Source of the DNA: Polycyclovorans algicola TG408
GTDB lineage: Bacteria; Pseudomonadota; Gammaproteobacteria; Nevskiales; Nevskiaceae
Direction of reading: 5' to 3'
Assembly (NCBI RefSeq): GCF_000711245.1
Contig: NZ_JOMH01000001.1
Span: 1,110,830-1,174,829, forward strand
DNA length: 64,000 bases
Shown here: positions 1 to 64,000 of the stretch, piece after piece
Position numbering within the stretch: the first letter of the stretch is position 1
Layout of the letters: each line of letters starts with the position of its first letter
Position numbers and translations under genes: made by a program
The notes under the pieces: model-generated
The model's input: the letters and a program-made list of their open reading frames with translations, nothing else
What the model was told of the DNA's origin: nothing
Databases searched by the model: none

Positions 1-251
1 CAGGGCGTTTCGGCTCGCGGTCTGCACAAGCGACAAGGAGCAATGCGCCCATGAGCGAAACACAGAAAAATGGCTTGAACATGTGGCGATCTCGGTGCAA
101 TTCAGTCGAAGTTCTGCCAATGCCCGAATTGAAAGCAAGCCTGAGGCGGTGGCGCGCCCGCATTCTGGCGCAAGCGCCGCGATCCCGCCGGGAATGGTCA
201 GGCTCAACCCCAACAGCGTGTCCAGGCGAGGCGCCGGCGCATAATCGGCCG
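1..251. other. Leader region with no confident gene
   Basis: I see no convincing gene here. A frame is open from the ATG at 51, with AGGAG at 36-40, and it runs into the next gene. The 67 residues it would add are Arg/Ser-rich and lie in front of a normal signal peptide, so I treat this as 5' region. A small leader ORF cannot be excluded. Confidence 0.45.
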
Positions 252-1154
252 ATGAAAAGCCGCCTGTTTGCCCTGTTGCTGTTGGCAGTGTTCGGCGCCG
301 CCGCGCACGCCACCGAGCCCACCCACGCCCCCGGCTGGACGCTCAAAACCCCTGACGGCCAGACCGTCACCTATCCCGACGATGCCGGCGGCGCGCCCAG
401 CGTGCTGCTGTTCTGGCCCTCGTGGTGCCCCTTTTCGCGCGCCTTACAGCCTTATGTGCAGGACATCTGGCGCGACTATGCCGGCGCCGGCGTCAAGGTT
501 TGGACCATCAACATTCGCGAACGCGGCGACCCGGTGGCGGCCATGCGGGAGCGCGACCTGCATTTCCCGTTGCTGTTGAACGGTGACGCGTTGATGCAGC
601 CGTATGGCATCAGTCGCTCGCCCTGGTTCGTGGTGGTGGCCGGTGACGGTCGCATTGTTTACACGCGTCCGGCGGCACCGCCTTCGCCGATCGACGTGGC
701 CAAAGATGCGCGTATAGCCCTTAATGCCTTGTTGGGCGACCGCGCTGTGGCCCTGCCCGAAACCTACCCCGCGCCCTACGACTTGCACCTGCGCGACGGC
801 AAGCAGGGGCGCGGCGCCGAGGCGCCGGACGCGCTGCCCCCGTCAGAGTGGCTGCCATGGGTCGAGCGCTACATCAACGCCTTGCCTGCTGACGGCCCCG
901 ACCGCCCGGCAGTCGGGACGGTGACCGACGGCCGCAGCGCCATCGGCCATGCGCGCGAGGCGTGGAACGCTGAATACGGCAGCGACGCGGTGCGCACATT
1001 GGCGCCGTTCCGGTCGTTCATGCGCAAAGGCGTCTGGGTGGCGGTGACGGTTGGCGGCGACGGCCTCGGCGCGGGCCTGCTGTATGCCGTGGATCGTGAC
1101 GACGGCCGGGTCAGGGCCCTTGAGGATCGCCGCAAGCAGCGCGCGTCGCAGTAG
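252..1154 (+). CDS. Exported thioredoxin-fold (TlpA/redoxin-like) protein
   Basis: A 300-residue protein, probably periplasmic. The start at 252 is chosen because it gives a clean signal peptide (MKSRLFALLLLAVFGAAAHA). A thioredoxin-like fold follows: a hydrophobic strand leads into WPSWCPFS near residues 56-62, and a later SPWFVVVAGDG resembles the cis-Pro loop region. The usual CxxC is reduced to C59-P-F-S62, so a dithiol exchange is unlikely; a monothiol reductase, a peroxiredoxin-like role or a scaffold is possible. The C-terminal 120 residues match no domain I know. There is no clear ribosome site at 252. The next gene converges on it. Confidence 0.65.
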   Translation: MKSRLFALLLLAVFGAAAHATEPTHAPGWTLKTPDGQTVTYPDDAGGAPSVLLFWPSWCPFSRALQPYVQDIWRDYAGAGVKVWTINIRERGDPVAAMRERDLHFPLLLNGDALMQPYGISRSPWFVVVAGDGRIVYTRPAAPPSPIDVAKDARIALNALLGDRAVALPETYPAPYDLHLRDGKQGRGAEAPDALPPSEWLPWVERYINALPADGPDRPAVGTVTDGRSAIGHAREAWNAEYGSDAVRTLAPFRSFMRKGVWVAVTVGGDGLGAGLLYAVDRDDGRVRALEDRRKQRASQ

Positions 1155-1180
1155 GGTTGACCCGCCCAGGGCGCACGCCG

Positions 1181-2071
1181 TCAGTCGATGTCGAACACTG
1201 AATCATCGGCGTCAACGTTGATGGCTTCGGCACGCAGTGCGGCGAGGTTGTCGAGCCGGTCCGGGGCGTCCAGGTCGGCGAAGCAGAACAGCGCGGCGAC
1301 ATAGCCTCCAGCCGGCACGTCGCGAATCATGTAGCCATAGTCGTCATCGCCTTCGCGGCGTAACGCACCGGCGGCCAGCGGATTGAAGTTGCCGCCTTCG
1401 ACGTAATCGGTGAACTGCGCGAGCCCTTCGGGGAACAGATAGATGGCCGCGCCGATGTCGTCGTCTTCGGCATTGGCCGCACCCGGCCGACACTCGGCCG
1501 ACTCCAGCACGGTGCGGCTCACCGTGCCGCTGAGCTGCCGCGCGTTGTCAGGCAGCACAGCGCGAACCACCGGCCTGAAGCGGGCCGTCTCGACGCCGTC
1601 AAGGCGCGGGTCGGTGACCGAAAAGTGCGGCTCCAGCCGCAACCACAGCGTCTGCTCTTCGTCTTCTTCCACCCGAAAATCAACGGCGCTGATCGGCCCG
1701 TCAGTGGCCACCGGCTCCAGATCGCGCGCGCGGGTGTCATCCATGAAGCGAACGTCGCCGCCGTTGGCCGCCACCACCAGCCCGGCGCCGGTGTAGCGCG
1801 CCGAGCCGGCGTCGCTGATATCGATCAAAAGGCGGCGCTCGCCGGTGGTCCAGTCCAGCAGGTCTTCGCCGGCCAGCGCATCCGATGACAAACGCGTCGG
1901 GCTGCCACCTTCGGTCTGCAGCAGGACGCCGCGAACCTCCGGTTGCAGACTGCTGATGGTGAGCGCATCGCCGCGCGACAGCGTCACGTCAAGTTGTCCC
2001 TCACAGCCGGCAAGCGCTGCCGCGACGCCGACCATGGCCAGCACACTGACCCGGGTAAACGCTGAACTCAT
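1181..2071 (-). CDS. Lipoprotein of unknown function (possible DUF4382-like)
   Basis: A 296-residue lipoprotein. The N-terminus is a type II signal peptide ending in the lipobox LAGC (Cys23), so the product should be anchored to a membrane. The rest is acidic and beta-rich, with a segment resembling carbohydrate-binding-like DUF4382 lipoproteins; that family match is weak. Its ATG overlaps the stop of the upstream DsbA-like gene by four bases (ATGA), so the two are translationally coupled. I do not recognise a catalytic motif. Confidence 0.6.
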   Translation of the reverse strand: MSSAFTRVSVLAMVGVAAALAGCEGQLDVTLSRGDALTISSLQPEVRGVLLQTEGGSPTRLSSDALAGEDLLDWTTGERRLLIDISDAGSARYTGAGLVVAANGGDVRFMDDTRARDLEPVATDGPISAVDFRVEEDEEQTLWLRLEPHFSVTDPRLDGVETARFRPVVRAVLPDNARQLSGTVSRTVLESAECRPGAANAEDDDIGAAIYLFPEGLAQFTDYVEGGNFNPLAAGALRREGDDDYGYMIRDVPAGGYVAALFCFADLDAPDRLDNLAALRAEAINVDADDSVFDID

Positions 2072-2664
2072 ACCTTGATACGCCCCTCGATCACCGCCTT
2101 GAGCACGTCGAGGCGGTCGTTGCCCCAGAACAGGGCGCCTTCGTAGACCATGGTCGGCGCGCCGAAAATACCCAGTTCCAGTGCCGCCTCGGTGTTTGCG
2201 CGGACGATGTCCTTGACCGCGTCGTCCTGTGTGGCGACCAGCAACGCCGCGCCGTCAAGGCCGGCTGCATCCAGTGCGGCCTGCACGACCTCGGGCTGCG
2301 AGATGTCTTCGCCGCGCCCCCAGTAGGCGCCGAGCAGCGCCAGGGCAGCTGCTTCGCCCGAACCCTGCTGCGCGGCGGCGCTGGCCGCCCGGCTGGCCAG
2401 CATGCTGTTGACCGGGAAGACCTTGGGCATGCGAAACGGCACGTCATACAGTGCCGACCAGCGCGCCAGATCTTTGAACATGTAGCTGGCCTTGGCCGGA
2501 ATGGCCGCCGGCAGCGACATCTTGCGGGCCTGGAACACCTTGCCCAGCAGGAACGCTTTCCAGTTGACCGTCGTGCCGGTTTCAGCGGCAAGGCGGCCAA
2601 TCTGGGTGGCGGCGAGGTAGGTGTAGGGGCTGCCCGGTTCCCAGTAAAAGTCGATGGACGACAT
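2068..2664 (-). CDS. DsbA-family 2-hydroxychromene-2-carboxylate isomerase-like protein
   Basis: A 198-residue member of the DsbA/kappa-GST-like HCCA isomerase family. These enzymes use glutathione in the isomerisation step of naphthalene-type aromatic degradation, but many members have other, unknown substrates. The N-terminal FYWEPGSPYTYLA places Ser12 where family members have the catalytic Ser in place of a DsbA Cys. FPVNSMLASR and the cis-Pro region GIFGAPTMV also fit. The start at 2664 has AGGAG at a good distance; an upstream ATG at 2754 would add an unlikely Arg-rich leader. No aromatic-degradation genes are nearby, so the substrate is open. Confidence 0.8.
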   Translation of the reverse strand: MSSIDFYWEPGSPYTYLAATQIGRLAAETGTTVNWKAFLLGKVFQARKMSLPAAIPAKASYMFKDLARWSALYDVPFRMPKVFPVNSMLASRAASAAAQQGSGEAAALALLGAYWGRGEDISQPEVVQAALDAAGLDGAALLVATQDDAVKDIVRANTEAALELGIFGAPTMVYEGALFWGNDRLDVLKAVIEGRIKV

Positions 2665-2781
2665 GACCCGCTCCTGATGCTTTGATGTGCCCGTGAGTCT
2701 CGCATGAAGCCCGTCGGCGCGGCGATAACGCCGGCCCCCAATGTTGCACCGCACGATGGGCGGGCGTAACGTGCGCGGCGC

Positions 2782-4155
2782 ATGAAAATCATCATTCTAG
2801 GGGCCGGTCAGGTCGGGGCGACGCTGGCCGAAAATCTCGCCAGCGAGCAGCATGACGTCACGGTGATCGACACCGATTCGGCGATGTTGGAAAACCTGCA
2901 GGAGCGGATGGACATTCGCACCGTGCAAGGTCACGCCAGCCACCCTAACGTGCTGCGCCGCGCCGGTGCCGACGATGCCGACATGCTGATCGCCGTCACC
3001 GAAAGCGACGAGACCAACATGGTCGCCTGCAAGATCGCCTACGCGCTGTTCAACACGCCGACCAAGATCGCCCGCGTGCGCGCGGCCGAATACCTGCGCG
3101 AAGAAAAGCTGTTTGAGCCGCAGGGCTTGGCGATCGACATGCACATCTCGCCCGAGCAACTGGTCACCGACTACATCCGGCGCCTGATCGAGTACCCCGG
3201 TGCGCTGCAGGTGGTCGACTTCGCCGATGGTCGCGTGCGGCTGGTCGGCGTGCGCGCCTACTACGGCGGCCCGTTGGTGTCGCGTCAATTGCGCGAGCTG
3301 CCGGAGCATTTACCTGACATCGACGCACGAGTGGCGGCCATCTACCGCCGTGGTCGGCCGATCATTCCCGAGGGCGACACCATCATCGAGGCTGAAGACG
3401 AGGTGTTCTTCGTCGCGGCCAAGGCGCACATCCCGAAAATCATTGCCGAGCTGCGCAAGCTCGACCAGCCGGTGCGCCGGGTGATCCTCGCGGGCGGCGG
3501 CCGCATCGGTCTGCGTCTGGCGCGGGTGCTGGAAGACAGCATTGAGGTGAAGATCATCGAGTCGATCCGCGACCGCGCGCGCTACTTGTCAGAAGAATTG
3601 GGCAACACCGTGGTGCTGCACGGCGACGCCGCGGATGAAAGCCTGCTGCGCGAGGAGAACGTCGAAGACTGTGACGTGTTCTGCGCCATCACCAACGACG
3701 ACGAAGCCAACATTCTGTCGGCGATGCTCGCCAAGCGCCTCGGCGCCCGCAAGGCGCTGTGCCTGATCAACCGCCCGTCGTATGTCGAGCTGGTGGAGGG
3801 CAGTCAGATCGACATCGCCATCAGCCCGCAGCAGTCGACGGTGAGCGCGCTGCTCGCCCATGTGCGGCGCGGCGACGTGGTGAAAGTGCACAGCCTGCGG
3901 CGCGGCGCGGCCGAGGCCATCGAGGCCATTGCCCATGGGGATCGTTACAACTCGGCCGTGGTCGGCCGCCGGCTTGAGGAAATCAAGTTGCCGCCCGGCA
4001 CGACCATTGGCGCCATCGTGCGCGGTGACGAGGTGATCATTGCCCACCACGACACGGTGATTGAAGCCGAGGACCACGTGATCTTGTTCCTCGTCAATCG
4101 CAAGCACGTGAAAGACGTTGGCAAGCTGTTCCAGGTCGGTATCGGGTTCTTCTGA
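2782..4155 (+). CDS. trkA: Trk potassium uptake system peripheral protein TrkA
   Basis: A 457-residue cytoplasmic regulator of the Trk K+ channel. It has the usual two-fold layout: a Rossmann NAD-binding RCK-N domain starting [10 protein letters not shown] at residue 4, an RCK-C domain, then a second RCK-N ([10 protein letters not shown] near residue 234) and RCK-C. Length equals that of characterised TrkA proteins. It binds NAD(H)/ATP and gates TrkH, which is the next gene three bases downstream, so the two form a complete uptake system in one operon. Confidence 0.96.
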
Positions 4156-4158
4156 TTC

Positions 4159-5640
4159 ATGGCACTGACCGACGCCAAACTGACGCGGATTCACCGCTTC
4201 GGCGCCGTGCAACGGGTCATGGGCATTTTGCTGATGATTTTCTCGATGACCATGCTGCCGCCAATTGCGGTGAGCTGGCTCTACGGCGACGGCATGACCC
4301 AGGCGTTCGTTCTCGGTCTGGTGATCACCTTCTTCTTTGGCACGATGGTCTGGTGGCCGGTGCGCCGCAGCCGGGCAGAACTGAAGATTCGTGACGGCTT
4401 TCTGGTGACCGTCCTGTTCTGGGCGGTACTGGGGCTGTCGGGCGCCATTCCGCTGTACCTCGCCGAGGTGCCGGACCTGACCCTGCCGCAGGCGGTCTTC
4501 GAGGCGATTTCTGGCCTGACCACGACGGGCGCGACGGTGATTGTCGGGCTCGACGAGCTGCCCAAGGCGCTGCTCTATTACCGCCAGCAGCTGCAGTGGT
4601 TCGGCGGCATGGGGTTGGTCATTCTGGCGATTGCCATCCTGCCGATGCTGGGGGTCGGCGGCATGCAGCTCTACCGCGCCGAGTCGCTGGGTCCGGTGAA
4701 AGACACCAAACTCACGCCGCGTCTGGTCGAAACCGCACGGGCGCTGTGGCTGATCTACCTGGGCATCACCGTGAGCTGCGCGCTGGCGTACCGGCTGGCC
4801 GGGATGAATTGGTTTGATGCAATCGGGCATTCCTTTTCGACGGTGGCCAACGGCGGGTTCTCGACCCACGACGACTCCATTGGCTACTTCCAGAGCGCCA
4901 AGATCGAGTTGATCTGCACCGCCTTCATGATCATCGCGGCGGTCAATTTTGCGCTGCATTTTCTGGCGTTTCGGTCGCGCTCGGTGCTCGGGTATCTGGT
5001 GGATCCGGAGTTCCGGGTGTTCGTCGGCATCCTCATGGCCGCAACGCTTGGCGTCACGGCACTGCTGATGATCAGCGGCGTTTACTGGGGCTTCGAGGCA
5101 CCGCTGAAGGCGCTGTTCCAGGTGGTGTCGATCGGCACCACGGCCGGCTTTGCGTCGGCTGATTTGAGCCTTTGGCCGTCGACCATCACCACCTTGATGC
5201 TGCTGGTGAGCTTCATCGGCGGTTGCGCGTATTCCACTGGCGGCGGCATCAAGGTGGTGCGCGTGATGTTGCTGTTCAAGCAGGGCATTCGCTCGGTGTT
5301 CCAGAACATCCATCCGTCGGCGGTGGCGCCGGTCAAGATCGGCACGCGCACCGTGCCGGACGAGGTCATCCAGGGGGTGTGGGGGTTCTTCTCGGTCTAC
5401 ATCGGCTTCTACATGATCTTTGTGGTGTTGATGCTGCTTTCGGGCATGGACCCGGTCACCGCCTTTGGCGCGGTGGCCGCGACGATCAACAACCTGGGCC
5501 CCGGGCTGGGCGACGTCGCGACGACTTTTGCGGGCGTCGATGCCTTTGGCCTTTGGGTGGGCAGCTTCGCGATGCTGCTGGGCCGGCTCGAAATCTTTCC
5601 GCTGTTGGTGCTGATGACGCCGTACTTCTGGCGCCGCTGA
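4159..5640 (+). CDS. trkH: Trk potassium channel subunit TrkH
   Basis: A 493-residue inner-membrane K+ channel of the SKT superfamily. The four pore-loop selectivity segments are visible: SGLTTTGATV, TVANGGFSTH, SIGTTAGFAS and ATINNLGPGLG, each with the conserved Gly. The hydrophobic pattern fits the usual four M1-P-M2 repeats plus extra helices. Three bases separate it from trkA, with which it functions. Confidence 0.96.
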   Translation: MALTDAKLTRIHRFGAVQRVMGILLMIFSMTMLPPIAVSWLYGDGMTQAFVLGLVITFFFGTMVWWPVRRSRAELKIRDGFLVTVLFWAVLGLSGAIPLYLAEVPDLTLPQAVFEAISGLTTTGATVIVGLDELPKALLYYRQQLQWFGGMGLVILAIAILPMLGVGGMQLYRAESLGPVKDTKLTPRLVETARALWLIYLGITVSCALAYRLAGMNWFDAIGHSFSTVANGGFSTHDDSIGYFQSAKIELICTAFMIIAAVNFALHFLAFRSRSVLGYLVDPEFRVFVGILMAATLGVTALLMISGVYWGFEAPLKALFQVVSIGTTAGFASADLSLWPSTITTLMLLVSFIGGCAYSTGGGIKVVRVMLLFKQGIRSVFQNIHPSAVAPVKIGTRTVPDEVIQGVWGFFSVYIGFYMIFVVLMLLSGMDPVTAFGAVAATINNLGPGLGDVATTFAGVDAFGLWVGSFAMLLGRLEIFPLLVLMTPYFWRR

Positions 5641-5688
5641 GGACTTGCGCTACGCTTCGCGGCCCGATCACCCGATTCCCCGCCCCGC

Positions 5689-6627
5689 ATGTCGGTCTTT
5701 ACCAAGGTTTCGCACGCCCAGCTCAAACGGTTCCTGACGCAGTATCCGGTCGGGCCGTTGATCAATTTCCAGGGCATCGGCGAGGGCGTCGAGAACACCA
5801 ACTATTTCGTCGACACCGCCGATGGTCGCTGGGTGCTGACCTTGTTCGAGCGCCTCAATTACGACGACCTACCGTACTTTCTGGGATTGATGGAGCACCT
5901 GGCCTCGCGCGGTTTTCCCGGGGCGATGCCGATGCGCAATCAGGCCGGCGATACGCTGACCTCGCTCAACGACCGGCCGGCCGCGCTGGTGCGCCGGCTT
6001 GCGGGCCAGGGGGTCTTGTTTCCGACCCTGCATCAATGTGAAGAAATCGGCCGGGCATTGGGCGAACTGCATGTGCTGGGGCAGTCCTACGCCGGGCATT
6101 GCGACAATTCTCGCGGCCCCGACTGGCGCCACGAAACCGCAATGGCGGTGCTGCCCAAGGCGGACGAAGACGCGGCCGAGTTGATCCGTGACGAGCTGAA
6201 CGCGCAGGCGGCACTCGATCTCGCGGCGCTTCCGCAAGGGGTGATTCATGCCGATCTGTTCCGCGACAACGCACTGTTTGTCGACGAGCGCCTGACCGGT
6301 GTCATCGACTTTTATTACGCCTGCAATGACGCGTTGTTGTACGACCTGGCAGTGACGGTCAACGACTGGTGCTTTGAGACCGACGGCAGCCTCAACGGCG
6401 CGCGCTGGGCCACCATGACCGCCGCCTACCGCAGTCGTCGCGAGTTGACGTCCGAGGAGGTGGCCGCCTGGCCGCTGGTGCTGCGTGCTGCCGCGTTCCG
6501 CTTCTACCTGTCGCGCCTCTATGACTGGCTGTTTCCGCGCGAAGGCGACGTGGTTCACGTCAAGGACCCGGCGGCGTATCGGCGCATTCTCGAGCGCCAC
6601 CGAAAGCTCGCGCCCCCGGCCCTGTAG
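5689..6627 (+). CDS. thrB: Homoserine kinase (phosphotransferase-fold type)
   Basis: A 312-residue cytoplasmic enzyme that phosphorylates homoserine with ATP, the committed step to threonine. It belongs to the aminoglycoside phosphotransferase fold (the Pseudomonas-type ThrB) rather than the GHMP type of E. coli. The starts MSVFTKVSHAQL and GIGEGVENTNYFV are typical. The Brenner-type motif GVIHADLFRDNAL carries the catalytic Asp and Mg-binding Asn, followed by GVIDFYYA in place of the DFG-like segment. The following TRAP genes start 11 bases downstream, but nothing links them metabolically. Confidence 0.93.
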   Translation: MSVFTKVSHAQLKRFLTQYPVGPLINFQGIGEGVENTNYFVDTADGRWVLTLFERLNYDDLPYFLGLMEHLASRGFPGAMPMRNQAGDTLTSLNDRPAALVRRLAGQGVLFPTLHQCEEIGRALGELHVLGQSYAGHCDNSRGPDWRHETAMAVLPKADEDAAELIRDELNAQAALDLAALPQGVIHADLFRDNALFVDERLTGVIDFYYACNDALLYDLAVTVNDWCFETDGSLNGARWATMTAAYRSRRELTSEEVAAWPLVLRAAAFRFYLSRLYDWLFPREGDVVHVKDPAAYRRILERHRKLAPPAL

Positions 6628-6637
6628 CGGCATCGAC

Positions 6638-7138
6638 ATGGCATCACGCATCGTCGCCTTCATCGACGCAGTCAACGGCCGGCTCTACCGGCTGGCCGGG
6701 CTGCTGACCCTGGCGCTGACGGTGTTGGTCTTCACCATTGTGGTCCTGCGCTACGCCGCCAACACCGGCAGTACCGCGCTGCAGGAAGCGGCGCTGTATC
6801 TGCATGCGCTGATCTTCATGCTGGCGGTCGCGCACGCCCTGCCGCGCGGCGAACACGTGAGGGTCGACGTGTTCAGCGCCCGGCTCGGCGAGCGCGCCAA
6901 GCGCCATATCGAACTGTTCGGCACGCTGGTGTTTCTGCTGCCGTTCGCGATGTTTCTGCTGGCCATCTCGTGGGATTACGTCGGGCGCGCCTGGGCGATC
7001 AAGGAGCGCTCGTCCGAGCCGGGCGGGCTGCCAATTCTGTTCCTGCTGAAAACCATGATTCTGGTGATGGCCGGGCAGCTCATCCTCCAGGGTATCGCCG
7101 AAATCCTGCGCCTGACCCACGCGGGCAAACCGACATGA
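6638..7138 (+). CDS. TRAP transporter small permease (DctQ family)
   Basis: A 166-residue protein with four hydrophobic segments, the small membrane subunit of a tripartite ATP-independent periplasmic transporter. The start at 6638 places a short cytoplasmic N-terminus before the first helix. Family features include E-x-A-x-Y-x-H in helix 2 and GEHVRVDVF. The stop overlaps the DctM-type start (ATGA), so the two are translated as a unit. No solute-binding protein gene is adjacent. Confidence 0.88.
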   Translation: MASRIVAFIDAVNGRLYRLAGLLTLALTVLVFTIVVLRYAANTGSTALQEAALYLHALIFMLAVAHALPRGEHVRVDVFSARLGERAKRHIELFGTLVFLLPFAMFLLAISWDYVGRAWAIKERSSEPGGLPILFLLKTMILVMAGQLILQGIAEILRLTHAGKPT

Positions 7139-8496
7139 GCGCTGTCGCCATCGTCATGTTCTTCGTGGTCTGCGGCCTGTTGATGCTCGGTTATCCGGTG
7201 GCCTTCACCTTGGCGGGCGTGGCACTGCTGTTCGGTCTGCTGGGCCTGGGCGTCGGCGCATTCGGCGTGCCCGAACTGCTCGACCTGCCCAGCCGATTGT
7301 TTGGCGTGATGAACAACGAAACGCTCATGGCCGTGCCGCTGTTCGTGCTGATGGGTGTGGTGCTGGAGCGCGCCCGCATTGCCGAAGATTTGCTGGAGTC
7401 GATGGCCAGCGCGCTCGGGCGTTTGCACGGCGGCATGCTGGTGGCGGTGGTGTTGGTGGGCGGGCTGATGGCCGCCAGCACCGGCATCGTCGGCGCCACC
7501 GTGGTCACGCTGGGTCTGCTCAGTTTGCCCACCCTGCTCAAGCGCGGCTTTGACCCCAGCCTGGCCACCGGCACCATCGCTGCCAGCGGCACCTTGGGTC
7601 AGATCATTCCCCCGTCAATCATTCTGGTGTTGCTGGGCGACGTGCTGTCGTCGGCCTATCAGCAGGCGCAGCTTGCGCAAGGGCTGTTCTCCACCCAATC
7701 GGTGTCGGTGGGCGACCTGTTTATCGGCGCCGTGGTGCCCGGCCTGCTGCTGGTGATGCTCTATGTCGGCTACGTGATTGCGGTGGCCTGGCGCAGGCCT
7801 GAAGCGGCCCCGCCGGTCACCGATTTGCCGCCGCTGTCGTGGCGCCGCCTGCTGATTGGTCTGTCGGCGCCTTTGCTGCTCATTTTGGCGGTGCTGGGGT
7901 CCATCATCGGCGGCGTGGCCACGCCCACCGAGGCGGCGGCGGTGGGCGGCATGGGCGCCATCTTGATGGCGGCCGCGCGCGGCGGGCTCACGTGGGCCGG
8001 GCTGCGCGACTGCGGCGAGCGCACTGCTGGTATTAGCGCCATGGTGTTCATGATTCTAATCGGCGCATCGATGTTCTCGATGGTGTTCAACGCCTATGGC
8101 GGCGACGCCCTGGTGCACGACCTGCTGACCGCGCTGCCGGGCGGTGCCTTCGGCGCCATGCTGGTGGTGATGCTGCTGATGTTCGTGCTCGGCTTCATTC
8201 TCGATTTCATCGAGATCACCTTCGTCATCGTGCCCATCGTCGCGCCGCCGCTACTAATGCTTGGGCTGGACCCGGTGTGGCTGGGCGTGATGATTGCGCT
8301 CAACCTGCAGACCAGCTTTCTGACGCCGCCCTTCGGCTTCGCACTGTTCTACCTGCGCGGCGTCAGCCCGCCAGAGGTGACGACGGCTGCGATCTATCGC
8401 GGTGCCATGCCGTTCATCGCCCTGCAATTACTGTTGTTGGGGTTGGTGGCGGCGTTTCCCTGGCTCGCAACCGGCCTGGCTGCGGCGGTGCGCTGA
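7135..8496 (+). CDS. TRAP transporter large permease (DctM family)
   Basis: A 453-residue inner-membrane protein with about twelve hydrophobic segments, the Na+-driven transport subunit of a TRAP system. Family motifs include NNETLMAVPLFVLMG near residue 60, GTLGQIIPPSI and the repeat-like VATPTEAAAVG in the second half. The gene overlaps the small permease by four bases. The normal third component, a periplasmic DctP/TAXI binding protein, is missing from both sides (thrB upstream, a thioesterase converging three bases downstream). The substrate therefore cannot be predicted. Confidence 0.92.
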   Translation: MSAVAIVMFFVVCGLLMLGYPVAFTLAGVALLFGLLGLGVGAFGVPELLDLPSRLFGVMNNETLMAVPLFVLMGVVLERARIAEDLLESMASALGRLHGGMLVAVVLVGGLMAASTGIVGATVVTLGLLSLPTLLKRGFDPSLATGTIAASGTLGQIIPPSIILVLLGDVLSSAYQQAQLAQGLFSTQSVSVGDLFIGAVVPGLLLVMLYVGYVIAVAWRRPEAAPPVTDLPPLSWRRLLIGLSAPLLLILAVLGSIIGGVATPTEAAAVGGMGAILMAAARGGLTWAGLRDCGERTAGISAMVFMILIGASMFSMVFNAYGGDALVHDLLTALPGGAFGAMLVVMLLMFVLGFILDFIEITFVIVPIVAPPLLMLGLDPVWLGVMIALNLQTSFLTPPFGFALFYLRGVSPPEVTTAAIYRGAMPFIALQLLLLGLVAAFPWLATGLAAAVR

Positions 8497-8499
8497 GCG

Positions 8500-8919
8500 T
8501 CACAGCGGCGTCGGCCACGCGTAGGTGCCGGTGACGTGGCAGGCCTCGTTGCCGAGGTGGTCGCGCACCATCACCCGCAACGCCGCGCGGCGGCGCCCTA
8601 GCTTGAGCACCCAGGCTTCGGCGAACAGGTCGCCCTTCGCGGCAGGGCGGAGAAACTGCAGGTTCATGTCGACGGTGACGGCCATCACCTGCGGGCCGAT
8701 ATGCGCCAGCACGCAGACGTACATGGCGGTGTCGGCGGCCGACATCAGCGACGGCCCCGACATCACCTCGCCCGCGCGCTGCAGGCCCTCGCGGAAGGGC
8801 TGGCGAATCATCGCGCCGCCGGGTTTGACCCACTGCACGTCCACCTTCCAGTCGGGCGTGTCGGGTGCGCTGTCTTCAATGAGTCGGGTGACCGCGGCGG
8901 CGTCTAGTTTGAGGTCCAT
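8500..8919 (-). CDS. PaaI-family hot-dog thioesterase
   Basis: A 139-residue hot-dog fold protein that probably hydrolyses acyl- or aryl-CoA thioesters in the cytoplasm. The fold is supported by FREGLQRAGEVMSGPSLMSAADTAM, read in two parts (FREGLQRAGEV and SGPSLMSAADTAM), with the helix Asp typical of PaaI-type enzymes, and by VTVDMNLQFLRPAAKGD. A GTG at 8928 would add three residues; neither start has a strong ribosome site. The gene overlaps the 3' end of the upstream TauE gene, so they are co-transcribed. Confidence 0.8.
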   Translation of the reverse strand: MDLKLDAAAVTRLIEDSAPDTPDWKVDVQWVKPGGAMIRQPFREGLQRAGEVMSGPSLMSAADTAMYVCVLAHIGPQVMAVTVDMNLQFLRPAAKGDLFAEAWVLKLGRRRAALRVMVRDHLGNEACHVTGTYAWPTPL

Positions 8920-9662
8920 AAAGTCCACAGGGCAGAAATGATCAGGGCGCCCGAAAGGGCGAAGAGGATGCCGCGCGCCAACTGCGCAAAACGGGCTTCG
9001 TCGAGACGGTCATTGAGCCGCCGCCCCAGCGCGGTGCCGAGGATGACGGCCAGCATCAGCCCCAGCAGCAGGGCCGGTCGCGCCAACACGCTGAGTCCGG
9101 CAAAGCCGAAGGCAATGACGCGCAGGCCGTGCCCCAGTGTTTGCGTGAGCGCCAGGGTGCCGACCGTGGTCTGGCGTGACCAGTCCGGGCGCAGGAACAA
9201 TCGCCCGACGAACAGCCCGGTGGCGCCAACGACATTGCCCAGTGCGCCGTTCAGCGTGCCCGCCAGCACCAGCATGGACCGGCGCGGCATCTGCTGCAGC
9301 CGCGCCGACGGCGCGGGCGCCAGCGAGAACAGAATCAGGGCGGCAAGCGTCAGTTCCGCCCACGCCGGATCGACCTGCGCGGCCCAACGTACCGTGAGCA
9401 GCGTGGCCGGCACCGCGGCGAGCAGAAACCAGCCGGCGGCGCGGCCGTCGACATGCGTCCAGTACGCCGTGGTGCGCGAGACGTTGGACACCAGTTGCAC
9501 CGCTGCGAACAAGGGCACCGCTTCGATGGGCGGCATGCCCAGCACCAGCAGCACGCCGATGAGGATGGAGCCGCCGCCCATGCCGGCAACGCCCGACAAC
9601 GTCGCGGTCAGAAAGCCGACGACAACAATGGCGACTTCCAGCAGGCTGATGGGCGGGAGCAT
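8904..9662 (-). CDS. TauE/SafE-family sulfite exporter-like permease
   Basis: A 252-residue polytopic inner-membrane protein of the TauE/SafE (UPF0721) family, whose members export sulfite, sulfoacetate or similar anions. The first repeat VVGFLTATLSGVAGMGGGSIL carries the conserved glycine-rich loop (GVAGMGGG), and a second related repeat (GALGNVVGATG) follows the central hydrophilic stretch. The ATG is at 9662. The thioesterase gene overlaps its 3' end. Nothing nearby metabolises sulfonates, so the substrate is unknown. Confidence 0.85.
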   Translation of the reverse strand: MLPPISLLEVAIVVVGFLTATLSGVAGMGGGSILIGVLLVLGMPPIEAVPLFAAVQLVSNVSRTTAYWTHVDGRAAGWFLLAAVPATLLTVRWAAQVDPAWAELTLAALILFSLAPAPSARLQQMPRRSMLVLAGTLNGALGNVVGATGLFVGRLFLRPDWSRQTTVGTLALTQTLGHGLRVIAFGFAGLSVLARPALLLGLMLAVILGTALGRRLNDRLDEARFAQLARGILFALSGALIISALWTLWTSN

Positions 9663-9709
9663 GGCAATAGAGGGGCGCTTGACGCGCAGCGCGCTAAGAT
9701 CGGGCGATT

Positions 9710-10546
9710 ATGGACATTGCCACCACAACGCGTGCTGCCAGCCGCCCCTGGGCACGACACGCAGTCGCTGCCGCCATGCTGCTGGGCGCCCTGGGCGCCG
9801 CCCGGGCCGAAACGATTTCGGACGAAGCCGCCATTGCCCGCGGTACCGACATCGCCGAGCGCGCGGACGCGAAGGGCGAAGGCTATGGCGACGCGCGGTC
9901 GAGCATGACCATGGTGCTGCGAACCAAGGCCGGCGACGAGGCGGTGCGGGTGCTGCGCTCGCGCGCCATGGAGGGGGACGACGGGCGTGATCGGTCGCTG
10001 ATCATCTTTGACGAACCACGTGACGTGGCCGGCACCGCGCTGCTGACCCATGCCAACCCCGAAGGTGACGATGGACGCTGGCTCTACCTGCCGTCACTCA
10101 ACCGGGTGAAGCGCATCGCCGGGTCGGGGCAGTCCGGCGCATTCATGGGCAGCGAGTTCTCCTACGAAGACCTTGGCCCGCAGGACATCAGCAAATACCG
10201 GTTCAAATGGCTGCGTGACGAATCATTGGGCGGCGTTGCCATGCACGTGCTCGAGCGCATTCCCAAAGACCCCGGCTCGGGCTACGCACGCCAGGTTGCT
10301 TGGATGGACCAGGCCGAGTTGCGATTGCACAAGGTCGAGTTTTATGACCGCCGCGAGCGGTTGCAGAAGACCCTCACCGCGGAGGGTTTCACGCAGCCGG
10401 ACGACACCCGCTGGCGGCCGCTGAAGCTGGAGATGCGCAACCATCAATCCGGGCGCTCAACCACGCTGACCTTCGACAACTACCAGTTTGACGTGGGCCT
10501 GAGCGAGCGCGATTTCGACGAGAACCGCTTGGCCAACGTGCGCTGA
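9710..10546 (+). CDS. Outer membrane lipoprotein-sorting protein (LolA-like, PF17131 type)
   Basis: A 278-residue periplasmic protein with a long N-terminal signal ending near GALGAARAE. The body has the LolA/LolB-like half-barrel signature of the PF17131 family: SSMTMVLRTKAGD, FDEPRDVAGTALLTH, WLYLPSLNRVKRI, and SGAFMGSEFSYEDL. Members of this family are often coded beside RND-type exporters and handle lipid or lipoprotein cargo. Here it stands alone, 47 bases from the divergent TauE gene, so its cargo is not indicated. Confidence 0.82.
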   Translation: MDIATTTRAASRPWARHAVAAAMLLGALGAARAETISDEAAIARGTDIAERADAKGEGYGDARSSMTMVLRTKAGDEAVRVLRSRAMEGDDGRDRSLIIFDEPRDVAGTALLTHANPEGDDGRWLYLPSLNRVKRIAGSGQSGAFMGSEFSYEDLGPQDISKYRFKWLRDESLGGVAMHVLERIPKDPGSGYARQVAWMDQAELRLHKVEFYDRRERLQKTLTAEGFTQPDDTRWRPLKLEMRNHQSGRSTTLTFDNYQFDVGLSERDFDENRLANVR

Positions 10547-10592
10547 TCCATCACATCGGGCGCCGCGCGCGCTCACCACAATCGGAGCTTTT

Positions 10593-11102
10593 GTGAGCAA
10601 AGCCGACAGCAGGTCGCCCGCCGAAAGCGCGGTGGTCGAGCAGGTGTATCTGGTCTTTCCCAATGACCTGAATGCCAATGACACGGTATTCGGCGGGCAG
10701 ATCATGGCGCTGATGGACCGCTATTGCGCGGTGGTGGCCGATCGCCACGCCGGCACGATTTGCGTCACGGTTGGCGTTGATGCCGTGCATTTCGTTGCGC
10801 CCGCGCGTCGCGGTGATGTGCTGATCTTCAATGCCACGGTGAACCGCGCCTGGCGTACGTCGATGGAAGTGGGTTGCAAGGTCGAGGCCCAGGATGCACA
10901 GCACGGCCCCCGGCGGCACATTCTTTCGGCCTACCTCACCTTCGTGGGCACCGGCAAAGACCGCAGACCCGTGCCGATACCCTCGTTGGCGCCCGAAAGC
11001 GCCGACGAGAAGCGCCGCCACCAGGAAGCTGAAATGCGTCGCGCCATGCGGCTGCAGCACGCCGCCGACCTGAAGGCGCTACGGGCGCAACGCGATACCT
11101 GA
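10593..11102 (+). CDS. Acyl-CoA thioesterase (YciA/ACOT type hot-dog)
   Basis: A 169-residue cytoplasmic thioesterase of the BFIT/YciA group. The signature PNDLNANDTVFGGQIMALMDRYCA carries the catalytic Asn-Asp region (NDLNANDTVFGG) and the first hot-dog helix; VGVDAVHFVAPARRGD is the matching strand. The C-terminal tail is charged and helical. The start is GTG at 10593. The stop abuts the stop of the converging pip gene with no spacer. Confidence 0.87.
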   Translation: MSKADSRSPAESAVVEQVYLVFPNDLNANDTVFGGQIMALMDRYCAVVADRHAGTICVTVGVDAVHFVAPARRGDVLIFNATVNRAWRTSMEVGCKVEAQDAQHGPRRHILSAYLTFVGTGKDRRPVPIPSLAPESADEKRRHQEAEMRRAMRLQHAADLKALRAQRDT

Positions 11103-12047
11103 TCAAAGCCGGTCGGCGAGCTGCTGGGTGGCCTTGATCAGCGCCGCGAGAATGCCCGGCTCGCTGGCGGCATGGCCGGCGTCGGGCACTTCGACGAACT
11201 CGGCCTCGGGCCAGGCGCGATGGAGGTCCCAGGCGCTGCGCATCGGGCAGACCACGTCGTAACGGCCCTGAACGATGGTGGCGGGAATGTGGCGAATACG
11301 GTCGATATTGGCGAGAAGCTGGTCGTCACGCTCGAAGAAGCCGCGGTTGATGAAGTAGTGGCACTCGATGCGTGCAAATGCTTCGGCAAACCCGGCGCGT
11401 TCAAAGCGGGCGGCGGCACCGGCGGCGGGTATCAACTTGCTGGTCGCGCCTTCCCAGCGACTCCAGGCGCGCGCGGCGGCAAGGCGGACCTGCGCGTCAT
11501 CGGATGTCAGGCGACGATAGTAGGCGGCGACGAAATCGCCGCGCTCCTCGACCGGAATCACGGCCTCGTAGGCTTCCCAGGCGTCGGGAAAGAGCCACGA
11601 GGTGCCGGCCTGATAGAACCAGTCGATCTCGGCTTTTCGCAGCAGGAAAATGCCGCGCAGGACGAGCCCGCGCACGCGCGCAGGATGGGTCTGCGCGTAG
11701 GTCAACGCCAGGGTTGAACCCCATGAGCCTCCGAACACCCCCCAGGCGTCGATGTGCAGATGCTCGCGGATTCGCTCCATGTCTGCGACCAGGTCCCAGG
11801 TGGTGTTGTTTTCGAGGCTTGCGTAGGGCGTGGAGCGGCCACAACCGCGCTGGTCAAACAGGACGATGCGGTAGCGCTGCGGGTCGAAGAACTGTCGGTG
11901 CCAGGCTTCGGTGCCGCCGCCGGGCCCGCCATGGACAAAGATCACCGGATGACCCTGCGGGTTACCGGACTCTTCAACGTAAAGCGTATGGGTCGCATCC
12001 ACCTTCAGGGCGTGGGTGGCGTAGGGCGGCAGCGGGGCGAATAGCAT
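11103..12047 (-). CDS. pip: Prolyl aminopeptidase (S33)
   Basis: A 314-residue alpha/beta hydrolase that removes N-terminal proline from peptides in the cytoplasm. The oxyanion motif HGGPGGG and the nucleophile elbow GGSWGS with the active Ser are clear, as are FDQRGCGRS, the WYQAGTSWLFPDAW cap segment and the late GRYDVVCP (Asp) and DAGHAA (His). The start at 12047 gives the family's usual length; an upstream ATG at 12086 would add 13 residues. Confidence 0.94.
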   Translation of the reverse strand: MLFAPLPPYATHALKVDATHTLYVEESGNPQGHPVIFVHGGPGGGTEAWHRQFFDPQRYRIVLFDQRGCGRSTPYASLENNTTWDLVADMERIREHLHIDAWGVFGGSWGSTLALTYAQTHPARVRGLVLRGIFLLRKAEIDWFYQAGTSWLFPDAWEAYEAVIPVEERGDFVAAYYRRLTSDDAQVRLAAARAWSRWEGATSKLIPAAGAAARFERAGFAEAFARIECHYFINRGFFERDDQLLANIDRIRHIPATIVQGRYDVVCPMRSAWDLHRAWPEAEFVEVPDAGHAASEPGILAALIKATQQLADRL

Positions 12048-12085
12048 TTGATCAACCGAGGGCAACAAGAAAATGCGCCAGCGCA

Positions 12086-12114
12086 TTGCGAGGGGCGGGG
12101 GGAGTTTCTACTAT
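12086..12114 (+). promoter_or_regulatory. Candidate sigma-70 promoter for the transglycosylase gene
   Basis: TTGCGA at 12086-12091 and TACTAT at 12109-12114 are separated by 17 bases, a good match to a housekeeping promoter. Transcription would start about 25 bases before the ATG at 12145. This is inference from sequence only. Confidence 0.45.
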
Positions 12115-12144
12115 GCCGGCTTGGCACATCAATTGAGTGATTGC

Positions 12145-13662
12145 ATGGCAGGCAGTGTTCGGGTTGTCGTGGGTCTACTCGCAGTGGCGCTGGTCGGATT
12201 TGCAACGCAGACCCCTGCCAGCAGCGCCGACCCGTTCCCGCGATATCCGTCATTGGCGCCGGCCGTGGCCTTCTGGACGGGGGTGTTCGGCAAACAGTCG
12301 GAGAACACCACCGTCATCCACGTCGCAAAAATGCCGCAGATCGTGCTGCAACGGTTGGATTTCGATGCCGACGTGTCAGCCATCAAGCGGCGCGAGCAAG
12401 AGCGGGCCGCCGTGACGCAGATGCAGCGTCGGCTCGAGCGCCTGCACGACGACGTGGTGGCCAAAGTGCCCTTGAGCCCCGAGAGCAAGGCGTTGTTGGC
12501 GCGTTTCGGAACCACTGCGAACCCGAAAACGCTGAAAGCGGCCGCCCACGATCTGCGCACCCAGCGCGGCGTGCGAGAGCGCACGGCCAACGCGATGGAA
12601 GTCTCCGGGCATTTCTTGCCGATGATGGAGGCAACGTTTGCCCGGCACGCGCTTCCCGTTTCACTGACGCGCCTGCCGTTCATTGAGTCGAGCTTCAATA
12701 TCGAGGCGTACTCGAAAGTTGGCGCGGCAGGGTTATGGCAGTTCATGCCCGCCACCGCGCGGCACTACATGCGCCTGAACGATGAGGTCGACGATCGGCG
12801 TGACCCGTGGGTGGCCACCGACGGCGCCGCGCGGCACCTGGCGGACGATTACGCGCTACTGAAGGACTGGCCGCTGGCAATCACGGCCTACAACCACGGT
12901 CGCAACGGCATCAGGCGCGGCCTGCAGCAGACCGGCGGCAAAAACCTGCTCGACCTGATCGAGCGGTATGACAATCCACGTTTTGGCTTTGCGTCGAGAA
13001 ATTTCTATGCCGAGTTTCTGGCCGCCAAAGACATCGAGCGTGAGGCCGACAAATTTTTCCCCGAAGTGCGCCGCGCCGCGCCCATCGACTTCGTCGAGGT
13101 GACGCTCGCCCATTACGTCCCTTATGCCGACCTTGTCAGGCTGGGCGGTGACGACGCCAACCTGTTCCAGAAGCTCAACCCCGGTTACAGCCCCGAAGTC
13201 AGGGCCGGCCGGCTTTGGGTGCCGCGTGGCGCCACGATCCGCATTCCCGATCGCAACGCAGACCGCTTTCAGGCCGGCTATGCCAGCCTGCCTGCCGGTG
13301 TCCGCAACAATGCGCAGCGGGTTTACTGGCGCGAGCACAAGGTTGCCCGAGGCAATGTTCTGGGCCAGATCGCTCGGCAATATGGCGTGAGCAGCCGCTC
13401 GATTCAGCACGCCAACAATCTGCCCAACGCCAATCGCCTGCGGATCGGGCAGGTGTTGCGGATTCCGCCCGCCGCCGGCGACACGCTGCAAACGGCGGCT
13501 AAGGCCCAGCCGCAGCAGGTGCACGTGGTGCGCAGCGGTCAAACCCTGTCGGGCATCGCGCGCTTGCATGGCGTCACCATCCGGCAAATTGCCGACACCA
13601 ACCAACTGGCGAACGCCAACGCCCTGCGCGCCGGGCAGCGCTTGCGTATTCCCCGGGGCTGA
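12145..13662 (+). CDS. mltD: MltD-like membrane-bound lytic murein transglycosylase with two LysM domains
   Basis: A 505-residue exported enzyme that cleaves glycan strands of peptidoglycan to 1,6-anhydro products. A signal-like hydrophobic segment (SVRVVVGLLAVALVGFATQ) starts the protein; there is no lipobox Cys, unlike E. coli MltD. The SLT domain has the catalytic Glu181 in LPFIESSFN, then GAAGLWQFMPATA and ITAYNHGRNG. Two LysM repeats for peptidoglycan binding end the protein. The start at 12145 is preferred over one at 12073 because of the signal peptide and the promoter placed between them. Confidence 0.92.
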   Translation: MAGSVRVVVGLLAVALVGFATQTPASSADPFPRYPSLAPAVAFWTGVFGKQSENTTVIHVAKMPQIVLQRLDFDADVSAIKRREQERAAVTQMQRRLERLHDDVVAKVPLSPESKALLARFGTTANPKTLKAAAHDLRTQRGVRERTANAMEVSGHFLPMMEATFARHALPVSLTRLPFIESSFNIEAYSKVGAAGLWQFMPATARHYMRLNDEVDDRRDPWVATDGAARHLADDYALLKDWPLAITAYNHGRNGIRRGLQQTGGKNLLDLIERYDNPRFGFASRNFYAEFLAAKDIEREADKFFPEVRRAAPIDFVEVTLAHYVPYADLVRLGGDDANLFQKLNPGYSPEVRAGRLWVPRGATIRIPDRNADRFQAGYASLPAGVRNNAQRVYWREHKVARGNVLGQIARQYGVSSRSIQHANNLPNANRLRIGQVLRIPPAAGDTLQTAAKAQPQQVHVVRSGQTLSGIARLHGVTIRQIADTNQLANANALRAGQRLRIPRG

Positions 13663-14002
13663 GCGCCCCTGCGAATGCCAAAGGACTGCGCGTCTTTGAC
13701 GGATGCAATCGGACACGCGCAGATCTGACATCGGGTCGCCGCATCGCGCGGCCAAAGCGGTCGTTGCGTGAACGTCTTGGGTGCGCGTGCCTGATGGAAA
13801 AGGCGCGCTCGATCAAGTTGGCCGCCTCAGCGCCCGCCGGGGTCGCGCGCGGTCTTCAAAAAAGGAAACGGGCCTTTCGGCCCGTGTAATGCGCCCCCCA
13901 GAAAGACGCCTCCCGCACCTTGCATGATGCTTTGGGAGCCCCGATTGCACTGCTCTTCGGCAGCGTCCTGGCAGCGGGTCAACTGCGCCTTGTGGTCAAG
14001 GC
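13663..14002. other. 340-base convergent intergenic region
   Basis: This gap separates the ends of the transglycosylase and acyl-CoA dehydrogenase genes. The terminator at 13858-13885 is the only structure I can support. The remainder shows no open frame with a ribosome site, no tRNA-like fold and no repeat that I could find. Confidence 0.5.
13858..13885 (-). terminator. Rho-independent terminator of the acyl-CoA dehydrogenase gene
   Basis: ACGGGCC and GGCCCGT pair perfectly over seven bases around a TTTC loop (13868-13885). On the minus strand the hairpin is followed by TTTCC and six Ts, the layout of an intrinsic terminator. It lies about 120 bases past the stop of the minus-strand gene. 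Confidence 0.75.
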
Positions 14003-15163
14003 TCAGTGGCTCTTTTTGCCCGGCAGAATGTTCATCAGCTTGCAGATGATACCGAGCATGATTTCATCGGCGCCACCGCCAATCGACACCAGGCGACAGT
14101 CACGAAAAGCGCGCGCCACCTCGGTGTCCCACATATAGCCTTGTCCGCCCCAGAACTGCAGGCAGGCGTCGGTCACTTCGCGCGCGACCCGGCCGATCTT
14201 GAGTTTGGCCATTGACGCCAACATCGTCGCATCGCGGCCGGCGACATAGTCTTCGGTCGCCTGATAGGTGATTGCCTTCACGCACTCGACTTCGGTGCGC
14301 AGCTCGGCAAGGCGAAAGTGCACGTATTGGTTGTCGAGCACCGCGTGACCGAAGGCCTTGCGCTGACCGGCGTAAGCGATGGTCGCGTCGATGAGATTGA
14401 ACAGGCCGTCGATGCCACTGGCGGCGGCGAAGATGCGCTCCTCCTGAAACTGCAGCATTTGGTACATGAACCCCATGCCCTCCTGCCCGACGCGATAGCG
14501 CTGCGGCACGCGTACATCATCGAAATAGATCATGGCCGTGTCCGAGGCGCGCATGCCGAGTTTGTCGAGCCGCGTATTGCGCGTCACACCAGGCGCATCT
14601 AGCGGCACGATCACCAGACTCTTGTTCTGGTGCGGCTTGCCGTCGCTGGTGTTCACCAGGGTGCACGCCCAGTCGGACTGGGTGCCGTTGGTGATCCACA
14701 TCTTCGAGCCGTTGATGAGGTAGTCGTCACCGTCCTTGCGCGCGGTGGTCTTGACGCTGGCAACGTCTGAGCCTGCGCCGGCTTCGGAGACGGCAATCGA
14801 GCAGCACTGCTCGCCAGCAATTACTGGTGCGAGAAATTCTTCGCGCAGCGCATCGGACCCGAAGCGCGACAGGGCCGGCGTGGCCATGTCGGTGACCACG
14901 CCGATGCCCATCGGCAGCGAACCGTTTTTGCAGTTGCCCAACGCCTGGGCAAAGATCATCTCGTAGGAGAAATCGAGCCCCAGGCCACCAAAGGCTTCCG
15001 GTTTGTTGATGCCCAGCAGGCCGAGTCCGGCCATTTTTTTCAGCACCTCATGGGCCGGCCAGATGCCGTCGCGTTCCCACTCGGCAATGTGCGGGTTGAG
15101 TTCGTCCTCGACGAATTTCTTGACCGTGCCGTAGAGCGTTTGGTGTTCATGAGTAACTAACAT
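14003..15163 (-). CDS. Acyl-CoA dehydrogenase
   Basis: A 386-residue FAD flavoenzyme for alpha,beta-desaturation of acyl-CoA. Family signatures are present: SIAVSEAGAGSDVASV, the FAD-binding KMWITNGTQSDW, GMRASDTAMIYFDDVRVP, and the C-terminal QFWGGQGYMWD with GGGADEIMLG. Length is typical of short/branched- or citronellyl-type family members; the chain specificity cannot be read from sequence. It stands as a single-gene unit with its own promoter and terminator, so it is probably regulated separately from its neighbours. Confidence 0.93.
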   Translation of the reverse strand: MLVTHEHQTLYGTVKKFVEDELNPHIAEWERDGIWPAHEVLKKMAGLGLLGINKPEAFGGLGLDFSYEMIFAQALGNCKNGSLPMGIGVVTDMATPALSRFGSDALREEFLAPVIAGEQCCSIAVSEAGAGSDVASVKTTARKDGDDYLINGSKMWITNGTQSDWACTLVNTSDGKPHQNKSLVIVPLDAPGVTRNTRLDKLGMRASDTAMIYFDDVRVPQRYRVGQEGMGFMYQMLQFQEERIFAAASGIDGLFNLIDATIAYAGQRKAFGHAVLDNQYVHFRLAELRTEVECVKAITYQATEDYVAGRDATMLASMAKLKIGRVAREVTDACLQFWGGQGYMWDTEVARAFRDCRLVSIGGGADEIMLGIICKLMNILPGKKSH

Positions 15164-15199
15164 TACCGAATCTCATTGTGTCTGAAAACGATGAAACAG

Positions 15200-15229
15200 C
15201 TTATAAGCGCGTCACAATGGCCGCGTCAA
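15200..15229 (-). promoter_or_regulatory. Strong sigma-70-like promoter of the acyl-CoA dehydrogenase gene
   Basis: On the minus strand TTGACG (15229-15224) and TATAAG (15205-15200) are 18 bases apart, each one base off consensus. Transcription would start near 15193, about 30 bases before the ATG at 15163. The surrounding 90 bases are AT-richer than the genome and may hold an operator, which I cannot define. Confidence 0.6.
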
Positions 15230-15259
15230 ACGACGATCATTTAAACAAGTCGGTAATAA

Positions 15260-16069
15260 TCATTGTTTTTCGTTCCGTGACCGTTCTGGCCAGTCGAGCG
15301 TCAAGGCGAACAGGGTCGGCCATGACTTTCCGGTCACCAGAAGTTGCCGTGTGTCGGCACGCCAGGCGATGCCATTCAAAACGTGATCGCTGGGTGACCA
15401 GCCTGCGGGTCGCGTCAGGCGTTGCCGCAGGTCGCGCAGGTCCAGTCGCCCCACCACGCGCCCGTCATCAGGGTCGAAGATGACGATGTCGTCCTTGCCA
15501 AAGCGGTTGGCAAATATCAGCCCGTCAATCCATTCCAGTTCGTTGAGTAGATGAACCGGTCGGCCGCGTTCCTTCACAGTGACGCGGCCGATGATCTGGC
15601 CATCGTCGGGCGACAGTTCATACAGCGTTGCGCTGCCGTCGGTCATCCAGATGCGCCGGCCGTTACCGGTCAAGCCCCAGCCCTGGGTGGTCAGGCGAAA
15701 GTGCGCAAGCGGCTCCAGGTCAAGCGAATAAATCAGGATCACACCCTCGCGCCAAGTCAGTTGCCAGATGCGTCGACCGTGCACGGTGATGCCCTCGCCG
15801 AACAGACGCGGATCGAGCGCGTAGCGCTTCAGAGTCTCGCCAGACGTCAATGATTTCCGATAAAGACCGGAGCGCCCGTAGAGCCCGGTGCTTTCGATCA
15901 ATGCGTCGTCGTGCCAGAGCAAACCTTGGGTGAAATGCGTCGGGTCGTGTGGGTACTCGGCGACGATTTCATGCGCCCAAACCGGCGTTGATTTCTGCGA
16001 CTCGGCACAGACATTCGCGGAGAAAAACAATGCCGTGAGTCCGAAAATCCATTGGCCAATACGCGTCAT
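15260..16069 (-). CDS. Exported glutaminyl-peptide cyclotransferase (glutamine cyclotransferase)
   Basis: A 269-residue protein of the plant-type glutamine cyclotransferase family (PF05096), a five-bladed beta-propeller enzyme that converts N-terminal Gln to pyroglutamate. The start at 16069 reveals a signal peptide (MTRIGQWIFGLTALFFSANVCA split by positions 1-22), so it acts outside the cytoplasm. Diagnostic segments are PHDPTHFTQGLLW near the N-terminus, FGEGITV, LNELEWIDG and VLNGIAW. Upstream ATGs up to 16204 lack support. The start is divergent from the H1-like gene by about 200 bases. Confidence 0.85.
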   Translation of the reverse strand: MTRIGQWIFGLTALFFSANVCAESQKSTPVWAHEIVAEYPHDPTHFTQGLLWHDDALIESTGLYGRSGLYRKSLTSGETLKRYALDPRLFGEGITVHGRRIWQLTWREGVILIYSLDLEPLAHFRLTTQGWGLTGNGRRIWMTDGSATLYELSPDDGQIIGRVTVKERGRPVHLLNELEWIDGLIFANRFGKDDIVIFDPDDGRVVGRLDLRDLRQRLTRPAGWSPSDHVLNGIAWRADTRQLLVTGKSWPTLFALTLDWPERSRNEKQ

Positions 16070-16276
16070 CAATTCGTCCGGGTTGCAATTTATCTCGCCG
16101 CTCAGTAGAACACGGACATCGCCGTGAACGATGTGCAGCATCAACGATGCATGGAGTGTCGGGCTGGCGATTTCGCGAGAGGTGATTGATGGATAGAGGC
16201 CCAATCAAAAATGGCCTCAGATTGCCTCGATTGCAGTGCCGGTTTTCGATCAGCGTTCATCACTACGGGGAATCAA

Positions 16277-16723
16277 ATGGCGACTACAAAAGGCAAGAAA
16301 AAATCGGCAGCTCCGGCTGCCCCCAAAACGGCTGCGGCGAAAAAGGCAGCGCCAGTTAAGGCAGCCGTGGCCAAAGCCAAGGCGGTGGCTGCCAAGCCTG
16401 TGGCCAAGGTGAAGGCCGCCGTGAAGAAGGCCGCTGCGCCGAAGAAAGCGGCGGCACCGAAAAAGGCTGCGGCATCGAAGAAGACGACCGCGCCCAAGAA
16501 AGCGGCTGCGACAAAGAAGGCGGCGGCACCGAAGAAGGCTGCGCCCAAGAAGGCCGCCGCACCGAAGAAAGCGGCGGCTGCCAAAAAGGCTGCACCGAAG
16601 AAAGCGGCCGCCAAGCCGAAGGCCGCTGCAGCCAAGAAAGTGGCTGCACCCAAGAAGAAACCCGCTGCGCCCAAAAAGGCTGCCGCGCCGAAGAAAGTCG
16701 ATGTGACGCCGGGGACTTACTAA
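16277..16723 (+). CDS. Histone H1-like Lys/Ala/Pro-rich DNA-binding protein (copy 1)
   Basis: A 148-residue, extremely basic protein built from PKKAA-like units (AAPKKA, AAAKKA and variants), resembling AlgP and the C-terminal tail of eukaryotic histone H1. Such proteins bind DNA non-specifically and may organise the nucleoid. The start at 16277 follows GGGGA at 16266-16270. The last codon and stop (TAC TAA at 16718-16723) are created by the inserted IS630-type element; without it the frame would end TAA one codon earlier. The gene upstream is divergent. Confidence 0.8.
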   Translation: MATTKGKKKSAAPAAPKTAAAKKAAPVKAAVAKAKAVAAKPVAKVKAAVKKAAAPKKAAAPKKAAASKKTTAPKKAAATKKAAAPKKAAPKKAAAPKKAAAAKKAAPKKAAAKPKAAAAKKVAAPKKKPAAPKKAAAPKKVDVTPGTY

Positions 16724-17821
16724 CCTTCTCAAAAGAAATGTCACCCTGCCGCATATTTGCACTCGGGCTGTCGGAAGAATGATTTCACGAGTTCGGGTAG
16801 CCGCTGGATTCGTCGGAGCGCACCGATGGCAAGGCGCTTCATTTCATCTTTGCTCTGCACCAACTGGCGCGAGACCTGCCGTTTCACATGGGCCCAGACC
16901 TGTTCGTCGGGGTTCAATTGCGGCGAGTAGGGCGGCAAGAAGAAGAGCTTGAGCTGTCCATTCAGGCTGTCGACGTAGTTTTTGATCAGCTTTGCCTTGT
17001 GGATGGGGTGACCGTCGACCACCACGAAAACCGGCTGCTCGGCCCCGATCATCAACCGCTTCAGAAATTCCCGAAACACCTGCGAAGTCACTGAGCCCTC
17101 ATGGACCATAAATCGGAAATCTCCGCGTGGACTCACCGCCGAGATCATGTTCAACGAGAAGCGTCGTCCGGTGACTTGCACCACCGGGGTCTGCCCACGC
17201 GGCGCCCAGGTGCTGCCGGTGTGGTAGTCCGACCGAATGCCGGACTCGTCGGCAAAGTAGATCGTCGCGCCCGCTGCACGCGCCTCGGCCCGGATGGCGG
17301 GGTAGGTTTCCTGTTCCCATTGATGCACCAACGCCGCATCCTGCTGCCAAGCCTGATACAACGGCTTCTGTGCACTGAAGCCCAGCAGCTTCATGATTCG
17401 GCTGACAGAGGCCAGCGACAGCTTCTTGCCAAACTCACGGCGAATCAGTTCGGCAATCAGCGACAGCGTCCAAAGGCCAAACTGAAAGCGGTACTGCAAC
17501 GGCGAGTGATCCCGTACCGTCTGTGCGAGCCAGCGCATCTCGTCAGCACTGACCTTTGGTGGTCTGCCGGGGATGGGCTTGGCCAGCAGCGCGTTCTGCC
17601 CGCCATTGACAAAGTCAGCCAACCACCTGTGAACACTGCGAACGTTCACACCAAAAGCCGCAGCAACACTTGCCGCAGGCTGGCCTTCACGCATGGCCTT
17701 GATCGCCTGCTGTCGCATTACCTGCAATGAATGATGATCGATAGAACGACCATCCGATGAGCGCTTGCATTTCATGGCCGTATTGTCTCATATTATGACA
17801 ATACTTTCTAAAAGGTTAGTA
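16718..17821. mobile_element. Complete IS630-family insertion sequence with TA target duplication
   Basis: A 1,100-base element (16720-17819) is flanked on both sides by TA (16718-16719 and 17820-17821), the target duplication of IS630/Tc1/mariner elements. The ends are inverted repeats: both begin CTAACCTT, and 19 of the first 24 positions match. Near the right end GTATTGTC (17780-17787) and GACAATAC (17797-17804) form a second, perfect inverted repeat, possibly a transposase site. Removing the element and one TA joins the first H1-like gene to the second as ...ACT TAA ATG.... Confidence 0.88.
16741..17775 (-). CDS. IS630-family transposase
   Basis: A 344-residue DDE transposase encoded by one intact frame. 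The N-terminal 110 residues contain helix-turn-helix segments (AASVAAAFGVNVRSVHRWL and SLASVSRIMKLLG). The catalytic triad is visible: Asp in IYFADESG, Asp in FVVVDGHPIH and Glu in NPDEQVWAHVK, with the Tc1/mariner-type spacing LFFLPPYSPQLNP before the Glu. No frameshift or stop is present, so the element may be active. It is transcribed against the flanking H1-like genes. Confidence 0.93.
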   Translation of the reverse strand: MKCKRSSDGRSIDHHSLQVMRQQAIKAMREGQPAASVAAAFGVNVRSVHRWLADFVNGGQNALLAKPIPGRPPKVSADEMRWLAQTVRDHSPLQYRFQFGLWTLSLIAELIRREFGKKLSLASVSRIMKLLGFSAQKPLYQAWQQDAALVHQWEQETYPAIRAEARAAGATIYFADESGIRSDYHTGSTWAPRGQTPVVQVTGRRFSLNMISAVSPRGDFRFMVHEGSVTSQVFREFLKRLMIGAEQPVFVVVDGHPIHKAKLIKNYVDSLNGQLKLFFLPPYSPQLNPDEQVWAHVKRQVSRQLVQSKDEMKRLAIGALRRIQRLPELVKSFFRQPECKYAAG

Positions 17822-17822
17822 A

Positions 17823-18407
17823 ATGGCAACTTCTAGCGCGAAGAAAAAACCGGCCGCCAAACCTGCAGCCGTGAAGAAGCCCGCAGCCAAGGCGAAAGCT
17901 GCGGTTGCCAAGTCTGCCGCCAAGGTCAAAGCGGCAGCGAAAAAAGCCGACGCCAAACGCCCGGCAGCGCCCAAGCCAAAGGCCGTGCCGGCTGCGGCCA
18001 GGTCGGGCGCGAAGAAAGCTGATGCCAAGGCCAAAACGGTGGTCAAGAAAGCCGTAGCGGTGAAGAAGGCAGCCACCGCCCAGGTTGAGGCGCGGGCCAA
18101 CAAGGCGGTCGCGGCGGCGAAGACAACGGTGTCCAAGGCCAAGGCAGAGCAGAAAAAGGTCGTCAGCAGCGCGAAGAAAACGGCGGCGGATGTCACCAGC
18201 ACCGCCAAGAAGGTGGTGGCTGACTTCAAAGCAACGGCCACGGAGGCGGTTGAAACCGCGAAGGTCAAATCGCAGTCGGCATCTGCCGGTCCGAAGGCCA
18301 AATCACGCAAGGCCAGCGACAAGGTGAAAGAGGCAGTTGATAACGCCATGAAGGTTGTCGACCAGGCCAAGAAGACGGTCAGCAAGGCGCTGTCAAAAAA
18401 GAAGTAA
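17823..18407 (+). CDS. Histone H1-like Lys/Ala-rich protein (copy 2)
   Basis: A 194-residue basic protein. The first 70 residues have AKKPAA-type repeats like copy 1; the rest (from about residue 80) is longer amphipathic helix with KKVVADFKATATEAVE and DKVKEAVDNAMKVVDQ, similar to phasin- or AlgP-like coils. It starts MATSS against MATTK in copy 1, and both genes share the context GGGGA-5-ATGGC-ACT before the insertion. That ribosome site now sits 1.1 kb away; AAAGG of the IS end (17811-17815) is the nearest substitute. Confidence 0.75.
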   Translation: MATSSAKKKPAAKPAAVKKPAAKAKAAVAKSAAKVKAAAKKADAKRPAAPKPKAVPAAARSGAKKADAKAKTVVKKAVAVKKAATAQVEARANKAVAAAKTTVSKAKAEQKKVVSSAKKTAADVTSTAKKVVADFKATATEAVETAKVKSQSASAGPKAKSRKASDKVKEAVDNAMKVVDQAKKTVSKALSKKK

Positions 18408-18436
18408 GTCGGCGGTTGTTGCGGGAACCGATTTGA

Positions 18437-18464
18437 AGGGCGGCTACACTGGCCGCCCTTTTTT
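18437..18464 (+). terminator. Rho-independent terminator after the H1-like gene pair
   Basis: AGGGCGGC (18437-18444) pairs with GCCGCCCT (18452-18459) and is followed by a run of six Ts counting the last stem base. It ends the H1-like unit and insulates yicC, whose ATG lies 14 bases downstream. Confidence 0.85.
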
Positions 18465-18477
18465 GTGAGTGGCGCCC

Positions 18478-19344
18478 ATGATCCGCAGCATGACCGGCTA
18501 TGCCCGACTCGAAGCGCAGAGTGACGAAGGTCGCATCGTTTGGGAGATGCGCGCCGTCAATCACCGCTATCTGGATTTGGGTTTCAAGCTACCCGAAGAT
18601 TTCCGGGTGCTGGAAGCCGACATCCGCGCCGCCGTCGCCCCGGCGATTTCGCGCGGTAAAGTCGAAATCAGTTTGCGTTACAGCCGCGAGGCGGCGACCG
18701 CGACGACGCTGAATATCGACCATGCCCGCCTCGATGAAGTGCAGCAGGCGCTCGACGCTGTGGGCGCACAACTTGGCGCCAGCGCCGTGCCCGACCCGCT
18801 GCGCATCCTGCAGTTTCCCGGCGTGGTGCGCGCCGAGCAGCCCGATTTCACCGTGCTGATTGACCTGGCGCGCGACGGCCTTGATGCGCTGCTGAAAGAT
18901 TTCAACGCCACGCGTGAACGCGAGGGCGAACGCCTCGGCGTCTTTCTCACCGAGCGTGCCGAAGCCTTGCAGGTTGCCGCCAGCGCCGTGCGTGAGCGCT
19001 ACCCGCAGGTACGCGACAGTTGGTTGGAGCGCTTGCGCGTCCGTTGTCAGGAACTTGGCGTTGACGTTGAGCCTGCGCGCCTTGCACAAGAGTTGGCGCT
19101 GGCCGCGACCCGGCTGGATGTCGAAGAAGAGTTGTCGCGCCTCGAAGCCCATCTTGCAGAGCTGCGCAAAGTGCTCAAGCGCAAAGAAGCGGTGGGGCGG
19201 CGCCTCGACTTTTTGATGCAGGAACTCAACCGCGAGGCCAACACCCTGTCGTCAAAAAGTCAGGACGCCGAAATGACCCGGCATGGCGTTGACATGAAGG
19301 TGCTGATCGAACAGATGCGCGAGCAGGTTCAGAACGTCGAGTAA
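18478..19344 (+). CDS. yicC: YicC-family endoribonuclease-like protein
   Basis: A 288-residue protein of the YicC/YloC family, whose E. coli member is an RNase reported to act on the small RNA RyhB. The start MIRSMTGYAR is the family's conserved N-terminus; a GTG nine bases upstream is less likely. NHRYLDLGFKLPE and the C-terminal GRRLDFLMQELNREANTL with QDAEMTRHGVDMK are diagnostic. The stop shares one base with the next ATG. The location just upstream of gmk matches other Gammaproteobacteria. Confidence 0.94.
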   Translation: MIRSMTGYARLEAQSDEGRIVWEMRAVNHRYLDLGFKLPEDFRVLEADIRAAVAPAISRGKVEISLRYSREAATATTLNIDHARLDEVQQALDAVGAQLGASAVPDPLRILQFPGVVRAEQPDFTVLIDLARDGLDALLKDFNATREREGERLGVFLTERAEALQVAASAVRERYPQVRDSWLERLRVRCQELGVDVEPARLAQELALAATRLDVEEELSRLEAHLAELRKVLKRKEAVGRRLDFLMQELNREANTLSSKSQDAEMTRHGVDMKVLIEQMREQVQNVE

Positions 19345-19787
19345 TGACCATGAATGCCGAAACCCTGTGTTTGCTGGCGGCCGGCGTCTTCTTCCTCACC
19401 GGCTTGCTCACCGGCGTATGGAAGTACATGCACATTGCCCGCAGCCAGACCGCGACGGCACCCGTCTATGTCGATATCGCGCACCGCAGTTCACTGATGT
19501 ATGCGTTCTCGGCGTTTCTGATTCACGGTTTCGTCCCTTACTCGCCGGTGTCGCCCGCCGCGACCGTCTGGGTGGTGGCGGTGCCGCTGCTGTTTTTCGC
19601 GGCGGCGATCGGCACCTATGTGCTGCACGGCATCTTGCGCGACACCGACAACCAGCTGCACAAGCCGTATGTGCTCGGCCAAGGGCAGGTGCATGGCGGG
19701 CTGATTCACGGCTTCATGTGGTTGCTGGCCCTCGGTGAGATCGGCGGCTTTTCCATCTTGTTCTGGGGCTTCCTGCGAGCGGTGTGA
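19344..19787 (+). CDS. Unrecognised four-helix membrane protein
   Basis: A 147-residue integral membrane protein with four hydrophobic segments (about residues 7-28, 50-70, 74-98 and 122-145) and several His residues in or near the helices (HIARSQ, IAHRSS, HGFVPY, HGILRD, HGGLIHGF). It does not match a family I can name; the topology recalls hydroxylaminobenzene-mutase-like four-helix proteins but the motifs are not the same. Its start overlaps the yicC stop by one base and the WYL regulator follows after four bases, so it belongs to that transcription unit. Confidence 0.6.
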   Translation: MTMNAETLCLLAAGVFFLTGLLTGVWKYMHIARSQTATAPVYVDIAHRSSLMYAFSAFLIHGFVPYSPVSPAATVWVVAVPLLFFAAAIGTYVLHGILRDTDNQLHKPYVLGQGQVHGGLIHGFMWLLALGEIGGFSILFWGFLRAV

Positions 19788-19791
19788 GGCG

Positions 19792-20757
19792 ATGAATTTC
19801 TTTGATCGGGTTCAGCAACTGCATGCCCTGCTGCGGGATCGCCGAACGCCCATCAGTGGCCAGCAATTGCAGGATGAGTTGGAGTGTTCACGCGCCACCC
19901 TGCACCGCCTCATCGCCAAGCTGCGCGACGAACTGGGCGCCCCGATCCTCTACGAGCGCGAGCCGCCGGGGTATCGCTACCGCAGCGACGCCAACTTTGA
20001 ATTGCCCGGACTGTGGTTCACGCCGCATGAGCTGGTCGCCCTGCTGACCATCGAGCGGGTGCTGGCCGAGACCGGACCCGGCTGGCTGGGTGAGCAGCTC
20101 AGCCCGCTGCGCGAAAAGGTGCGCAACCTGCTGGCCGATGAAACCGTCGGCCTGCCCGACTGGAGCGACCGGCTGCGCCTGCTCAGCCAAGCGGCGCGAC
20201 CGGCGGGGCCCTCGTTTGCCACCGTGGCGTCGGCGCTGGCCCGGCGCCGGCGGCTCAAGGTGCGCTATCGCGCCCGCAGTCGTCAGGACGCGCGCAGCGA
20301 GCGTGAGCTGTCGCCGCAGCGGCTGACCCGCTATCGCGACAACTGGTATCTCGACGCTTGGTGTCATTGGCGCGAAGGCCTGCGGTCGTTCTCGTTGGAC
20401 CGCATTGACGGCGCCGAACTGATCGACGTGCCCGCTCTGGACTGCGCACCCGCCGAGCTGGACGCTGCGCTTGCTGCCGGCTACGGCATCTTCGCCGGCC
20501 CGGCCCGCGACGTCGCCGAACTGGTTTTCTCGGCCGACGCGGCGCGCTGGGTGTCGGCCGAGCAATGGCATCCGCAGCAGCAGTTCGAGTGGCTCTCGGG
20601 CGGACGCTACCGGCTGCGCGTGCCCTATTCGAGCGGCGAAGAGCTGATTGCCGACCTGCTGCGTCATGGCGCCGCCGTCGAAGTCGTCGGGCCGCCCGCC
20701 TTGCGCGCTGCGGTGGCGAAGGCGCACCAGGCGGCTGCGCGACTCTACAGCGCCTGA
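19792..20757 (+). CDS. WYL-domain transcriptional regulator
   Basis: A 321-residue DNA-binding protein. Residues 1-60 form a winged helix of the HTH_11/DeoR kind (SGQQLQDELECSRATLHRLIAKLRDE). The central WYL domain, a ligand- or nucleic-acid-sensing SH3-like fold, is recognisable from RRRRLKVRYRAR, LSPQRLTRYRDNWYLDAWCHWR and SFSLDRIDGAEL; a WCX segment ends the protein. Many WYL regulators respond to single-stranded DNA or cyclic nucleotides and repress neighbouring genes, but the target here is not shown. Confidence 0.88.
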   Translation: MNFFDRVQQLHALLRDRRTPISGQQLQDELECSRATLHRLIAKLRDELGAPILYEREPPGYRYRSDANFELPGLWFTPHELVALLTIERVLAETGPGWLGEQLSPLREKVRNLLADETVGLPDWSDRLRLLSQAARPAGPSFATVASALARRRRLKVRYRARSRQDARSERELSPQRLTRYRDNWYLDAWCHWREGLRSFSLDRIDGAELIDVPALDCAPAELDAALAAGYGIFAGPARDVAELVFSADAARWVSAEQWHPQQQFEWLSGGRYRLRVPYSSGEELIADLLRHGAAVEVVGPPALRAAVAKAHQAAARLYSA

Positions 20758-20775
20758 CGACGTCTTCAGCGCACC

Positions 20776-20792
20776 GTCTCACGAAATGAGAC
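20776..20792. promoter_or_regulatory. Short perfect inverted repeat upstream of the HIRAN gene
   Basis: GTCTCA and TGAGAC flank five bases (CGAAA). It sits between the WYL regulator and the HIRAN lipoprotein, 44 bases before the latter's start, and could be an operator. There is no T-run, so it is a poor terminator. Confidence 0.3.
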
Positions 20793-20835
20793 TGCCGGGT
20801 TTTAGGGTGATGACACGTCCACCCCGGAGTCCGAC

Positions 20836-21270
20836 ATGTCCGCTCACACCCCTGCCAATCACACTGCGGCGCCACGTCTTAGCCGCGCAACACTGGCCGG
20901 ATTGCTGCTGGCCGGCACCAGCCTGGTGGCCTGCGCCGCACCCGAGGCGAACCCCGGCGCGCCGCCGGTGATGCTCACCGAGGTTGCTGCGCACCCCGGC
21001 CACAATCTGGTCCACGCCATGCGCGCCGGTGACACGGTGCGGCTCGAGGCCGATCCCGGTCATCCGTTTGAGCCGGATGCGGTGGCCGCCTACTGGGGCG
21101 CCTTCAAGCTCGGCTACCTGCCACGCGAGGCCAGTGCCAAGCTGCGCTGCCCGCCGGTCTGCAGAGTTGGCGACGAGCTGCCGATGGGCCGCATCGCCAC
21201 GGCGGACAGTGGCACCATCGCGGTGGAAATTGTCATGCCACCGTGGACCATGGCGCGCATGGGCCACTGA
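20836..21270 (+). CDS. HIRAN-domain lipoprotein
   Basis: A 144-residue protein with a type II signal: twin basic N-terminus, hydrophobic ATLAGLLLAGTSLVAC with Cys at the lipobox, then an Ala/Pro-rich linker. The mature part is a HIRAN domain, shown by GDTVRLEADPGHPFEPDAVAAYW and KLGYLPREASAKL. HIRAN domains are best known in DNA-repair proteins such as HLTF/Rad5, where they bind 3' DNA ends, yet this one should be exported. GGAG precedes the ATG. Confidence 0.75.
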   Translation: MSAHTPANHTAAPRLSRATLAGLLLAGTSLVACAAPEANPGAPPVMLTEVAAHPGHNLVHAMRAGDTVRLEADPGHPFEPDAVAAYWGAFKLGYLPREASAKLRCPPVCRVGDELPMGRIATADSGTIAVEIVMPPWTMARMGH

Positions 21271-21316
21271 TGCGCCGCTATGCTGTCGCCCTCGTCAGGT
21301 TTGGGGGTCGAAGGGC

Positions 21317-21964
21317 GTGGAACAGGCCACATCGCAGGGCATGCAGGGTTCACTGGTGGTGGTGTCGGCGCCCAGCGGCGGTGGCAAGACCAGCCTGACG
21401 CGCGCGCTGCTGCCATGGTTGGCGAGACGCGGGATCAGCGCCGAAATCTCGGTGTCGTACACCACCCGAGCGCCGCGGGCCGGCGAGATTCCCGGCGAGC
21501 ACTACCACTTCGTCACGCCCGACGATTTTGCCGAGCGGGTCGACAGCGGCGGGTTTCTGGAGCACGCCGAGGTCTTTGGCCGCCGCTACGGCACCGCCCG
21601 CGACGTCACCGAGGCGCGCTGTGCGGCCGGCGTTGACGTGATTCTCGACATTGACTGGCAGGGGCTGCGACAGGTGCGCCTGCACCGTGACGACGTGGCG
21701 TCGGTATTCATTCTGCCGCCGTCGGTCGAGGTGCTGGCCGAGCGCCTGCGCGGGCGCGGGCAGGACAGCGAGCACGTCATCGCCGATCGCATGGCCGCCG
21801 CGCGCGCCGAGATGCGCCACTTTGACGAGTACGAGCACGTGATCATCAACGACGACTTCAACGTCGCGCTGGAAGCCCTCGGGGCCATTTTTCTTGCCCG
21901 CCGCCACCGACAGCGCCAGCAGGCGGGGCAGCATGCCGAGCTGATCAGGCGGCTGCTGGGCTAA
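21317..21964 (+). CDS. gmk: Guanylate kinase
   Basis: A 215-residue cytoplasmic kinase converting GMP to GDP with ATP. The P-loop [14 protein letters not shown]-binding [20 protein letters not shown] and [13 protein letters not shown], and [11 protein letters not shown] are all present. GTG at 21317 is preferred because a G-rich site lies nine bases upstream; ATG at 21341 would give the 207 residues of the E. coli enzyme and is equally possible. It heads the conserved gmk-rpoZ-spoT cluster of nucleotide and stringent-response genes. Confidence 0.95.
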
Positions 21965-22038
21965 ATCACCGCCGCTTCCCTGACGGACGCGCGGCTGTTA
22001 GACTCGCGCACTTGTTTTTTGACGCACCAAGGATTCCG

Positions 22039-22302
22039 ATGGCTCGCGTAACCGTAGAAGATTGTCTCGACAAGGTTCCCAACCAGTTCGACCTGACCCT
22101 GATCGCCGCCAAGCGCGCGCGCCAGCTCGCTCGCGGCGCCGACTCGCGTCTTCCCTGGGGCAATCACAAGTCGACCGTGTTGTCGCTGCGTGAGATTGCT
22201 GAAGGCCTGACCGATCGCGGTGTGCTGGAAGAGGCCGAGCTTCCCGCCGTGCAGCAGCCGAAGATGGAGCTGGAAGCGCTGGACCCGTCTTTCGACGCCT
22301 GA
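22039..22302 (+). CDS. rpoZ: DNA-directed RNA polymerase omega subunit
   Basis: An 87-residue small RNA polymerase subunit that helps assembly of beta' and forms part of a ppGpp-binding site in E. coli. [19 protein letters not shown] and [11 protein letters not shown] are the diagnostic N-terminal motif. It lies between gmk and spoT and is followed by a strong terminator, so spoT probably depends on its own promoter or on read-through. Confidence 0.97.
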
Positions 22303-22320
22303 GCCCGCCGCGTTCCAGAA

Positions 22321-22344
22321 AGCCCGCTCGATGCGGGCTTTTTT
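22321..22344 (+). terminator. Rho-independent terminator after rpoZ
   Basis: AGCCCGC and GCGGGCT pair around a five-base loop and are followed by six Ts. The structure sits in the 69-base gap between rpoZ and spoT. Confidence 0.85.
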
Positions 22345-22371
22345 GTGGCCGGTCGCTTCTATACTGCGGGC

Positions 22372-24543
22372 ATGGAGTTGCCCGTCATCCAACGTTTCAG
22401 TCAGGCCCTCAGGGTGCAGCGAGTCGAGCGTGAGTTCGGCATCGAGGCACTGGTGCGCATGCTCGAAACGTATTTGCCGGACGAGCACGTCGCCGAGGTG
22501 CGCCGCGCCGCTGAGTTCGCCACCAAGGTGCATGCCGGGCAAAGCCGCAGTAGTGGTGAGCCTTACGTTTATCACCCCTTGGCGGCGGCACGCATTCTCG
22601 CCGAGATGCGGATGGACCCGACCACCCTGATGGCGGCGATCCTGCACGACGTGATCGAAGACACGACGGTTTCCAAGCGCATTCTGCAGGAGCAGTTCGG
22701 GCTGGACGTGGCCGAACTGGTCGACGGTGTATCGAAGATCGACAAGATCGAAGGCATGAGTCGCACCGAGCGCCAGGCCGAGAGCTTCCGCAAGCTGCTG
22801 CTGGCCATGACGCAAGACCTGCGGGTGATTCTGGTCAAGCTGGCTGACCGGCTGCACAACATGCGCACGCTGGAGGGCATGGCGACCGAAAAGCGTCGCC
22901 GCATCGCCCGCGAGACGCTCGATATTTACGCCCCCATTGCCCAGCGCCTGGGCATCCAGTCTCTGCGTACCGAGCTTGAAGATCTGGCCTTCGCCAACCT
23001 GCATCCGGCGCGTTACGCGGTGCTGGCGCGGGCGGTCAAGGCCCAGATTGGCGACACCAAGAAAGTCATCAAGGAAGTCGAGACACGGCTGTCCAACTAT
23101 CTGCGCGAAGAGGGCGTGGGTGCCAGCGTCGTCGGCCGCGAAAAAAACGTTTACAGCATCTACCAGAAGATGCGGAAGAAGAAGCTCAAGCTGCTCAAGG
23201 TCATGGACCTGCTCGGTTTCCGCGTGATCGTGCCCAAGCTGGATGACTGCTACCGGGCGCTAGGCGTCGTGCACCACGTGTTCAAACCGGTGCCCGGCGG
23301 CTTTGACGACCACATCGCCAATGCCAAAGCCAACGGGTATCAGAGCTTGCACACCGCGTGCATCGGCCCGGCCGGGCACAAGATTGAAATTCAGATTCGC
23401 ACCCGTGACATGCACCACCTCGCCGAGGCCGGCATCGCCGCGCATTGGCAGTACAAGCTGGGCGCGCAGGGCAGCGGCCCCACCGCACCTCAGCTTCGCG
23501 CCCGCGAATGGCTGAGTGGATTGTTCGATTCGTACGACAGCTCCGGTGCGGTGGAGTTTGTCGAGAATGTGCGCATCGACCTGTTCCCCGATGAGGTCTA
23601 CGTGTTCACGCCCAAGGGCGAGATTCGCCGTCTGCCCAAGGGCGCCACGCCGGTGGACTTTGCCTATGCGGTGCACTCCGAGCTCGGCGGGCGCTGCGTG
23701 GCGGCACGGGTTGATGGCCAGCTCGAACCGCTGTCGGTGACCCTGCGCCACGGCCAGACGGTACAGATCATCACCGCCCGTCACGCGCGGCCCAATGCGG
23801 CGTGGCTGAACTTCGTCAAAACCGCCAAGGCGCGTACGGCAATTCGCGGTTTTCTCAAGAACCAGCGTGAAGACGAAGCCATTCGCCTGGGCCGGCGCCT
23901 GCTGGAAATCGCCCTGCGTGACCTGAAGGTGTCGCTGTCCGTGCTCAAGGACACGCAGCGCATCGAAACCGTACTCCGCGCCTTTGCCCTTGAAGATCTT
24001 GAAGACCTGTACGCCAGCCTCGGCACGGGCGCGCGGCTGGCGCCGCTGGTGGCGCGTCACTTTGTGGCCGAGCCGGGTGACTTGCCCGAAGTCAGCAGCG
24101 CGGCGCCGTTGGCCATCGAGGGCACCGAAGGGTTGGTGATTGACTATGCGCGCTGCTGTTATCCGCTGCCCGGCGATGACATTCGCGGCCATATCAGTGT
24201 CGGTCGCGGCATCGTCGTGCACCGTGCCGAGTGCCGTCACGCCAAGGGCCGGCCGCAAGACTGGGTGCCGCTGATCTGGGCCGAGCAGTACCAGGGTGAC
24301 TACTTCGCCGAGATTCGCGTGCGGGTGCTCAACAAGCGCGGCCTGTTGGCCAGCGTCACCAGCGAGATCGCGCTGTCGGATGCCAGCATCGAGCATGTGC
24401 AGATGCCCGATTTGCGCAAAGGCGACTTGCAGGGGCTGACCGAAACCCGCTTCGTCCTCTCGGTACGCGACCGCAACCACTTGGCGCGGGTGATTCGCCG
24501 CCTGCGTCGCATCGATTCGGTGGTGCGGGTGACGCGTCTATAA
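22372..24543 (+). CDS. spoT: Bifunctional (p)ppGpp synthase/hydrolase SpoT
   Basis: A 723-residue cytoplasmic RelA/SpoT homologue. The N-terminal HD hydrolase domain is intact ([16 protein letters not shown], with [11 protein letters not shown] carrying the metal-binding HD), so it can degrade (p)ppGpp. The synthetase domain follows (FRVIV near residue 282, [29 protein letters not shown]), then TGS ([26 protein letters not shown] in two parts), helical, zinc-finger-like ([12 protein letters not shown]) and C-terminal ACT domains. The linkage to rpoZ and gmk is conserved in Gammaproteobacteria. Confidence 0.96.
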
Positions 24544-24575
24544 ACTGCGGCGTCCACTTGCTCGCAGAGTCCCGC

Positions 24576-24962
24576 ATGGCCAAGCAGATCATCCAGACCG
24601 ACCGCGCACCCGCCGCCATCGGCACCTACTCGCAGGCGGTGCGGGTGGGCGACACCGTCTATCTGAGCGGCCAGATTCCCCTCGACCCGGTGACCATGGA
24701 AATGGTCAACGCCAGCGTTGATGACGAAATCCATCAGGTGTTCAAGAACCTGACGGCCGTGGCCGAGGCGGCGGGTGGCACCTTGGCTGACCTGGTCAAG
24801 CTCAATGTGTTTCTGACCGACCTTGCCCACTTCGCCAAGGTCAACGAAATCATGGCCCAGTATGTGCCGCAGCCTTACCCGGCACGCGCGGCAATTGGTG
24901 TCGCCAGCCTGCCGCGCGGTGCCCGCGTCGAGGCCGACGCGGTGCTGGTGTTGGGTGGCTGA
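24576..24962 (+). CDS. ridA: RidA-family reactive intermediate/imine deaminase
   Basis: A 128-residue trimeric protein that hydrolyses reactive enamine/imine products of PLP enzymes. [24 protein letters not shown] and the C-terminal [23 protein letters not shown] (with the Arg that anchors the substrate carboxylate) are the family signature. The stop overlaps the recG start. The order spoT-ridA-recG is conserved in related genomes. Confidence 0.94.
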
Positions 24963-27048
24963 CAAGCCCAAAAAGGCGCCGCTGCCCCCGCCGGGGCTGG
25001 ACACGCCGGTGACGTTTCTCAAGGGCTGTGGCCCGTTCCTGGCGCAGCGCCTTGCGGTGCTGGGCCTGACGCAGGTCGGTGACCTGTTGTTCCATCTGCC
25101 GACCCGGTACGAAGACCGGCGACAGGTGGTGCGATTGGGCGACTGGCTGGACGGCACGGAGGCGCTGTTTCGGGGGCGCATCACCGCTGCCGAAATGCGC
25201 CTGGCGCCGCGCCGCAGCCTGAAGCTGGTGGTCGAAGACGCCAGCGGCGCCGCGGTGCTGCGGATGTTCCAGTTTCATCAGCAGCAGCAACAGGCGCTGC
25301 AACGCGGGCGCTGGGTGCAGGGCTTCGGCGTGGGGCGTGTCACCCGCGACGGCCTGAGTTTCGCCCATCCCGAATGGGAGGTCGCCGACACGCCCGATGC
25401 GCTGGTCGTCCCCGACACCCTGACGCCGATCTACCCGGCGACCCAGGGGCTGACGCAAGCTCGACTGCGCAGCCTCATCGACGCCGCGCTGGCTTTGGCC
25501 GCCAAAACGCCGGGCTTCCTGCGCGCGGTGCCTGGCTTGTCTGCGCCGGACACGCTGACCGCGTTGCAGGCTTTGCACCGTCCGGCCGAGGCGCAGGCTG
25601 CCGAAGTCCTGGCGCAGCGCGCACACCCTGCGCAGCGGCGGCTCATCGACGAAGAATTGCTGGCCCACCAGATCAGCCTGCGCTGGGTGCGCCAGCAGTT
25701 GCAGCGCCGCCCGGCGCTGGTGGTCGCGGACTTTGCCGGCGCGCAGCAGGCACTGTTGGCGCGACTGCCGTTTTCACTGACCGGCGCCCAGCAGCGGGTG
25801 CTGGGGGATATTGCCGCCGACCTTGCCCAGCCGCGCCCCATGTTGCGGCTGGTGCAGGGGGATGTCGGCTCCGGCAAGACACTGGTCGCCGCCGCCGCCA
25901 TGGTGGCGATGGTGCGGGCCGGTTTTCAGGCCGCGCTGATGGCGCCCACCGAGCTGTTGGCCGAGCAGCACCTGATCAACTTTCGGCAGTGGCTGACGCC
26001 GCTGGGTATCGAGGTGCGGCTGCTCTCGGGCCGGCTGCGCAAGCCCGAGCGTGACGCCACGCAGGCGGCCCTGCTGGACGGTAGCGTCGGCGTCACCATC
26101 GGCACGCATGCCTTGTTTCAGGACAGCGTGCGCTTCCTGCGGCTGGGGTTGATCGTCGTCGACGAGCAGCATCGCTTTGGCGTGCAGCAACGTCTGAGCC
26201 TGCGTGACAAGGGACCGGAAGGGCAGGCCACGCACCAGCTGATCATGAGCGCCACGCCCATTCCACGCACTCTGGCGCAGAGTCTGTATGCCGATCTTGA
26301 CATCAGCACCATCGACGAGCTGCCGCCCGGGCGCACCCCGGTGAAAACCGTGGCCATCGTCAATACCCGCCGAGAAGACGTGCTGGCGCGCATCGGCGAA
26401 GTCTGTGCGGCAGGTCGCCAGGCCTACTGGGTGTGCACCCTGGTCGAGGTGTCGGAACAGCTCAGCGCCCAGGCCGCCGAAGAAACGGCAGCGCTGCTGC
26501 GCGAAGAGCTGCCACACCTGCGTGTGGGGCTGGTGCATGGCCGCATGAAAGCCGACGACAAGGACGCGCAGATGCGCGCCTTCAAGGACGGACGCACCCA
26601 GTTGCTGGTCGCCACGACGGTCATCGAAGTGGGTGTCGACGTGCCCAACGCTTCGATCATGATCATTGAAAACCCCGAGCGGCTGGGTCTTTCGCAGCTC
26701 CATCAGTTGCGCGGTCGGGTGGGGCGCGGCGCGGTCGAAAGCCAATGCGTGCTGCTGTATCAGGCGCCCTTGTCAGAGTCCGCCCAGGCGCGGCTGACGG
26801 CGCTGCGCAACAGCAACGACGGCTTCGTCATTGCCCAGACCGACCTTGACCTGCGCGGCCCCGGCGAGCTGCTGGGGCGTCGCCAGACGGGCGTGGTGGG
26901 CATGAAGATTGCCGATCCGGTGCGTGATGCCGAACGCATTCCGCCCTTGCAGGCCCTGGCGGACCGTTTGCTCGACACCCAGCCGGCGATGGCGCGCGGC
27001 CTGATCCGCCGCTGGGTGGGCGACTTCGAGCGCTACGGCGAGGTGTAA
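24955..27048 (+). CDS. recG: ATP-dependent DNA helicase RecG
   Basis: A 697-residue branch-migration helicase that remodels stalled replication forks and Holliday junctions. An N-terminal wedge/OB domain ([30 protein letters not shown]) precedes superfamily 2 motifs: Walker [12 protein letters not shown], Ia [15 protein letters not shown] in [37 protein letters not shown] and [11 protein letters not shown]. The GTG at 24955 overlaps ridA by eight bases and gives the normal length. Confidence 0.96.
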
Positions 27049-27053
27049 GCCGG

Positions 27054-27953
27054 GTGGACGCGCCGACCACCATCACCCTGAACCCGGTGGCGCTGCTGGC
27101 GCTCAAGGTTGCGTTGGGCATGATTGTCGCGGCGGTGGCGTTGAACCTGGACCGCGCACATGTGGCTGTGCTGCGCCGGGCGCCGCGCGCGCTGCTGGCC
27201 GGGCTGCTCAGCCAGTGGCTGGTGTTGCCGGGTCTGACCGTGGCGCTGATTCTGCTCTGGTCACCGCCGCCAGGCATCGCACTGGGGCTGCTGCTGGTCG
27301 CCGCCTGCCCAGGCGGCAATGCGTCGAATTACTTTTGTCTGGTGGCGCGCGCCAACCCGGCGCTGTCGATCACCCTGACCACCGTTTCGACGTTGCTCAC
27401 GCCGCTGACGCTGCCACTGCTGTTTGCTGCCGGGACGGCGATCGTCGGGCTTTCAGCAACCGCGACTGCGCCCAAAGTGGCGGTTTTGCCGCTGCTGATG
27501 GAGCTGCTGCTGATCATCGTGCTGCCCTTGGGCTTGGCGTTGTTGCTGCGGCGCCAAACACCGGCGCTGGCGGACCGAGTCCGCACGCCGCTGCGCCGTT
27601 TCGCGGCCTTGATTCTGCTCGGTATCGTCATTGCGGGGCTGATGCAGGCGCCGGTACGACAGGTCGACACCATGGGCTTGTGGGCGCTGGTGGCGCTGCA
27701 CAATGCCCTTGCGCTGGCGGCCGGGTACACGGTGGGCGCGCTCGCACGGTTGCAGGAGGCCGAGCGGCGCACCCTGGCCTTTGAAACCGGACTGCAGAAC
27801 GCTGGCTTGGGGCTGGTGATCATCCTCACGCATTTGGGCGGCGTGTTTGAAATGGCGCTGGTTGCTGCCATCTGGGGGTTGTGGCACCTGGTTTCCGGGG
27901 CCGGGTTGGCATTGCTATGGTCGCGGTTCCCGCCCGCTGAACGGAGGCTCTGA
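27054..27953 (+). CDS. Bile acid:sodium symporter (BASS/SBF) family transporter
   Basis: A 299-residue inner-membrane protein with about nine or ten hydrophobic segments. Family motifs are AACPGGNASNYFCLVARAN, with the substrate-binding GGNAS crossover, and ETGLQNAGLGLVI in the second repeat. BASS members move organic anions with Na+; in bacteria they are seldom specific for bile acids. A GTG start lies five bases after recG, and the dioxygenase gene overlaps its stop, so transporter and dioxygenase are coupled and may handle one substrate. Confidence 0.85.
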   Translation: MDAPTTITLNPVALLALKVALGMIVAAVALNLDRAHVAVLRRAPRALLAGLLSQWLVLPGLTVALILLWSPPPGIALGLLLVAACPGGNASNYFCLVARANPALSITLTTVSTLLTPLTLPLLFAAGTAIVGLSATATAPKVAVLPLLMELLLIIVLPLGLALLLRRQTPALADRVRTPLRRFAALILLGIVIAGLMQAPVRQVDTMGLWALVALHNALALAAGYTVGALARLQEAERRTLAFETGLQNAGLGLVIILTHLGGVFEMALVAAIWGLWHLVSGAGLALLWSRFPPAERRL

Positions 27954-29002
27954 TGTCGCTCACCGCAAGCCCGCTGCCCGCCGCACGAGACGGCCTGCCG
28001 CAACTGATCGAGCCAGCGCCGGCGGGCCTGCCGGGGTTGGACGCGCTGCTGATCGCACTGCGCGCGGGCGCTGACGATGTACAGGAACGGTTGCGTCGCC
28101 ACGGCGCGCTGCTGATGCGCGGGTTCCCGGTCAACACGCCCGCCGACTTCGAGCGCGTGGCCCGCGCCATCGACGACGACCTGAAGAACGAATACCTCGG
28201 CACCAGCCCGCGTGATGCGGTGACCGACTACGTGTTCTCAGCCAGTGAACTGCCGGGGTTCTACCCCATTCCGCAGCACTGCGAGATGACCTTCACGCGC
28301 ACCCCGCCGCGACGCATCTTCTTCTGGTGTGACATTGAACCGGCCGTCGGCAGCGGCGAGACGCCACTGGTGGACTTCCGCAAGGTTTGGCGCGACCTGC
28401 CGGAGCCGGTGCGCGCGCGATTCGCCACCCGTGGCCTGCGCATGATCCGCAATTACGCCGGCCCCGGAACGCAGAAGCAGGACCTGTGGCAGCTCAAGCG
28501 CTGGGACGAAATGTTTCAGACCACCGACCGTGCCGAGGTCGAGCACATTGCCGCGCGAGAAGGCTTCGAGGCGGTGTGGAAGGCCAGTGACCGGCTGGCA
28601 TTGGTCAGCACCCACGACGCCATGCGGCCGCACCCCGAAACCGGCGAGCCAGTGTGGTTCAACCACGCGCAGGTGTTTCATCTGTCGACCGGGCCGGCCG
28701 AGCTCAAGCGCATCTTTCGCTATCGGCCGTCGCTGCGTGGCTTGTTTTGGTGGTTGGCGGCCGAAGTGCTGACGGCGCGCAAGCGGCGCGTGGCCTCAGA
28801 CGATCAGGCGATGCATTGCACCTGGCGCGATGGTTCAGAGATTGACCGTGCCGACCTGGACGCGGTGCGCGATGCCATCTGGCGAAACCTCGTGGTTATT
28901 CCGTGGCGGAAAGGCGACGTCGTGGCCATCGACAACCACGCCGTTGGTCACGGCCGCTTGCCGTATCGCGGTCCAAGACGGGTGTCGGTGTGCTGGGCCT
29001 GA
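27953..29002 (+). CDS. TauD/TfdA-family Fe(II)/2-oxoglutarate dioxygenase
   Basis: A 349-residue dioxygenase of the TauD/SyrP-like group. The iron-binding facial triad can be placed at the H-x-E of PQHCEMTF and the distal His of NHAVGHGRLPYRGPRR, whose last Arg would bind 2-oxoglutarate. GALLMRGFPV near residue 50 is the typical N-terminal strand. Members hydroxylate sulfonates, amino acids or lipids; the substrate is not evident. Translation is coupled to the BASS transporter (TGATG overlap). Confidence 0.85.
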   Translation: MSLTASPLPAARDGLPQLIEPAPAGLPGLDALLIALRAGADDVQERLRRHGALLMRGFPVNTPADFERVARAIDDDLKNEYLGTSPRDAVTDYVFSASELPGFYPIPQHCEMTFTRTPPRRIFFWCDIEPAVGSGETPLVDFRKVWRDLPEPVRARFATRGLRMIRNYAGPGTQKQDLWQLKRWDEMFQTTDRAEVEHIAAREGFEAVWKASDRLALVSTHDAMRPHPETGEPVWFNHAQVFHLSTGPAELKRIFRYRPSLRGLFWWLAAEVLTARKRRVASDDQAMHCTWRDGSEIDRADLDAVRDAIWRNLVVIPWRKGDVVAIDNHAVGHGRLPYRGPRRVSVCWA

Positions 29003-29073
29003 TGACGTCAGAGGTTATTGCCGGGCGCTGACGGCGACCGGAGACTGCGTGCTCGCCACCCGAAGATCCCCCG

Positions 29074-29469
29074 ATGCGCCACGCCCTGTTTCTGTTCGGC
29101 TTCGCCCTGCTGGCCAGCCACGAAATCGACGCCGCGCTTGCGGCCGAATGGCGGCTGCTCTACGGACTGCGCGGATTGGATGAGCCTGTGGCGGCGCGTG
29201 CATTCACCCTTGCGCATGTGCCGCTGTTCGTGGCCCTGCTCTGGCTGCTGTTCCATCCCCAGTTTGCCGTCAGGATCTGGAGCCGGCGCGTCTTCATGGC
29301 CTTTCTGGTTGTCCATGCCGGCCTGCACGCGCGGCTGTCCGGGCACGTGGACTATGGCTTTGCCGGCTGGGATTCCAACCTGCTGATTTTTGGCGCCGGG
29401 GTGGCCGGACTGGTCTATCTCGTGTCAGACGGCTGGCTCAGCCCGCCAGCGCCTTCTTCACAAAGTTAG
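29074..29469 (+). CDS. Small membrane protein (DUF6713-like)
   Basis: A 131-residue protein with four hydrophobic segments. FALLASHEIDAALAAEWRLLYGLRGL and FTLAHVPLFVALLWLL resemble a small uncharacterised membrane family (DUF6713); I base this on memory of the motif SHE-D-EWRL. Its last 32 bases overlap the 3' end of the converging speE gene. Function unknown. Confidence 0.65.
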   Translation: MRHALFLFGFALLASHEIDAALAAEWRLLYGLRGLDEPVAARAFTLAHVPLFVALLWLLFHPQFAVRIWSRRVFMAFLVVHAGLHARLSGHVDYGFAGWDSNLLIFGAGVAGLVYLVSDGWLSPPAPSSQS

Positions 29470-30283
29470 GCAGCGCGAAACAGGCGCGGTGCATGTCGCG
29501 GTTGTAGTACTGCGTGTCCAGCGATTCGGCATGCTCCAGGCGTTCAATCAGGCCGCCCGCTTTTTTCAGCGCAATCGAGCCGCTCCACCAGCCGCTGGGG
29601 TAGATGACTTGGGGGAAGTGCAGCAGCGTGGTTTCGGCGAATCCGGCTTCCTTCATCGCGGCGTGCATGTCTTGGATCAGCGTCAGGTGCAACAAGGGCG
29701 ATTCGGATTGCTGCACCAGCATGCCGTCCGGCTTCAGTGCCTTAATGCAGTCGCGGTAGAACTTGAGCCCGAACAGGCCTTCGGCGGGGCCGACCGGGTC
29801 GGTGGAGTCGATGATGATGACGTCCACTGAGCCGGGGGCAACGTCCTTCATCCACTGGATACCGTCGCCAAAAAACAGCGTGGCGCGCGGGTCATCGTTC
29901 TTGTCGCAGAGTTCGGGGAAGTACTGCTCCGACAGCCGGGTGACGCGCTCGTCGATCTCGACTTGCGTGGCCGATTTCACTTCCGTGTGCTTCAGCACTT
30001 CGCGCAAGGTGCCGCAGTCGCCGCCGCCGACGATCACCACGGTTTCGGGGTAGGGATGAGAGTTGAGCGCCGGGTGGCTCATCATCTCGTGATAGAGAAA
30101 GTTGTCGCGGGTCGAGACCATGGTGCAGCCGTCGATGGTCATCAGGTAACCGAAGGTCTCGGTTTTGAAGATTTCGATCTTTTGGTACGGCGTCTGCTCT
30201 TCGTGCACCCGCTCGCCTTTCAGGGCAAAGGCGGTGCCGGTGGCGTCCATGGCTTCGGAAACCCAGGTGTTGTCGAGCGACAT
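29438..30283 (-). CDS. speE: Spermidine synthase (polyamine aminopropyltransferase)
   Basis: A 281-residue cytoplasmic enzyme that transfers the aminopropyl group of decarboxylated S-adenosylmethionine to putrescine. The Rossmann motif VVIVGGGDCGTLREVLKH, the acidic EIDERVTRLSEQYFP and the catalytic loop IIDSTDPVGPAEGLF are clear, as is the N-terminal YQKIEIFKTETFGY. It is divergent from speA, so putrescine formation and its conversion to spermidine share one control region of 54 bases. AdoMet decarboxylase is not in the window. Confidence 0.96.
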   Translation of the reverse strand: MSLDNTWVSEAMDATGTAFALKGERVHEEQTPYQKIEIFKTETFGYLMTIDGCTMVSTRDNFLYHEMMSHPALNSHPYPETVVIVGGGDCGTLREVLKHTEVKSATQVEIDERVTRLSEQYFPELCDKNDDPRATLFFGDGIQWMKDVAPGSVDVIIIDSTDPVGPAEGLFGLKFYRDCIKALKPDGMLVQQSESPLLHLTLIQDMHAAMKEAGFAETTLLHFPQVIYPSGWWSGSIALKKAGGLIERLEHAESLDTQYYNRDMHRACFALPNFVKKALAG

Positions 30284-30337
30284 CTCACATCCCCGTAAAA
30301 TAAGGGCGCGAGTATATCGGCTCGTCTTTTTTCATAA
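30284..30337. promoter_or_regulatory. Divergent speE/speA control region
   Basis: The gap of 54 bases must hold both promoters unless they lie inside the genes. On the minus strand TATACT (30316-30311) is a good -10 for speE with transcription starting near 30304, and GGGGAT just before the start could be its ribosome site. No convincing -35 is visible at 17 bases, so an activator may be needed. Confidence 0.4.
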
Positions 30338-32245
30338 GTGACTGCCCACGTGACCACCCCCGGCTGGACCCCCGCTGACGCTGCCGCGCGTTACAACCTC
30401 GACCATTGGGGCGACGGTTACTTTGGTGTGGGCGCCGAGGGCCATGTGCAGGTGCGTCCGTTCCGCGACCGCTCGGCCACCACCATTGACCTGTACCGGC
30501 TGGCCCAGCAGTTGCCGAAGGAAGGGCTGGATCTGCCCGTGCTGGTGCGCTTCACCGACATTCTGCGCGACCGGGTGGACATGCTCTGCGACGCCTTCGC
30601 GGGCGTGATCGCCGACTACGGCTACGGCGGGCAGTACACAGCGGTGTATCCGATCAAGGTCAACCAGCAGGAGTCGGTGGTCGAGGCCATCGTCGAACAC
30701 GGCGGCGCGCGGGTGGGCATTGAGGCGGGCTCCAAGCCTGAACTCGCCGCCGTGCTCGGCCTGGCGCCGCCCGGCAGCATCATCGTCTGCAACGGCTACA
30801 AAGACCGCGCCTACATCCGCCGCGCGCTGATCGGCAGCAAGCTGGGGCACCGCGTGTACATCGTGGTCGAAAAGCTCAGCGAACTGCCGCTGGTGCTCGA
30901 AGAAAGTCAGCGCTTGGACGTGACGCCGATGATCGGCCTGCGCGTGCGGCTTGCGGCCAGCAGCGAATCCACCCAGCAGAACACCGGCGGCGAGAAGGCC
31001 AAGTTCGGCCTCGCCACGCCGCAGATCCTCGAAGCGGTCGAGCTGCTGCGCGCCGCCGGTCGGCTGGACGTGGTGAAGATGATTCACTTTCACCTGGGTT
31101 CGCAGGTGGCCAACGTGGCCGACATTGCCCGCGGTTTGCGCGAGGCGGCGCGCTTTTACGTGGAACTGAAACGCCTCGGTGCGCCGGTGGAAGTGCTCGA
31201 CGTCGGCGGCGGCCTCGGTGTGGATTACGAAGGCACGCGCTCGCGCAGCTACTGCTCGATGAACTACTCGGTGCGCGAGTACGCGCGCACCATCGTCCGC
31301 ACCGTGCAGGCGGTCTGTGAAGAAGCCGGGCTGCCGGCGCCAGACCTGATCAGCGAATCCGGCCGTGCGCTCACCGCGCACCACGCGGTGTTGATTGCCG
31401 ACGTGGTCGATGCCGAAGTGCTGGGCGATGCCGCCTTGCCGCCGCTGGCCGTGGACGCGCCGCAGGTACTGGTCGAGTTTCAGGATCTGCTCGGTGAGCT
31501 CACCGAGCGCGGCCCGCTGGAGAGCCTGTATGAGTCGAACACCCTGCTCAGCGAGGCCCACGCGCTGTACACCGACGGGCGCATTTCACTCGCTGACCGC
31601 GCCTGGGCTGAGCGGGCGCAAGTGGCCGTGGCGCGGGCGCTGATGCCGCAGCTCGACCCCGGCATTCGTGCCCACCGCGAAGCGCTGGAGAAACTCCAGG
31701 AGCGGCTCAGCGCGCAGTACTTCTGCAACTTTTCGGTGTTCCAGAGCGTGCCCGACGCCTGGGCGATTGATCAGGTGTTTCCCATCCTGCCCATCCACCG
31801 GCTCGACGAACCGCCGACCCAGCGCACCCGCCTGTGCGATCTGACCTGCGACTCCGACGGGCGACTCGACGCCTACGTGGACCGTGAAGGCGTGATGCCC
31901 ACCCTGGCGCTGCACCCGCTGCGCAGCGGCGAGCGCTACCTGCTGGGCTTCTTCATGGTCGGCGCCTACCAGGAGATCCTCGGCGACATGCACAACCTGT
32001 TTGGCGACACCAACGCCGTCAACGTGGTGCTCGACGCCGCCGCGCCACAGGGCTGGAAGCTGGAAGGCGCCGAACACGGCGACCGCACCGATGAACTGCT
32101 GCGCTACGTGCACCTGGCGCCCGAACAGCTGGCGCAGAGCTATCGCCGCAAATTCGCCGCCAGCGACATCCCCGTCGGCCAGCGCGCCAGCCTGCTGGCC
32201 GAGCTGGAAGCCGGTTTGAGCGGCTACACCTATCTGTCGGAGTAG
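30338..32245 (+). CDS. speA: Biosynthetic arginine decarboxylase
   Basis: A 635-residue PLP enzyme that makes agmatine from arginine, the first step of putrescine synthesis by the agmatine route. The PLP lysine is in VYPIKVNQQESVVEA; KFGLATPQILEAVELL, HFHLGSQVANV, DVGGGLGVDYEG and SESGRALTAHHAVL are typical. Start is GTG at 30338 (another GTG lies at 30350). Length matches the E. coli enzyme. Agmatine deiminase or agmatinase is not in view. Confidence 0.96.
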   Translation: MTAHVTTPGWTPADAAARYNLDHWGDGYFGVGAEGHVQVRPFRDRSATTIDLYRLAQQLPKEGLDLPVLVRFTDILRDRVDMLCDAFAGVIADYGYGGQYTAVYPIKVNQQESVVEAIVEHGGARVGIEAGSKPELAAVLGLAPPGSIIVCNGYKDRAYIRRALIGSKLGHRVYIVVEKLSELPLVLEESQRLDVTPMIGLRVRLAASSESTQQNTGGEKAKFGLATPQILEAVELLRAAGRLDVVKMIHFHLGSQVANVADIARGLREAARFYVELKRLGAPVEVLDVGGGLGVDYEGTRSRSYCSMNYSVREYARTIVRTVQAVCEEAGLPAPDLISESGRALTAHHAVLIADVVDAEVLGDAALPPLAVDAPQVLVEFQDLLGELTERGPLESLYESNTLLSEAHALYTDGRISLADRAWAERAQVAVARALMPQLDPGIRAHREALEKLQERLSAQYFCNFSVFQSVPDAWAIDQVFPILPIHRLDEPPTQRTRLCDLTCDSDGRLDAYVDREGVMPTLALHPLRSGERYLLGFFMVGAYQEILGDMHNLFGDTNAVNVVLDAAAPQGWKLEGAEHGDRTDELLRYVHLAPEQLAQSYRRKFAASDIPVGQRASLLAELEAGLSGYTYLSE

Positions 32246-32302
32246 CCGGGCGGCGTGCGGTCATTGCTATGATTCACCACATCACTGATGCGGAGAATCA
32301 AA

Positions 32303-32548
32303 ATGCGCACCACCATCGAACTTGATGACCAACTGCACCAGCGGCTGCGGCGGCGCGCTCAGCGTGAAGGGGTTTCGCTGTCACACCTGCTTGGCCGGGT
32401 GGTCGCACAGGCCTCCGAGGTCCCTGCAGCGCAAGCTCCGCCGCAGCGGCGCAGTGGGCGTTTTACGGTGCTTGCGTCTCCGGTTGCAGGAACCCGAACC
32501 ACCACCGAGACGGTTCAGCGGGCAATTGATGACGAAGGCGCGCTGTGA
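32303..32548 (+). CDS. Ribbon-helix-helix antitoxin of a VapBC-type module
   Basis: An 81-residue protein starting MRTTIELDDQLHQRLRRRA, a ribbon-helix-helix DNA-binding N-terminus that normally autorepresses the operon. The C-terminal part (RRSGRFTVLASPVAGTRTT) would wrap the toxin. GGAG precedes the ATG by eight bases. The toxin start overlaps the stop (GTGA), giving tight translational coupling, the hallmark of toxin-antitoxin pairs. Confidence 0.82.
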   Translation: MRTTIELDDQLHQRLRRRAQREGVSLSHLLGRVVAQASEVPAAQAPPQRRSGRFTVLASPVAGTRTTTETVQRAIDDEGAL

Positions 32549-32973
32549 AGGCCAAAGCCGTTTTGCTCGACGTCAATGTTCTGCTGGCACTGGGCTGGGA
32601 TCAGCACGAAGCGCACGAGTCGGTCGTTAAGCGCCTCAGCGGTCGCTCGGCGCCGGTGTGGGCGACGTGCCCGATCTCGCAACTGGGGTTTGTCCGCATC
32701 TCATCGACCCCGGGCGTGTTCAGCTACACGTTGTCGCCCGCGCAGGCACTTGTCGCGTTGTCGCGGCTGTGTGCCGATGAACAGCATCGGTTTGTCGGCG
32801 ACCACCCCAGCCTGCTGGACAGCAACCTTGATGCGCTGAGCGGGCCGCGCCAGACCACCGACGCATACCTGATTGATCTCGCCCGCCACCACAGCCTTGC
32901 GTTGCTGACGCTTGACCAGAGATTGGTCAACGCCTTTCCAGAAGCCCCGGTGGAATGTCTGGTCGCAGCCTGA
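32545..32973 (+). CDS. PIN-domain toxin of a VapBC-type module
   Basis: A 142-residue PIN-fold ribonuclease. The acidic metal site is seen as LLDVNVLLAL (first Asp), Glu near HESVVKRL, TTDAYLIDLA and the late Asp in LALLTLDQRL. Such toxins cut tRNA or rRNA when the antitoxin is lost. It starts with GTG inside the antitoxin stop. Its own stop overlaps the ATG of trhO, so the module is embedded in front of a tRNA-modification gene. Both partners look intact. Confidence 0.85.
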   Translation: MKAKAVLLDVNVLLALGWDQHEAHESVVKRLSGRSAPVWATCPISQLGFVRISSTPGVFSYTLSPAQALVALSRLCADEQHRFVGDHPSLLDSNLDALSGPRQTTDAYLIDLARHHSLALLTLDQRLVNAFPEAPVECLVAA

Positions 32974-33740
32974 TGGCCGACCCCATCCTCAACATCGCCG
33001 CCTACCGCTTCGTCACCTTGACCGATCTGCCGACCTTGCGCGAACAGCTTCGTGACGCCGCCGTCGCGCGTGGCCTCAAAGGCACCGTGCTGCTGGCGAA
33101 CGAAGGCATCAACCTGTCCCTCGCCGGTGACCCCGCCGCCGTGCGCGCGTGGCTGACGGTGCTGACGGCGGACACCCGCTTTGCCGGCATCGAGGTCAAG
33201 GAAAGCGTTTCAGCGGCCCCGCCGTTCCGGCGGCTCAAGGTGAAGATCAAGCGCGAGATCATTCGCATGGACCACCCCACCATTCGCCCCGAAGGTGAAC
33301 GTGCGCCTGCGGTGGACGCGCGCACCCTGGCGCGCTGGCTGGATGCCGGCCACGACGATGCCGGGCGCCCGGTGACGCTACTGGACACCCGCAATGCCTT
33401 CGAGGTGGATCACGGCGCGTTTGAAGGCGCAATTGATTGGCGATTGACCAAGTTCACCGAGTTCCCCCAGCAGCTCACCGGTCACCTGAACGCGCTGCGC
33501 GACACCACAGTGGTCAGTTATTGCACCGGCGGCATTCGCTGCGAAAAAGCCGCGCTGCTGATGCGCGAGCAGGGGCTGGCGCATGTCTACCAACTCGACG
33601 GCGGCATCCTCAAATATTTCGAGGCCGTGGGGCAGGCGCACTATCAAGGTGGCTGCTTCGTGTTCGACGAACGCGCAGTGCTCGACGCCGACCTCAAGCC
33701 CGATTTCAAACCCGGTCCCGCGGGCCACCTGTCCGAGTAG
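32973..33740 (+). CDS. trhO: Rhodanese-type tRNA uridine(34) hydroxylase TrhO
   Basis: A 255-residue protein of the UPF0176/YceA family that forms 5-hydroxyuridine at tRNA position 34 using oxygen. The N-terminal acylphosphatase-like domain has GLKGTVLLANEGINLSLAG; the rhodanese domain has LLDTRNAFEVDHGAF and the active Cys in SYCTGGIRCEKA. The ATG overlaps the PIN toxin stop (TGATG), an unusual coupling of a housekeeping gene to a toxin module. Confidence 0.93.
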   Translation: MADPILNIAAYRFVTLTDLPTLREQLRDAAVARGLKGTVLLANEGINLSLAGDPAAVRAWLTVLTADTRFAGIEVKESVSAAPPFRRLKVKIKREIIRMDHPTIRPEGERAPAVDARTLARWLDAGHDDAGRPVTLLDTRNAFEVDHGAFEGAIDWRLTKFTEFPQQLTGHLNALRDTTVVSYCTGGIRCEKAALLMREQGLAHVYQLDGGILKYFEAVGQAHYQGGCFVFDERAVLDADLKPDFKPGPAGHLSE

Positions 33741-33828
33741 TCGCGGGGCAGTGGGCGAGGGCGATAGCGTGCAGCCACTCTAAAACCCAGCAGTCGCCGA
33801 CGAGCGGTCTGCGACCCGAGGAGCTTCC

Positions 33829-34875
33829 ATGTCGTACCCGTACTACAACCAGGACCTGCACGGCCCGTACGAGACCCACAACATCGGCACGCTGACCTTG
33901 GAAGAAGGCGGCGCGCTGCGGGACTGCCACCTGGCCTATGCCACCTTCGGCAAGCTCAACAAGGCCAAGAGCAATGCGGTGCTGATCACCACCTGGTACT
34001 CCGGCACCAGCAAGATCATGGAGCAGGCGTATGTGGGCGCGGGCCGCGCCCTGGACCCGGCGAAGTACTTCATCATCATCGTCAATCAGATCGGCAATGG
34101 CCTGTCGACCTCGCCGCACAACGCCGCGTATCCGGCCAATGGCGCCGACTTTCCAAAGGTGACGATTGGCGATGACGTGCGCGCCCAGCACCAACTGCTG
34201 ACCGAAAAGTTCGGCATCGAGAGGCTGGCCCTGGTGATGGGCGGCTCAATGGGCGCCCAGCAGACCTACGAGTGGGCGGTGCGCTATCCCGACATGGTCG
34301 AACGCGCCGCGCCCATCGCCGGCACGGCAAAAATCACCGACCACGACGTGCTCTACAACCAGTCGTTGTGTGAGGCCATCACCTCAGACCCGGCTTTCAA
34401 GGGCGGGCGCTATGCCAACGGCACGGATGTGGCTGAAGGCCTGAAGCGCCACGCGCGCATCTGGGGCGTGATGGGCTGGAGCACCGAGTTCTATCAGCAG
34501 CGCCGGTTCGAGGCGCTGGGCATGGTCTCGGCGCAGGATTTCATCGACAGCTTCATGGGCGGCTATTTCGGCCTGATGGACCCGAATGATCTGCTGTGCA
34601 TGGCCTGGAAATGGCGTCATGCCGACGTGACCCGCCACACCGGCGGCGACCTGAAGGCGGCGCTGAAGCGCATCACGGCCAAGACCTTCGTCATGCCCAT
34701 CGACACCGACATGTTCTTCCCGCCCGCCGACTGCAGGCGCGAGCAAAAGCTCATCAAGGGCAGCGAGCTGCGGGTGATCAAGAGTGTCGACGGGCACTTT
34801 GCGCTGCTCGGCGCCGACCCCGGCTATGTGCCGCAGATCGATGGTCATCTGCGTGAACTTCTGGCCAAGCAATAG
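33829..34875 (+). CDS. MetX-like alpha/beta hydrolase (homoserine O-acetyltransferase-like)
   Basis: A 348-residue alpha/beta-hydrolase fold protein related to homoserine O-acyltransferases. The nucleophile elbow is MGGSMGAQQTYEWAVRYP; Asp in PIDTDMFFP and His in SVDGHFALLG complete a triad, and NQIGNGLSTSP is a family strand. The N-terminus and missing homoserine-specific pocket motifs suggest one of the many paralogues that are plain hydrolases rather than true MetX. AGGAG lies before the ATG. No methionine genes are adjacent. Confidence 0.8.
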   Translation: MSYPYYNQDLHGPYETHNIGTLTLEEGGALRDCHLAYATFGKLNKAKSNAVLITTWYSGTSKIMEQAYVGAGRALDPAKYFIIIVNQIGNGLSTSPHNAAYPANGADFPKVTIGDDVRAQHQLLTEKFGIERLALVMGGSMGAQQTYEWAVRYPDMVERAAPIAGTAKITDHDVLYNQSLCEAITSDPAFKGGRYANGTDVAEGLKRHARIWGVMGWSTEFYQQRRFEALGMVSAQDFIDSFMGGYFGLMDPNDLLCMAWKWRHADVTRHTGGDLKAALKRITAKTFVMPIDTDMFFPPADCRREQKLIKGSELRVIKSVDGHFALLGADPGYVPQIDGHLRELLAKQ

Positions 34876-34901
34876 AGCGGGCGGGTTCACCGGGCCCGCT
34901 C
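34875..34901. terminator. Possible bidirectional hairpin between convergent genes
   Basis: GAGCGGGC (34875-34882) pairs perfectly with GCCCGCTC (34894-34901) around an 11-base loop, directly after the MetX-like stop and overlapping the last codons of the converging E2 gene. No T-run follows on either strand, so termination is only a possibility. Confidence 0.3.
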
Positions 34902-35720
34902 AAGGTCTTCGATCATCGCCATGAGGCAGGCGCTGGCCTCTGCGCCGGTGGCGGCACGATGGTCAAAGGTCAGCGATAGTGGCAGCCGGGTCCGCACCGC
35001 CGGCCTGCCCTTGTGGGCGACCACCGCCTCGTGAACCCGGCCGGCGCCGAGGATCGCCACCGCCGGAGGCACCACCAGCGGATTGGCGTACTTGCCACCG
35101 AAGCGTCCGAAATTCGACAGCGTGAAGGTATGGCCGCGCAGCTCCTCGGCCGGAATGCTCCGCGCCCGCACGTCGCGCTTGAGGGCATCCGTGCCGCGGC
35201 GCAGATCGGCGGGTGAACGCTGAGCGATGTCGCGCAGCACCGGGACGAACAGCCCCTCATCCGTTTCCACCGCGATGCCCAGATCAATGCGCGGCAACAC
35301 GCGGCGGCCGATCACGTGGGGGTCATACCAGGCGTTGAGCATCGGCATCGCGGTGCAGCCGACGGCAATCGCACGGATCAGACGCAGGGTGATGTCGTTA
35401 CCTTGTGACCAGTCGTGGATGTCCGCGTCATCGAAAATCGTGACGTCGGCCACCTCGGTGTGCGCGCGGGTCATGCTCTGGGCCATGGCGCGGCGCACGC
35501 CGCGCAGCGGCTCCAGCGGGCCGGCCTCGGCAAGTACCTTCGCCGCCCGCTCGACGTCGCGTGCGGTGACGCTCCCCCCGGGACCGGTGGGCGTGACGAT
35601 GACCAGATCGAGGTCCTTCTTGCGGGCCAGTGCGCGCACCGCCGGAGTGGCCTTGACCGAGGCCGCGCCGCCGACCCGGTCACGCATCAGGGCCTGACCC
35701 TGCGGGATGTCACCAACCAC
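34887..35720 (-). CDS. 2-oxoacid dehydrogenase E2 acyltransferase, catalytic part (separated by a stop)
   Basis: A 277-residue frame carrying the E3/E1-binding domain (KATPAVRALARKKDLDLVIV, then TGPGGSVTARDVERA) and the catalytic acyltransferase domain (PLRGVRRAMAQSMTRAH, LSNFGRFGGKYANPLVVPP, and the active-site His in LTFDHRAATGAEA). In relatives this is fused to an N-terminal lipoyl domain. Here the lipoyl part ends in TAA at 35777-35775, and the same frame stays open through a normal linker into this GTG. Either a nonsense mutation broke the gene or re-initiation makes two chains. Confidence 0.75.
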   Translation of the reverse strand: MVGDIPQGQALMRDRVGGAASVKATPAVRALARKKDLDLVIVTPTGPGGSVTARDVERAAKVLAEAGPLEPLRGVRRAMAQSMTRAHTEVADVTIFDDADIHDWSQGNDITLRLIRAIAVGCTAMPMLNAWYDPHVIGRRVLPRIDLGIAVETDEGLFVPVLRDIAQRSPADLRRGTDALKRDVRARSIPAEELRGHTFTLSNFGRFGGKYANPLVVPPAVAILGAGRVHEAVVAHKGRPAVRTRLPLSLTFDHRAATGAEASACLMAMIEDLERAR

Positions 35721-35774
35721 GCCGCCGCGGTCCTTGCGCGGTTCCCCGGCCGGTGCGGGGTCGGCGTCGGTGCC

Positions 35775-36002
35775 TTAGAAGCGCAGCAGTGGCCCGCCGG
35801 TGGGCACGATATCGCCCGCCTTGGCGAGCAGCATTTTGACGGTGCCGGCTTGCGGGCTGGGGATCTCGACCACGGCCTTGTCGGTTTCCACCGTGAGTAG
35901 CGGCTGGTCTGCCTTGACGGTGTCGCCGGCCTGAATCAGCCACTCGCGAATTTCGGCTTCGGCGAGACCTTCGCCGAGATCCGGCAGCTTGAAGATGACC
36001 AT
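35775..36002 (-). CDS. Lipoyl domain of the 2-oxoacid dehydrogenase E2 (N-terminal fragment)
   Basis: A 75-residue biotinyl/lipoyl domain: FKLPDLGEGLAEAEI, then the lipoylated Lys in VETDKAVVEIPSP, ending at PTGGPLLRF. GGAGAG precedes the ATG. It stops with TAA where relatives continue into a linker, and the next codons in the same frame read GTDADPAPAGEPRK, a typical E2 linker. A single GAA to TAA change would explain this. It follows the E1 beta gene by 20 bases. Confidence 0.75.
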   Translation of the reverse strand: MVIFKLPDLGEGLAEAEIREWLIQAGDTVKADQPLLTVETDKAVVEIPSPQAGTVKMLLAKAGDIVPTGGPLLRF

Positions 36003-36022
36003 CGTGGTGTTCTCTCCGAGGC

Positions 36023-37036
36023 TTATTCGAACCGCAACAACGCGTGGGCGGCCTGTTCAATGCGCATCGCACTGGGCAGGTAGGCGTGCTCCAGTCTGGC
36101 CAGCGGCATTGGCGTGTCGTGGCCGGTGACGCGCGTCACCGGTGCCAGCAGGTGCAGCAGCGCGTGTTCGCCAATCTGCGCGGCAATCTCGGCCCCCACG
36201 CCGCCCGACAGCGGCGCCTCGTGGACGATCAGGCAACGACCGGTGTGCCCGACCGAATCGACAATCGTTGCCATGTCCAGCGGCTTGAGCGTGGCCACGT
36301 CGATCACTGTGGACTCGATCCCCTGCTGGGCAAGGGCCTCGGCTGCCGCCCGCACTTCGACCAGAGCTGCACCCCAGCTCACCAGCGTCAGGTCGTCGCC
36401 TTCGCGCTCGACGAAACACGTGTCCAGCGGCAGTGATGTGCCGTCATCTTTCACCGCCTGTCTGAACAGACGATAGATGCGGGTGGGCTCGAGGAACACC
36501 ACCGGGTCGGGATCGCGGATGGCGGCCAGCAGCAGCCCATAGGCGCGCGCCGGGGTAGACGGCACCACCACCCGCAGACCCGGGATGTGGGCGAACATCG
36601 CCTCGGGGCTTTCGCTGTGGTGTTCAGGGGCGTGGATGCCGCCGCCGCAGATGGTGCGCAGCACCATCGGGCAACTCAGCCGGCCGCGGGTGCGGTAGCG
36701 CAGCCTTGCGGCATGGTTGAGCATCTGGTCGATGCACGCATAGGCAAAGCCGGCGAACTGGATTTCGGCCACCGGCCGCAGACCTTGCGCGGCCATACCC
36801 ACCGCCATGCCGGCAATCAGTGCCTCGGCCAGTGGCGTATCGAGCACGCGGGTTGGACCGAAACGAGTCTGCAGATCCAGCGTGGCGCGGAAGACGCCGC
36901 CGTTGACACCGACGTCCTCACCGAACACCACCACCTGCGGGTCATCATCCAGCGCGCGGGCGAGGGCCAGATTCACCGCTTCGACCACAGTGTGCGTATC
37001 GTCGAAACGAGGGCTTCCGGATGATTTACGGGCCAT
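36023..37036 (-). CDS. pdhB: 2-oxoacid dehydrogenase E1 component, beta subunit
   Basis: A 337-residue thiamine-diphosphate E1 beta subunit. VVEAVNLALARALDDDPQVVVFGEDVG, GFAYACIDQMLNHAARLRYRTRG, ICGGGIHAPEHHSES and the C-terminal transketolase domain (LVSWGAALVEVRAAAE, LKPLDMATIVDSV) are diagnostic. The start at 37036 overlaps the end of the alpha-subunit gene by 11 bases. Sequence alone does not say pyruvate or branched-chain oxoacid; the heterotetrameric form and absence of BkdA-like N-terminus lean slightly to the pyruvate/acetoin type. Confidence 0.9.
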   Translation of the reverse strand: MARKSSGSPRFDDTHTVVEAVNLALARALDDDPQVVVFGEDVGVNGGVFRATLDLQTRFGPTRVLDTPLAEALIAGMAVGMAAQGLRPVAEIQFAGFAYACIDQMLNHAARLRYRTRGRLSCPMVLRTICGGGIHAPEHHSESPEAMFAHIPGLRVVVPSTPARAYGLLLAAIRDPDPVVFLEPTRIYRLFRQAVKDDGTSLPLDTCFVEREGDDLTLVSWGAALVEVRAAAEALAQQGIESTVIDVATLKPLDMATIVDSVGHTGRCLIVHEAPLSGGVGAEIAAQIGEHALLHLLAPVTRVTGHDTPMPLARLEHAYLPSAMRIEQAAHALLRFE

Positions 37037-38147
37037 GGTCGGTCTCGGCCAGGCGGGCCTGCTGACGGACCAGCTCAGCGGGCAGCTCGGCGTACAGGTG
37101 CTCGAAGATCGACGCGGTGGAACGCGATGGCGTGGCCAAATAGGCGTCGACCGCGTGGGTGATCGTCGCCTCGCAATCGGCCTCCAGGGCCCGCTCGGCG
37201 GAGGCGTCAAGCAGACCCTGATGCTGCAGGTGGGTCCGCAGTCGTGCGACGGGATCATGCTTGCGCGCCTCCCTCAGTTCCGCGTCGCTGCGGTAGCGAG
37301 AGGCGTCATCGGCGGTCGTGTGGTCGCAGAGGCGGTAGGTCAGCGCTTCGATGACGCAGGGCGCATGGCTGGTGCGGGCGGCGCGCAATGCGTGATCGAG
37401 CACCTCGCGAACGGCAACGACGTCGTTACCATCGACCTGAACGCCCTGGATGCCGGCCGCCAGGGCCTTGTGAGCGAGGGTTTCCGCTGCCGTCTGTGCG
37501 CGTCGCGGCACCGAAATCGCCCACTGGTTGTTGACAATGACCACCACCAGCGGCAGCTGCCAGGCACCGGCCAGGTTGATTCCCTCGTGGAAATCGCCTT
37601 TCGAGGTGCCGCCGTCGCCGATGAAACACACGGCGGCGCCGTTGCGGTGACCGTGCTTCAGGGCGAATGCCACCCCGGCGGCGTGCGGAACCTGGCTGGC
37701 GATGGGGACTGCGGGGGGAAAATCATGCCGCGCCGGCGTGGCGGCATAGTCGGCGCCGCGCTCGTCGCCGCCCCAGTAGCGCAGGATGTCGTCGAACCGC
37801 GCGCCGCGCATTACCTGGGCAATGGCCTCACGATAGGTGGGGATCAGTACGTCGGCGTCGATCATGGCGTGCGCCACGCCCACCGGGACCGCTTCCTGCC
37901 CGGTGGCGGCGGCATAGGTGCCGAGCTGGCCGGTGCGTTGCAGAGCAACGGCACGGGTGTCGAAGTGCCGGCACAGGAGGATCCACCGATACAGCGCGAT
38001 CAGCGCCTCGGCGTCTGCGGCAAATGCGGGCAGAGGGCGCACGACCCTGCCGGATTGCCCGATATAGCCGTGCGCGCGGTAGACGCTGCGGGGCGCCTCG
38101 GGTCGCGGAGGACTCTCATCGAACGGCGGTAAGCGCGAGTTCGGCAT
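37026..38147 (-). CDS. pdhA: 2-oxoacid dehydrogenase E1 component, alpha subunit
   Basis: A 373-residue subunit that binds thiamine diphosphate through CFIGDGGTSKGDFHEGINLAGAW, read as the GDG and NN motif with VVIVNNQWAISVP. TGQLGTYAAATGQEA and LIPTYREAI are typical of E1 alpha, and the regulatory-loop-like TYRLCDHTTADDASRYR is intact. First gene of a unit E1 alpha, E1 beta, lipoyl fragment, E2. No dihydrolipoamide dehydrogenase (E3) is in the operon. Confidence 0.9.
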   Translation of the reverse strand: MPNSRLPPFDESPPRPEAPRSVYRAHGYIGQSGRVVRPLPAFAADAEALIALYRWILLCRHFDTRAVALQRTGQLGTYAAATGQEAVPVGVAHAMIDADVLIPTYREAIAQVMRGARFDDILRYWGGDERGADYAATPARHDFPPAVPIASQVPHAAGVAFALKHGHRNGAAVCFIGDGGTSKGDFHEGINLAGAWQLPLVVVIVNNQWAISVPRRAQTAAETLAHKALAAGIQGVQVDGNDVVAVREVLDHALRAARTSHAPCVIEALTYRLCDHTTADDASRYRSDAELREARKHDPVARLRTHLQHQGLLDASAERALEADCEATITHAVDAYLATPSRSTASIFEHLYAELPAELVRQQARLAETDHGP

Positions 38148-38247
38148 GACGCACCCGTGGCCGATGCATGTGGCTTCACTTTACGCCGCCGACGCGTGCC
38201 GTCAATCCTGGCCGATGACCTATGGGATCACCGACCGGTGGGCCGGT

Positions 38248-39120
38248 TTAGCCGTGCAAGGTTCGATCGGTCGCCAACCGCGCATCCCCATGCTCGGCGA
38301 ATTCCTCGCGCCAGCGCTGAATCTTGGCGAGGTTCCCATGGTTGTTGGGGTGGAAGCCGAAGCGGTAGTAGTCCAGGTAGTCGCGCAGCATCGGCCGCAG
38401 CAGGCCCTCGGCGCCCAGTAACCACCGGCGGCCGTCTTTCCAGACCTGCGGGTTGGGCAGTACGCCGTCGAGCTTGAGCAGGTGGTTCATCAGCAGGACC
38501 ACGTGCAGCGGGAAGGTGACCGACACCTGCAACATTGAGCCGGCGCGGATCAACCAGTTGCCCTTGGCCACGGTACGCAGCACGTCGAAGGCCACGGCCT
38601 TGTGCTCGATTTCTTCCACCGCGTGCCAGGCGAACAGTGCCCGGGCCACGGGATGGGCGCTGGCAAAAACGTCGCTGTGGGTAAAGCGGTGCGCCATGAT
38701 CGCCGTGATGTGCTCGGCGGCGGCCGTCTGGCCTAGGGTGTAGCGCTTGGGCAGCTTGCCGCGAAAGCCGTCGAACATGATGGTCCGCTGTTTGGCGAGG
38801 ATGCGGTCAACTTGCACGCCCTGCGCCTTCAAGCGGTCATTGAAGGCGGTGTGCAGCGCGCCGTGCTGGCCTTCCTGATAGATGAAATCCTTGACCTGTT
38901 GCTGCAACTCGGGATCGGTGATGTTGGCGCGGTAGTCGCGCACGCAGGCGATGAAGAATTTTTCACCTTCGGGAAACAGCAGTGACAGCGCGTCGAAAAA
39001 GCGCGTTTTGAACGGGTCGTTGTCGAACCAGAAGCGCGGGATGGACGCGATATCGAGCGCCGGTGCCTTGCGCGGCACGATGCCGAGGGCCAACGATGCG
39101 GGCGCGTGTAGACCGTCCAT
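38248..39120 (-). CDS. Predicted metal-dependent hydrolase (PF10118 family)
   Basis: A 290-residue protein of an uncharacterised family annotated as metal-dependent hydrolases. Helices carry acid and His residues in ferritin-like order: FPEGEKFF near 55, IYQEGQHGALHTAF, AAAEHITAIMAHR and HAVEEIEHKAVAFD. ARDPFK-like front segments (WFDNDPFKTRFFDALSLLFP, split here by position) match the family. The ATG at 39120 follows GGAG. Often found beside lipid or hydrocarbon genes; no such link here. Confidence 0.78.
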   Translation of the reverse strand: MDGLHAPASLALGIVPRKAPALDIASIPRFWFDNDPFKTRFFDALSLLFPEGEKFFIACVRDYRANITDPELQQQVKDFIYQEGQHGALHTAFNDRLKAQGVQVDRILAKQRTIMFDGFRGKLPKRYTLGQTAAAEHITAIMAHRFTHSDVFASAHPVARALFAWHAVEEIEHKAVAFDVLRTVAKGNWLIRAGSMLQVSVTFPLHVVLLMNHLLKLDGVLPNPQVWKDGRRWLLGAEGLLRPMLRDYLDYYRFGFHPNNHGNLAKIQRWREEFAEHGDARLATDRTLHG

Positions 39121-39206
39121 GAGCAGACTCCAAACCAAGCTAGTAATGGGTGGATGCTAGGCGGTGCCTGCGACCGCGTCGATGACGTGTCGCGACCCTA
39201 GGGAAC

Positions 39207-40235
39207 CTATCGCGACAGTGCGCGTTGGCGCCAGGCACTCGGCGTCATGCCGCTCCAACGGGTGAAGGCGCGGGTGAAACTGCGCCGGTCTGAAAAGCCC
39301 AGCGCAGTGCTGATGTCGTCCAGCGAACGTTGCGGATGAGCGAGGGCCTCGCAGGCCCGTTGGTAACGGATGCGGGTCTGAATCACGTCGAACCGTGTGT
39401 CCAGCGCGGCCAGTCTTCGCTGCATCGTGCGCAGGTGCAGCCCCAATTCGTCGGCCGTGGCGTCGGCACCCAGCCCCAGCAGGGCAGGCTTGCGTTGCAG
39501 CACGCGCTCTATGCGATCGACCAGGGCTTCCTGCGGCAGTACGCGCTGCAACTGTTGCTCAACCCGGTCGCGCGCCTGGGTGTGCAGGCTGGGAAAGTTG
39601 CCGCCCAGCGGCTCATCAAGCAGGTGGCGACTGAACACCGCCGCATCTTCGTCGGCGCCGAAGAGCACCTCGACGCCGTAAAAGGCGCGGCTGGCGTCGG
39701 CGTAAGGCGGCGCCGGGCAGCACATCTCCAGCCGCAGAAAATCGCTGGGTGGCGGCATCAGCAGGCGGCCAAAGCGGAATACAGAGGCAAACAGCGCCTC
39801 GGCAAACCACGGCGGGTCTTCGGATGAGCCGGTCGCCCGCGGCTGCAGCACCAGCCGCGCCTCGCGGCCGGACTCGGTGAGGCGCACGACGATATTGGGG
39901 TTGATCAGTGCCTGCACCCAGTCGAACACCACAGTGGCCTCGCGCAGGGTCGGGCTGGTGGTGATGAAGGTTTCAAGATCAGCCAGATATTCGAACGCGT
40001 AGGTATCGCCCAGCACGAACGGGAAGTGCCGGCCTTTGGCGCGACGCACGCACTCGGCCATCACGCGGGCCAGTTGGGCTTCTTCGACCGTGGCCTGCTC
40101 CAGCCGATGCAGGTCGACGACGATGTCCAGCTCATCGAGCAACCCTTGTAGATTTATGCAACAGGCCGCTGCCGCCTTGATCCAGTTGGGCAAGGTGATG
40201 AAGGGGATGCGACGGGCGCCGGAAGTGTCGACCAT
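39207..40235 (-). CDS. AraC-family transcriptional regulator
   Basis: A 342-residue regulator. The N-terminal 200 residues are the arabinose-binding-like domain seen in OruR/ArgR-type AraC proteins (PF12625-like, with LPNWIKAAAACCINLQGLL and FYGVEVLFGADEDA). The C-terminal double helix-turn-helix has LGLHLRTMQRRLAALDTRF, YQRACEALAHPQRSLDDIS and LGFSDRRSFTRAFTRWSGMTP. The ATG at 40235 fits family length. It is divergent from the sucrose-phosphorylase-like gene by 87 bases and is its likely regulator. Confidence 0.85.
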   Translation of the reverse strand: MVDTSGARRIPFITLPNWIKAAAACCINLQGLLDELDIVVDLHRLEQATVEEAQLARVMAECVRRAKGRHFPFVLGDTYAFEYLADLETFITTSPTLREATVVFDWVQALINPNIVVRLTESGREARLVLQPRATGSSEDPPWFAEALFASVFRFGRLLMPPPSDFLRLEMCCPAPPYADASRAFYGVEVLFGADEDAAVFSRHLLDEPLGGNFPSLHTQARDRVEQQLQRVLPQEALVDRIERVLQRKPALLGLGADATADELGLHLRTMQRRLAALDTRFDVIQTRIRYQRACEALAHPQRSLDDISTALGFSDRRSFTRAFTRWSGMTPSAWRQRALSR

Positions 40236-40322
40236 GGCGCAGTATGCCGCCGCCAAAGGCTTGCGATTCGTCGGCCGGGCTGCGAGGCTCTTGCGTCCTT
40301 TTGCCCACGAACCGCTTACCCG

Positions 40323-41765
40323 ATGGCCCTCAACAACCAGATCCAGCTGATCGCCTACCCGAATCGCATCGGCAACAACCTTGCCGACCTGTACACCGCC
40401 ATGGATGAGCACTTCGACGGCGCGGTGGGGGGTGTGCACATTCTGCCGTTGTACCCCTCGAACGCCGACGGCGGCTTCTCGCCGTTGACCCACGAAGAGG
40501 TCGACCCCGCCTACGGCACCTGGGACGACGTCGAGCGCATTGCCAGGCGCTATGACCTGTGTCTGGACCTGACGGTCAACCACATCTCGGACGAGTCGGT
40601 CGAGTTCAAGGATTACCTGCTGCACGGCAAGAAAAGCGAGTTTGCCGACCTGTTCGTTGACGTTGACGAGATGGGTGAAATCACCCCTGACGATCTGGCC
40701 AAGATTCACATCCGCAAAGAGAAAGAGCCGTTTCGCGAGATCACCTTTGCCGACGGCAGCAAGGGACGGGTGTGGTGCACGTTTACCGAGAAGCAGATCG
40801 ACCTGAACTTCGCCAACGAAAAAAGCTACGCGCTGATGGAGCGCTACATCCGCTTTCTGGCGGCGCGCGGCGTCAAGTTGTTCCGGCTGGATGCGTTTGG
40901 CTACACCACCAAGAAAATTGGCACCAGCTGCTTCCTGGTCGAGCCCGATGTTTACGAGATTCTCGACTGGGCCAACGGCATCGCCGCCGAGTGTGGCGCC
41001 GAGATTCTGCCCGAAGTGCACGACCATTCCAGCTACCAGTACGCCATCGCCAAACGCGGTATGCGGCCTTATGCATTCGCCCTGCCGCCGCTGCTGATCT
41101 ACACCCTGCTCGACGCCAACAGCGTCTACCTCAAGCAGTGGTTGCGCACCTGTCCGCGCGAGCAGGTCACGGTGCTCGACACCCACGACGGCATCTGTAT
41201 TCCGGACGTCGAGGGCGTGCTGCCGCAGGACAAGATTCAGGCCATGGTCGACAACGTCAGCGAGCGCTCGGCCGACCCCATCCTGCGGCGCTCGGCCGCC
41301 AACGTGCACAGCGTCGGCGCGATCTATCAGCTCACCTGCACGTTTTACGATGCGCTCAAGGGCAATGACGACGCCTACATCGCCGCGCGTGCCATCCAGT
41401 TCTTTGCCCCTGGCGTGCCGCAGGTCTACTACTCAGGCTTGCTGGCGCTGTCGAACGATCATGAGTTGATGGACAAGACCGGAGAGCTGCGCGACATCAA
41501 CCGCCACTGGCTGACGCTCGAAGACGTGGCCACCCACGTACAGCGACCGGTGGTGCGTCGCCTGCTGGAGCTGATGCGCTTTCGCAACCAATATCCGGCG
41601 TTCCAGGGCCAGTTCGAGCTGCACTATTCGAACAACAGCAGCGTGATGATGGCGTGGCGCAACGGCGAATGGCTGTGCAAGTTGTTCGTCGACCTCAACT
41701 TCAAGAAGACGACCGTGCGTTACATCGACACCAAGTCCAAGCGCTGGGTGGCCAAAACCCTGTGA
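40323..41765 (+). CDS. GH13_18 glycoside phosphorylase, sucrose-phosphorylase-like
   Basis: A 480-residue alpha-amylase-fold enzyme. MALNNQIQLIAYPNRIG, GVHILPLYPSNADGGFSP and YDLCLDLTVNHIS match sucrose phosphorylases; the catalytic nucleophile Asp is in LFRLDAFGYTTKK, acid/base Glu in ILPEVHDH, and third Asp in VLDTHDGICIPD. It would cleave a glucosyl donor with phosphate to alpha-glucose 1-phosphate. The subfamily also includes sucrose 6'-phosphate, glucosylglycerol and glucosylglycerate phosphorylases. With no sucrose transporter near, a glucosylglycerate- or glucosylglycerol-type role in osmolyte turnover is plausible. Confidence 0.85.
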   Translation: MALNNQIQLIAYPNRIGNNLADLYTAMDEHFDGAVGGVHILPLYPSNADGGFSPLTHEEVDPAYGTWDDVERIARRYDLCLDLTVNHISDESVEFKDYLLHGKKSEFADLFVDVDEMGEITPDDLAKIHIRKEKEPFREITFADGSKGRVWCTFTEKQIDLNFANEKSYALMERYIRFLAARGVKLFRLDAFGYTTKKIGTSCFLVEPDVYEILDWANGIAAECGAEILPEVHDHSSYQYAIAKRGMRPYAFALPPLLIYTLLDANSVYLKQWLRTCPREQVTVLDTHDGICIPDVEGVLPQDKIQAMVDNVSERSADPILRRSAANVHSVGAIYQLTCTFYDALKGNDDAYIAARAIQFFAPGVPQVYYSGLLALSNDHELMDKTGELRDINRHWLTLEDVATHVQRPVVRRLLELMRFRNQYPAFQGQFELHYSNNSSVMMAWRNGEWLCKLFVDLNFKKTTVRYIDTKSKRWVAKTL

Positions 41766-41801
41766 TGTTTCGCTTTTTGACCGGGCGGGCTGCAGCCCCA
41801 G

Positions 41802-42767
41802 TTACGAGACCGTCTGGCGCAGCAGCTGCTTCAGTGGCTCGCGAGTGAAGGCCTTGGGGCGCCGGGTGAGCACCGTGCACGGGTCTTCGGCCTTCAGTGC
41901 GAGCTCGGCGCGCGCCAGGTTGTCGTCGATGGCTTCACGATAGCGGTTACGGCCACCGAAGCCGTCGGCAAAATAGCGATGAACCGAGCCAAATTCGCCG
42001 TCGAGTCGTGTGCGGCGCATGGTTTCGTTGAACGGCTCGGTGGTCGCCAGCAGCGCCATCGCGTCAGGGTGATCGCACGCGGTGCTGCCGGGCGCTGCGG
42101 GACCGGCAAGGCCGCAGGCCACAAATTCCGGAAACAGAAAATCGCGGCATTTTTCGAGATAGCAGCGGTCAGCGGTCTGTGACATGAGATCGGCGGTGCC
42201 GAGCATGTGGCCCAGCACCCGGTCAGCCTCGGTCGGCACCTCAAGAGTGTCGAGTGGAATCTCGAAACCGGTGAAGTGGATGAGTTTGGCCGCCAACTCG
42301 GCCTGTGGGCCCAACCCCAGCAGCGGCAGGTGCTCCCGCAGAAACGCCGCACCACGGGTGACATGGGTCAGGGTGTAGACCGCGCCGTTGTCGGCGGTAT
42401 CCGACATGTGGCGCACATAGCCGGCGTCGTGAAACAGCGCGATAACGACGCCAAGAACGGCCCGATCAACGCCCAGCCGCTGCCCAGGCGCCACGGCACC
42501 GTCGTGCGCACTGATCAGCCGGGCGAAGGCCAGGGCGCCGTCCAGCGAATGGCGGGCGTCGTGATACGGCGTGTCGCAGCCCACGTAGCCGGGCAGTCTG
42601 CCGGTGAAAAGCTGGGTGAAAAGGCGGAAGCCGGCTTTCACGGGGGCCAGATTTGCGCTCGGGTCCATGCCGCGCAGGATGGCCAGCACCGCCGCCTCTA
42701 CCGCGCGCGGGTCCGCCACGCAGACGGTGTCGGTCACATCAAAATCATTGCGGCGCGCGGCAGTCAT
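41802..42767 (-). CDS. HD-domain phosphohydrolase-like protein
   Basis: A 321-residue cytoplasmic protein with an HD/PDEase-like arrangement: GCDTPYHDARHSLD (first His pair), VVIALFHDAGYVRHM (HD), LAAKLIHFTGF and MLGTADLMSQTADR (late Asp). The C-terminal CYLEKCRDFLFPEF and FADGFGGRNRYREAI have no family I know. The metal ligands look complete, so phosphohydrolase activity on a nucleotide is possible; substrate unknown. Convergent with the phosphorylase gene. Confidence 0.75.
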   Translation of the reverse strand: MTAARRNDFDVTDTVCVADPRAVEAAVLAILRGMDPSANLAPVKAGFRLFTQLFTGRLPGYVGCDTPYHDARHSLDGALAFARLISAHDGAVAPGQRLGVDRAVLGVVIALFHDAGYVRHMSDTADNGAVYTLTHVTRGAAFLREHLPLLGLGPQAELAAKLIHFTGFEIPLDTLEVPTEADRVLGHMLGTADLMSQTADRCYLEKCRDFLFPEFVACGLAGPAAPGSTACDHPDAMALLATTEPFNETMRRTRLDGEFGSVHRYFADGFGGRNRYREAIDDNLARAELALKAEDPCTVLTRRPKAFTREPLKQLLRQTVS

Positions 42768-42852
42768 GTCGAAACGATGGGTCCTTGCTCCAGCCAGTCA
42801 AGGGATGACATCACAGTTTGTTATCGGCAGATCGTACGGCTGGCAGACGACG

Positions 42853-43617
42853 TCAGTCCAGCGTGATGATCACCGGCGCGTGATCTGACGGGCGCTCGAG
42901 TTTGCGCGGCGCCTTGTCGACCCGCCAACCGGTGAGCCGCGCGGCGGCCGCAGGGCTGACCAGCAGATGGTCGATGCGCAGGCCCAGGTCGCGGCGGAAG
43001 CCGGCTTGTCGGTAGTCCCACCAGGTGAAGCGGCCCTCGGGTTCGGCGGCCAGCTCGAAACTGTCGGCGAGCGCCAAATCGGTGATGGCCTTGAGCGCGG
43101 CGCGCTCAGGCGGCGAGCAGAGAATCTTGCCCTCCCACTGCGCCGGGTCGTGGGTGTCTTCAGGCGTAGGCGCGATATTGAAATCGCCCATCACCACCAT
43201 CTGCGAGTGGGCGGCATGCTCGGCTGCGAGAAAGTCGCGAAAGGCCGCCAGAAACCGCAGCTTGTAGGCGTACTTCTCGCTGTCGACCGCCTGGCCGTTG
43301 ACGACGTATGCATTGACGATGCGCACGCCGTTGACCGTGCCGCTGATGACGCGCTTCTGCTCGTCCTCGAAGCCGGGGATGTCGTACGTCACATCCTGCG
43401 GCATCTCGCGCGCCAGCAGGGCCACGCCGTTGTAGGTTTTCTGGCCGTTGACCGCCGCCTGGTAGCCCGCAGCAGCCAGTTCGGCAAACGGAAACTGGTC
43501 CTCGGTGCACTTGAGCTCCTGCAGGCCAACCACATCGGGTTGCTCGGTGGCCAGCCAGTCGAGCAGGTGCGGCAGCCGCACGCGCAGGCTGTTGACGTTC
43601 CAGGTGGCGATCTTCAT
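42853..43617 (-). CDS. xthA: Exodeoxyribonuclease III (AP endonuclease)
   Basis: A 254-residue DNA-repair nuclease acting at abasic sites and 3' blocks. MKIATWNVNSLRVRLPHLLDWL, DVVGLQELKCTEDQFP, VMGDFNIAPTPEDTHDP and the C-terminal LRIDHLLVSPAA with RPSDHAPVIITLD carry all metal-binding and catalytic residues. The ATG overlaps the stop of the upstream DUF6338-like gene by four bases, a coupling that looks recent given the base-composition change. Confidence 0.95.
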   Translation of the reverse strand: MKIATWNVNSLRVRLPHLLDWLATEQPDVVGLQELKCTEDQFPFAELAAAGYQAAVNGQKTYNGVALLAREMPQDVTYDIPGFEDEQKRVISGTVNGVRIVNAYVVNGQAVDSEKYAYKLRFLAAFRDFLAAEHAAHSQMVVMGDFNIAPTPEDTHDPAQWEGKILCSPPERAALKAITDLALADSFELAAEPEGRFTWWDYRQAGFRRDLGLRIDHLLVSPAAAARLTGWRVDKAPRKLERPSDHAPVIITLD

Positions 43618-44363
43618 GTTTCACTTTCGTCGGTGAGCTTTATGTAGCGAACGTTGAGCGTGATGGCTTCCCGGTAACGAAGCACGAAGCAGTCGCCGTC
43701 CACGCGATAGAATCTCGCTACATTTTCTACATCTTCAGGGCATTTATCGCGGCTCAGAGGACGCCGCATAACTTCGCGAAGTACTAGCCGGTCAAGCTCG
43801 CCCTCTTGGTCAAGGAAGTATTCATCTAATACACCTGTATAGAGCCATGGCGCGCCAGAAAGATCGACAATGGCGCTGATGGAGATGAGGTCTGGCTGTT
43901 CGGCTCGTTTGAAGTCGGCCCCGCTGAGCAAGTAATACCAAGGTGCTGCTGAGAAACGCAGGAGACTGCTCAGCTTGGAGGTGGCTCGATCAAGTCGTCC
44001 CCAAGTCACGAGTTCGCGGAGCGCAAGTGGGGCCAGCCACGAAAATACAAGCAGGGTCGTGAAGTACAGTATTACCGGCCCTGCCTGATTCGCCACGGTG
44101 TCCAACGCTTTCGTCTGAATGGAAGCGTCTGAAGACAGTAGTGCTAGCACTATTCCGAGGCTTGCCTCCTGAGAAGTCAGACAATACGTCACGTGGACCC
44201 AGAGGAAGTGTAGGACGAGAGTCCACAGCACAGCTTCGGCGACGGTCTGTCCGAAGGGGGAGTAATCGAGCGAGGATCGCTCAACTCGCCGAGCTCGTGA
44301 TCGAGCGATGAAGCCCGGTAGCAACACAACGAACACCACGAGTGCTGGCAGCGCCAGATTCAT
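43614..44363 (-). CDS. DUF6338-like membrane protein (lower GC than its surroundings)
   Basis: A 249-residue protein with hydrophobic segments near residues 4-20, 40-60 and 95-115, then a soluble domain with YYLLSGADFKRAEQPDLI, LSGAPWLYTGVLDEYFLD and ITLNVRYIKLTD. This layout resembles DUF6338, a family with no known function that is often found in accessory regions. Codon use is clearly less GC-biased than in flanking genes, with TCT, CTA, AGA and AGT more frequent, so I infer transfer. It overlaps xthA by four bases. Confidence 0.6.
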   Translation of the reverse strand: MNLALPALVVFVVLLPGFIARSRARRVERSSLDYSPFGQTVAEAVLWTLVLHFLWVHVTYCLTSQEASLGIVLALLSSDASIQTKALDTVANQAGPVILYFTTLLVFSWLAPLALRELVTWGRLDRATSKLSSLLRFSAAPWYYLLSGADFKRAEQPDLISISAIVDLSGAPWLYTGVLDEYFLDQEGELDRLVLREVMRRPLSRDKCPEDVENVARFYRVDGDCFVLRYREAITLNVRYIKLTDESET

Positions 44364-44368
44364 GGCCT

Positions 44369-44560
44369 TTAGCTGGCCTTGGCAACCACCATCGGTCTGT
44401 ACTTTCGACTCCTACCGTCAGCAGTGATCGTGATAAAGGCGCTCTGATTCTGATGAGAATCCAAGTGGTTGGATTTCATCTGAAGGAACTTGCGCAAGTC
44501 GTTTCTGGCTGACTCATCAGCCAGAACTTTTTCGGCGAGAGAACTTTTCAGTGCTTTCAT
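44369..44560 (-). CDS. Small hypothetical protein in the lower-GC patch
   Basis: A 63-residue product, MKALKSSLAEKVLADESAR..., mostly polar. It ends five bases before the DUF6338-like start and shares its low GC, so the two were probably acquired together. No clear ribosome site precedes the ATG and no domain is recognised. Confidence 0.5.
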   Translation of the reverse strand: MKALKSSLAEKVLADESARNDLRKFLQMKSNHLDSHQNQSAFITITADGRSRKYRPMVVAKAS

Positions 44561-44652
44561 GTGGCCAATAATGCCATAAGTTTTCCGTGAGTTATGACCC
44601 TGGTCGCTGCCGGCTAAGGTTCAGCCGACTGAGGATTGGCTGAGTTGACCCG

Positions 44653-45450
44653 CTAGCCTTGATCAGTGTTTGGTGGGGTAGCTCCCTCATCGTTTTGCCT
44701 AGCCCCCTGCAGGGTTTTGAGGAAGGGAGTGATGAGGTCCATCGGCAGTGGGAAGACAATGGTCGAGTTCTTGTCGCCGGCAATGTCGATCAAGGTTTGC
44801 ATGTAGCGCAACTGCATGGCCTGCGGCTCCTGCGAGAGCATGGCGGCCGCCTCACGCAGCTTTTCGGAGGCCTGCATTTCACCCTCGGCGTGAATGACCT
44901 TGGCGCGCCGTGAGCGCTCGGCTTCTGCCTGGCGGGCCATGGCGCGAATCATCGATTCCTGCAGATCGACGTGCTTGAGTTCGACATTGGTGATCTTCAC
45001 GCCCCAGGGGTTGGTGGCCTCGTCGAGAATCTCCTGGATGTCGGTACTGAGCTTGCTGCGCTCGGTGAGCATTTCGTCCAGCTCGCGCCGGCCCAGCACC
45101 GAGCGCATGGTGGTCTGCGCCACCTGGCTTATGGCCTCGTAATAGTGCTCGACCTGCAGCTTGGCTTTGGCCGCGTCCACCACGCGGAAATACACCACTG
45201 CATTGACGTTGACCGATACGTTGTCGCGCGAAATCACGTCCTGTGGCGGCACGTCCATCACCACCGTGCGCATGTCGACCTTCAACATTTTTTGAATGCC
45301 GGGAATGATGATGATCAGGCCTGGCCCCTTGGTGGCGGTGTAGCGCCCCAGGGTCAGCACCACGGCGCGCTCGTATTCGTTGAGCACCTTGAAGGCCGAA
45401 AACAGGATGAAAACAACGACCAGCACGACGGGCAGCAGGGTGGTGAGCAT
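44653..45450 (-). CDS. Slipin/stomatin-like SPFH-domain protein
   Basis: A 265-residue membrane-associated protein. One N-terminal hydrophobic segment ([19 protein letters not shown]) is followed by the SPFH/Band 7 domain ([57 protein letters not shown]) and an oligomerising helix. Slipins organise membrane microdomains and are cut by the partner NfeD protease. The nfeD-type gene ends two bases upstream, the conserved slipin/NfeD operon. Confidence 0.9.
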
Positions 45451-45452
45451 GA

Positions 45453-46877
45453 TTAGCGCTCCTTGTTCGCGGAAATGGGTTCAACGGTCAGGGTGAGGCC
45501 GTCACAGTGCAGCACCCGGGCCTCACTGCCGGGTGCCAGCGGGACGTCGGCGCGCAGTTGCCAGCGCTCGCCATCGATCATGCCCCAGGTTTGCGGGCCT
45601 TCCGATTCGAGCACCCGCAACCGGGCGCCCTCCGACACCGACAGGCCGGCGCTGACCCGAGTCTTGCGCGCGCCCCACAGCAGATACAGGGTGGCCGCCA
45701 GCAGGCCGCCCATGGCGATGGCAATGCCGGCGACCAACGACAGGTTGAGGCCGTAGCCGGGCACGTCGGTGTCCATCAGGAAGATCGAGCCGAGCACGAA
45801 TGCCACCAGGCCGCCGAGGCCGAGCACGCCAAAACTGGGCGCGAACAGCTCGCCGATCATCAACGCCAGCCCCAGCGCGATCAGCGCCAGGCCGGTGTAG
45901 CTGACCGGCAGCATCTGAAAAGCAAAGAGCGCCAGCAGCAGGCAGATTGCACCCACCGTGCCGGGCAGAATCGCGCCGGGGCTGTAGCCCTCCAGCAACA
46001 AGCCGTAGATACCGGCCATCATCAGCAGGTAGGCCACGGTGGGGTTGGTCAGCGTCGACAGCAGCCGGTCGCGCCAGTCGGGCTCGATGGCGATGACCGG
46101 CAGCGCTGCGGTGGCCAAGGTCACGGTTTCTTCGTCATCGACGGTGACCTCGCGGCCGTCCAGCGCCTGCATCAGCGCCTCGACGCTAGCGGCCTGCAGG
46201 TCAATGACATTGAGCTCGACCGCTTCGCTGGCGCCAATGTTGGCGCCGGTGCGTACTGCGTCCTCGGCCCAGTCGGCGTTGCGACCCCGCAGTTCGGCCA
46301 GCTCGCGGATGTAGGCGATGGCGTCGTTGAGCACCTTGTTGGTCATCGCGTCGCCGCTCTCGGGCGTGTCTTCGGCTTCGGGGGGCGTCTCGTCGGCGTC
46401 GGCCTCGTCGTCTTCAGCTGCGTCTTCGAGTCGGTCCTTGGCCTCACCCGCCGGGGTTTTCGGCACCGGCATGGTGCCGCCGACCGGCACCGGGGTGGCC
46501 GACCCCAGGTTGGTGCCGGGCGCCATCGCCGCGACGTGGGCGGCGTACATCAGGTAAGTGCCGGCGCTCGCGGCGCGGGCGCCGCTGGGGCCGACCCAGC
46601 CCACCACCGGCACCGGCGTGTCGAGAATGCCCTTGATCATGTCGCGCATCGCCTCGGCAAGGCCGCCCGGCGTGTCGATCTGGACAATGATCAACTGCGC
46701 GCCGTCGTCCAGCGCCTGCTGCCGCGCGCGCTCGAAGTATTGGCTGGTGGCGGGGCCGATGGCGCCCTCGACGCGGATCAGCGCGGCGTGGTCCTCAGGC
46801 GGGGTCTCGGCCCATAGGCCGCCGACCAGACCTGCCAGTCCGGTCAGCAGGAGTAGCGCTGACAAGGCTTTTTTCAT
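45453..46877 (-). CDS. NfeD-family membrane serine protease (long ClpP-class form)
   Basis: A 474-residue protein. A signal peptide ([18 protein letters not shown]) precedes a ClpP-class periplasmic protease domain with [17 protein letters not shown] and the Ser nucleophile region [15 protein letters not shown]; an acidic insert rich in Asp/Glu follows (residues about 145-185), then four or five transmembrane segments and a C-terminal OB-fold NfeD domain. Family members cut the C-terminus of slipin. It forms an operon with the slipin gene two bases downstream. Confidence 0.9.
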
Positions 46878-46917
46878 TGCGTCCGAGTATACGCAGCGAA
46901 AAAGTCAGCGCGTCAGT

Positions 46918-48948
46918 TCAGGCAGCCAGCAGCCCCGAATGCCGCAGCAACGCATCAGGCTCGGGCGCGCGGCCGCGAAATTCGGTGAACAGGTCAATCG
47001 CCGGCGCCGAGCCGCCACGCGCCAGAATGGCGTCGCGAAAGCGCTGTCCGGTTTGCGGATCGAAGTCGCTCTCTTCGAAGGCCGCGAAGGCGTCGGCCGA
47101 TAGCACTTCGGCCCACTTGTAGCTGTAGTAGCCGGCCGCGTAACCGCCGGCGAAGATATGGCTGAAGCTCCACGGCATGCGGTTGAACGCGGGCGGGCGG
47201 GTCACGGCGACCTCGTCGCGCACCTGCTCCAGCAGCGCCAGCACCCCCGCCGTGTCGGCCGGCGGGTCGCGGTGCAGGCGCAAATCAAACAGCGCGAACT
47301 CGACCTGGCGCACGGTCGACAGGCCGCTTTGCCAGGTGCGGGCGCGCGTCAGTTGGTCGATCAGCGCCTCCGGCAATGGCTCGCCGGTCTGGTAATGCCG
47401 CGCAAAGCGCTTCAGCGTCTCGGGGTGATAGCACCAGTTCTCCATGAACTGGCTGGGCAGTTCGACCGCATCCCACTCGACGCCGCGAATGCCCGCAGCG
47501 CCGGCCTCGTCCACCTGCGTCAACAGGTGATGCAGGCCGTGGCCGAACTCGTGGAACAGGGTCGTGACTTCGTCGTGGGTGAGCAGCCCCGGCTCGTCGC
47601 CATGCGGCGGCGTGAAGTTGCACACCAGATACGCCACCGGCACCTGCAGGTCGTGGTCGCGGCGGTGGCGGCCCAGGCATTCGTCCATCCATGCGCCGCC
47701 CCGCTTCTGGTCGCGGGCGTAGGGGTCCAGATAGAACAATCCGGTGATTTCACCGTTGGCGTGGCGCACGGCGTAGGTGGTCACATCCGCATGCCAGGTG
47801 CTGATGCCGGCAATCGGCTCGATACGCACGCCGTAGAGCGACTCGACGAGGTCGAACAAGCCCTGGATCACCTGCGTGACCGGGAAATAGGGCTTGAGCA
47901 CTTCGTCCGACAGCCCCAGTTCGCGGTCCTTGAGCTTTTCGCCGTAGTAGGCGGCGTCCCACGGCATCAGGGTTTCGGGGCCGCCGAGTTCGCGGGCGAA
48001 GGCTTGCAGCGCGTCCCACTCGGCCTGCGCACGCGGCCTGGCACGCTGCGCAAGATCGAGCAAAAAGGCCTCGACCTGCTCGACCGACTCGGCCATCTTG
48101 GTCTCCAGCGACAGCGCCGCCGGGTGTGCAAAGCCCAGCAATTCGGCCTTTTGCTGGCGCAGCTTCAAGATCTCCAGCATCAGTGGGCCGTTGTCGAACT
48201 TGCCGGCCAGCGGGCCCTGGTCCGAGGCACGGGTCACCCACGCGGTGTACAGCGTCTCGCGCAGATCGCGGTCGTCGACGTAGGTGATGACCGCGTCAAA
48301 CGACGGAAAGTCGAGCCCGATCCACCAGCCGTCGAGGTTTTTCGCTTTGGCCTTGGCACGGGCCCGCTGCTGCGCCGACTCAGGCATGCCGGTGAGCCGC
48401 TGAGCGTCGGTGATGTGCAAGCCGTAAGCCTCGACGGCGTCCATCAACTGGCTTTCAAACTTCGAGGCCTTTTCGGACAGCGCCATCGACAGGGCCTTGT
48501 AGCGCGCCTTGTCGTCGGCAGGCAGGCCAATGCCCGACAGGGTGAAGTCGCGCAGCGCGTCGTTGACGATCTTCTGCCGGGTGGGCGACAGGGCGGCGAA
48601 GTCCTCACGCGCGGCGATGGCTTTGTAGGCCTCGCACAGCGCCTCAGACTGCGACAGTTCCAGCCAGAAGTCGGTGATCAGTGGCTGGCCTTCGTCATGC
48701 GCCGCGCGCCATTCCGGCGTGCTGGTGACGCTGAACAGGTGGCTGATTGGCCCCCAGGCGTTGGACAGCGCGTCGCTGACGTCGTCCAAGGGTTCCACCA
48801 AGGTTTCCCACGTCGGGTTGCGATGCTCGCTCAGGGCCTTGACGCGGGTGCGCTGGGATTCCAGCGTGGCTTTCAGGTGGGCGAGGGCGGCAGCGGGGTC
48901 CAGCGTGTCAAAGGCCGGCAGGGCGGGAGGAAGCACGTCAGACCGCAT
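46918..48948 (-). CDS. prlC: Oligopeptidase A (M3 metallopeptidase)
   Basis: A 676-residue cytoplasmic zinc peptidase degrading short peptides such as cleaved signal peptides. The zinc motif HEFGH in TLFHEFGHGLHHLL is intact, with the third ligand in the downstream helix after RGVEWDAVELPSQFMENW. Thimet-family helices occur throughout, e.g. LRQQKAELLGFAHPAALSLETKM. The ATG at 48948 follows GGAG; an upstream start at 48984 would add 12 residues. Confidence 0.94.
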   Translation of the reverse strand: MRSDVLPPALPAFDTLDPAAALAHLKATLESQRTRVKALSEHRNPTWETLVEPLDDVSDALSNAWGPISHLFSVTSTPEWRAAHDEGQPLITDFWLELSQSEALCEAYKAIAAREDFAALSPTRQKIVNDALRDFTLSGIGLPADDKARYKALSMALSEKASKFESQLMDAVEAYGLHITDAQRLTGMPESAQQRARAKAKAKNLDGWWIGLDFPSFDAVITYVDDRDLRETLYTAWVTRASDQGPLAGKFDNGPLMLEILKLRQQKAELLGFAHPAALSLETKMAESVEQVEAFLLDLAQRARPRAQAEWDALQAFARELGGPETLMPWDAAYYGEKLKDRELGLSDEVLKPYFPVTQVIQGLFDLVESLYGVRIEPIAGISTWHADVTTYAVRHANGEITGLFYLDPYARDQKRGGAWMDECLGRHRRDHDLQVPVAYLVCNFTPPHGDEPGLLTHDEVTTLFHEFGHGLHHLLTQVDEAGAAGIRGVEWDAVELPSQFMENWCYHPETLKRFARHYQTGEPLPEALIDQLTRARTWQSGLSTVRQVEFALFDLRLHRDPPADTAGVLALLEQVRDEVAVTRPPAFNRMPWSFSHIFAGGYAAGYYSYKWAEVLSADAFAAFEESDFDPQTGQRFRDAILARGGSAPAIDLFTEFRGRAPEPDALLRHSGLLAA

Positions 48949-49021
48949 GGGGAGACTCCAAGAAATGCCGCAAAGTTTGATCAATTGATGTCGGTGCGCG
49001 CCGGGTCATTTCAAGTGGCCC

Positions 49022-49972
49022 TCAGGCCATCGCCAGACGGGTCTGAATCAGCGTTGCCAATACCGTGAACAGCGCAATGCTGACCCCCGCCAGCCCCCAG
49101 CCCTGCCACTGCTTGCGGCCCTGGATTTGCGCCTGCGGAACGGCCGAGAGCAGAAACGGACGGCGGTCGGGTGGGGCGCCGAGTACGTTGAAGTCGGGCG
49201 TGACGGCCTGCTCGACATGCTGCTGGCGCACGGTTTTCAGGGCTTCCTGCCGGGCGGAATGCCATTCCTCGACGCTGATTTCGCCATCCCCGTCGGCATC
49301 GAAGCGTTGCAGCAGGCCGGCTTTGTCGGCTTTCCATTTCGCCAGCAACTGGCGCACGTCGCTGCGTTCATCGAAGTCCTGGACGCCGTGCTGGGTGCGG
49401 AAGTAACCCAGCGCGCAGACTGCGTCGCCCAGTTGCAGCAACTGTTCGGTAAAGCGGTAGTTGCCGAAGCTCAGCCACTGGCGCTTGGCCGGTGGCGGTC
49501 CGGGGTGGCGACTGGGGCCGGTCCAACGACGTTTGAGGCTGGGAATCACCTGCGCGCCGTCGGGGTCGACGATGCACTCGCCGCTGCCGTCGCGTAGTAG
49601 GAACAGCTCGTCCGATTGGCGGTGATCAAGGGTTTGCCAGCGTGTTTCGCGACGTCCGTTGCGGTAGCGCGTCACCTTCTTCTCGATACGAAACCACCAC
49701 CACGCGCACGGGGTGTGGCTCAGCGGCGAGATGATCTGTGGGCCGGGCAGCAGGTCGGCGTTGCCTTCAAGTTCGAGATACCCCTGCGCCGCACTGGCGA
49801 TGCGCGAGGTGGGCAGGTCGGCGATCCAGCGTGCGTGGGTCAGGGCCCGAAGCCCAAAATAAAGCGCGCCGAGCGTGGCCAGCAGCAGCACCGCCACAAC
49901 GCCATAAAACTGGGCGTCAGGCAGGGCGGCAGCGGTCGTGAACTGGGCGTCGAGTTGATCCAGCACGCGCAA
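49022..49972 (-). CDS. GIDE-domain membrane protein with an EF-hand
   Basis: A 316-residue protein with a transmembrane helix near each end (YGVVAVLLLATLGALYFGL and GLAGVSIALFTVLATLI). The middle is a GIDE-type domain like that of mitochondrial E3 ligase MUL1: AQGYLELEGNAD, LSHTPCAWWWFRIEKK and FLLRDGSGECIVDP. After it comes a calcium-binding EF-hand loop DADGDGEISVEEW (around residue 225), unusual for this family. There is no RING. The LemA gene ends immediately upstream, a known LemA/GIDE pairing with suspected roles in the cell envelope. Confidence 0.82.
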   Translation of the reverse strand: MRVLDQLDAQFTTAAALPDAQFYGVVAVLLLATLGALYFGLRALTHARWIADLPTSRIASAAQGYLELEGNADLLPGPQIISPLSHTPCAWWWFRIEKKVTRYRNGRRETRWQTLDHRQSDELFLLRDGSGECIVDPDGAQVIPSLKRRWTGPSRHPGPPPAKRQWLSFGNYRFTEQLLQLGDAVCALGYFRTQHGVQDFDERSDVRQLLAKWKADKAGLLQRFDADGDGEISVEEWHSARQEALKTVRQQHVEQAVTPDFNVLGAPPDRRPFLLSAVPQAQIQGRKQWQGWGLAGVSIALFTVLATLIQTRLAMA

Positions 49973-50542
49973 TCAACTTTCGAACAGGGCCTTGATGTCG
50001 GGGTTGCGCAGTTCTTCGGCAGGGAATTCCAGCAGCGTCGCCGCCTGAAAGCCGGTCATGCGGGCAATGATCACGTCCGGCACCTGCTCGATGCGCACGT
50101 TGAGCACGTTGACGCTCTCGTTGTAGAACTCGCGCCGGTCTGAAATCGCGTTTTCCAGCGCCGTGACCCGCGACAGCAGGGTCTGGATCGACTGGTTGGC
50201 CGCCAGCTCGGGATAGGCCTCGACCGTGGCGGTGATGTTGCCCAGCGCCGAGCGGATGATGCTTTCCGACTTGCCGATACCGCTGACGTCGCCCTTCTGT
50301 TGGGCCAGTTGCGCGCCCTGGCGGGCGGCCATGACGCGCTCGAGGGTGTCGCGCTCAAATTGCATGTATTGGCGGCAGGTTTCGACCAGCTTCGGCAATT
50401 CTTCGTTGCGCTGCTTGAGCAGTACGTCAATGTTGCTCCAGCTTTTCGACACCGCGTGCTTGAGGTTGACCAAAGCGTTGTAGATGACCACCGCGTAGAG
50501 CAGCAGCACCGCGACAATGCCCAGCCCGATAAACCACACCAT
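49973..50542 (-). CDS. LemA-family protein
   Basis: A 189-residue protein with an N-terminal membrane helix (WFIGLGIVAVLLLYAVVIYN) and the LemA helical bundle (NLKHAVSKSWSNIDVLLKQR, ELPKLVETCRQYM, FYNESVNVLNVRIEQVPD). The start at 50542 is preferred over 50563 because GGGAG lies eight bases before it. LemA proteins have a periplasmic N-terminus or body in most models; function is unknown. It sits directly before the GIDE gene with no spacer. Confidence 0.88.
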   Translation of the reverse strand: MVWFIGLGIVAVLLLYAVVIYNALVNLKHAVSKSWSNIDVLLKQRNEELPKLVETCRQYMQFERDTLERVMAARQGAQLAQQKGDVSGIGKSESIIRSALGNITATVEAYPELAANQSIQTLLSRVTALENAISDRREFYNESVNVLNVRIEQVPDVIIARMTGFQAATLLEFPAEELRNPDIKALFES

Positions 50543-50649
50543 CTGGCCCGCTCCCTTGTTCATCCATTAGACGCCCGGAGCATGCGTCAATCGCAGCCCC
50601 CGCGCTACCATTGCGCGGTCCGTGGCCGTTTCGCTAACGAGGTGATGCT

Positions 50650-51546
50650 GTGCAGAGACTGATCTTGACCGTGATTCTGGCCTTGGGCCTCAGTTCCTGC
50701 GCGGGCACGGCGGCGCTCAATTCCTTCACGCCCGACAGCGGCTACACCGTCGCCACCAACCTTCCTTACCAGAAGGGCAGTGGCCTGCGACTCGATGTCT
50801 ACACCCCGACCGAGAGCGATAACGCGCCGGTGGTGGTGTTCTTCTACGGTGGTCGCTGGACCGACGGCGCCAAGGACGAGTTCAAGTTTGTCGGTGAAGC
50901 GCTGGCTTCGCGGGGCTATGTGGCGGTCATTGCCGACTACCGCAAATACCCGGCGGTGCGCTTCCCGGCCTTTGTTGAAGATGCGGCCAAGGCGGTCAAA
51001 TGGGCCCATGACAATGTCGCCCAGTACGGCGGCGACCCGGGCAAGTTGTTCGTGATGGGGCACTCGTCCGGCGCCCACATGGCGGCGATGCTCGCGATGA
51101 ACGGCAAGTATCTGGAGGCCGAAGGCGGCTCTCGCCAATGGCTGCGCGGCATGATCGGTCTGGCCGGCCCCTACGATTTCATGCCGATCTCGGCGCCCGA
51201 CCTGCGCGACCTGTTTGGCCCGCCCGATCGCTTCGAGCAGTCGCAGCCCATCTTCTTTGCCGACGGACGCAACCCGCCGCTGCTGCTCATTCACGGTGAA
51301 GACGACGACGTCGTCTGGGTCAAGAACAGCCGTAACCTCGCCCAGGCTGTCGGCAATGCGGGCGGCGCCGTCGAGACCATCATTTACCCCAAGCTGGGCC
51401 ACCGGCTGATCATCGCCAACATTGCCCGGCCCCTGCGTGGGCGCTCCGACGTGCTCGACAACATCAGCGAATTTATCAATCGGCGGGCCAACGAAACGCC
51501 GCGCGTTCGCGGCCCGGGCGTTCAAACCACGCCGATCGATCTGTAA
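50650..51546 (+). CDS. Alpha/beta hydrolase (BD-FAE/carboxylesterase type), lipoprotein
   Basis: A 298-residue esterase-like protein with a lipoprotein signal ([14 protein letters not shown]). The HGGG-like oxyanion loop reads [10 protein letters not shown], the nucleophile elbow is [13 protein letters not shown], Asp is in [10 protein letters not shown] and His in YPKLGHR. These features suit a hydrolase of small esters or carbohydrates in the envelope. Start is GTG at 50650. Substrate unknown; gpmA follows but is unrelated. Confidence 0.85.
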
Positions 51547-51581
51547 GATTCGGCCCCCCGATTGCTGAAGGACACCCGCGA

Positions 51582-52334
51582 ATGACCCGTCGCCTCGTGC
51601 TGCTGCGCCACGGCCAAAGCCAGTGGAACCTCGAAAACCGCTTCACTGGCTGGGTCGATGTTGACCTCACCGAGCAGGGCCGCGCCGAGGCCCGCGCCGG
51701 CGGCGAGTTGATGAAAGCCGAAGGCCTGCACTTCGACGTCGCTTACACCTCGGTGTTGACCCGCGCGCTGCGCACGTGCTGGATGGCGCTGGACGCGATG
51801 GACCAGCTCTGGGTGCCGACGCACAAGAGCTGGCGCCTTAACGAGCGTCACTACGGCGCGCTGCAGGGTCTGGACAAGGCTGAAACCACCGCCAAGCACG
51901 GCGAAGAACAGGTCAAGATCTGGCGCCGCAGCTACGACATTCCGCCGCCCGAGATGGCCGCTGACGACCCCGGCCACCCGGCACAGGACCGGCGTTATCA
52001 GTCACTGGACGCCAGCGCGCTGCCCGGCACCGAGTCACTGGCCACCACCCTGGTGCGCGTGCTGCCTTACTGGCATGACCACATCGCGCCCGACCTGAAA
52101 GCCGGCAAGACCGTGCTGGTCACCGCCCACGGCAACTCGCTGCGCGCGCTCTACAAGTACCTGAACAACGTCAGCGAAGCCGAGATTTTGGAGATCAACA
52201 TCCCCACCGGCATCCCGCTGCTGTTCGAGCTGGACGACGCCCTCAAGGTGCAGTCCTACCGCTACCTGGGCGACCCCGAGGCGGCCAAACGCGCGGCCGA
52301 AGCGGTGGCCAATCAGGCGAAGGCCAAGGCGTGA
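51582..52334 (+). CDS. gpmA: 2,3-bisphosphoglycerate-dependent phosphoglycerate mutase
   Basis: A 250-residue glycolytic enzyme, the length of E. coli GpmA. The phosphohistidine motif [41 protein letters not shown] and the second His in [15 protein letters not shown] are all intact. It interconverts 3- and 2-phosphoglycerate. Single gene, converging with the SDR gene through a hairpin. Confidence 0.96.
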
Positions 52335-52341
52335 GCCGATG

Positions 52342-52365
52342 GCGGTTGGGCTTCAGCCCGACCGC
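52342..52365. terminator. Hairpin between convergent gpmA and SDR genes
   Basis: GCGGTTGGGCT pairs with AGCCCGACCGC over 11 bases (one G-T) around a two-base loop, eight bases after the gpmA stop. Symmetric position suggests a shared terminator, but no T-run follows. Confidence 0.4.
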
Positions 52366-52395
52366 AAGATTCGGTATCGAGCTGAAGACGTCGCG

Positions 52396-53148
52396 TCACG
52401 CCTTGCCGCGATGCACGGCCACCGGCCCAAAACCCTGCACCACCGGCGTCAGCGACAGCGTGTTGACATTGACGTGTGCGGGCAGCGCGCTGCTCCAGTA
52501 GACCGCTTCGGCCACATCCTCGGCGGACAGCGGCTGGGTGTCGGCGTACACCGTCGCGGCTTTGTCGTCGTCGCCGTGAAAGCGCACGTTGGAAAACTCC
52601 GTGCCGCCGGCCAGACCCGGCTCGATGTTGGTCACGCGAATCGGCGTCTGGTACAGATCGGCCCGCAGGTTCAGCGAGAACTGCCGCACGAACGCCTTGC
52701 TGGCGCCGTACACATTGGCGCCGGGATACGGCCACTCTCCGGCCGTCGAACCAATGTTGATCACGTGCCCCCGACCGCGCGCCACCATGCCCGGCAGCAC
52801 CGCGCGGGTCATGTGCATCAGCCCCTTGATGTTGGTGTCGACCATGCGTTCCCAGTCGTCCAGCTCGGCGCGCTGTGCAGGTTCCAGACCCAGCGCCAGA
52901 CCGGCGTTGTTCACCAGTACGTCGATGGCCTGCCACGCCTCGGGCAGCCGCTGCGGTAGGCTGGCCACCGCCTCGGCAGCGCGAATGTCGAAGACCTCAA
53001 CGTGTGCCTTGTCGCCCAACTCGGCGGCCAGCGCCTGCAAGCGCTCAGCGCGGCGCCCGGTGATGATCACGCGATGGCCCTCGGCAACATAACGACGGGC
53101 AATGGCGGTGCCGAAACCGGCACTGGCACCGGTGATCAAGACGAGCAT
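52396..53148 (-). CDS. SDR-family NAD(P) oxidoreductase (YdfG-like)
   Basis: A 250-residue short-chain dehydrogenase. The cofactor motif ITGASAGFGTAIARRYVAEGH, NNAGLALGLEPA, Ser of NIGSTAGEWPYPG and the Tyr-x3-Lys of YGASKAFVRQFSLNL are complete; RRAERLQ after the second strand favours NADP. The sequence is closest in pattern to YdfG, an L-allo-threonine/3-hydroxy acid dehydrogenase. The start at 53148 removes an unlikely 58-residue leader. Confidence 0.9.
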   Translation of the reverse strand: MLVLITGASAGFGTAIARRYVAEGHRVIITGRRAERLQALAAELGDKAHVEVFDIRAAEAVASLPQRLPEAWQAIDVLVNNAGLALGLEPAQRAELDDWERMVDTNIKGLMHMTRAVLPGMVARGRGHVINIGSTAGEWPYPGANVYGASKAFVRQFSLNLRADLYQTPIRVTNIEPGLAGGTEFSNVRFHGDDDKAATVYADTQPLSAEDVAEAVYWSSALPAHVNVNTLSLTPVVQGFGPVAVHRGKA

Positions 53149-53384
53149 GTCGGGGTCTCCGAGAACGGGGTTTGAGCAGAGTCTAAAAGCACACTGGCGA
53201 CGTCGTGGGCCGGTGCGTGGGTTCCCCAGCCCCCGCCGCTCCGCGCCAGCGTCGTGGGCCGCGTCTTCAATGCCGACATGAGACCGTCCCCAGTCCTGCC
53301 GCGCGACATACATCCGCAACATCCGCTCGCTGCCAGAGGGCGACGGCCGCTCCCCACCTTGGGGTTGCCCGCGCCGCCACCGAA

Positions 53385-53418
53385 AACACCGAAGGCGCCC
53401 TGCGGCGCCTTCGGTGTT
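53385..53418 (-). terminator. Strong hairpin terminator of the TonB-dependent receptor gene
   Basis: A perfect 15-base stem (53385-53399 with 53404-53418) around a four-base loop lies 27 bases past the receptor stop. On the minus strand it is followed by a short T-rich stretch. Confidence 0.7.
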
Positions 53419-53445
53419 GCTGCTACTGCTCTGCGTTCACAACGC

Positions 53446-56259
53446 TCAGAAGCGGCCGCGAATACCCAGCGCGAAGCTGCGTCCGTATTCCTCGAACTGC
53501 AGCGTGTTCGCCCGGCTGCCCTGATACAGCTCAAGCGGGTCGTCGACCAGATTGCGGGCTTCAGCCAGCAGATCGAAAGCATCGGTCAGGCGATATGCCG
53601 CCGTGAGATCAAGCTGGCTGCTCTGCTCAACGAAGATGTCGAAGTTGCGGTCGTCACCCACTTCATCGATGAACTCACCGCGCTGCGAGTAGCTCAGGCG
53701 ACCGCTGAACCGGCCGCGTTCGTAGCCGATGTAGAGGTTGGCCACCTCGTCCGGCGACTGCGGCAGCGAGAACGACTCGCCTTGACGCTCGGCCAGTTTC
53801 AGGTCGGTGTCGAGGAAGGTGAAGTTGGCGCCCACCAGGAAGTCGTTGAGTGCCGGCACCCACGCGCCCAACTGCTGCTCGACGTTGAACTCGAACCCGA
53901 CAATGGAGGCCTCAGTGCTGTTGACCGGCCGGGTGACCTCAAAGCCCGCAAATTCGGGATCGTTGTCGGTCGTGAACTCGGCCACGAAGTTGTCGATGTC
54001 CTTGTAGAACACCCCGGCCGACAGTACCGCCCCGCCGCCCGGATACCAGTCCACCAGAAAATCGAGGTTCATCGACTCAAAGGGGTCAAGTTCCGGGTTG
54101 CCGACTTCCACTTCCATGTCCTCGCGATTGATGCTGGCGCGCGGCGAAATATCGGAGAAGCTCGGTCTGGCGATGGTGTTGGACCATGCCGCCCGCATCA
54201 CCACCGTGTCGCTGGGCTCATAGCGCAGATGCACCGCCGGCAACACGTTGGTGTAGTCCGAATCAACACTGCGCGGATTCAGTGTCAGGTCACCGTTGAC
54301 GTCGAACTCAAGCTGGTTGCCATCGGCCGAATAGTCGGTCTGCTCGACGCGCACCCCGGTGATCAGCTTCCAGCGCGACCACTCGACGGTGCCCATGACG
54401 TACCCCGCCAGAACGTTCTCGTCGGCGGTGAAGTCCTCGGCCGAGTTCAGTTCGAGATTCTCCTGTACATCCTGAGGCCGCTCGTTGAATTGATTCCGGT
54501 TGGCGGCGAAGAAACCCTGGAAGGCACGGCCGTTTATGCCGTCGCCGATGTCTCCGAACGGATAGCTGGGCGCGCCGGTGGTGAAGTCGTCAAGAATCAC
54601 GGCGGCGACGTCGCGCAGTTCTGTCTCGTCGACATTCGAATCCTTTGACTTGAGCCGATAGTCAAGACCGGCCTTCATCACCAAGCCGTCAATCCCGAAC
54701 GCCCGGTCACGTTCGGCATTGAAACTCAGGGTGGTGTCGTTATCGTCAACGGCAATCGGTTCCAGTACCACTCGGTCCAACAGGTAGTTGGCATTGCGCA
54801 AGTAGGTCGTGTCTGGCGCGCCAGCCGACAGGATCTCGAACGTGGGAATCCCCCTGCCTTGCGTGAACGTGGCATCCAGTGGCCCCAGGTCATATTCAAA
54901 GCGGCCCTCGCGCTCGTCGGGCACGCGCTCGCGGGTGATCGAGTGACCCAGCCGGTAATCCATCGTCCAGTCGCCGCGAATGTGTTCGGCGCCGATCGAT
55001 GCCGCCACGGTGTCCTGCTCCTTGGTGCGGAAGCGGGTGCGACGACGGAATGAATCCGGCTCGATGCCCTCGTAAGTGCCATTCACGCCGTCGAAGTTGG
55101 TGAGGGTGCCGTCTTCAAACACCACGATGCTGCGCTGACGCTCCTCGGCGTCGGTGAACTCGCTGTACAGCATGTTGAAAAACACCGAATCGTCGAAGGT
55201 CGGGCGGTATTCAAGATTGACGTTGGCGCCAAGGCGCTCACGTTCGACAAAGTATTTGCGCTGCTGGGTCTCGATCAGTGCGAACTGCTCGTTGCCGGCC
55301 TGATCGGTGATGAAGTCGTAGGCTCCCTCGATGTTGTCCGACTCGAAGTCGCGGTTGACGTAGTTGGCGCCAATCGAGATGCCCAGATTGTCGGTACCCG
55401 AGCCGAAGCTCACCACCTGGTCGTAGTTGACGCGCAGATCCGGGTTGATCTCGTCGTTCAGCTCGCTGTACTCCGCCTCGGCACGCACCCGGAAGGGGTT
55501 GTCACGGTCGGCATCAAACGGCGAGCCGGACCGCACGTCGATGGCGCCGCCAATGGCATCGCCCGGCATGTCCGGCGTCGGAATCTTGGTCACTTCCAGC
55601 AGATCGACCGAGCCCGAGGGAATCACGTCCAGCGGTACCGCGCGATCACCCGCTTCCGGTGTGCCGATGCGCATGCCGTTGATGGTCACGGTGCTGAGAT
55701 TGGCATTGACGCCGCGCACCGACACGAACCGCCCTTCGCCCTGGTCGCGGGTGATCGAGATGCCCGGCAGACGCTGCAGGTTTTCGGCCACGTTCTGGTC
55801 CACAAACTGACCGGTGTCGTCGGCCGACAGGTAGTTGCTGATGCTGTCGCTGGTGCGGTACCGGTTCAGCGAATCGTTCAGGGCGATGCGCTGCGAGCGC
55901 ACCACAATGTTGTCCACGGCGGTCGGCTCTGCACCCACCGCGATGTCCAGATCGGTACGGGCACCGGCGGTCACCGTGGCATCGACGCGTTCGCTGTCGT
56001 TGCCTTCATAGCGAACGTCGAGCACGACCGCGCCGGTCGGCAGACCGGTCAGCACGAAGCGCCCGGCCTCATCGGTGACCACCGAGGTTTCGCTGCCAAC
56101 CACCTGCACCCGGGCGCCAACCAGTGGCCGGCCGGTGTCGGCGGCACGAACCGTACCCTGCACCGAGCCGCTGCGGGCCACATCCTGCGCCTGCACAAAG
56201 TAGGGCGTGGTCGCCAGAAAGGCGGCGATCAAGCCGGCGTGATAACTGGAATAGCGCAT
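53446..56259 (-). CDS. TonB-dependent receptor with carboxypeptidase-like N-terminal domain
   Basis: A 937-residue outer-membrane receptor. A signal peptide ends at PYFVQAQ; residues about 33-110 form a CarboxypepD_reg-like beta sandwich (GTVRAADTGRPLVGARVQV). The plug domain follows (VDQNVAENLQRLPGISITRD, RFVSVRGVNANLSTVTINGM), then a 22-strand barrel ending RSFALGIRGRF with terminal Phe. This class often imports glycans or other oligomers. An exported pyrophosphatase gene lies just upstream on the same strand, 85 bases away. Confidence 0.93.
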   Translation of the reverse strand: MRYSSYHAGLIAAFLATTPYFVQAQDVARSGSVQGTVRAADTGRPLVGARVQVVGSETSVVTDEAGRFVLTGLPTGAVVLDVRYEGNDSERVDATVTAGARTDLDIAVGAEPTAVDNIVVRSQRIALNDSLNRYRTSDSISNYLSADDTGQFVDQNVAENLQRLPGISITRDQGEGRFVSVRGVNANLSTVTINGMRIGTPEAGDRAVPLDVIPSGSVDLLEVTKIPTPDMPGDAIGGAIDVRSGSPFDADRDNPFRVRAEAEYSELNDEINPDLRVNYDQVVSFGSGTDNLGISIGANYVNRDFESDNIEGAYDFITDQAGNEQFALIETQQRKYFVERERLGANVNLEYRPTFDDSVFFNMLYSEFTDAEERQRSIVVFEDGTLTNFDGVNGTYEGIEPDSFRRRTRFRTKEQDTVAASIGAEHIRGDWTMDYRLGHSITRERVPDEREGRFEYDLGPLDATFTQGRGIPTFEILSAGAPDTTYLRNANYLLDRVVLEPIAVDDNDTTLSFNAERDRAFGIDGLVMKAGLDYRLKSKDSNVDETELRDVAAVILDDFTTGAPSYPFGDIGDGINGRAFQGFFAANRNQFNERPQDVQENLELNSAEDFTADENVLAGYVMGTVEWSRWKLITGVRVEQTDYSADGNQLEFDVNGDLTLNPRSVDSDYTNVLPAVHLRYEPSDTVVMRAAWSNTIARPSFSDISPRASINREDMEVEVGNPELDPFESMNLDFLVDWYPGGGAVLSAGVFYKDIDNFVAEFTTDNDPEFAGFEVTRPVNSTEASIVGFEFNVEQQLGAWVPALNDFLVGANFTFLDTDLKLAERQGESFSLPQSPDEVANLYIGYERGRFSGRLSYSQRGEFIDEVGDDRNFDIFVEQSSQLDLTAAYRLTDAFDLLAEARNLVDDPLELYQGSRANTLQFEEYGRSFALGIRGRF

Positions 56260-56344
56260 CTCATGTCCCCTGATCTGAAATGGATCGTGTTGGTGTCCGG
56301 GCGGCGAGCGATTCGAGGTGGCGCTGCCCGGCCGTAATGCCCGG

Positions 56345-57004
56345 CTATCGGGCGGTACCGTCTGCGTCGGGTGTTGACGGATTCGAATGGGCCCTGATCG
56401 CGCTACGGAGCAGCGTCATCGCCGCGTCACGGTTGCCAAAGCCGGACGTCACCACGGCCTTGCGTCCCTTGGGCAGGTTTTTATAGACGTTGAAAAACTC
56501 TTCGATTGCCTGGCGCTCGATCACCGCCAGGTCATCGATGTCCCGGAAGGCGTCGTAGTGGGGGTCCACGGCAGAGGTCGGTACTGCAATGATCTTCTCG
56601 TCGCCTTCACCGCCATCAACCATGTTCAGCATGCCAATCGGTCGCACCCGGATCAGTGCGCCGGGCACGATCGGCTCGCGGGTCAGCACCAGCACATCCA
56701 GCGCGTCGCCGTCATCCCCGAGGCTGGACGGCACGGCGCCGTAGTTGGCCGGGTAGCGCACGGCCATGCTCTGAAAGCGATCGACCATCACATGGCCGCT
56801 GGCGGGATCGATCTCGTACTTGGTGAAGCTGCCCTGGGGGATCTCGATCAGCGCCAGAAACTCTTCGGGCGCGGTGGCCGGCTGGGCCACCGAGAACGGG
56901 TGGGGCATCTGAGCGCCGAGGCTTGGCACCTGCGGCGCCAGCGTCAATCCCATTACCGCGCAGGCAGAGCGCGTCGCGCCCCCGAGTCGTAAGCCAATGT
57001 GCAT
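56345..57004 (-). CDS. Exported family I inorganic pyrophosphatase
   Basis: A 219-residue soluble-type pyrophosphatase. The catalytic set is visible: IEIPQGSFTKYEID, YPANYGAVPSSLGDDGDALDVLVL with the three Asp, VDPHYDAFRDIDDL and FNVYKNLPKGRKAV. Unusually the first 32 residues (IGLRLGGATRSACAVMGLTL...SLGAQ) look like a signal peptide, so it may work in the periplasm rather than on cytosolic PPi. It is upstream of, and in line with, the TonB receptor gene, suggesting pyrophosphate or phosphoester use. An internal cytosolic start at the Met before PHPFSV is the alternative. Confidence 0.85.
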   Translation of the reverse strand: MHIGLRLGGATRSACAVMGLTLAPQVPSLGAQMPHPFSVAQPATAPEEFLALIEIPQGSFTKYEIDPASGHVMVDRFQSMAVRYPANYGAVPSSLGDDGDALDVLVLTREPIVPGALIRVRPIGMLNMVDGGEGDEKIIAVPTSAVDPHYDAFRDIDDLAVIERQAIEEFFNVYKNLPKGRKAVVTSGFGNRDAAMTLLRSAIRAHSNPSTPDADGTAR

Positions 57005-57365
57005 GCCGGAAGGCTAGGCACGCGGGGTTATCTTTTTATGACGGCGTGATTGTGTTTTTGTGACCGCGCCGCGCGCCGCTCATTCCGGTGTGACGGAGTC
57101 GGGGCCGGCCGCTGATTGCGGATGATGCGACTTGTCCGGCTCTCGGGCCGCCCGCCACGCAGCGGAAGGCGACGGTCATGCCCGCGTGTTTCGGCTACCG
57201 TGGGGCGGTGATCCGCCCGGCGTCGGAAGGCTTCCGACCCCGTAGGCGCCGAGGTTCAGCGCAAGCGATGAGGGCTAGCGAGAGCGCATCTCTCGTGCCG
57301 GGCGGGTTGCTCCAACGGTGTCGCCGTGTCTTGAGGCCGGACTGTTCGCGGCGCAGTCTTGTCAC
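57005..57365. other. 361-base intergenic region with two small palindromes
   Basis: The region lies between the divergent pyrophosphatase and addiction-module genes. I find no supported gene. Two adjacent inverted repeats stand out (GGGCGG-4-CCGCCC at 57203-57218 and GTCGGAAG-1-CTTCCGAC at 57222-57238). They may be operators, protein-binding sites or a REP-like relic. Confidence 0.4.
57203..57238. repeat. Pair of tandem short inverted repeats
   Basis: GGGCGG/CCGCCC with a four-base loop is followed three bases later by GTCGGAAG/CTTCCGAC with one central base. Together they could fold as two hairpins. They sit about 130 bases before the addiction-module antitoxin. Confidence 0.35.
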
Positions 57366-57605
57366 ATGAACCTTTCGACTGAACATCTGACCGCAGCGGT
57401 TCTGGCGCTCCCCAGCGAGGTCAGAGCGGCGTTGGTCGACCGTCTGATCGAGAGCCTTGATCCGGTCAATGATCACGCCCAGCAGGCACTTTGGGCCTCT
57501 GAAGCCCTGCGTCGCAGGGATGAGGTGCGGGATGGCCGCGTGGCGACAGTGCCGGCAGCAGACGCCTTTGCAAAAGTTCGTGAAGCCGTCACGCTGCCCC
57601 GGTGA
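57366..57605 (+). CDS. Addiction-module antitoxin (PF09720 type)
   Basis: A 79-residue protein of the putative addiction-module component family: LALPSEVRAALVDRLIESLD, then a helical tail with RRRDEVRDGRVATVPAADAF. Members pair with ParE/RelE-type toxins coded immediately downstream. Its stop overlaps the toxin GTG (GTGA). The antitoxin is intact, while the toxin is broken by an amber codon. Confidence 0.82.
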   Translation: MNLSTEHLTAAVLALPSEVRAALVDRLIESLDPVNDHAQQALWASEALRRRDEVRDGRVATVPAADAFAKVREAVTLPR

Positions 57606-57907
57606 GGGTCGAGTTTCATCCTGAAGCGCTGTCGGAATTTCAGGAGGCAGCGCAGTACTAGGCGACGCAGCAGCCCGGACTTGGACTCCGCTTCGTCGAG
57701 CAGGTGGAAGGGGTCATCAACAGCCTTGCCGATCACCCCGAGACCTACGCAGTCTTCGAGCAGGACGTGCGCCGCTGCCTGGCAAAGCGCTTTCCGTATG
57801 CGGTGCTCTACACCATCGAGCCGGACCATATTCTCGTTGTGGCCGTCATGCACTGCCACCGTGCGCCGAGATACTGGCGTCATCGGCGCACCGGAAACCC
57901 TGGCTGA
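57602..57907 (+). pseudogene. RelE/ParE-family toxin interrupted by an in-frame amber codon
   Basis: The 102-codon frame starting at GTG 57602 reads VEFHPEALSEFQEAAQY, then TAG at 57659-57661, then continues in the same frame with QQPGLGLRFVEQVEGVI, FEQDVRRCLAKRFPYAVLY and VVAVMHCHRAPRYWRHR to TGA. These are the usual blocks of a ParE/RelE toxin, whose family has Y or W near the stop position. A single base change (TAC or TAT to TAG) explains it. The toxin is therefore probably inactive. Confidence 0.85.
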
Positions 57908-58120
57908 TCAAGCCGCAATGTCGACGTAATCGACACGGCTTGAGGGTGGTGGAATGACGATGCCGTCTTCCCGCATGCCTTCCAGATGGAAGCCGATGGC
58001 GACGCGAATCTCCGCCTCCACTTCCGCCTCGCTACTGCCGGTGGCGACGCAGCCCGGCAGATCGGGCACGTAGGCCGAATAGTTGTCGGCGACTTTTTCG
58101 ATGACGATGGCGTAGCGCAT
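57908..58120 (-). CDS. hicB: HicB-type antitoxin without a HicA partner
   Basis: A 70-residue protein with the HicB RNase-H-like fold: AIVIEKVADNYSAYVPDLPGCVATG, then EAEVEAEIRVAIGFHLEGM and IPPPSS. HicB normally neutralises HicA, a small dsRBD-like RNase coded upstream, but none fits in the 23 bases to the next gene. It has no C-terminal DNA-binding domain. Its stop abuts the end of the broken toxin, so two toxin-antitoxin remnants meet tail to tail. Confidence 0.8.
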   Translation of the reverse strand: MRYAIVIEKVADNYSAYVPDLPGCVATGSSEAEVEAEIRVAIGFHLEGMREDGIVIPPPSSRVDYVDIAA

Positions 58121-58143
58121 TGGGGTATTCCAAATGGGCTGAA

Positions 58144-58971
58144 CTAGCTGTTGATCTTTTGTTCCAGAAGGGTGGCGATCAGGTGTCCCTGTGCGGCCAG
58201 CAGCTTTAGCAGATCATCTAGCGGCACAAAGTAGGCCCGAAGCTGTTCGATTCTAATTGGGCGACGGGCCATGACAACCGTGTGTTGATGGTCGCCTGAG
58301 CCGAAATATGGCGCAATAAATTCCAAGGCAATGCGCTTAGTTCGCGAGACGCCAGCCTGTTGGCATCGCTCAACCACGTCCTTTGCAACCTCATGTCGAT
58401 CTTCAGTCGTTCCTTGACGATGGACGATCCTATGCCTCAATGCAGCCGCCGCTGCAGGTACCAGCGACAGATCGATGCCATTGCGATATCGCTCTTCCCT
58501 GATGCGCATGCCGGGCAGAGTCTCACGGAATGATTTGAGGATTTTTTCGGGCTTTTTGCTGCGCTCAGAGTTGTTCGCTACCAGCGAGCAAATCAGTTGG
58601 CGTTCTGCCGTCGCATGCAAGTCAAACAGCAGGTTTTCATACAGCTCGTATGCCGTCGCGAGCAGCCACGACTGAGCGAAGATGCCGGCAAGGGCAAGTT
58701 CTCGAAGCGTGTCATCAGTGTTGTGCTCGATCATTCCTGCGCTGATGGGTTGGCCATCGTTTGCACTGGAAAAGCTGAAGCTGTAACCCGCTGAAGACCC
58801 TCCCGTGAGCGCCAACGTTTCCTGATCAAGATTGGCATCAAGTTTTTGGGTCTGTCGCATGGCGTCTCGCACCACGTCCCCCATCAGCGATGCCGTGACG
58901 GTAAGTTTTGCCACACCCGTCAGAAACTCGAGAAAGCGAGATTCTGGGCTGAGCCCCTCGGGGGTTTCCAT
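58144..58971 (-). CDS. HEPN-like protein downstream of the restriction-modification gene
   Basis: A 275-residue all-helical protein I do not recognise as a named family. Residues about 100-200 form helices ending in AALRHRIVHRQG: R-H-R-I-V-H fits the Rx4H catalytic motif of HEPN ribonucleases and the common RN-x3-H variant. Other segments: WLLATAYELYENLLFDLHA, KILKSFRETLPG. It starts one base after the stop of the type IIG-like gene, in the same operon. By context it may be an RNA-cutting abortive-infection partner; the enzymatic role is inference. Confidence 0.55.
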   Translation of the reverse strand: METPEGLSPESRFLEFLTGVAKLTVTASLMGDVVRDAMRQTQKLDANLDQETLALTGGSSAGYSFSFSSANDGQPISAGMIEHNTDDTLRELALAGIFAQSWLLATAYELYENLLFDLHATAERQLICSLVANNSERSKKPEKILKSFRETLPGMRIREERYRNGIDLSLVPAAAAALRHRIVHRQGTTEDRHEVAKDVVERCQQAGVSRTKRIALEFIAPYFGSGDHQHTVVMARRPIRIEQLRAYFVPLDDLLKLLAAQGHLIATLLEQKINS

Positions 58972-58972
58972 T

Positions 58973-61900
58973 TCAATTCACCGCCCGATAACCCGCGCCT
59001 TCGGGCTTGATGCGCCCCAGCGCTTCCAGGGTGTCGAGGATTTGCGGCAGGCGTTTTTTCCACGGGCCTTTTCCGGTGAAGCAGGCCGCGATGGCCTCAA
59101 GGCTGAGCGGAACGCGGGCGGCGGTGAGCACGTCGGCGACGCTGCGTACCTGGGCGGGCAGTTCTGGCGGCCAGGGCTGGCGTTTGATCGGCGCCACCAC
59201 GGGCGCGGGGCTGTCGTCTTCGACGTCCATATCGGCTTCGATCTGGGTGTTCGCGGTGCCGCCCTGCGGGTTCTGGAACTCGGGCCGCAGCCAGCGGATA
59301 TGGCCGCGCGCTTCTTCCGCTGCACGCTCGGTGTTGAGGGCGACCAGCCGGTTCAGCAGCTCGGCCTGCGCGGCGGCTTGCGCGTCGTCGGGTTCGGCGA
59401 AGGGCGTGGTGCCGCCGGGCTTGCCGACCAGGTCGGGGGCCAGGTCGCCCCAGCCGTAGGCGGCCAGCACTTCACGGTCGAGGTCGTCGTGCAGGCTGGC
59501 GAGCACGCTCACCAGGCCCTGTTCGTGGATGACTTTTTCCTTGGCAGTGAGCGGCCGCTGCTGGCGCAGCGCTTCGAGCACGTTGTAGCAGCCGGTGAGC
59601 GTCAGGTTGGGATGCGCCGCCTGCTGCTGCTTGCGGTGACGGTCGATGGCTTCGGCGAGTTTGCCGATGCGGGTCGACTGATCGGGGTTGAGATTGGGGA
59701 AGGGGAAGGTTTCGAAGCAGCGGGAGTTGTTGTATCGCGAGTCGTTCCCCATCCCCAGTCTGCCGCCCGATGCCAGTGCCCATGCCGCGTGAACTCGGCT
59801 CGATAGCGTCCCATGCGAGGCTCCGTCATCAAGTGCGATTGACACCAGGCCTTGATCAGCTGCGATCTCTCGATCCACGAATAGGAAAATTCGATGCTTT
59901 GCCGTCATAACGGTGGCGATGTAGCGCTGCAACCCTGCTTGGCTCTCCCTCAATCGAGGATTTGGTTCGCCAAAAAGCCACCAGTTTTCTCGGCGCCCCT
60001 TTCGAGGGTTGAGGTCTCGCTCGGGCTTCACTCTTGAATGCAGCCATTGAAAGATCGCTGGAAATTGGCTGCGCAAGACATTTTCCGACAATCCGAAAGC
60101 ATCAATCACATAGACGTTTCTTGGCCGCTCGGTCAGGTCTCGTCCGTTCCGAAAGGGGCGAATGATTGATTCATGGCCGGCTCTGGAGAGTCCTAACTCT
60201 CTGGCTTGACTTTCGTTAACGACAAAGCCTGCCCCCATTAGCACGAGCCCCCGCACGCTCACCCCTTTACTGCTGATCAGTTGCTTCGCCCCGGCCACGT
60301 CGGCGCCAACGGAGAGATCAGCGTTAATGGCGCCACATTGGCTAGCAAACTCAGCTCGCATGCCCTCCGCCTCGCGCTCCCCGGTTTCCTTGAGCACGCG
60401 CAGCACGCGGCCGGTGGCCGCGCCCTCTCCCAGCCTTCGGCCACCCTCTCCCGCACGCGGGAGAGGGGTTGGGGGAGAGGGCGGCGCGTCAGCGCCGGGG
60501 GCCGCGCCCACGGTCATGGCAATCCGCACGGCGGCGCCATCGCCGCTGTCCACCCAGGGGTGGTCGGGGACGGCAAAGGTCAGCACCAAAGCAGCGCCGT
60601 CATTCCCGCGCAGGCGGGAATCCAGCTTTTCGGTCGTTTCCTCGGTGGCCGTACGCCGCGCTGCGCGCGCCGCCTGGATTCCCGCCTTCGCGGGAATGAC
60701 GGGATTGAGGTGTTGCTCAATCACCCGCCGATTGAAGGTTTGGCGAATGCTGTTGGTGGTGATCAGGCCAAACTGGCGCAGCGCGCCGGCGCGGGTGAGT
60801 TCGGCGGCGTGGTGCCACCAGTACATGACGAAGTCGCTGCTTTCGGGCACGTGGGGCCAGGTGTTGCGCAGGGCTTCGGTGTAGCCGTCGCCCAGCGCAT
60901 CGCGCATGCGGGAGGCACCGATAAACGGCGGATTGCCCACCACAAACTCCGCCTCGGGCCACACAGCCTTGCGCGGGTTCAGGTACCGCTCCTGCGGCGT
61001 CTGTGCGGCTTCATCGGGCACGTCTTCGCCGGTCACTGGATGCTTTTTGAAGCTGCGGCCATCCCAGCGGGTGACGGGTTTGCCGTGCTCGTCGACCACA
61101 AAGTCCACGCTGTCGTAATCCAGCACGGCGTCGCGGCATTCGATGGTGCGAAAGTCTTTGAGCACGGGCAGCGGCGGGGTGGCGTCTTTGCGGGTGCGGA
61201 AGTGCCACTGCAGGTAACCAATCCACAGCACCAGCTCGGCCAGCGCGGCGGCGCGGGGGTTTACTTCCAGCCCCAAAAACTGGTGCGGGTCAACGGTGAG
61301 CCCTTCGGTCTCGAAGCTTTGGCTGGCGCCGAGCGACTCCATTTGGTTGAGCACTTCGCCTTCGAGCCGCTTGAGGTGCTCCAGGGTCACGTACAAAAAG
61401 TTGCCGCTGCCGCAGGCGGGGTCGAGCACGCGCACGTTGCACAGGTGTTGGTGAAACTGGCGCAGGGCCTTGAGCGCGTTCTTGGTGTCACCTTCTTTCG
61501 CCAGGGTGAGCGCGGTGGCCTGGGCCAGCTGCCAGTCTTCCCGCAGCGGCTCGATGACGGTGGGCAGCACCAGCCGCTCCACGTAGGCGCGCGGGGTGTA
61601 GTGGGCGCCCAGCTTGTGGCGTTCGCGCGGTTCCAGCGCGCGTTCCAGCAGGGTGCCGATGATGGCGGGTTCCACCTGCGTCCAGTCGGCCTTGCCGGCC
61701 TCGATGAGCAAGTCAATCTGCGCCCGCTTGAGTGGCAATACGTCGGGCGATTTGAACAGCTTGCCGTTGAAGCGCAGCAGTTCTTTGCGCAGCAGCACCG
61801 AGAAGCCGCCCCGGTCCATGGTTTGCCACAGGTCGGCCACCAGCGGCACGAACTGCTCGGGCGCCTGGCTCAGGGTTTCCAGCAGTTCGGTGAAGCTGCG

Positions 61901-62602
61901 CTGCGGCAGCAAGCCCACGTCTTCGGCGAAGAACGTGAAGATGCAGCGGGTGAGAAACCCGGCCACGGCTTGCGGCGGGTGTTGGTCGGCCTCCAGCGCG
62001 CGGGCGATGAGCGCCAGTTGTGCGGCAATTTGCCGGGTGACGGCGGCGGTGCGACGCGCGGGGTTCAGCTCCAGCGGCTCCAGCCAAAGTTGCCGCAGGC
62101 GTTGCTGGATTTCGGGTTGGCGCAGGTCGCTGAGGCGAATGCGGTGGCTGCGCGGGTCGGGGAACGGTGTGTAGGTGGCGCCGCTTTGGCTGAACTCGGC
62201 GTACAGCTCGATGACGTGACCCACGTCCACCACCATCAAAAATGGTGGGCGGCCTTCGCTGGCGGGCAGCGCGCGGGCGTAGTTCTCGGCCTGGCTGCGG
62301 GCGCGCAGCAGGGCGTCGTCGAAGGCTCTGCCCTCGTTCTTTTTGACCTTTTTGGCTTCGCCGATGAAGCAGCCGCGACGGTACAGGTCGATGAAACCCT
62401 GCGAGCTGCTGCCGTCGCCATGACGAAAGGTGACGCGGCGCTCGAACACGTAGGCGTTGTCGCGGGTGTCGTCCTGCGCCGGGTCAGGCTGCGGCAGGTC
62501 CAGCGCGGCGCAGAGTTCGGTGAGAAACAGTTGGTAGTTGGCGCGCTCGCTGCCACCCGTGGATTGCCAGCGGGTGATGAAGGTTTCGATGTCGGCGGTC
62601 AT
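58973..62602 (-). CDS. Type IIG/IIL-like restriction-modification enzyme (MmeI-type N6-adenine methyltransferase)
   Basis: A 1,209-residue single-chain enzyme. The N-terminus has a PD-(D/E)xK-like nuclease core (Asp72 in GFIDLYR, Glu82-Ala-Lys84 in FIGEAKK). A helical region leads to the gamma-class methyltransferase with DPACGSGNFL (motif I, residues 394-403), LGLEVNPRAA and catalytic NPPF (557-560). The target-recognition part follows, then a C-terminal helical region. Residues 635-668 and 707-727 are translated palindromic repeats, in frame. Alternatives are BREX PglX- or DISARM DrmMI-like methyltransferases, but the fused nuclease motif favours IIG/IIL. Confidence 0.85.
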   Translation of the reverse strand: MTADIETFITRWQSTGGSERANYQLFLTELCAALDLPQPDPAQDDTRDNAYVFERRVTFRHGDGSSSQGFIDLYRRGCFIGEAKKVKKNEGRAFDDALLRARSQAENYARALPASEGRPPFLMVVDVGHVIELYAEFSQSGATYTPFPDPRSHRIRLSDLRQPEIQQRLRQLWLEPLELNPARRTAAVTRQIAAQLALIARALEADQHPPQAVAGFLTRCIFTFFAEDVGLLPQRSFTELLETLSQAPEQFVPLVADLWQTMDRGGFSVLLRKELLRFNGKLFKSPDVLPLKRAQIDLLIEAGKADWTQVEPAIIGTLLERALEPRERHKLGAHYTPRAYVERLVLPTVIEPLREDWQLAQATALTLAKEGDTKNALKALRQFHQHLCNVRVLDPACGSGNFLYVTLEHLKRLEGEVLNQMESLGASQSFETEGLTVDPHQFLGLEVNPRAAALAELVLWIGYLQWHFRTRKDATPPLPVLKDFRTIECRDAVLDYDSVDFVVDEHGKPVTRWDGRSFKKHPVTGEDVPDEAAQTPQERYLNPRKAVWPEAEFVVGNPPFIGASRMRDALGDGYTEALRNTWPHVPESSDFVMYWWHHAAELTRAGALRQFGLITTNSIRQTFNRRVIEQHLNPVIPAKAGIQAARAARRTATEETTEKLDSRLRGNDGAALVLTFAVPDHPWVDSGDGAAVRIAMTVGAAPGADAPPSPPTPLPRAGEGGRRLGEGAATGRVLRVLKETGEREAEGMRAEFASQCGAINADLSVGADVAGAKQLISSKGVSVRGLVLMGAGFVVNESQARELGLSRAGHESIIRPFRNGRDLTERPRNVYVIDAFGLSENVLRSQFPAIFQWLHSRVKPERDLNPRKGRRENWWLFGEPNPRLRESQAGLQRYIATVMTAKHRIFLFVDREIAADQGLVSIALDDGASHGTLSSRVHAAWALASGGRLGMGNDSRYNNSRCFETFPFPNLNPDQSTRIGKLAEAIDRHRKQQQAAHPNLTLTGCYNVLEALRQQRPLTAKEKVIHEQGLVSVLASLHDDLDREVLAAYGWGDLAPDLVGKPGGTTPFAEPDDAQAAAQAELLNRLVALNTERAAEEARGHIRWLRPEFQNPQGGTANTQIEADMDVEDDSPAPVVAPIKRQPWPPELPAQVRSVADVLTAARVPLSLEAIAACFTGKGPWKKRLPQILDTLEALGRIKPEGAGYRAVN
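60421..60483. repeat. 63-base nested palindrome inside the methyltransferase gene
   Basis: The outer arms CGCCCTCTCCC and GGGAGAGGGCG enclose an inner perfect 11-base pair CCCTCTCCCGC/GCGGGAGAGGG with a two-base loop. The unit is 21 codons long and read in frame as a Pro/Gly-rich stretch (PPTPLPRAGEGG). Similar CCCTCTCCC elements are widespread intergenic repeats in Gammaproteobacteria and Betaproteobacteria. Confidence 0.75.
60599..60700. repeat. 102-base MITE-like element with 27-base inverted ends inside the methyltransferase gene
   Basis: The ends match over 26 of 27 positions and each end is itself a near palindrome of the ATTCCC-8-GGGAAT type, like the dRS3 repeats of Neisseria. The element is exactly 34 codons and is read in frame (VIPAKAGIQ ... 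LDSRLRGND), a translation familiar from misannotated intergenic repeats in other genomes. Confidence 0.85.
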
Positions 62603-62686
62603 GGCCGATTGTAGGCCGGGCGATGCGGGTTCAGGCCGATGGCGTGTGCTCGGCCATCGACCTGACGGGCACGCGCCCCAATCGGC

Positions 62687-63118
62687 TCAGGCCGGCTCGA
62701 CAACCAAGGTGGCGCCATCAATGGCTTTGACCACCACTGCGGTGCCGGCGGGCAGGTCGGGGCCGGTGATGCGCCACTGGGTGTCATCGATGCGGATGCG
62801 CGACACGCCGTTGACGATGGTCGTGTCCAGGGTCAGGCGACGCCCGATGTAGGCCGCGCCACGGCGGTTGAGGTGCGGCTGATCGGTGGGTTTGGCGGCC
62901 GGACGAAAGCGTTTGTAGGCAAAGAAGCTGGCGATGGCCAGGGCGCTGAACAGCGCCAGTTCCCACTGCCAACCGAGGCCTGGCACCGCCCACGACACCA
63001 GCCCTGTGGCCATGGCCGCGACGCCCATCCACAGGAACACGGCGCCCGGAAAGAAGGCCTCCAGCGCCAGCAGCAGCAGGCCGGCCACCCACCAATGCCA
63101 GAAGACGATCTCGGTCAT
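62687..63118 (-). CDS. NfeD-family protein, short form
   Basis: A 143-residue membrane protein: helices at about residues 6-27, 29-48 and 52-67, then a C-terminal OB-fold NfeD domain (NRRGAAYIGRRLTLDTTIVNG, DTQWRITGPDLPAGTAVVV). It lacks the ClpP-class protease domain of the other NfeD at 45.5 kb. It is three bases downstream of an SPFH gene, the YbbK/QmcA-type pair. Confidence 0.9.
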   Translation of the reverse strand: MTEIVFWHWWVAGLLLLALEAFFPGAVFLWMGVAAMATGLVSWAVPGLGWQWELALFSALAIASFFAYKRFRPAAKPTDQPHLNRRGAAYIGRRLTLDTTIVNGVSRIRIDDTQWRITGPDLPAGTAVVVKAIDGATLVVEPA

Positions 63119-63121
63119 GGC

Positions 63122-64000
63122 TTAGTCCGCCTTGTTGACCGACTTGGCGAGTTCGGCGATGCCGCCGATGGCGCCGATCACGCTGCTGGCTTCCAGCGGC
63201 ATCAGCACCAGTTTCTGGTTGGGCGCGGCGCCGATGACGGTGAGCGCCTCGACGTATTTGGTGGCGACAAAGTAGTTGATGGCCTGAATGTCACCCTTGG
63301 CGATGGCCTCGCTGACCATGGTGGTGGCCCTGGCTTCGGCTTCGGCCTGACGTTCGCGGGCTTCGGCATCGCGGAAGGCGGCTTCCTTGCGGCCTTCGGC
63401 TTCCAGAATCTGCTGCTGCTTCTCGGCCTCGGCGGCCAGAATCTGCGCCTGGCGCTCGCCCTCGGCTTTCAGAATCGCTGCAGCGCGAAAGCCCTCGGCA
63501 TCGAGAATGTTGGCGCGCTTTTCGCGCTCGGCCTTCATCTGCCGGGCCATGGCATCGACCAGATTCTGCGGCGGGCGAATGTCCTTGACCTCGACGCGCG
63601 TCACCTTCAGGCCCCACGGCGTGGTGGCCTCGTCGATGACGGTGAGCAGATGGCTGTTGATCGAGTCACGCTGGCTGAGCAGCTGGTCGAGGTCCATCGA
63701 GCCCATCACCGTGCGCAGGTTGGTCTGTGCCAACTGCGCCACCGCGTATTCGAGGTTGTGGATTTCGTAGGCGGCCTTGGCGGCATCCAGCACCTGGTAA
63801 AACACCACGCCGTCGACCGCCACCATGGCGTTGTCTTTGGTGATGACCTCTTGGGTGGGCACGTCGAGCACCTGCTCCATCATCGGCATCTTGCGCGCCA
63901 CGCGGTCAACGTACGGGATCAGCCAGTGCAGGCCGGGCCCGAAGGTGCCGCGATATTTGCCGAAGCGCTCAACGGTGAACTCCATGCTCTGCGGCACGGT
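63122..64000 (-). CDS. SPFH-domain paraslipin (QmcA-like), 5' end beyond the window
   Basis: The C-terminal 292 residues of a Band 7 protein: TVPQSMEFTVERFGKYRGTF, VLDVPTQEVITKDNAMV, RTVMGSMDLDQLLSQRD, ATTPWGLKVTRVEVKDIRPP, then a long Ala/Glu coiled coil. The frame is open to the edge, and the first visible segment matches the position after the N-terminal membrane helix, so only about 20-30 residues are missing. Partner of the short NfeD; proposed role in membrane microdomains. Confidence 0.9.
   Translation of the reverse strand, partial: TVPQSMEFTVERFGKYRGTFGPGLHWLIPYVDRVARKMPMMEQVLDVPTQEVITKDNAMVAVDGVVFYQVLDAAKAAYEIHNLEYAVAQLAQTNLRTVMGSMDLDQLLSQRDSINSHLLTVIDEATTPWGLKVTRVEVKDIRPPQNLVDAMARQMKAEREKRANILDAEGFRAAAILKAEGERQAQILAAEAEKQQQILEAEGRKEAAFRDAEARERQAEAEARATTMVSEAIAKGDIQAINYFVATKYVEALTVIGAAPNQKLVLMPLEASSVIGAIGGIAELAKSVNKAD

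Follow-up and report, generated by a model that had tools for sequence, protein, structure and literature searches.

A mobile protein family with a predicted HEPN fold, encoded directly behind an MmeI-like restriction-modification gene in Polycyclovorans algicola

The 275-residue protein described here belongs to phrog_35492, a family carried by mobile elements, to which a HEPN assignment is added in this work; its gene lies one base behind that of an MmeI-like restriction-modification (R-M) enzyme. The reading that we favor, and hold with fair confidence, is that this is an unnamed HEPN family that moves as single-gene cargo and acts as a standalone abortive-infection RNase, and that the present copy was acquired recently behind a resident R-M gene. 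The window, meaning the whole stretch of DNA that was analyzed, comprises 64,000 nucleotides of P. algicola TG408, and the features that concern us are the following.

57908 to 58120, minus strand: HicB-like antitoxin-family open reading frame (ORF) of 70 residues, 23 bp past the HEPN gene (Pfam HicB_lk_antitox, 4e-10)
58144 to 58971, minus strand: gene for the phrog_35492-family HEPN-fold protein, 275 residues, a predicted RNase (ORF, profile match, AlphaFold model and PDB matches)
58420 to 58437, minus strand: RHRIVH (R179-H184), the Rx4H motif of HEPN active sites (19-member alignment)
58636 to 58650, minus strand: Y108-E109-x-x-E112, another conserved cluster of polar residues, in the long helix that spans 85-124 (alignments and model)
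58973 to 62602, minus strand: MmeI-like type IIG restriction-methylation gene, 1209 residues (Pfam domains, PADLOC, motifs)
58978 to 58982, minus strand: GGTGA, a plausible ribosome-binding site within the last R-M codons (read from the sequence)
60582 to 60717, no strand assigned: REP-type inverted repeat, in frame between the methylase and target-recognition domains (TRD) of the R-M gene (arm comparison)

The first-pass annotation had placed the two genes one base apart in the same direction, and both ORFs proved real at those positions. On the minus strand the junction reads GCGGTGAATTGAAATG, in which the R-M stop codon TGA (58975-58973) is followed by a single base and then by the ATG (58971-58969) of the 275-residue ORF; the GGTGA lies six bases upstream of this ATG. 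The HEPN gene is probably expressed from the R-M transcript. No Rfam match was obtained at gathering scores between 57000 and 64000.

The upstream gene had been called type IIG/IIL-like, and its Pfam domains and PADLOC match identify a single-chain enzyme of the MmeI type: MmeI_N, MmeI_hel, MmeI_Mtase and MmeI_TRD are all present in one chain of 1209 residues, the PADLOC model REase_MTase_IIG scores 1485 bits, and a D72..E82-A-K84 nuclease motif and the methylase motifs DPACGSGNF and NPPF can be read in the sequence. The enzyme thus has the four domains of MmeI-like type IIG/IIL enzymes but differs from them in its in-frame REP-type insertions between the methylase and the TRD. The repeat at 60582-60717 has 44-nt arms that are 82% complementary; the arm occurs in 12 copies genome-wide, mostly as inverted pairs, and the insert is missing from most aligned relatives. 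A second inverted repeat (60440-60485) also lies in frame between these two domains, and two Dokdonella relatives (L010 and L065) have insertions at about this place as well.

Single-sequence searches with the 275-residue protein returned nothing from genome contigs, plasmids, phages, viral contigs or the PDB, and none of Pfam, NCBIfam and PADLOC gives it a significant match. A class-wide search gave one weak, distant relative (G300), from which the rest of the family was reached. The relatives are 14-22% identical to the window protein, and all 19 aligned members match phrog_35492, which is annotated in PHROGs v4 as of unknown function.

The motif RHRIVH is by itself weak evidence because, of the 458 ORFs in the loci examined that are 250-320 residues long, 84 (18%) contain R[NDH]xxxH. 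What gives it weight is its conservation, complete or almost complete, in 19 divergent sequences whose mean column identity is 36%: the invariant residues are W102, Y108, E109, R179, I182, V183, H184 and G187, and H180 is kept in at least 90% of the members. The Rx4H motif noticed initially is therefore not only present, as R179-H-R-I-V-H184, but conserved across the family. In the HEPN superfamily the residue after the motif arginine is N, D or H (PMC3710099). The window protein has both the R179-x4-H184 spacing and H180 in that position, and one member of the family (G618) has N there. The second conserved cluster comprises Y108 and E109, which are invariant in both the 12-row and the 19-row alignments, and E112, kept in 90% or more of the rows of the 12-row alignment; E109 and E112 depart from the exact Ex3[KR] form that the second acidic residue of HEPN proteins often takes. 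The window protein lacks about 22 residues, including a conserved tryptophan, that relatives have in the segment linking the long helix to the one with the motif.

The AlphaFold models of the window protein (pLDDT 85, pTM 0.81) and of a relative, L098 (pLDDT 90, pTM 0.87), are both helical bundles with a β-hairpin insert. The context of the motif had been described as all-helical, which holds for the bundle but not for the hairpin at residues 61-83 of the window-protein model. VIA-align was run for each of the two models over the top 1000 chains from Foldseek. For the window protein the top matches were the HEPN toxin 8yuf (Z 8.1, rmsd 4.3, 126 of 133 residues) and the HEPN domain of sacsin, 3o10 (Z 7.7, rmsd 4.0, 132 of 136 residues), and the prophage protein HepS, 9oij, was seventh (Z 6.2, rmsd 4.6, 142 residues, 13% identity). 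For L098 the sacsin HEPN domain came first (Z 8.3, rmsd 3.4, 131 of 136 residues) and AF0298 HEPN, 2hsb, second (Z 8.2, rmsd 3.4, 123 of 126 residues), followed by 3c8g (YggD), which we take to be of the MtlR family, a family included in the HEPN superfamily census; Csm6 (5yjc) was found at Z 5.3. A Z of about 8 is within the range that helical bundles reach by chance and is supportive of HEPN rather than conclusive. The fold is nevertheless supported because HEPN structures come first for both models, the alignments extend over almost the full HEPN domain and the motif agrees with the superfamily. Foldseek gave no match below E 0.001 in the PDB or among the viral models of BFVD, and Pfam searches with eight family members at E up to 10 listed no HEPN model, the HMMER filters being such that weak matches are dropped. 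A PDB profile match to CmlS (E 6e-4), a halogenase, is limited to ~80 residues in the region of the YE helix and was rejected as a chance match. From the conserved motif and the predicted fold, the 275-residue protein very likely belongs to the HEPN superfamily, in agreement with the HEPN-like identity first proposed, and RNase activity is probable.

The alternative in which the protein has a HEPN-like fold but never had, or has lost, the ability to cut RNA, and serves mobile elements as a binding or regulatory protein, appears improbable. The active-site motif has been lost in some HEPN families (PMC3710099), the fold scores are middling, and the segment missing from the window protein is consistent with such a role; against this, few residues are invariant in the family, and the arginine and histidine are two of them; the window protein keeps both.

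Besides 58 plasmid records, nearly all of them phage-plasmid-like and of ~105-120 kb, the family was found in two phage records, 12 IMG/VR contigs and a few chromosomes. In Escherichia coli, Klebsiella and Citrobacter the gene is on plasmids of ~105-120 kb with phage-like genes; to judge from their size, what genes they have and the phage records that were matched as well, the carriers are probably SSU5-like phage-plasmids. In them it has one position, flanked by glutaredoxin/phoH on one side and by tRNA/DNA-ligase genes on the other, and runs in the direction opposite to its neighbors. Genes of the type in L091 are present in 19 of 5426 complete E. coli genomes and are always plasmid-borne. 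One of the 58 plasmid records, from Pseudomonas veronii, has the gene in an ICE-like region, integrases or phage genes adjoin the members on IMG/VR contigs, and the locus in G533 is probably an integron cassette array, as read from its repeats and gene content. The family gene is single-gene cargo of temperate phages, in prophages and phage-plasmids, and also of an ICE and probably of an integron array; the window copy lies outside any recognizable prophage. Two chromosomal copies (G274 and G169) are apparently broken by in-frame stops. The copy in L092 has a frameshifted start. Such broken copies are as expected for cargo that is costly or dispensable. Phage-plasmid members (L091:2692-4434 and similar) adjoin phage tRNA genes, Ser-TGA, Thr-TGT, Tyr-GTA and Asn-GTT. 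A link between the family and these genes was considered and rejected, the tRNA region being far more widespread than the gene: matches to the tRNA-to-ligase stretch were found in 1278 plasmid records, of which 173 matched 80% or more of its length, as compared with 58 that have the family, so that the tRNAs seem not to track it.

The two genes had been proposed to form a composite defense system, and the neighborhood survey went against this. None of the 80 R-M relatives surveyed (flanks of up to 8 kb) had a family member nearby, and no MmeI-like gene was found in any of 27 stretches with the family gene (265 kb in total, flanks mostly 3-9 kb), some contigs ending before the full flank. Several of the 27 stretches are near-identical and two have broken copies; they represent fewer independent cases because the phage-plasmid copies are so alike. 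The composite-system reading is unsupported since the pair does not recur in the loci examined, and the pairing, seen only here, looks from these sequences like a one-off. A tight spacing of one base therefore need not imply a conserved composite system. The genes directly behind the R-M relatives vary and include those for a HipA-like kinase and/or DUF3037, Mrr, DUF4238 and others; the 3' flank of the R-M gene is a site that takes up varied accessory genes. HipA-like kinase and/or DUF3037-like genes are directly behind MmeI-like R-M genes in L007, L018, L022, L024, L041 and L058, which come from several genera, and these could possibly be true coupled accessory pairs, with more support from recurrence than the HEPN pair has.

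The first-pass annotation could name no described system of this kind, thereby overlooking the linkage of HEPN to R-M genes that has long been known from PrrC-PrrI and from at least 16 R-M-linked HEPN clades (PMC3710099). There too an HEPN RNase gene stands beside an R-M gene as a proposed second line of defense, and by analogy the R-M protein could restrain the HEPN RNase until phage anti-restriction frees it, with cleavage of tRNA or other RNA and cell death as the outcome. We consider this unlikely here. This precedent, the one-base spacing and the probable ribosome-binding site that the R-M gene contains are consistent with it, as is a different gene, with the motif RNNLCHG, 2 bp behind an MmeI-like relative in Halomonas salicampi. 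However, PrrC carries an ABC NTPase and belongs to a type I locus (PMC3710099), whereas the R-M enzyme of the window is type IIG, Pfam finds no ABC NTPase domain in the 275-residue protein and the pairing is not conserved; moreover, the HEPN relatives do without an R-M partner of this kind, the two genes are unlike in base composition, and the slot behind the R-M gene is shared with the unrelated genes listed above. The Halomonas ORF (L058:11437-12000) encodes 187 residues, is unrelated to the present family and has no Pfam match; that it is a second HEPN-type neighbor is a guess. It is quite unlikely that the IIG enzyme and a mobile HEPN RNase captured recently are functionally latched together, with anti-restriction or DNA damage freeing the RNase. 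If this were true, it would be a PrrC-like suicide switch built around a type IIG enzyme, and the 3' slot of the R-M gene would be a socket in which one effector could be exchanged for another (HEPN, HipA-like kinase, Mrr).

The standalone reading, in which the gene landed directly behind a resident MmeI-like R-M gene and would be expressed from its transcript, also takes account of the history of the locus. The GC3 of the HEPN gene is 0.59 as compared with 0.79-0.85 in most neighbors; that of the TRD segment of the R-M gene is also low (0.57-0.70). Of the 85 genomes from the order, the HEPN gene is confined to this one, no relative of it having been found in the other 84, which include two congeners; strong relatives of the R-M gene occur in six, counting this one. 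Both genes are therefore patchy. In the two congeners (G034 and G035) the stomatin/NfeD flank is kept and the R-M and HEPN genes are absent; the empty-site comparison gives no clean junction because the other flank differs. With its low GC3 and no relative in the order, the HEPN gene looks recently acquired.

In the mechanism that we propose, the predicted RNase would be silent until an infection signal, whereupon an HEPN dimer, as we infer it to be, would cut RNA through the Rx4H site and cause growth arrest, as happens with the prophage protein Tha; it and the R-M enzyme would be independent layers of defense and not one machine. Tha is an HEPN RNase of a Staphylococcus aureus prophage that has the motif RNSIMH and is activated by tail proteins, and its H270A mutation abolishes defense (PMC11087260). 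The family resembles Tha in its length of ~300 residues, its single prophage-borne gene, the Rx4H motif with N, D or H after the arginine and the HEPN fold, predicted here, but the HEPN domain of Tha is a separate C-terminal region (184-296), whereas in the family models almost all of the protein belongs to the bundle. HepS, from the Gifsy-1 prophage of Salmonella (9oij), which may be the same as the HEPN gene STM14_3211 (PMC9879122), is likewise a prophage-borne HEPN protein and is structurally similar to the window-protein model, as given by its VIA-align score, but the family profile, searched at E up to 10, does not match it. By analogy with these proteins, the family is probably a Tha/HepS-like single-gene phage defense. 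HEPN effectors on mobile elements are a known kind, of which phrog_35492 is a further example. In the literature covered, mostly papers open without subscription, no citation of six accessions from the family was found and no account of a pair of MmeI-like and HEPN genes; as this coverage is partial and the PADLOC release dates from 2023, the family may already have been named elsewhere. The assignment offers a function hypothesis, readily testable with laboratory strains, for unannotated cargo on E. coli and Klebsiella phage-plasmids, and the variable slot behind a widespread MmeI-like R-M enzyme is a place to seek more accessory defense genes.

Downstream of the HEPN gene, the HicB-like ORF raises the alternative of a toxin-antitoxin module in which an HEPN toxin is neutralized by the protein encoded 23 bp away. 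HicB usually has HicA as its partner, and HicB-like ORFs often occur as orphans; no HicA was seen beside the 70-residue ORF. Although the shared strand, the short gap and the HicB_lk_antitox domain are compatible with such a module, and HEPN toxins are known in toxin-antitoxin pairs (PMC7641770, PMC4621449), no relative of the HicB-like ORF was found beside other family members in the stretches examined, and we regard the module as very unlikely. HEPN/MNT toxin-antitoxin pairs differ in that the neighbors in the window are the R-M and HicB-like genes, with no adjacent MNT nucleotidyltransferase. Further downstream, on the plus strand, a ParD-like antitoxin ORF (Unstab_antitox, 57366-57605) is followed by a RelE/ParE-like toxin frame (the two spanning 57366-57909) that is interrupted by a TAG at 57659-57661.
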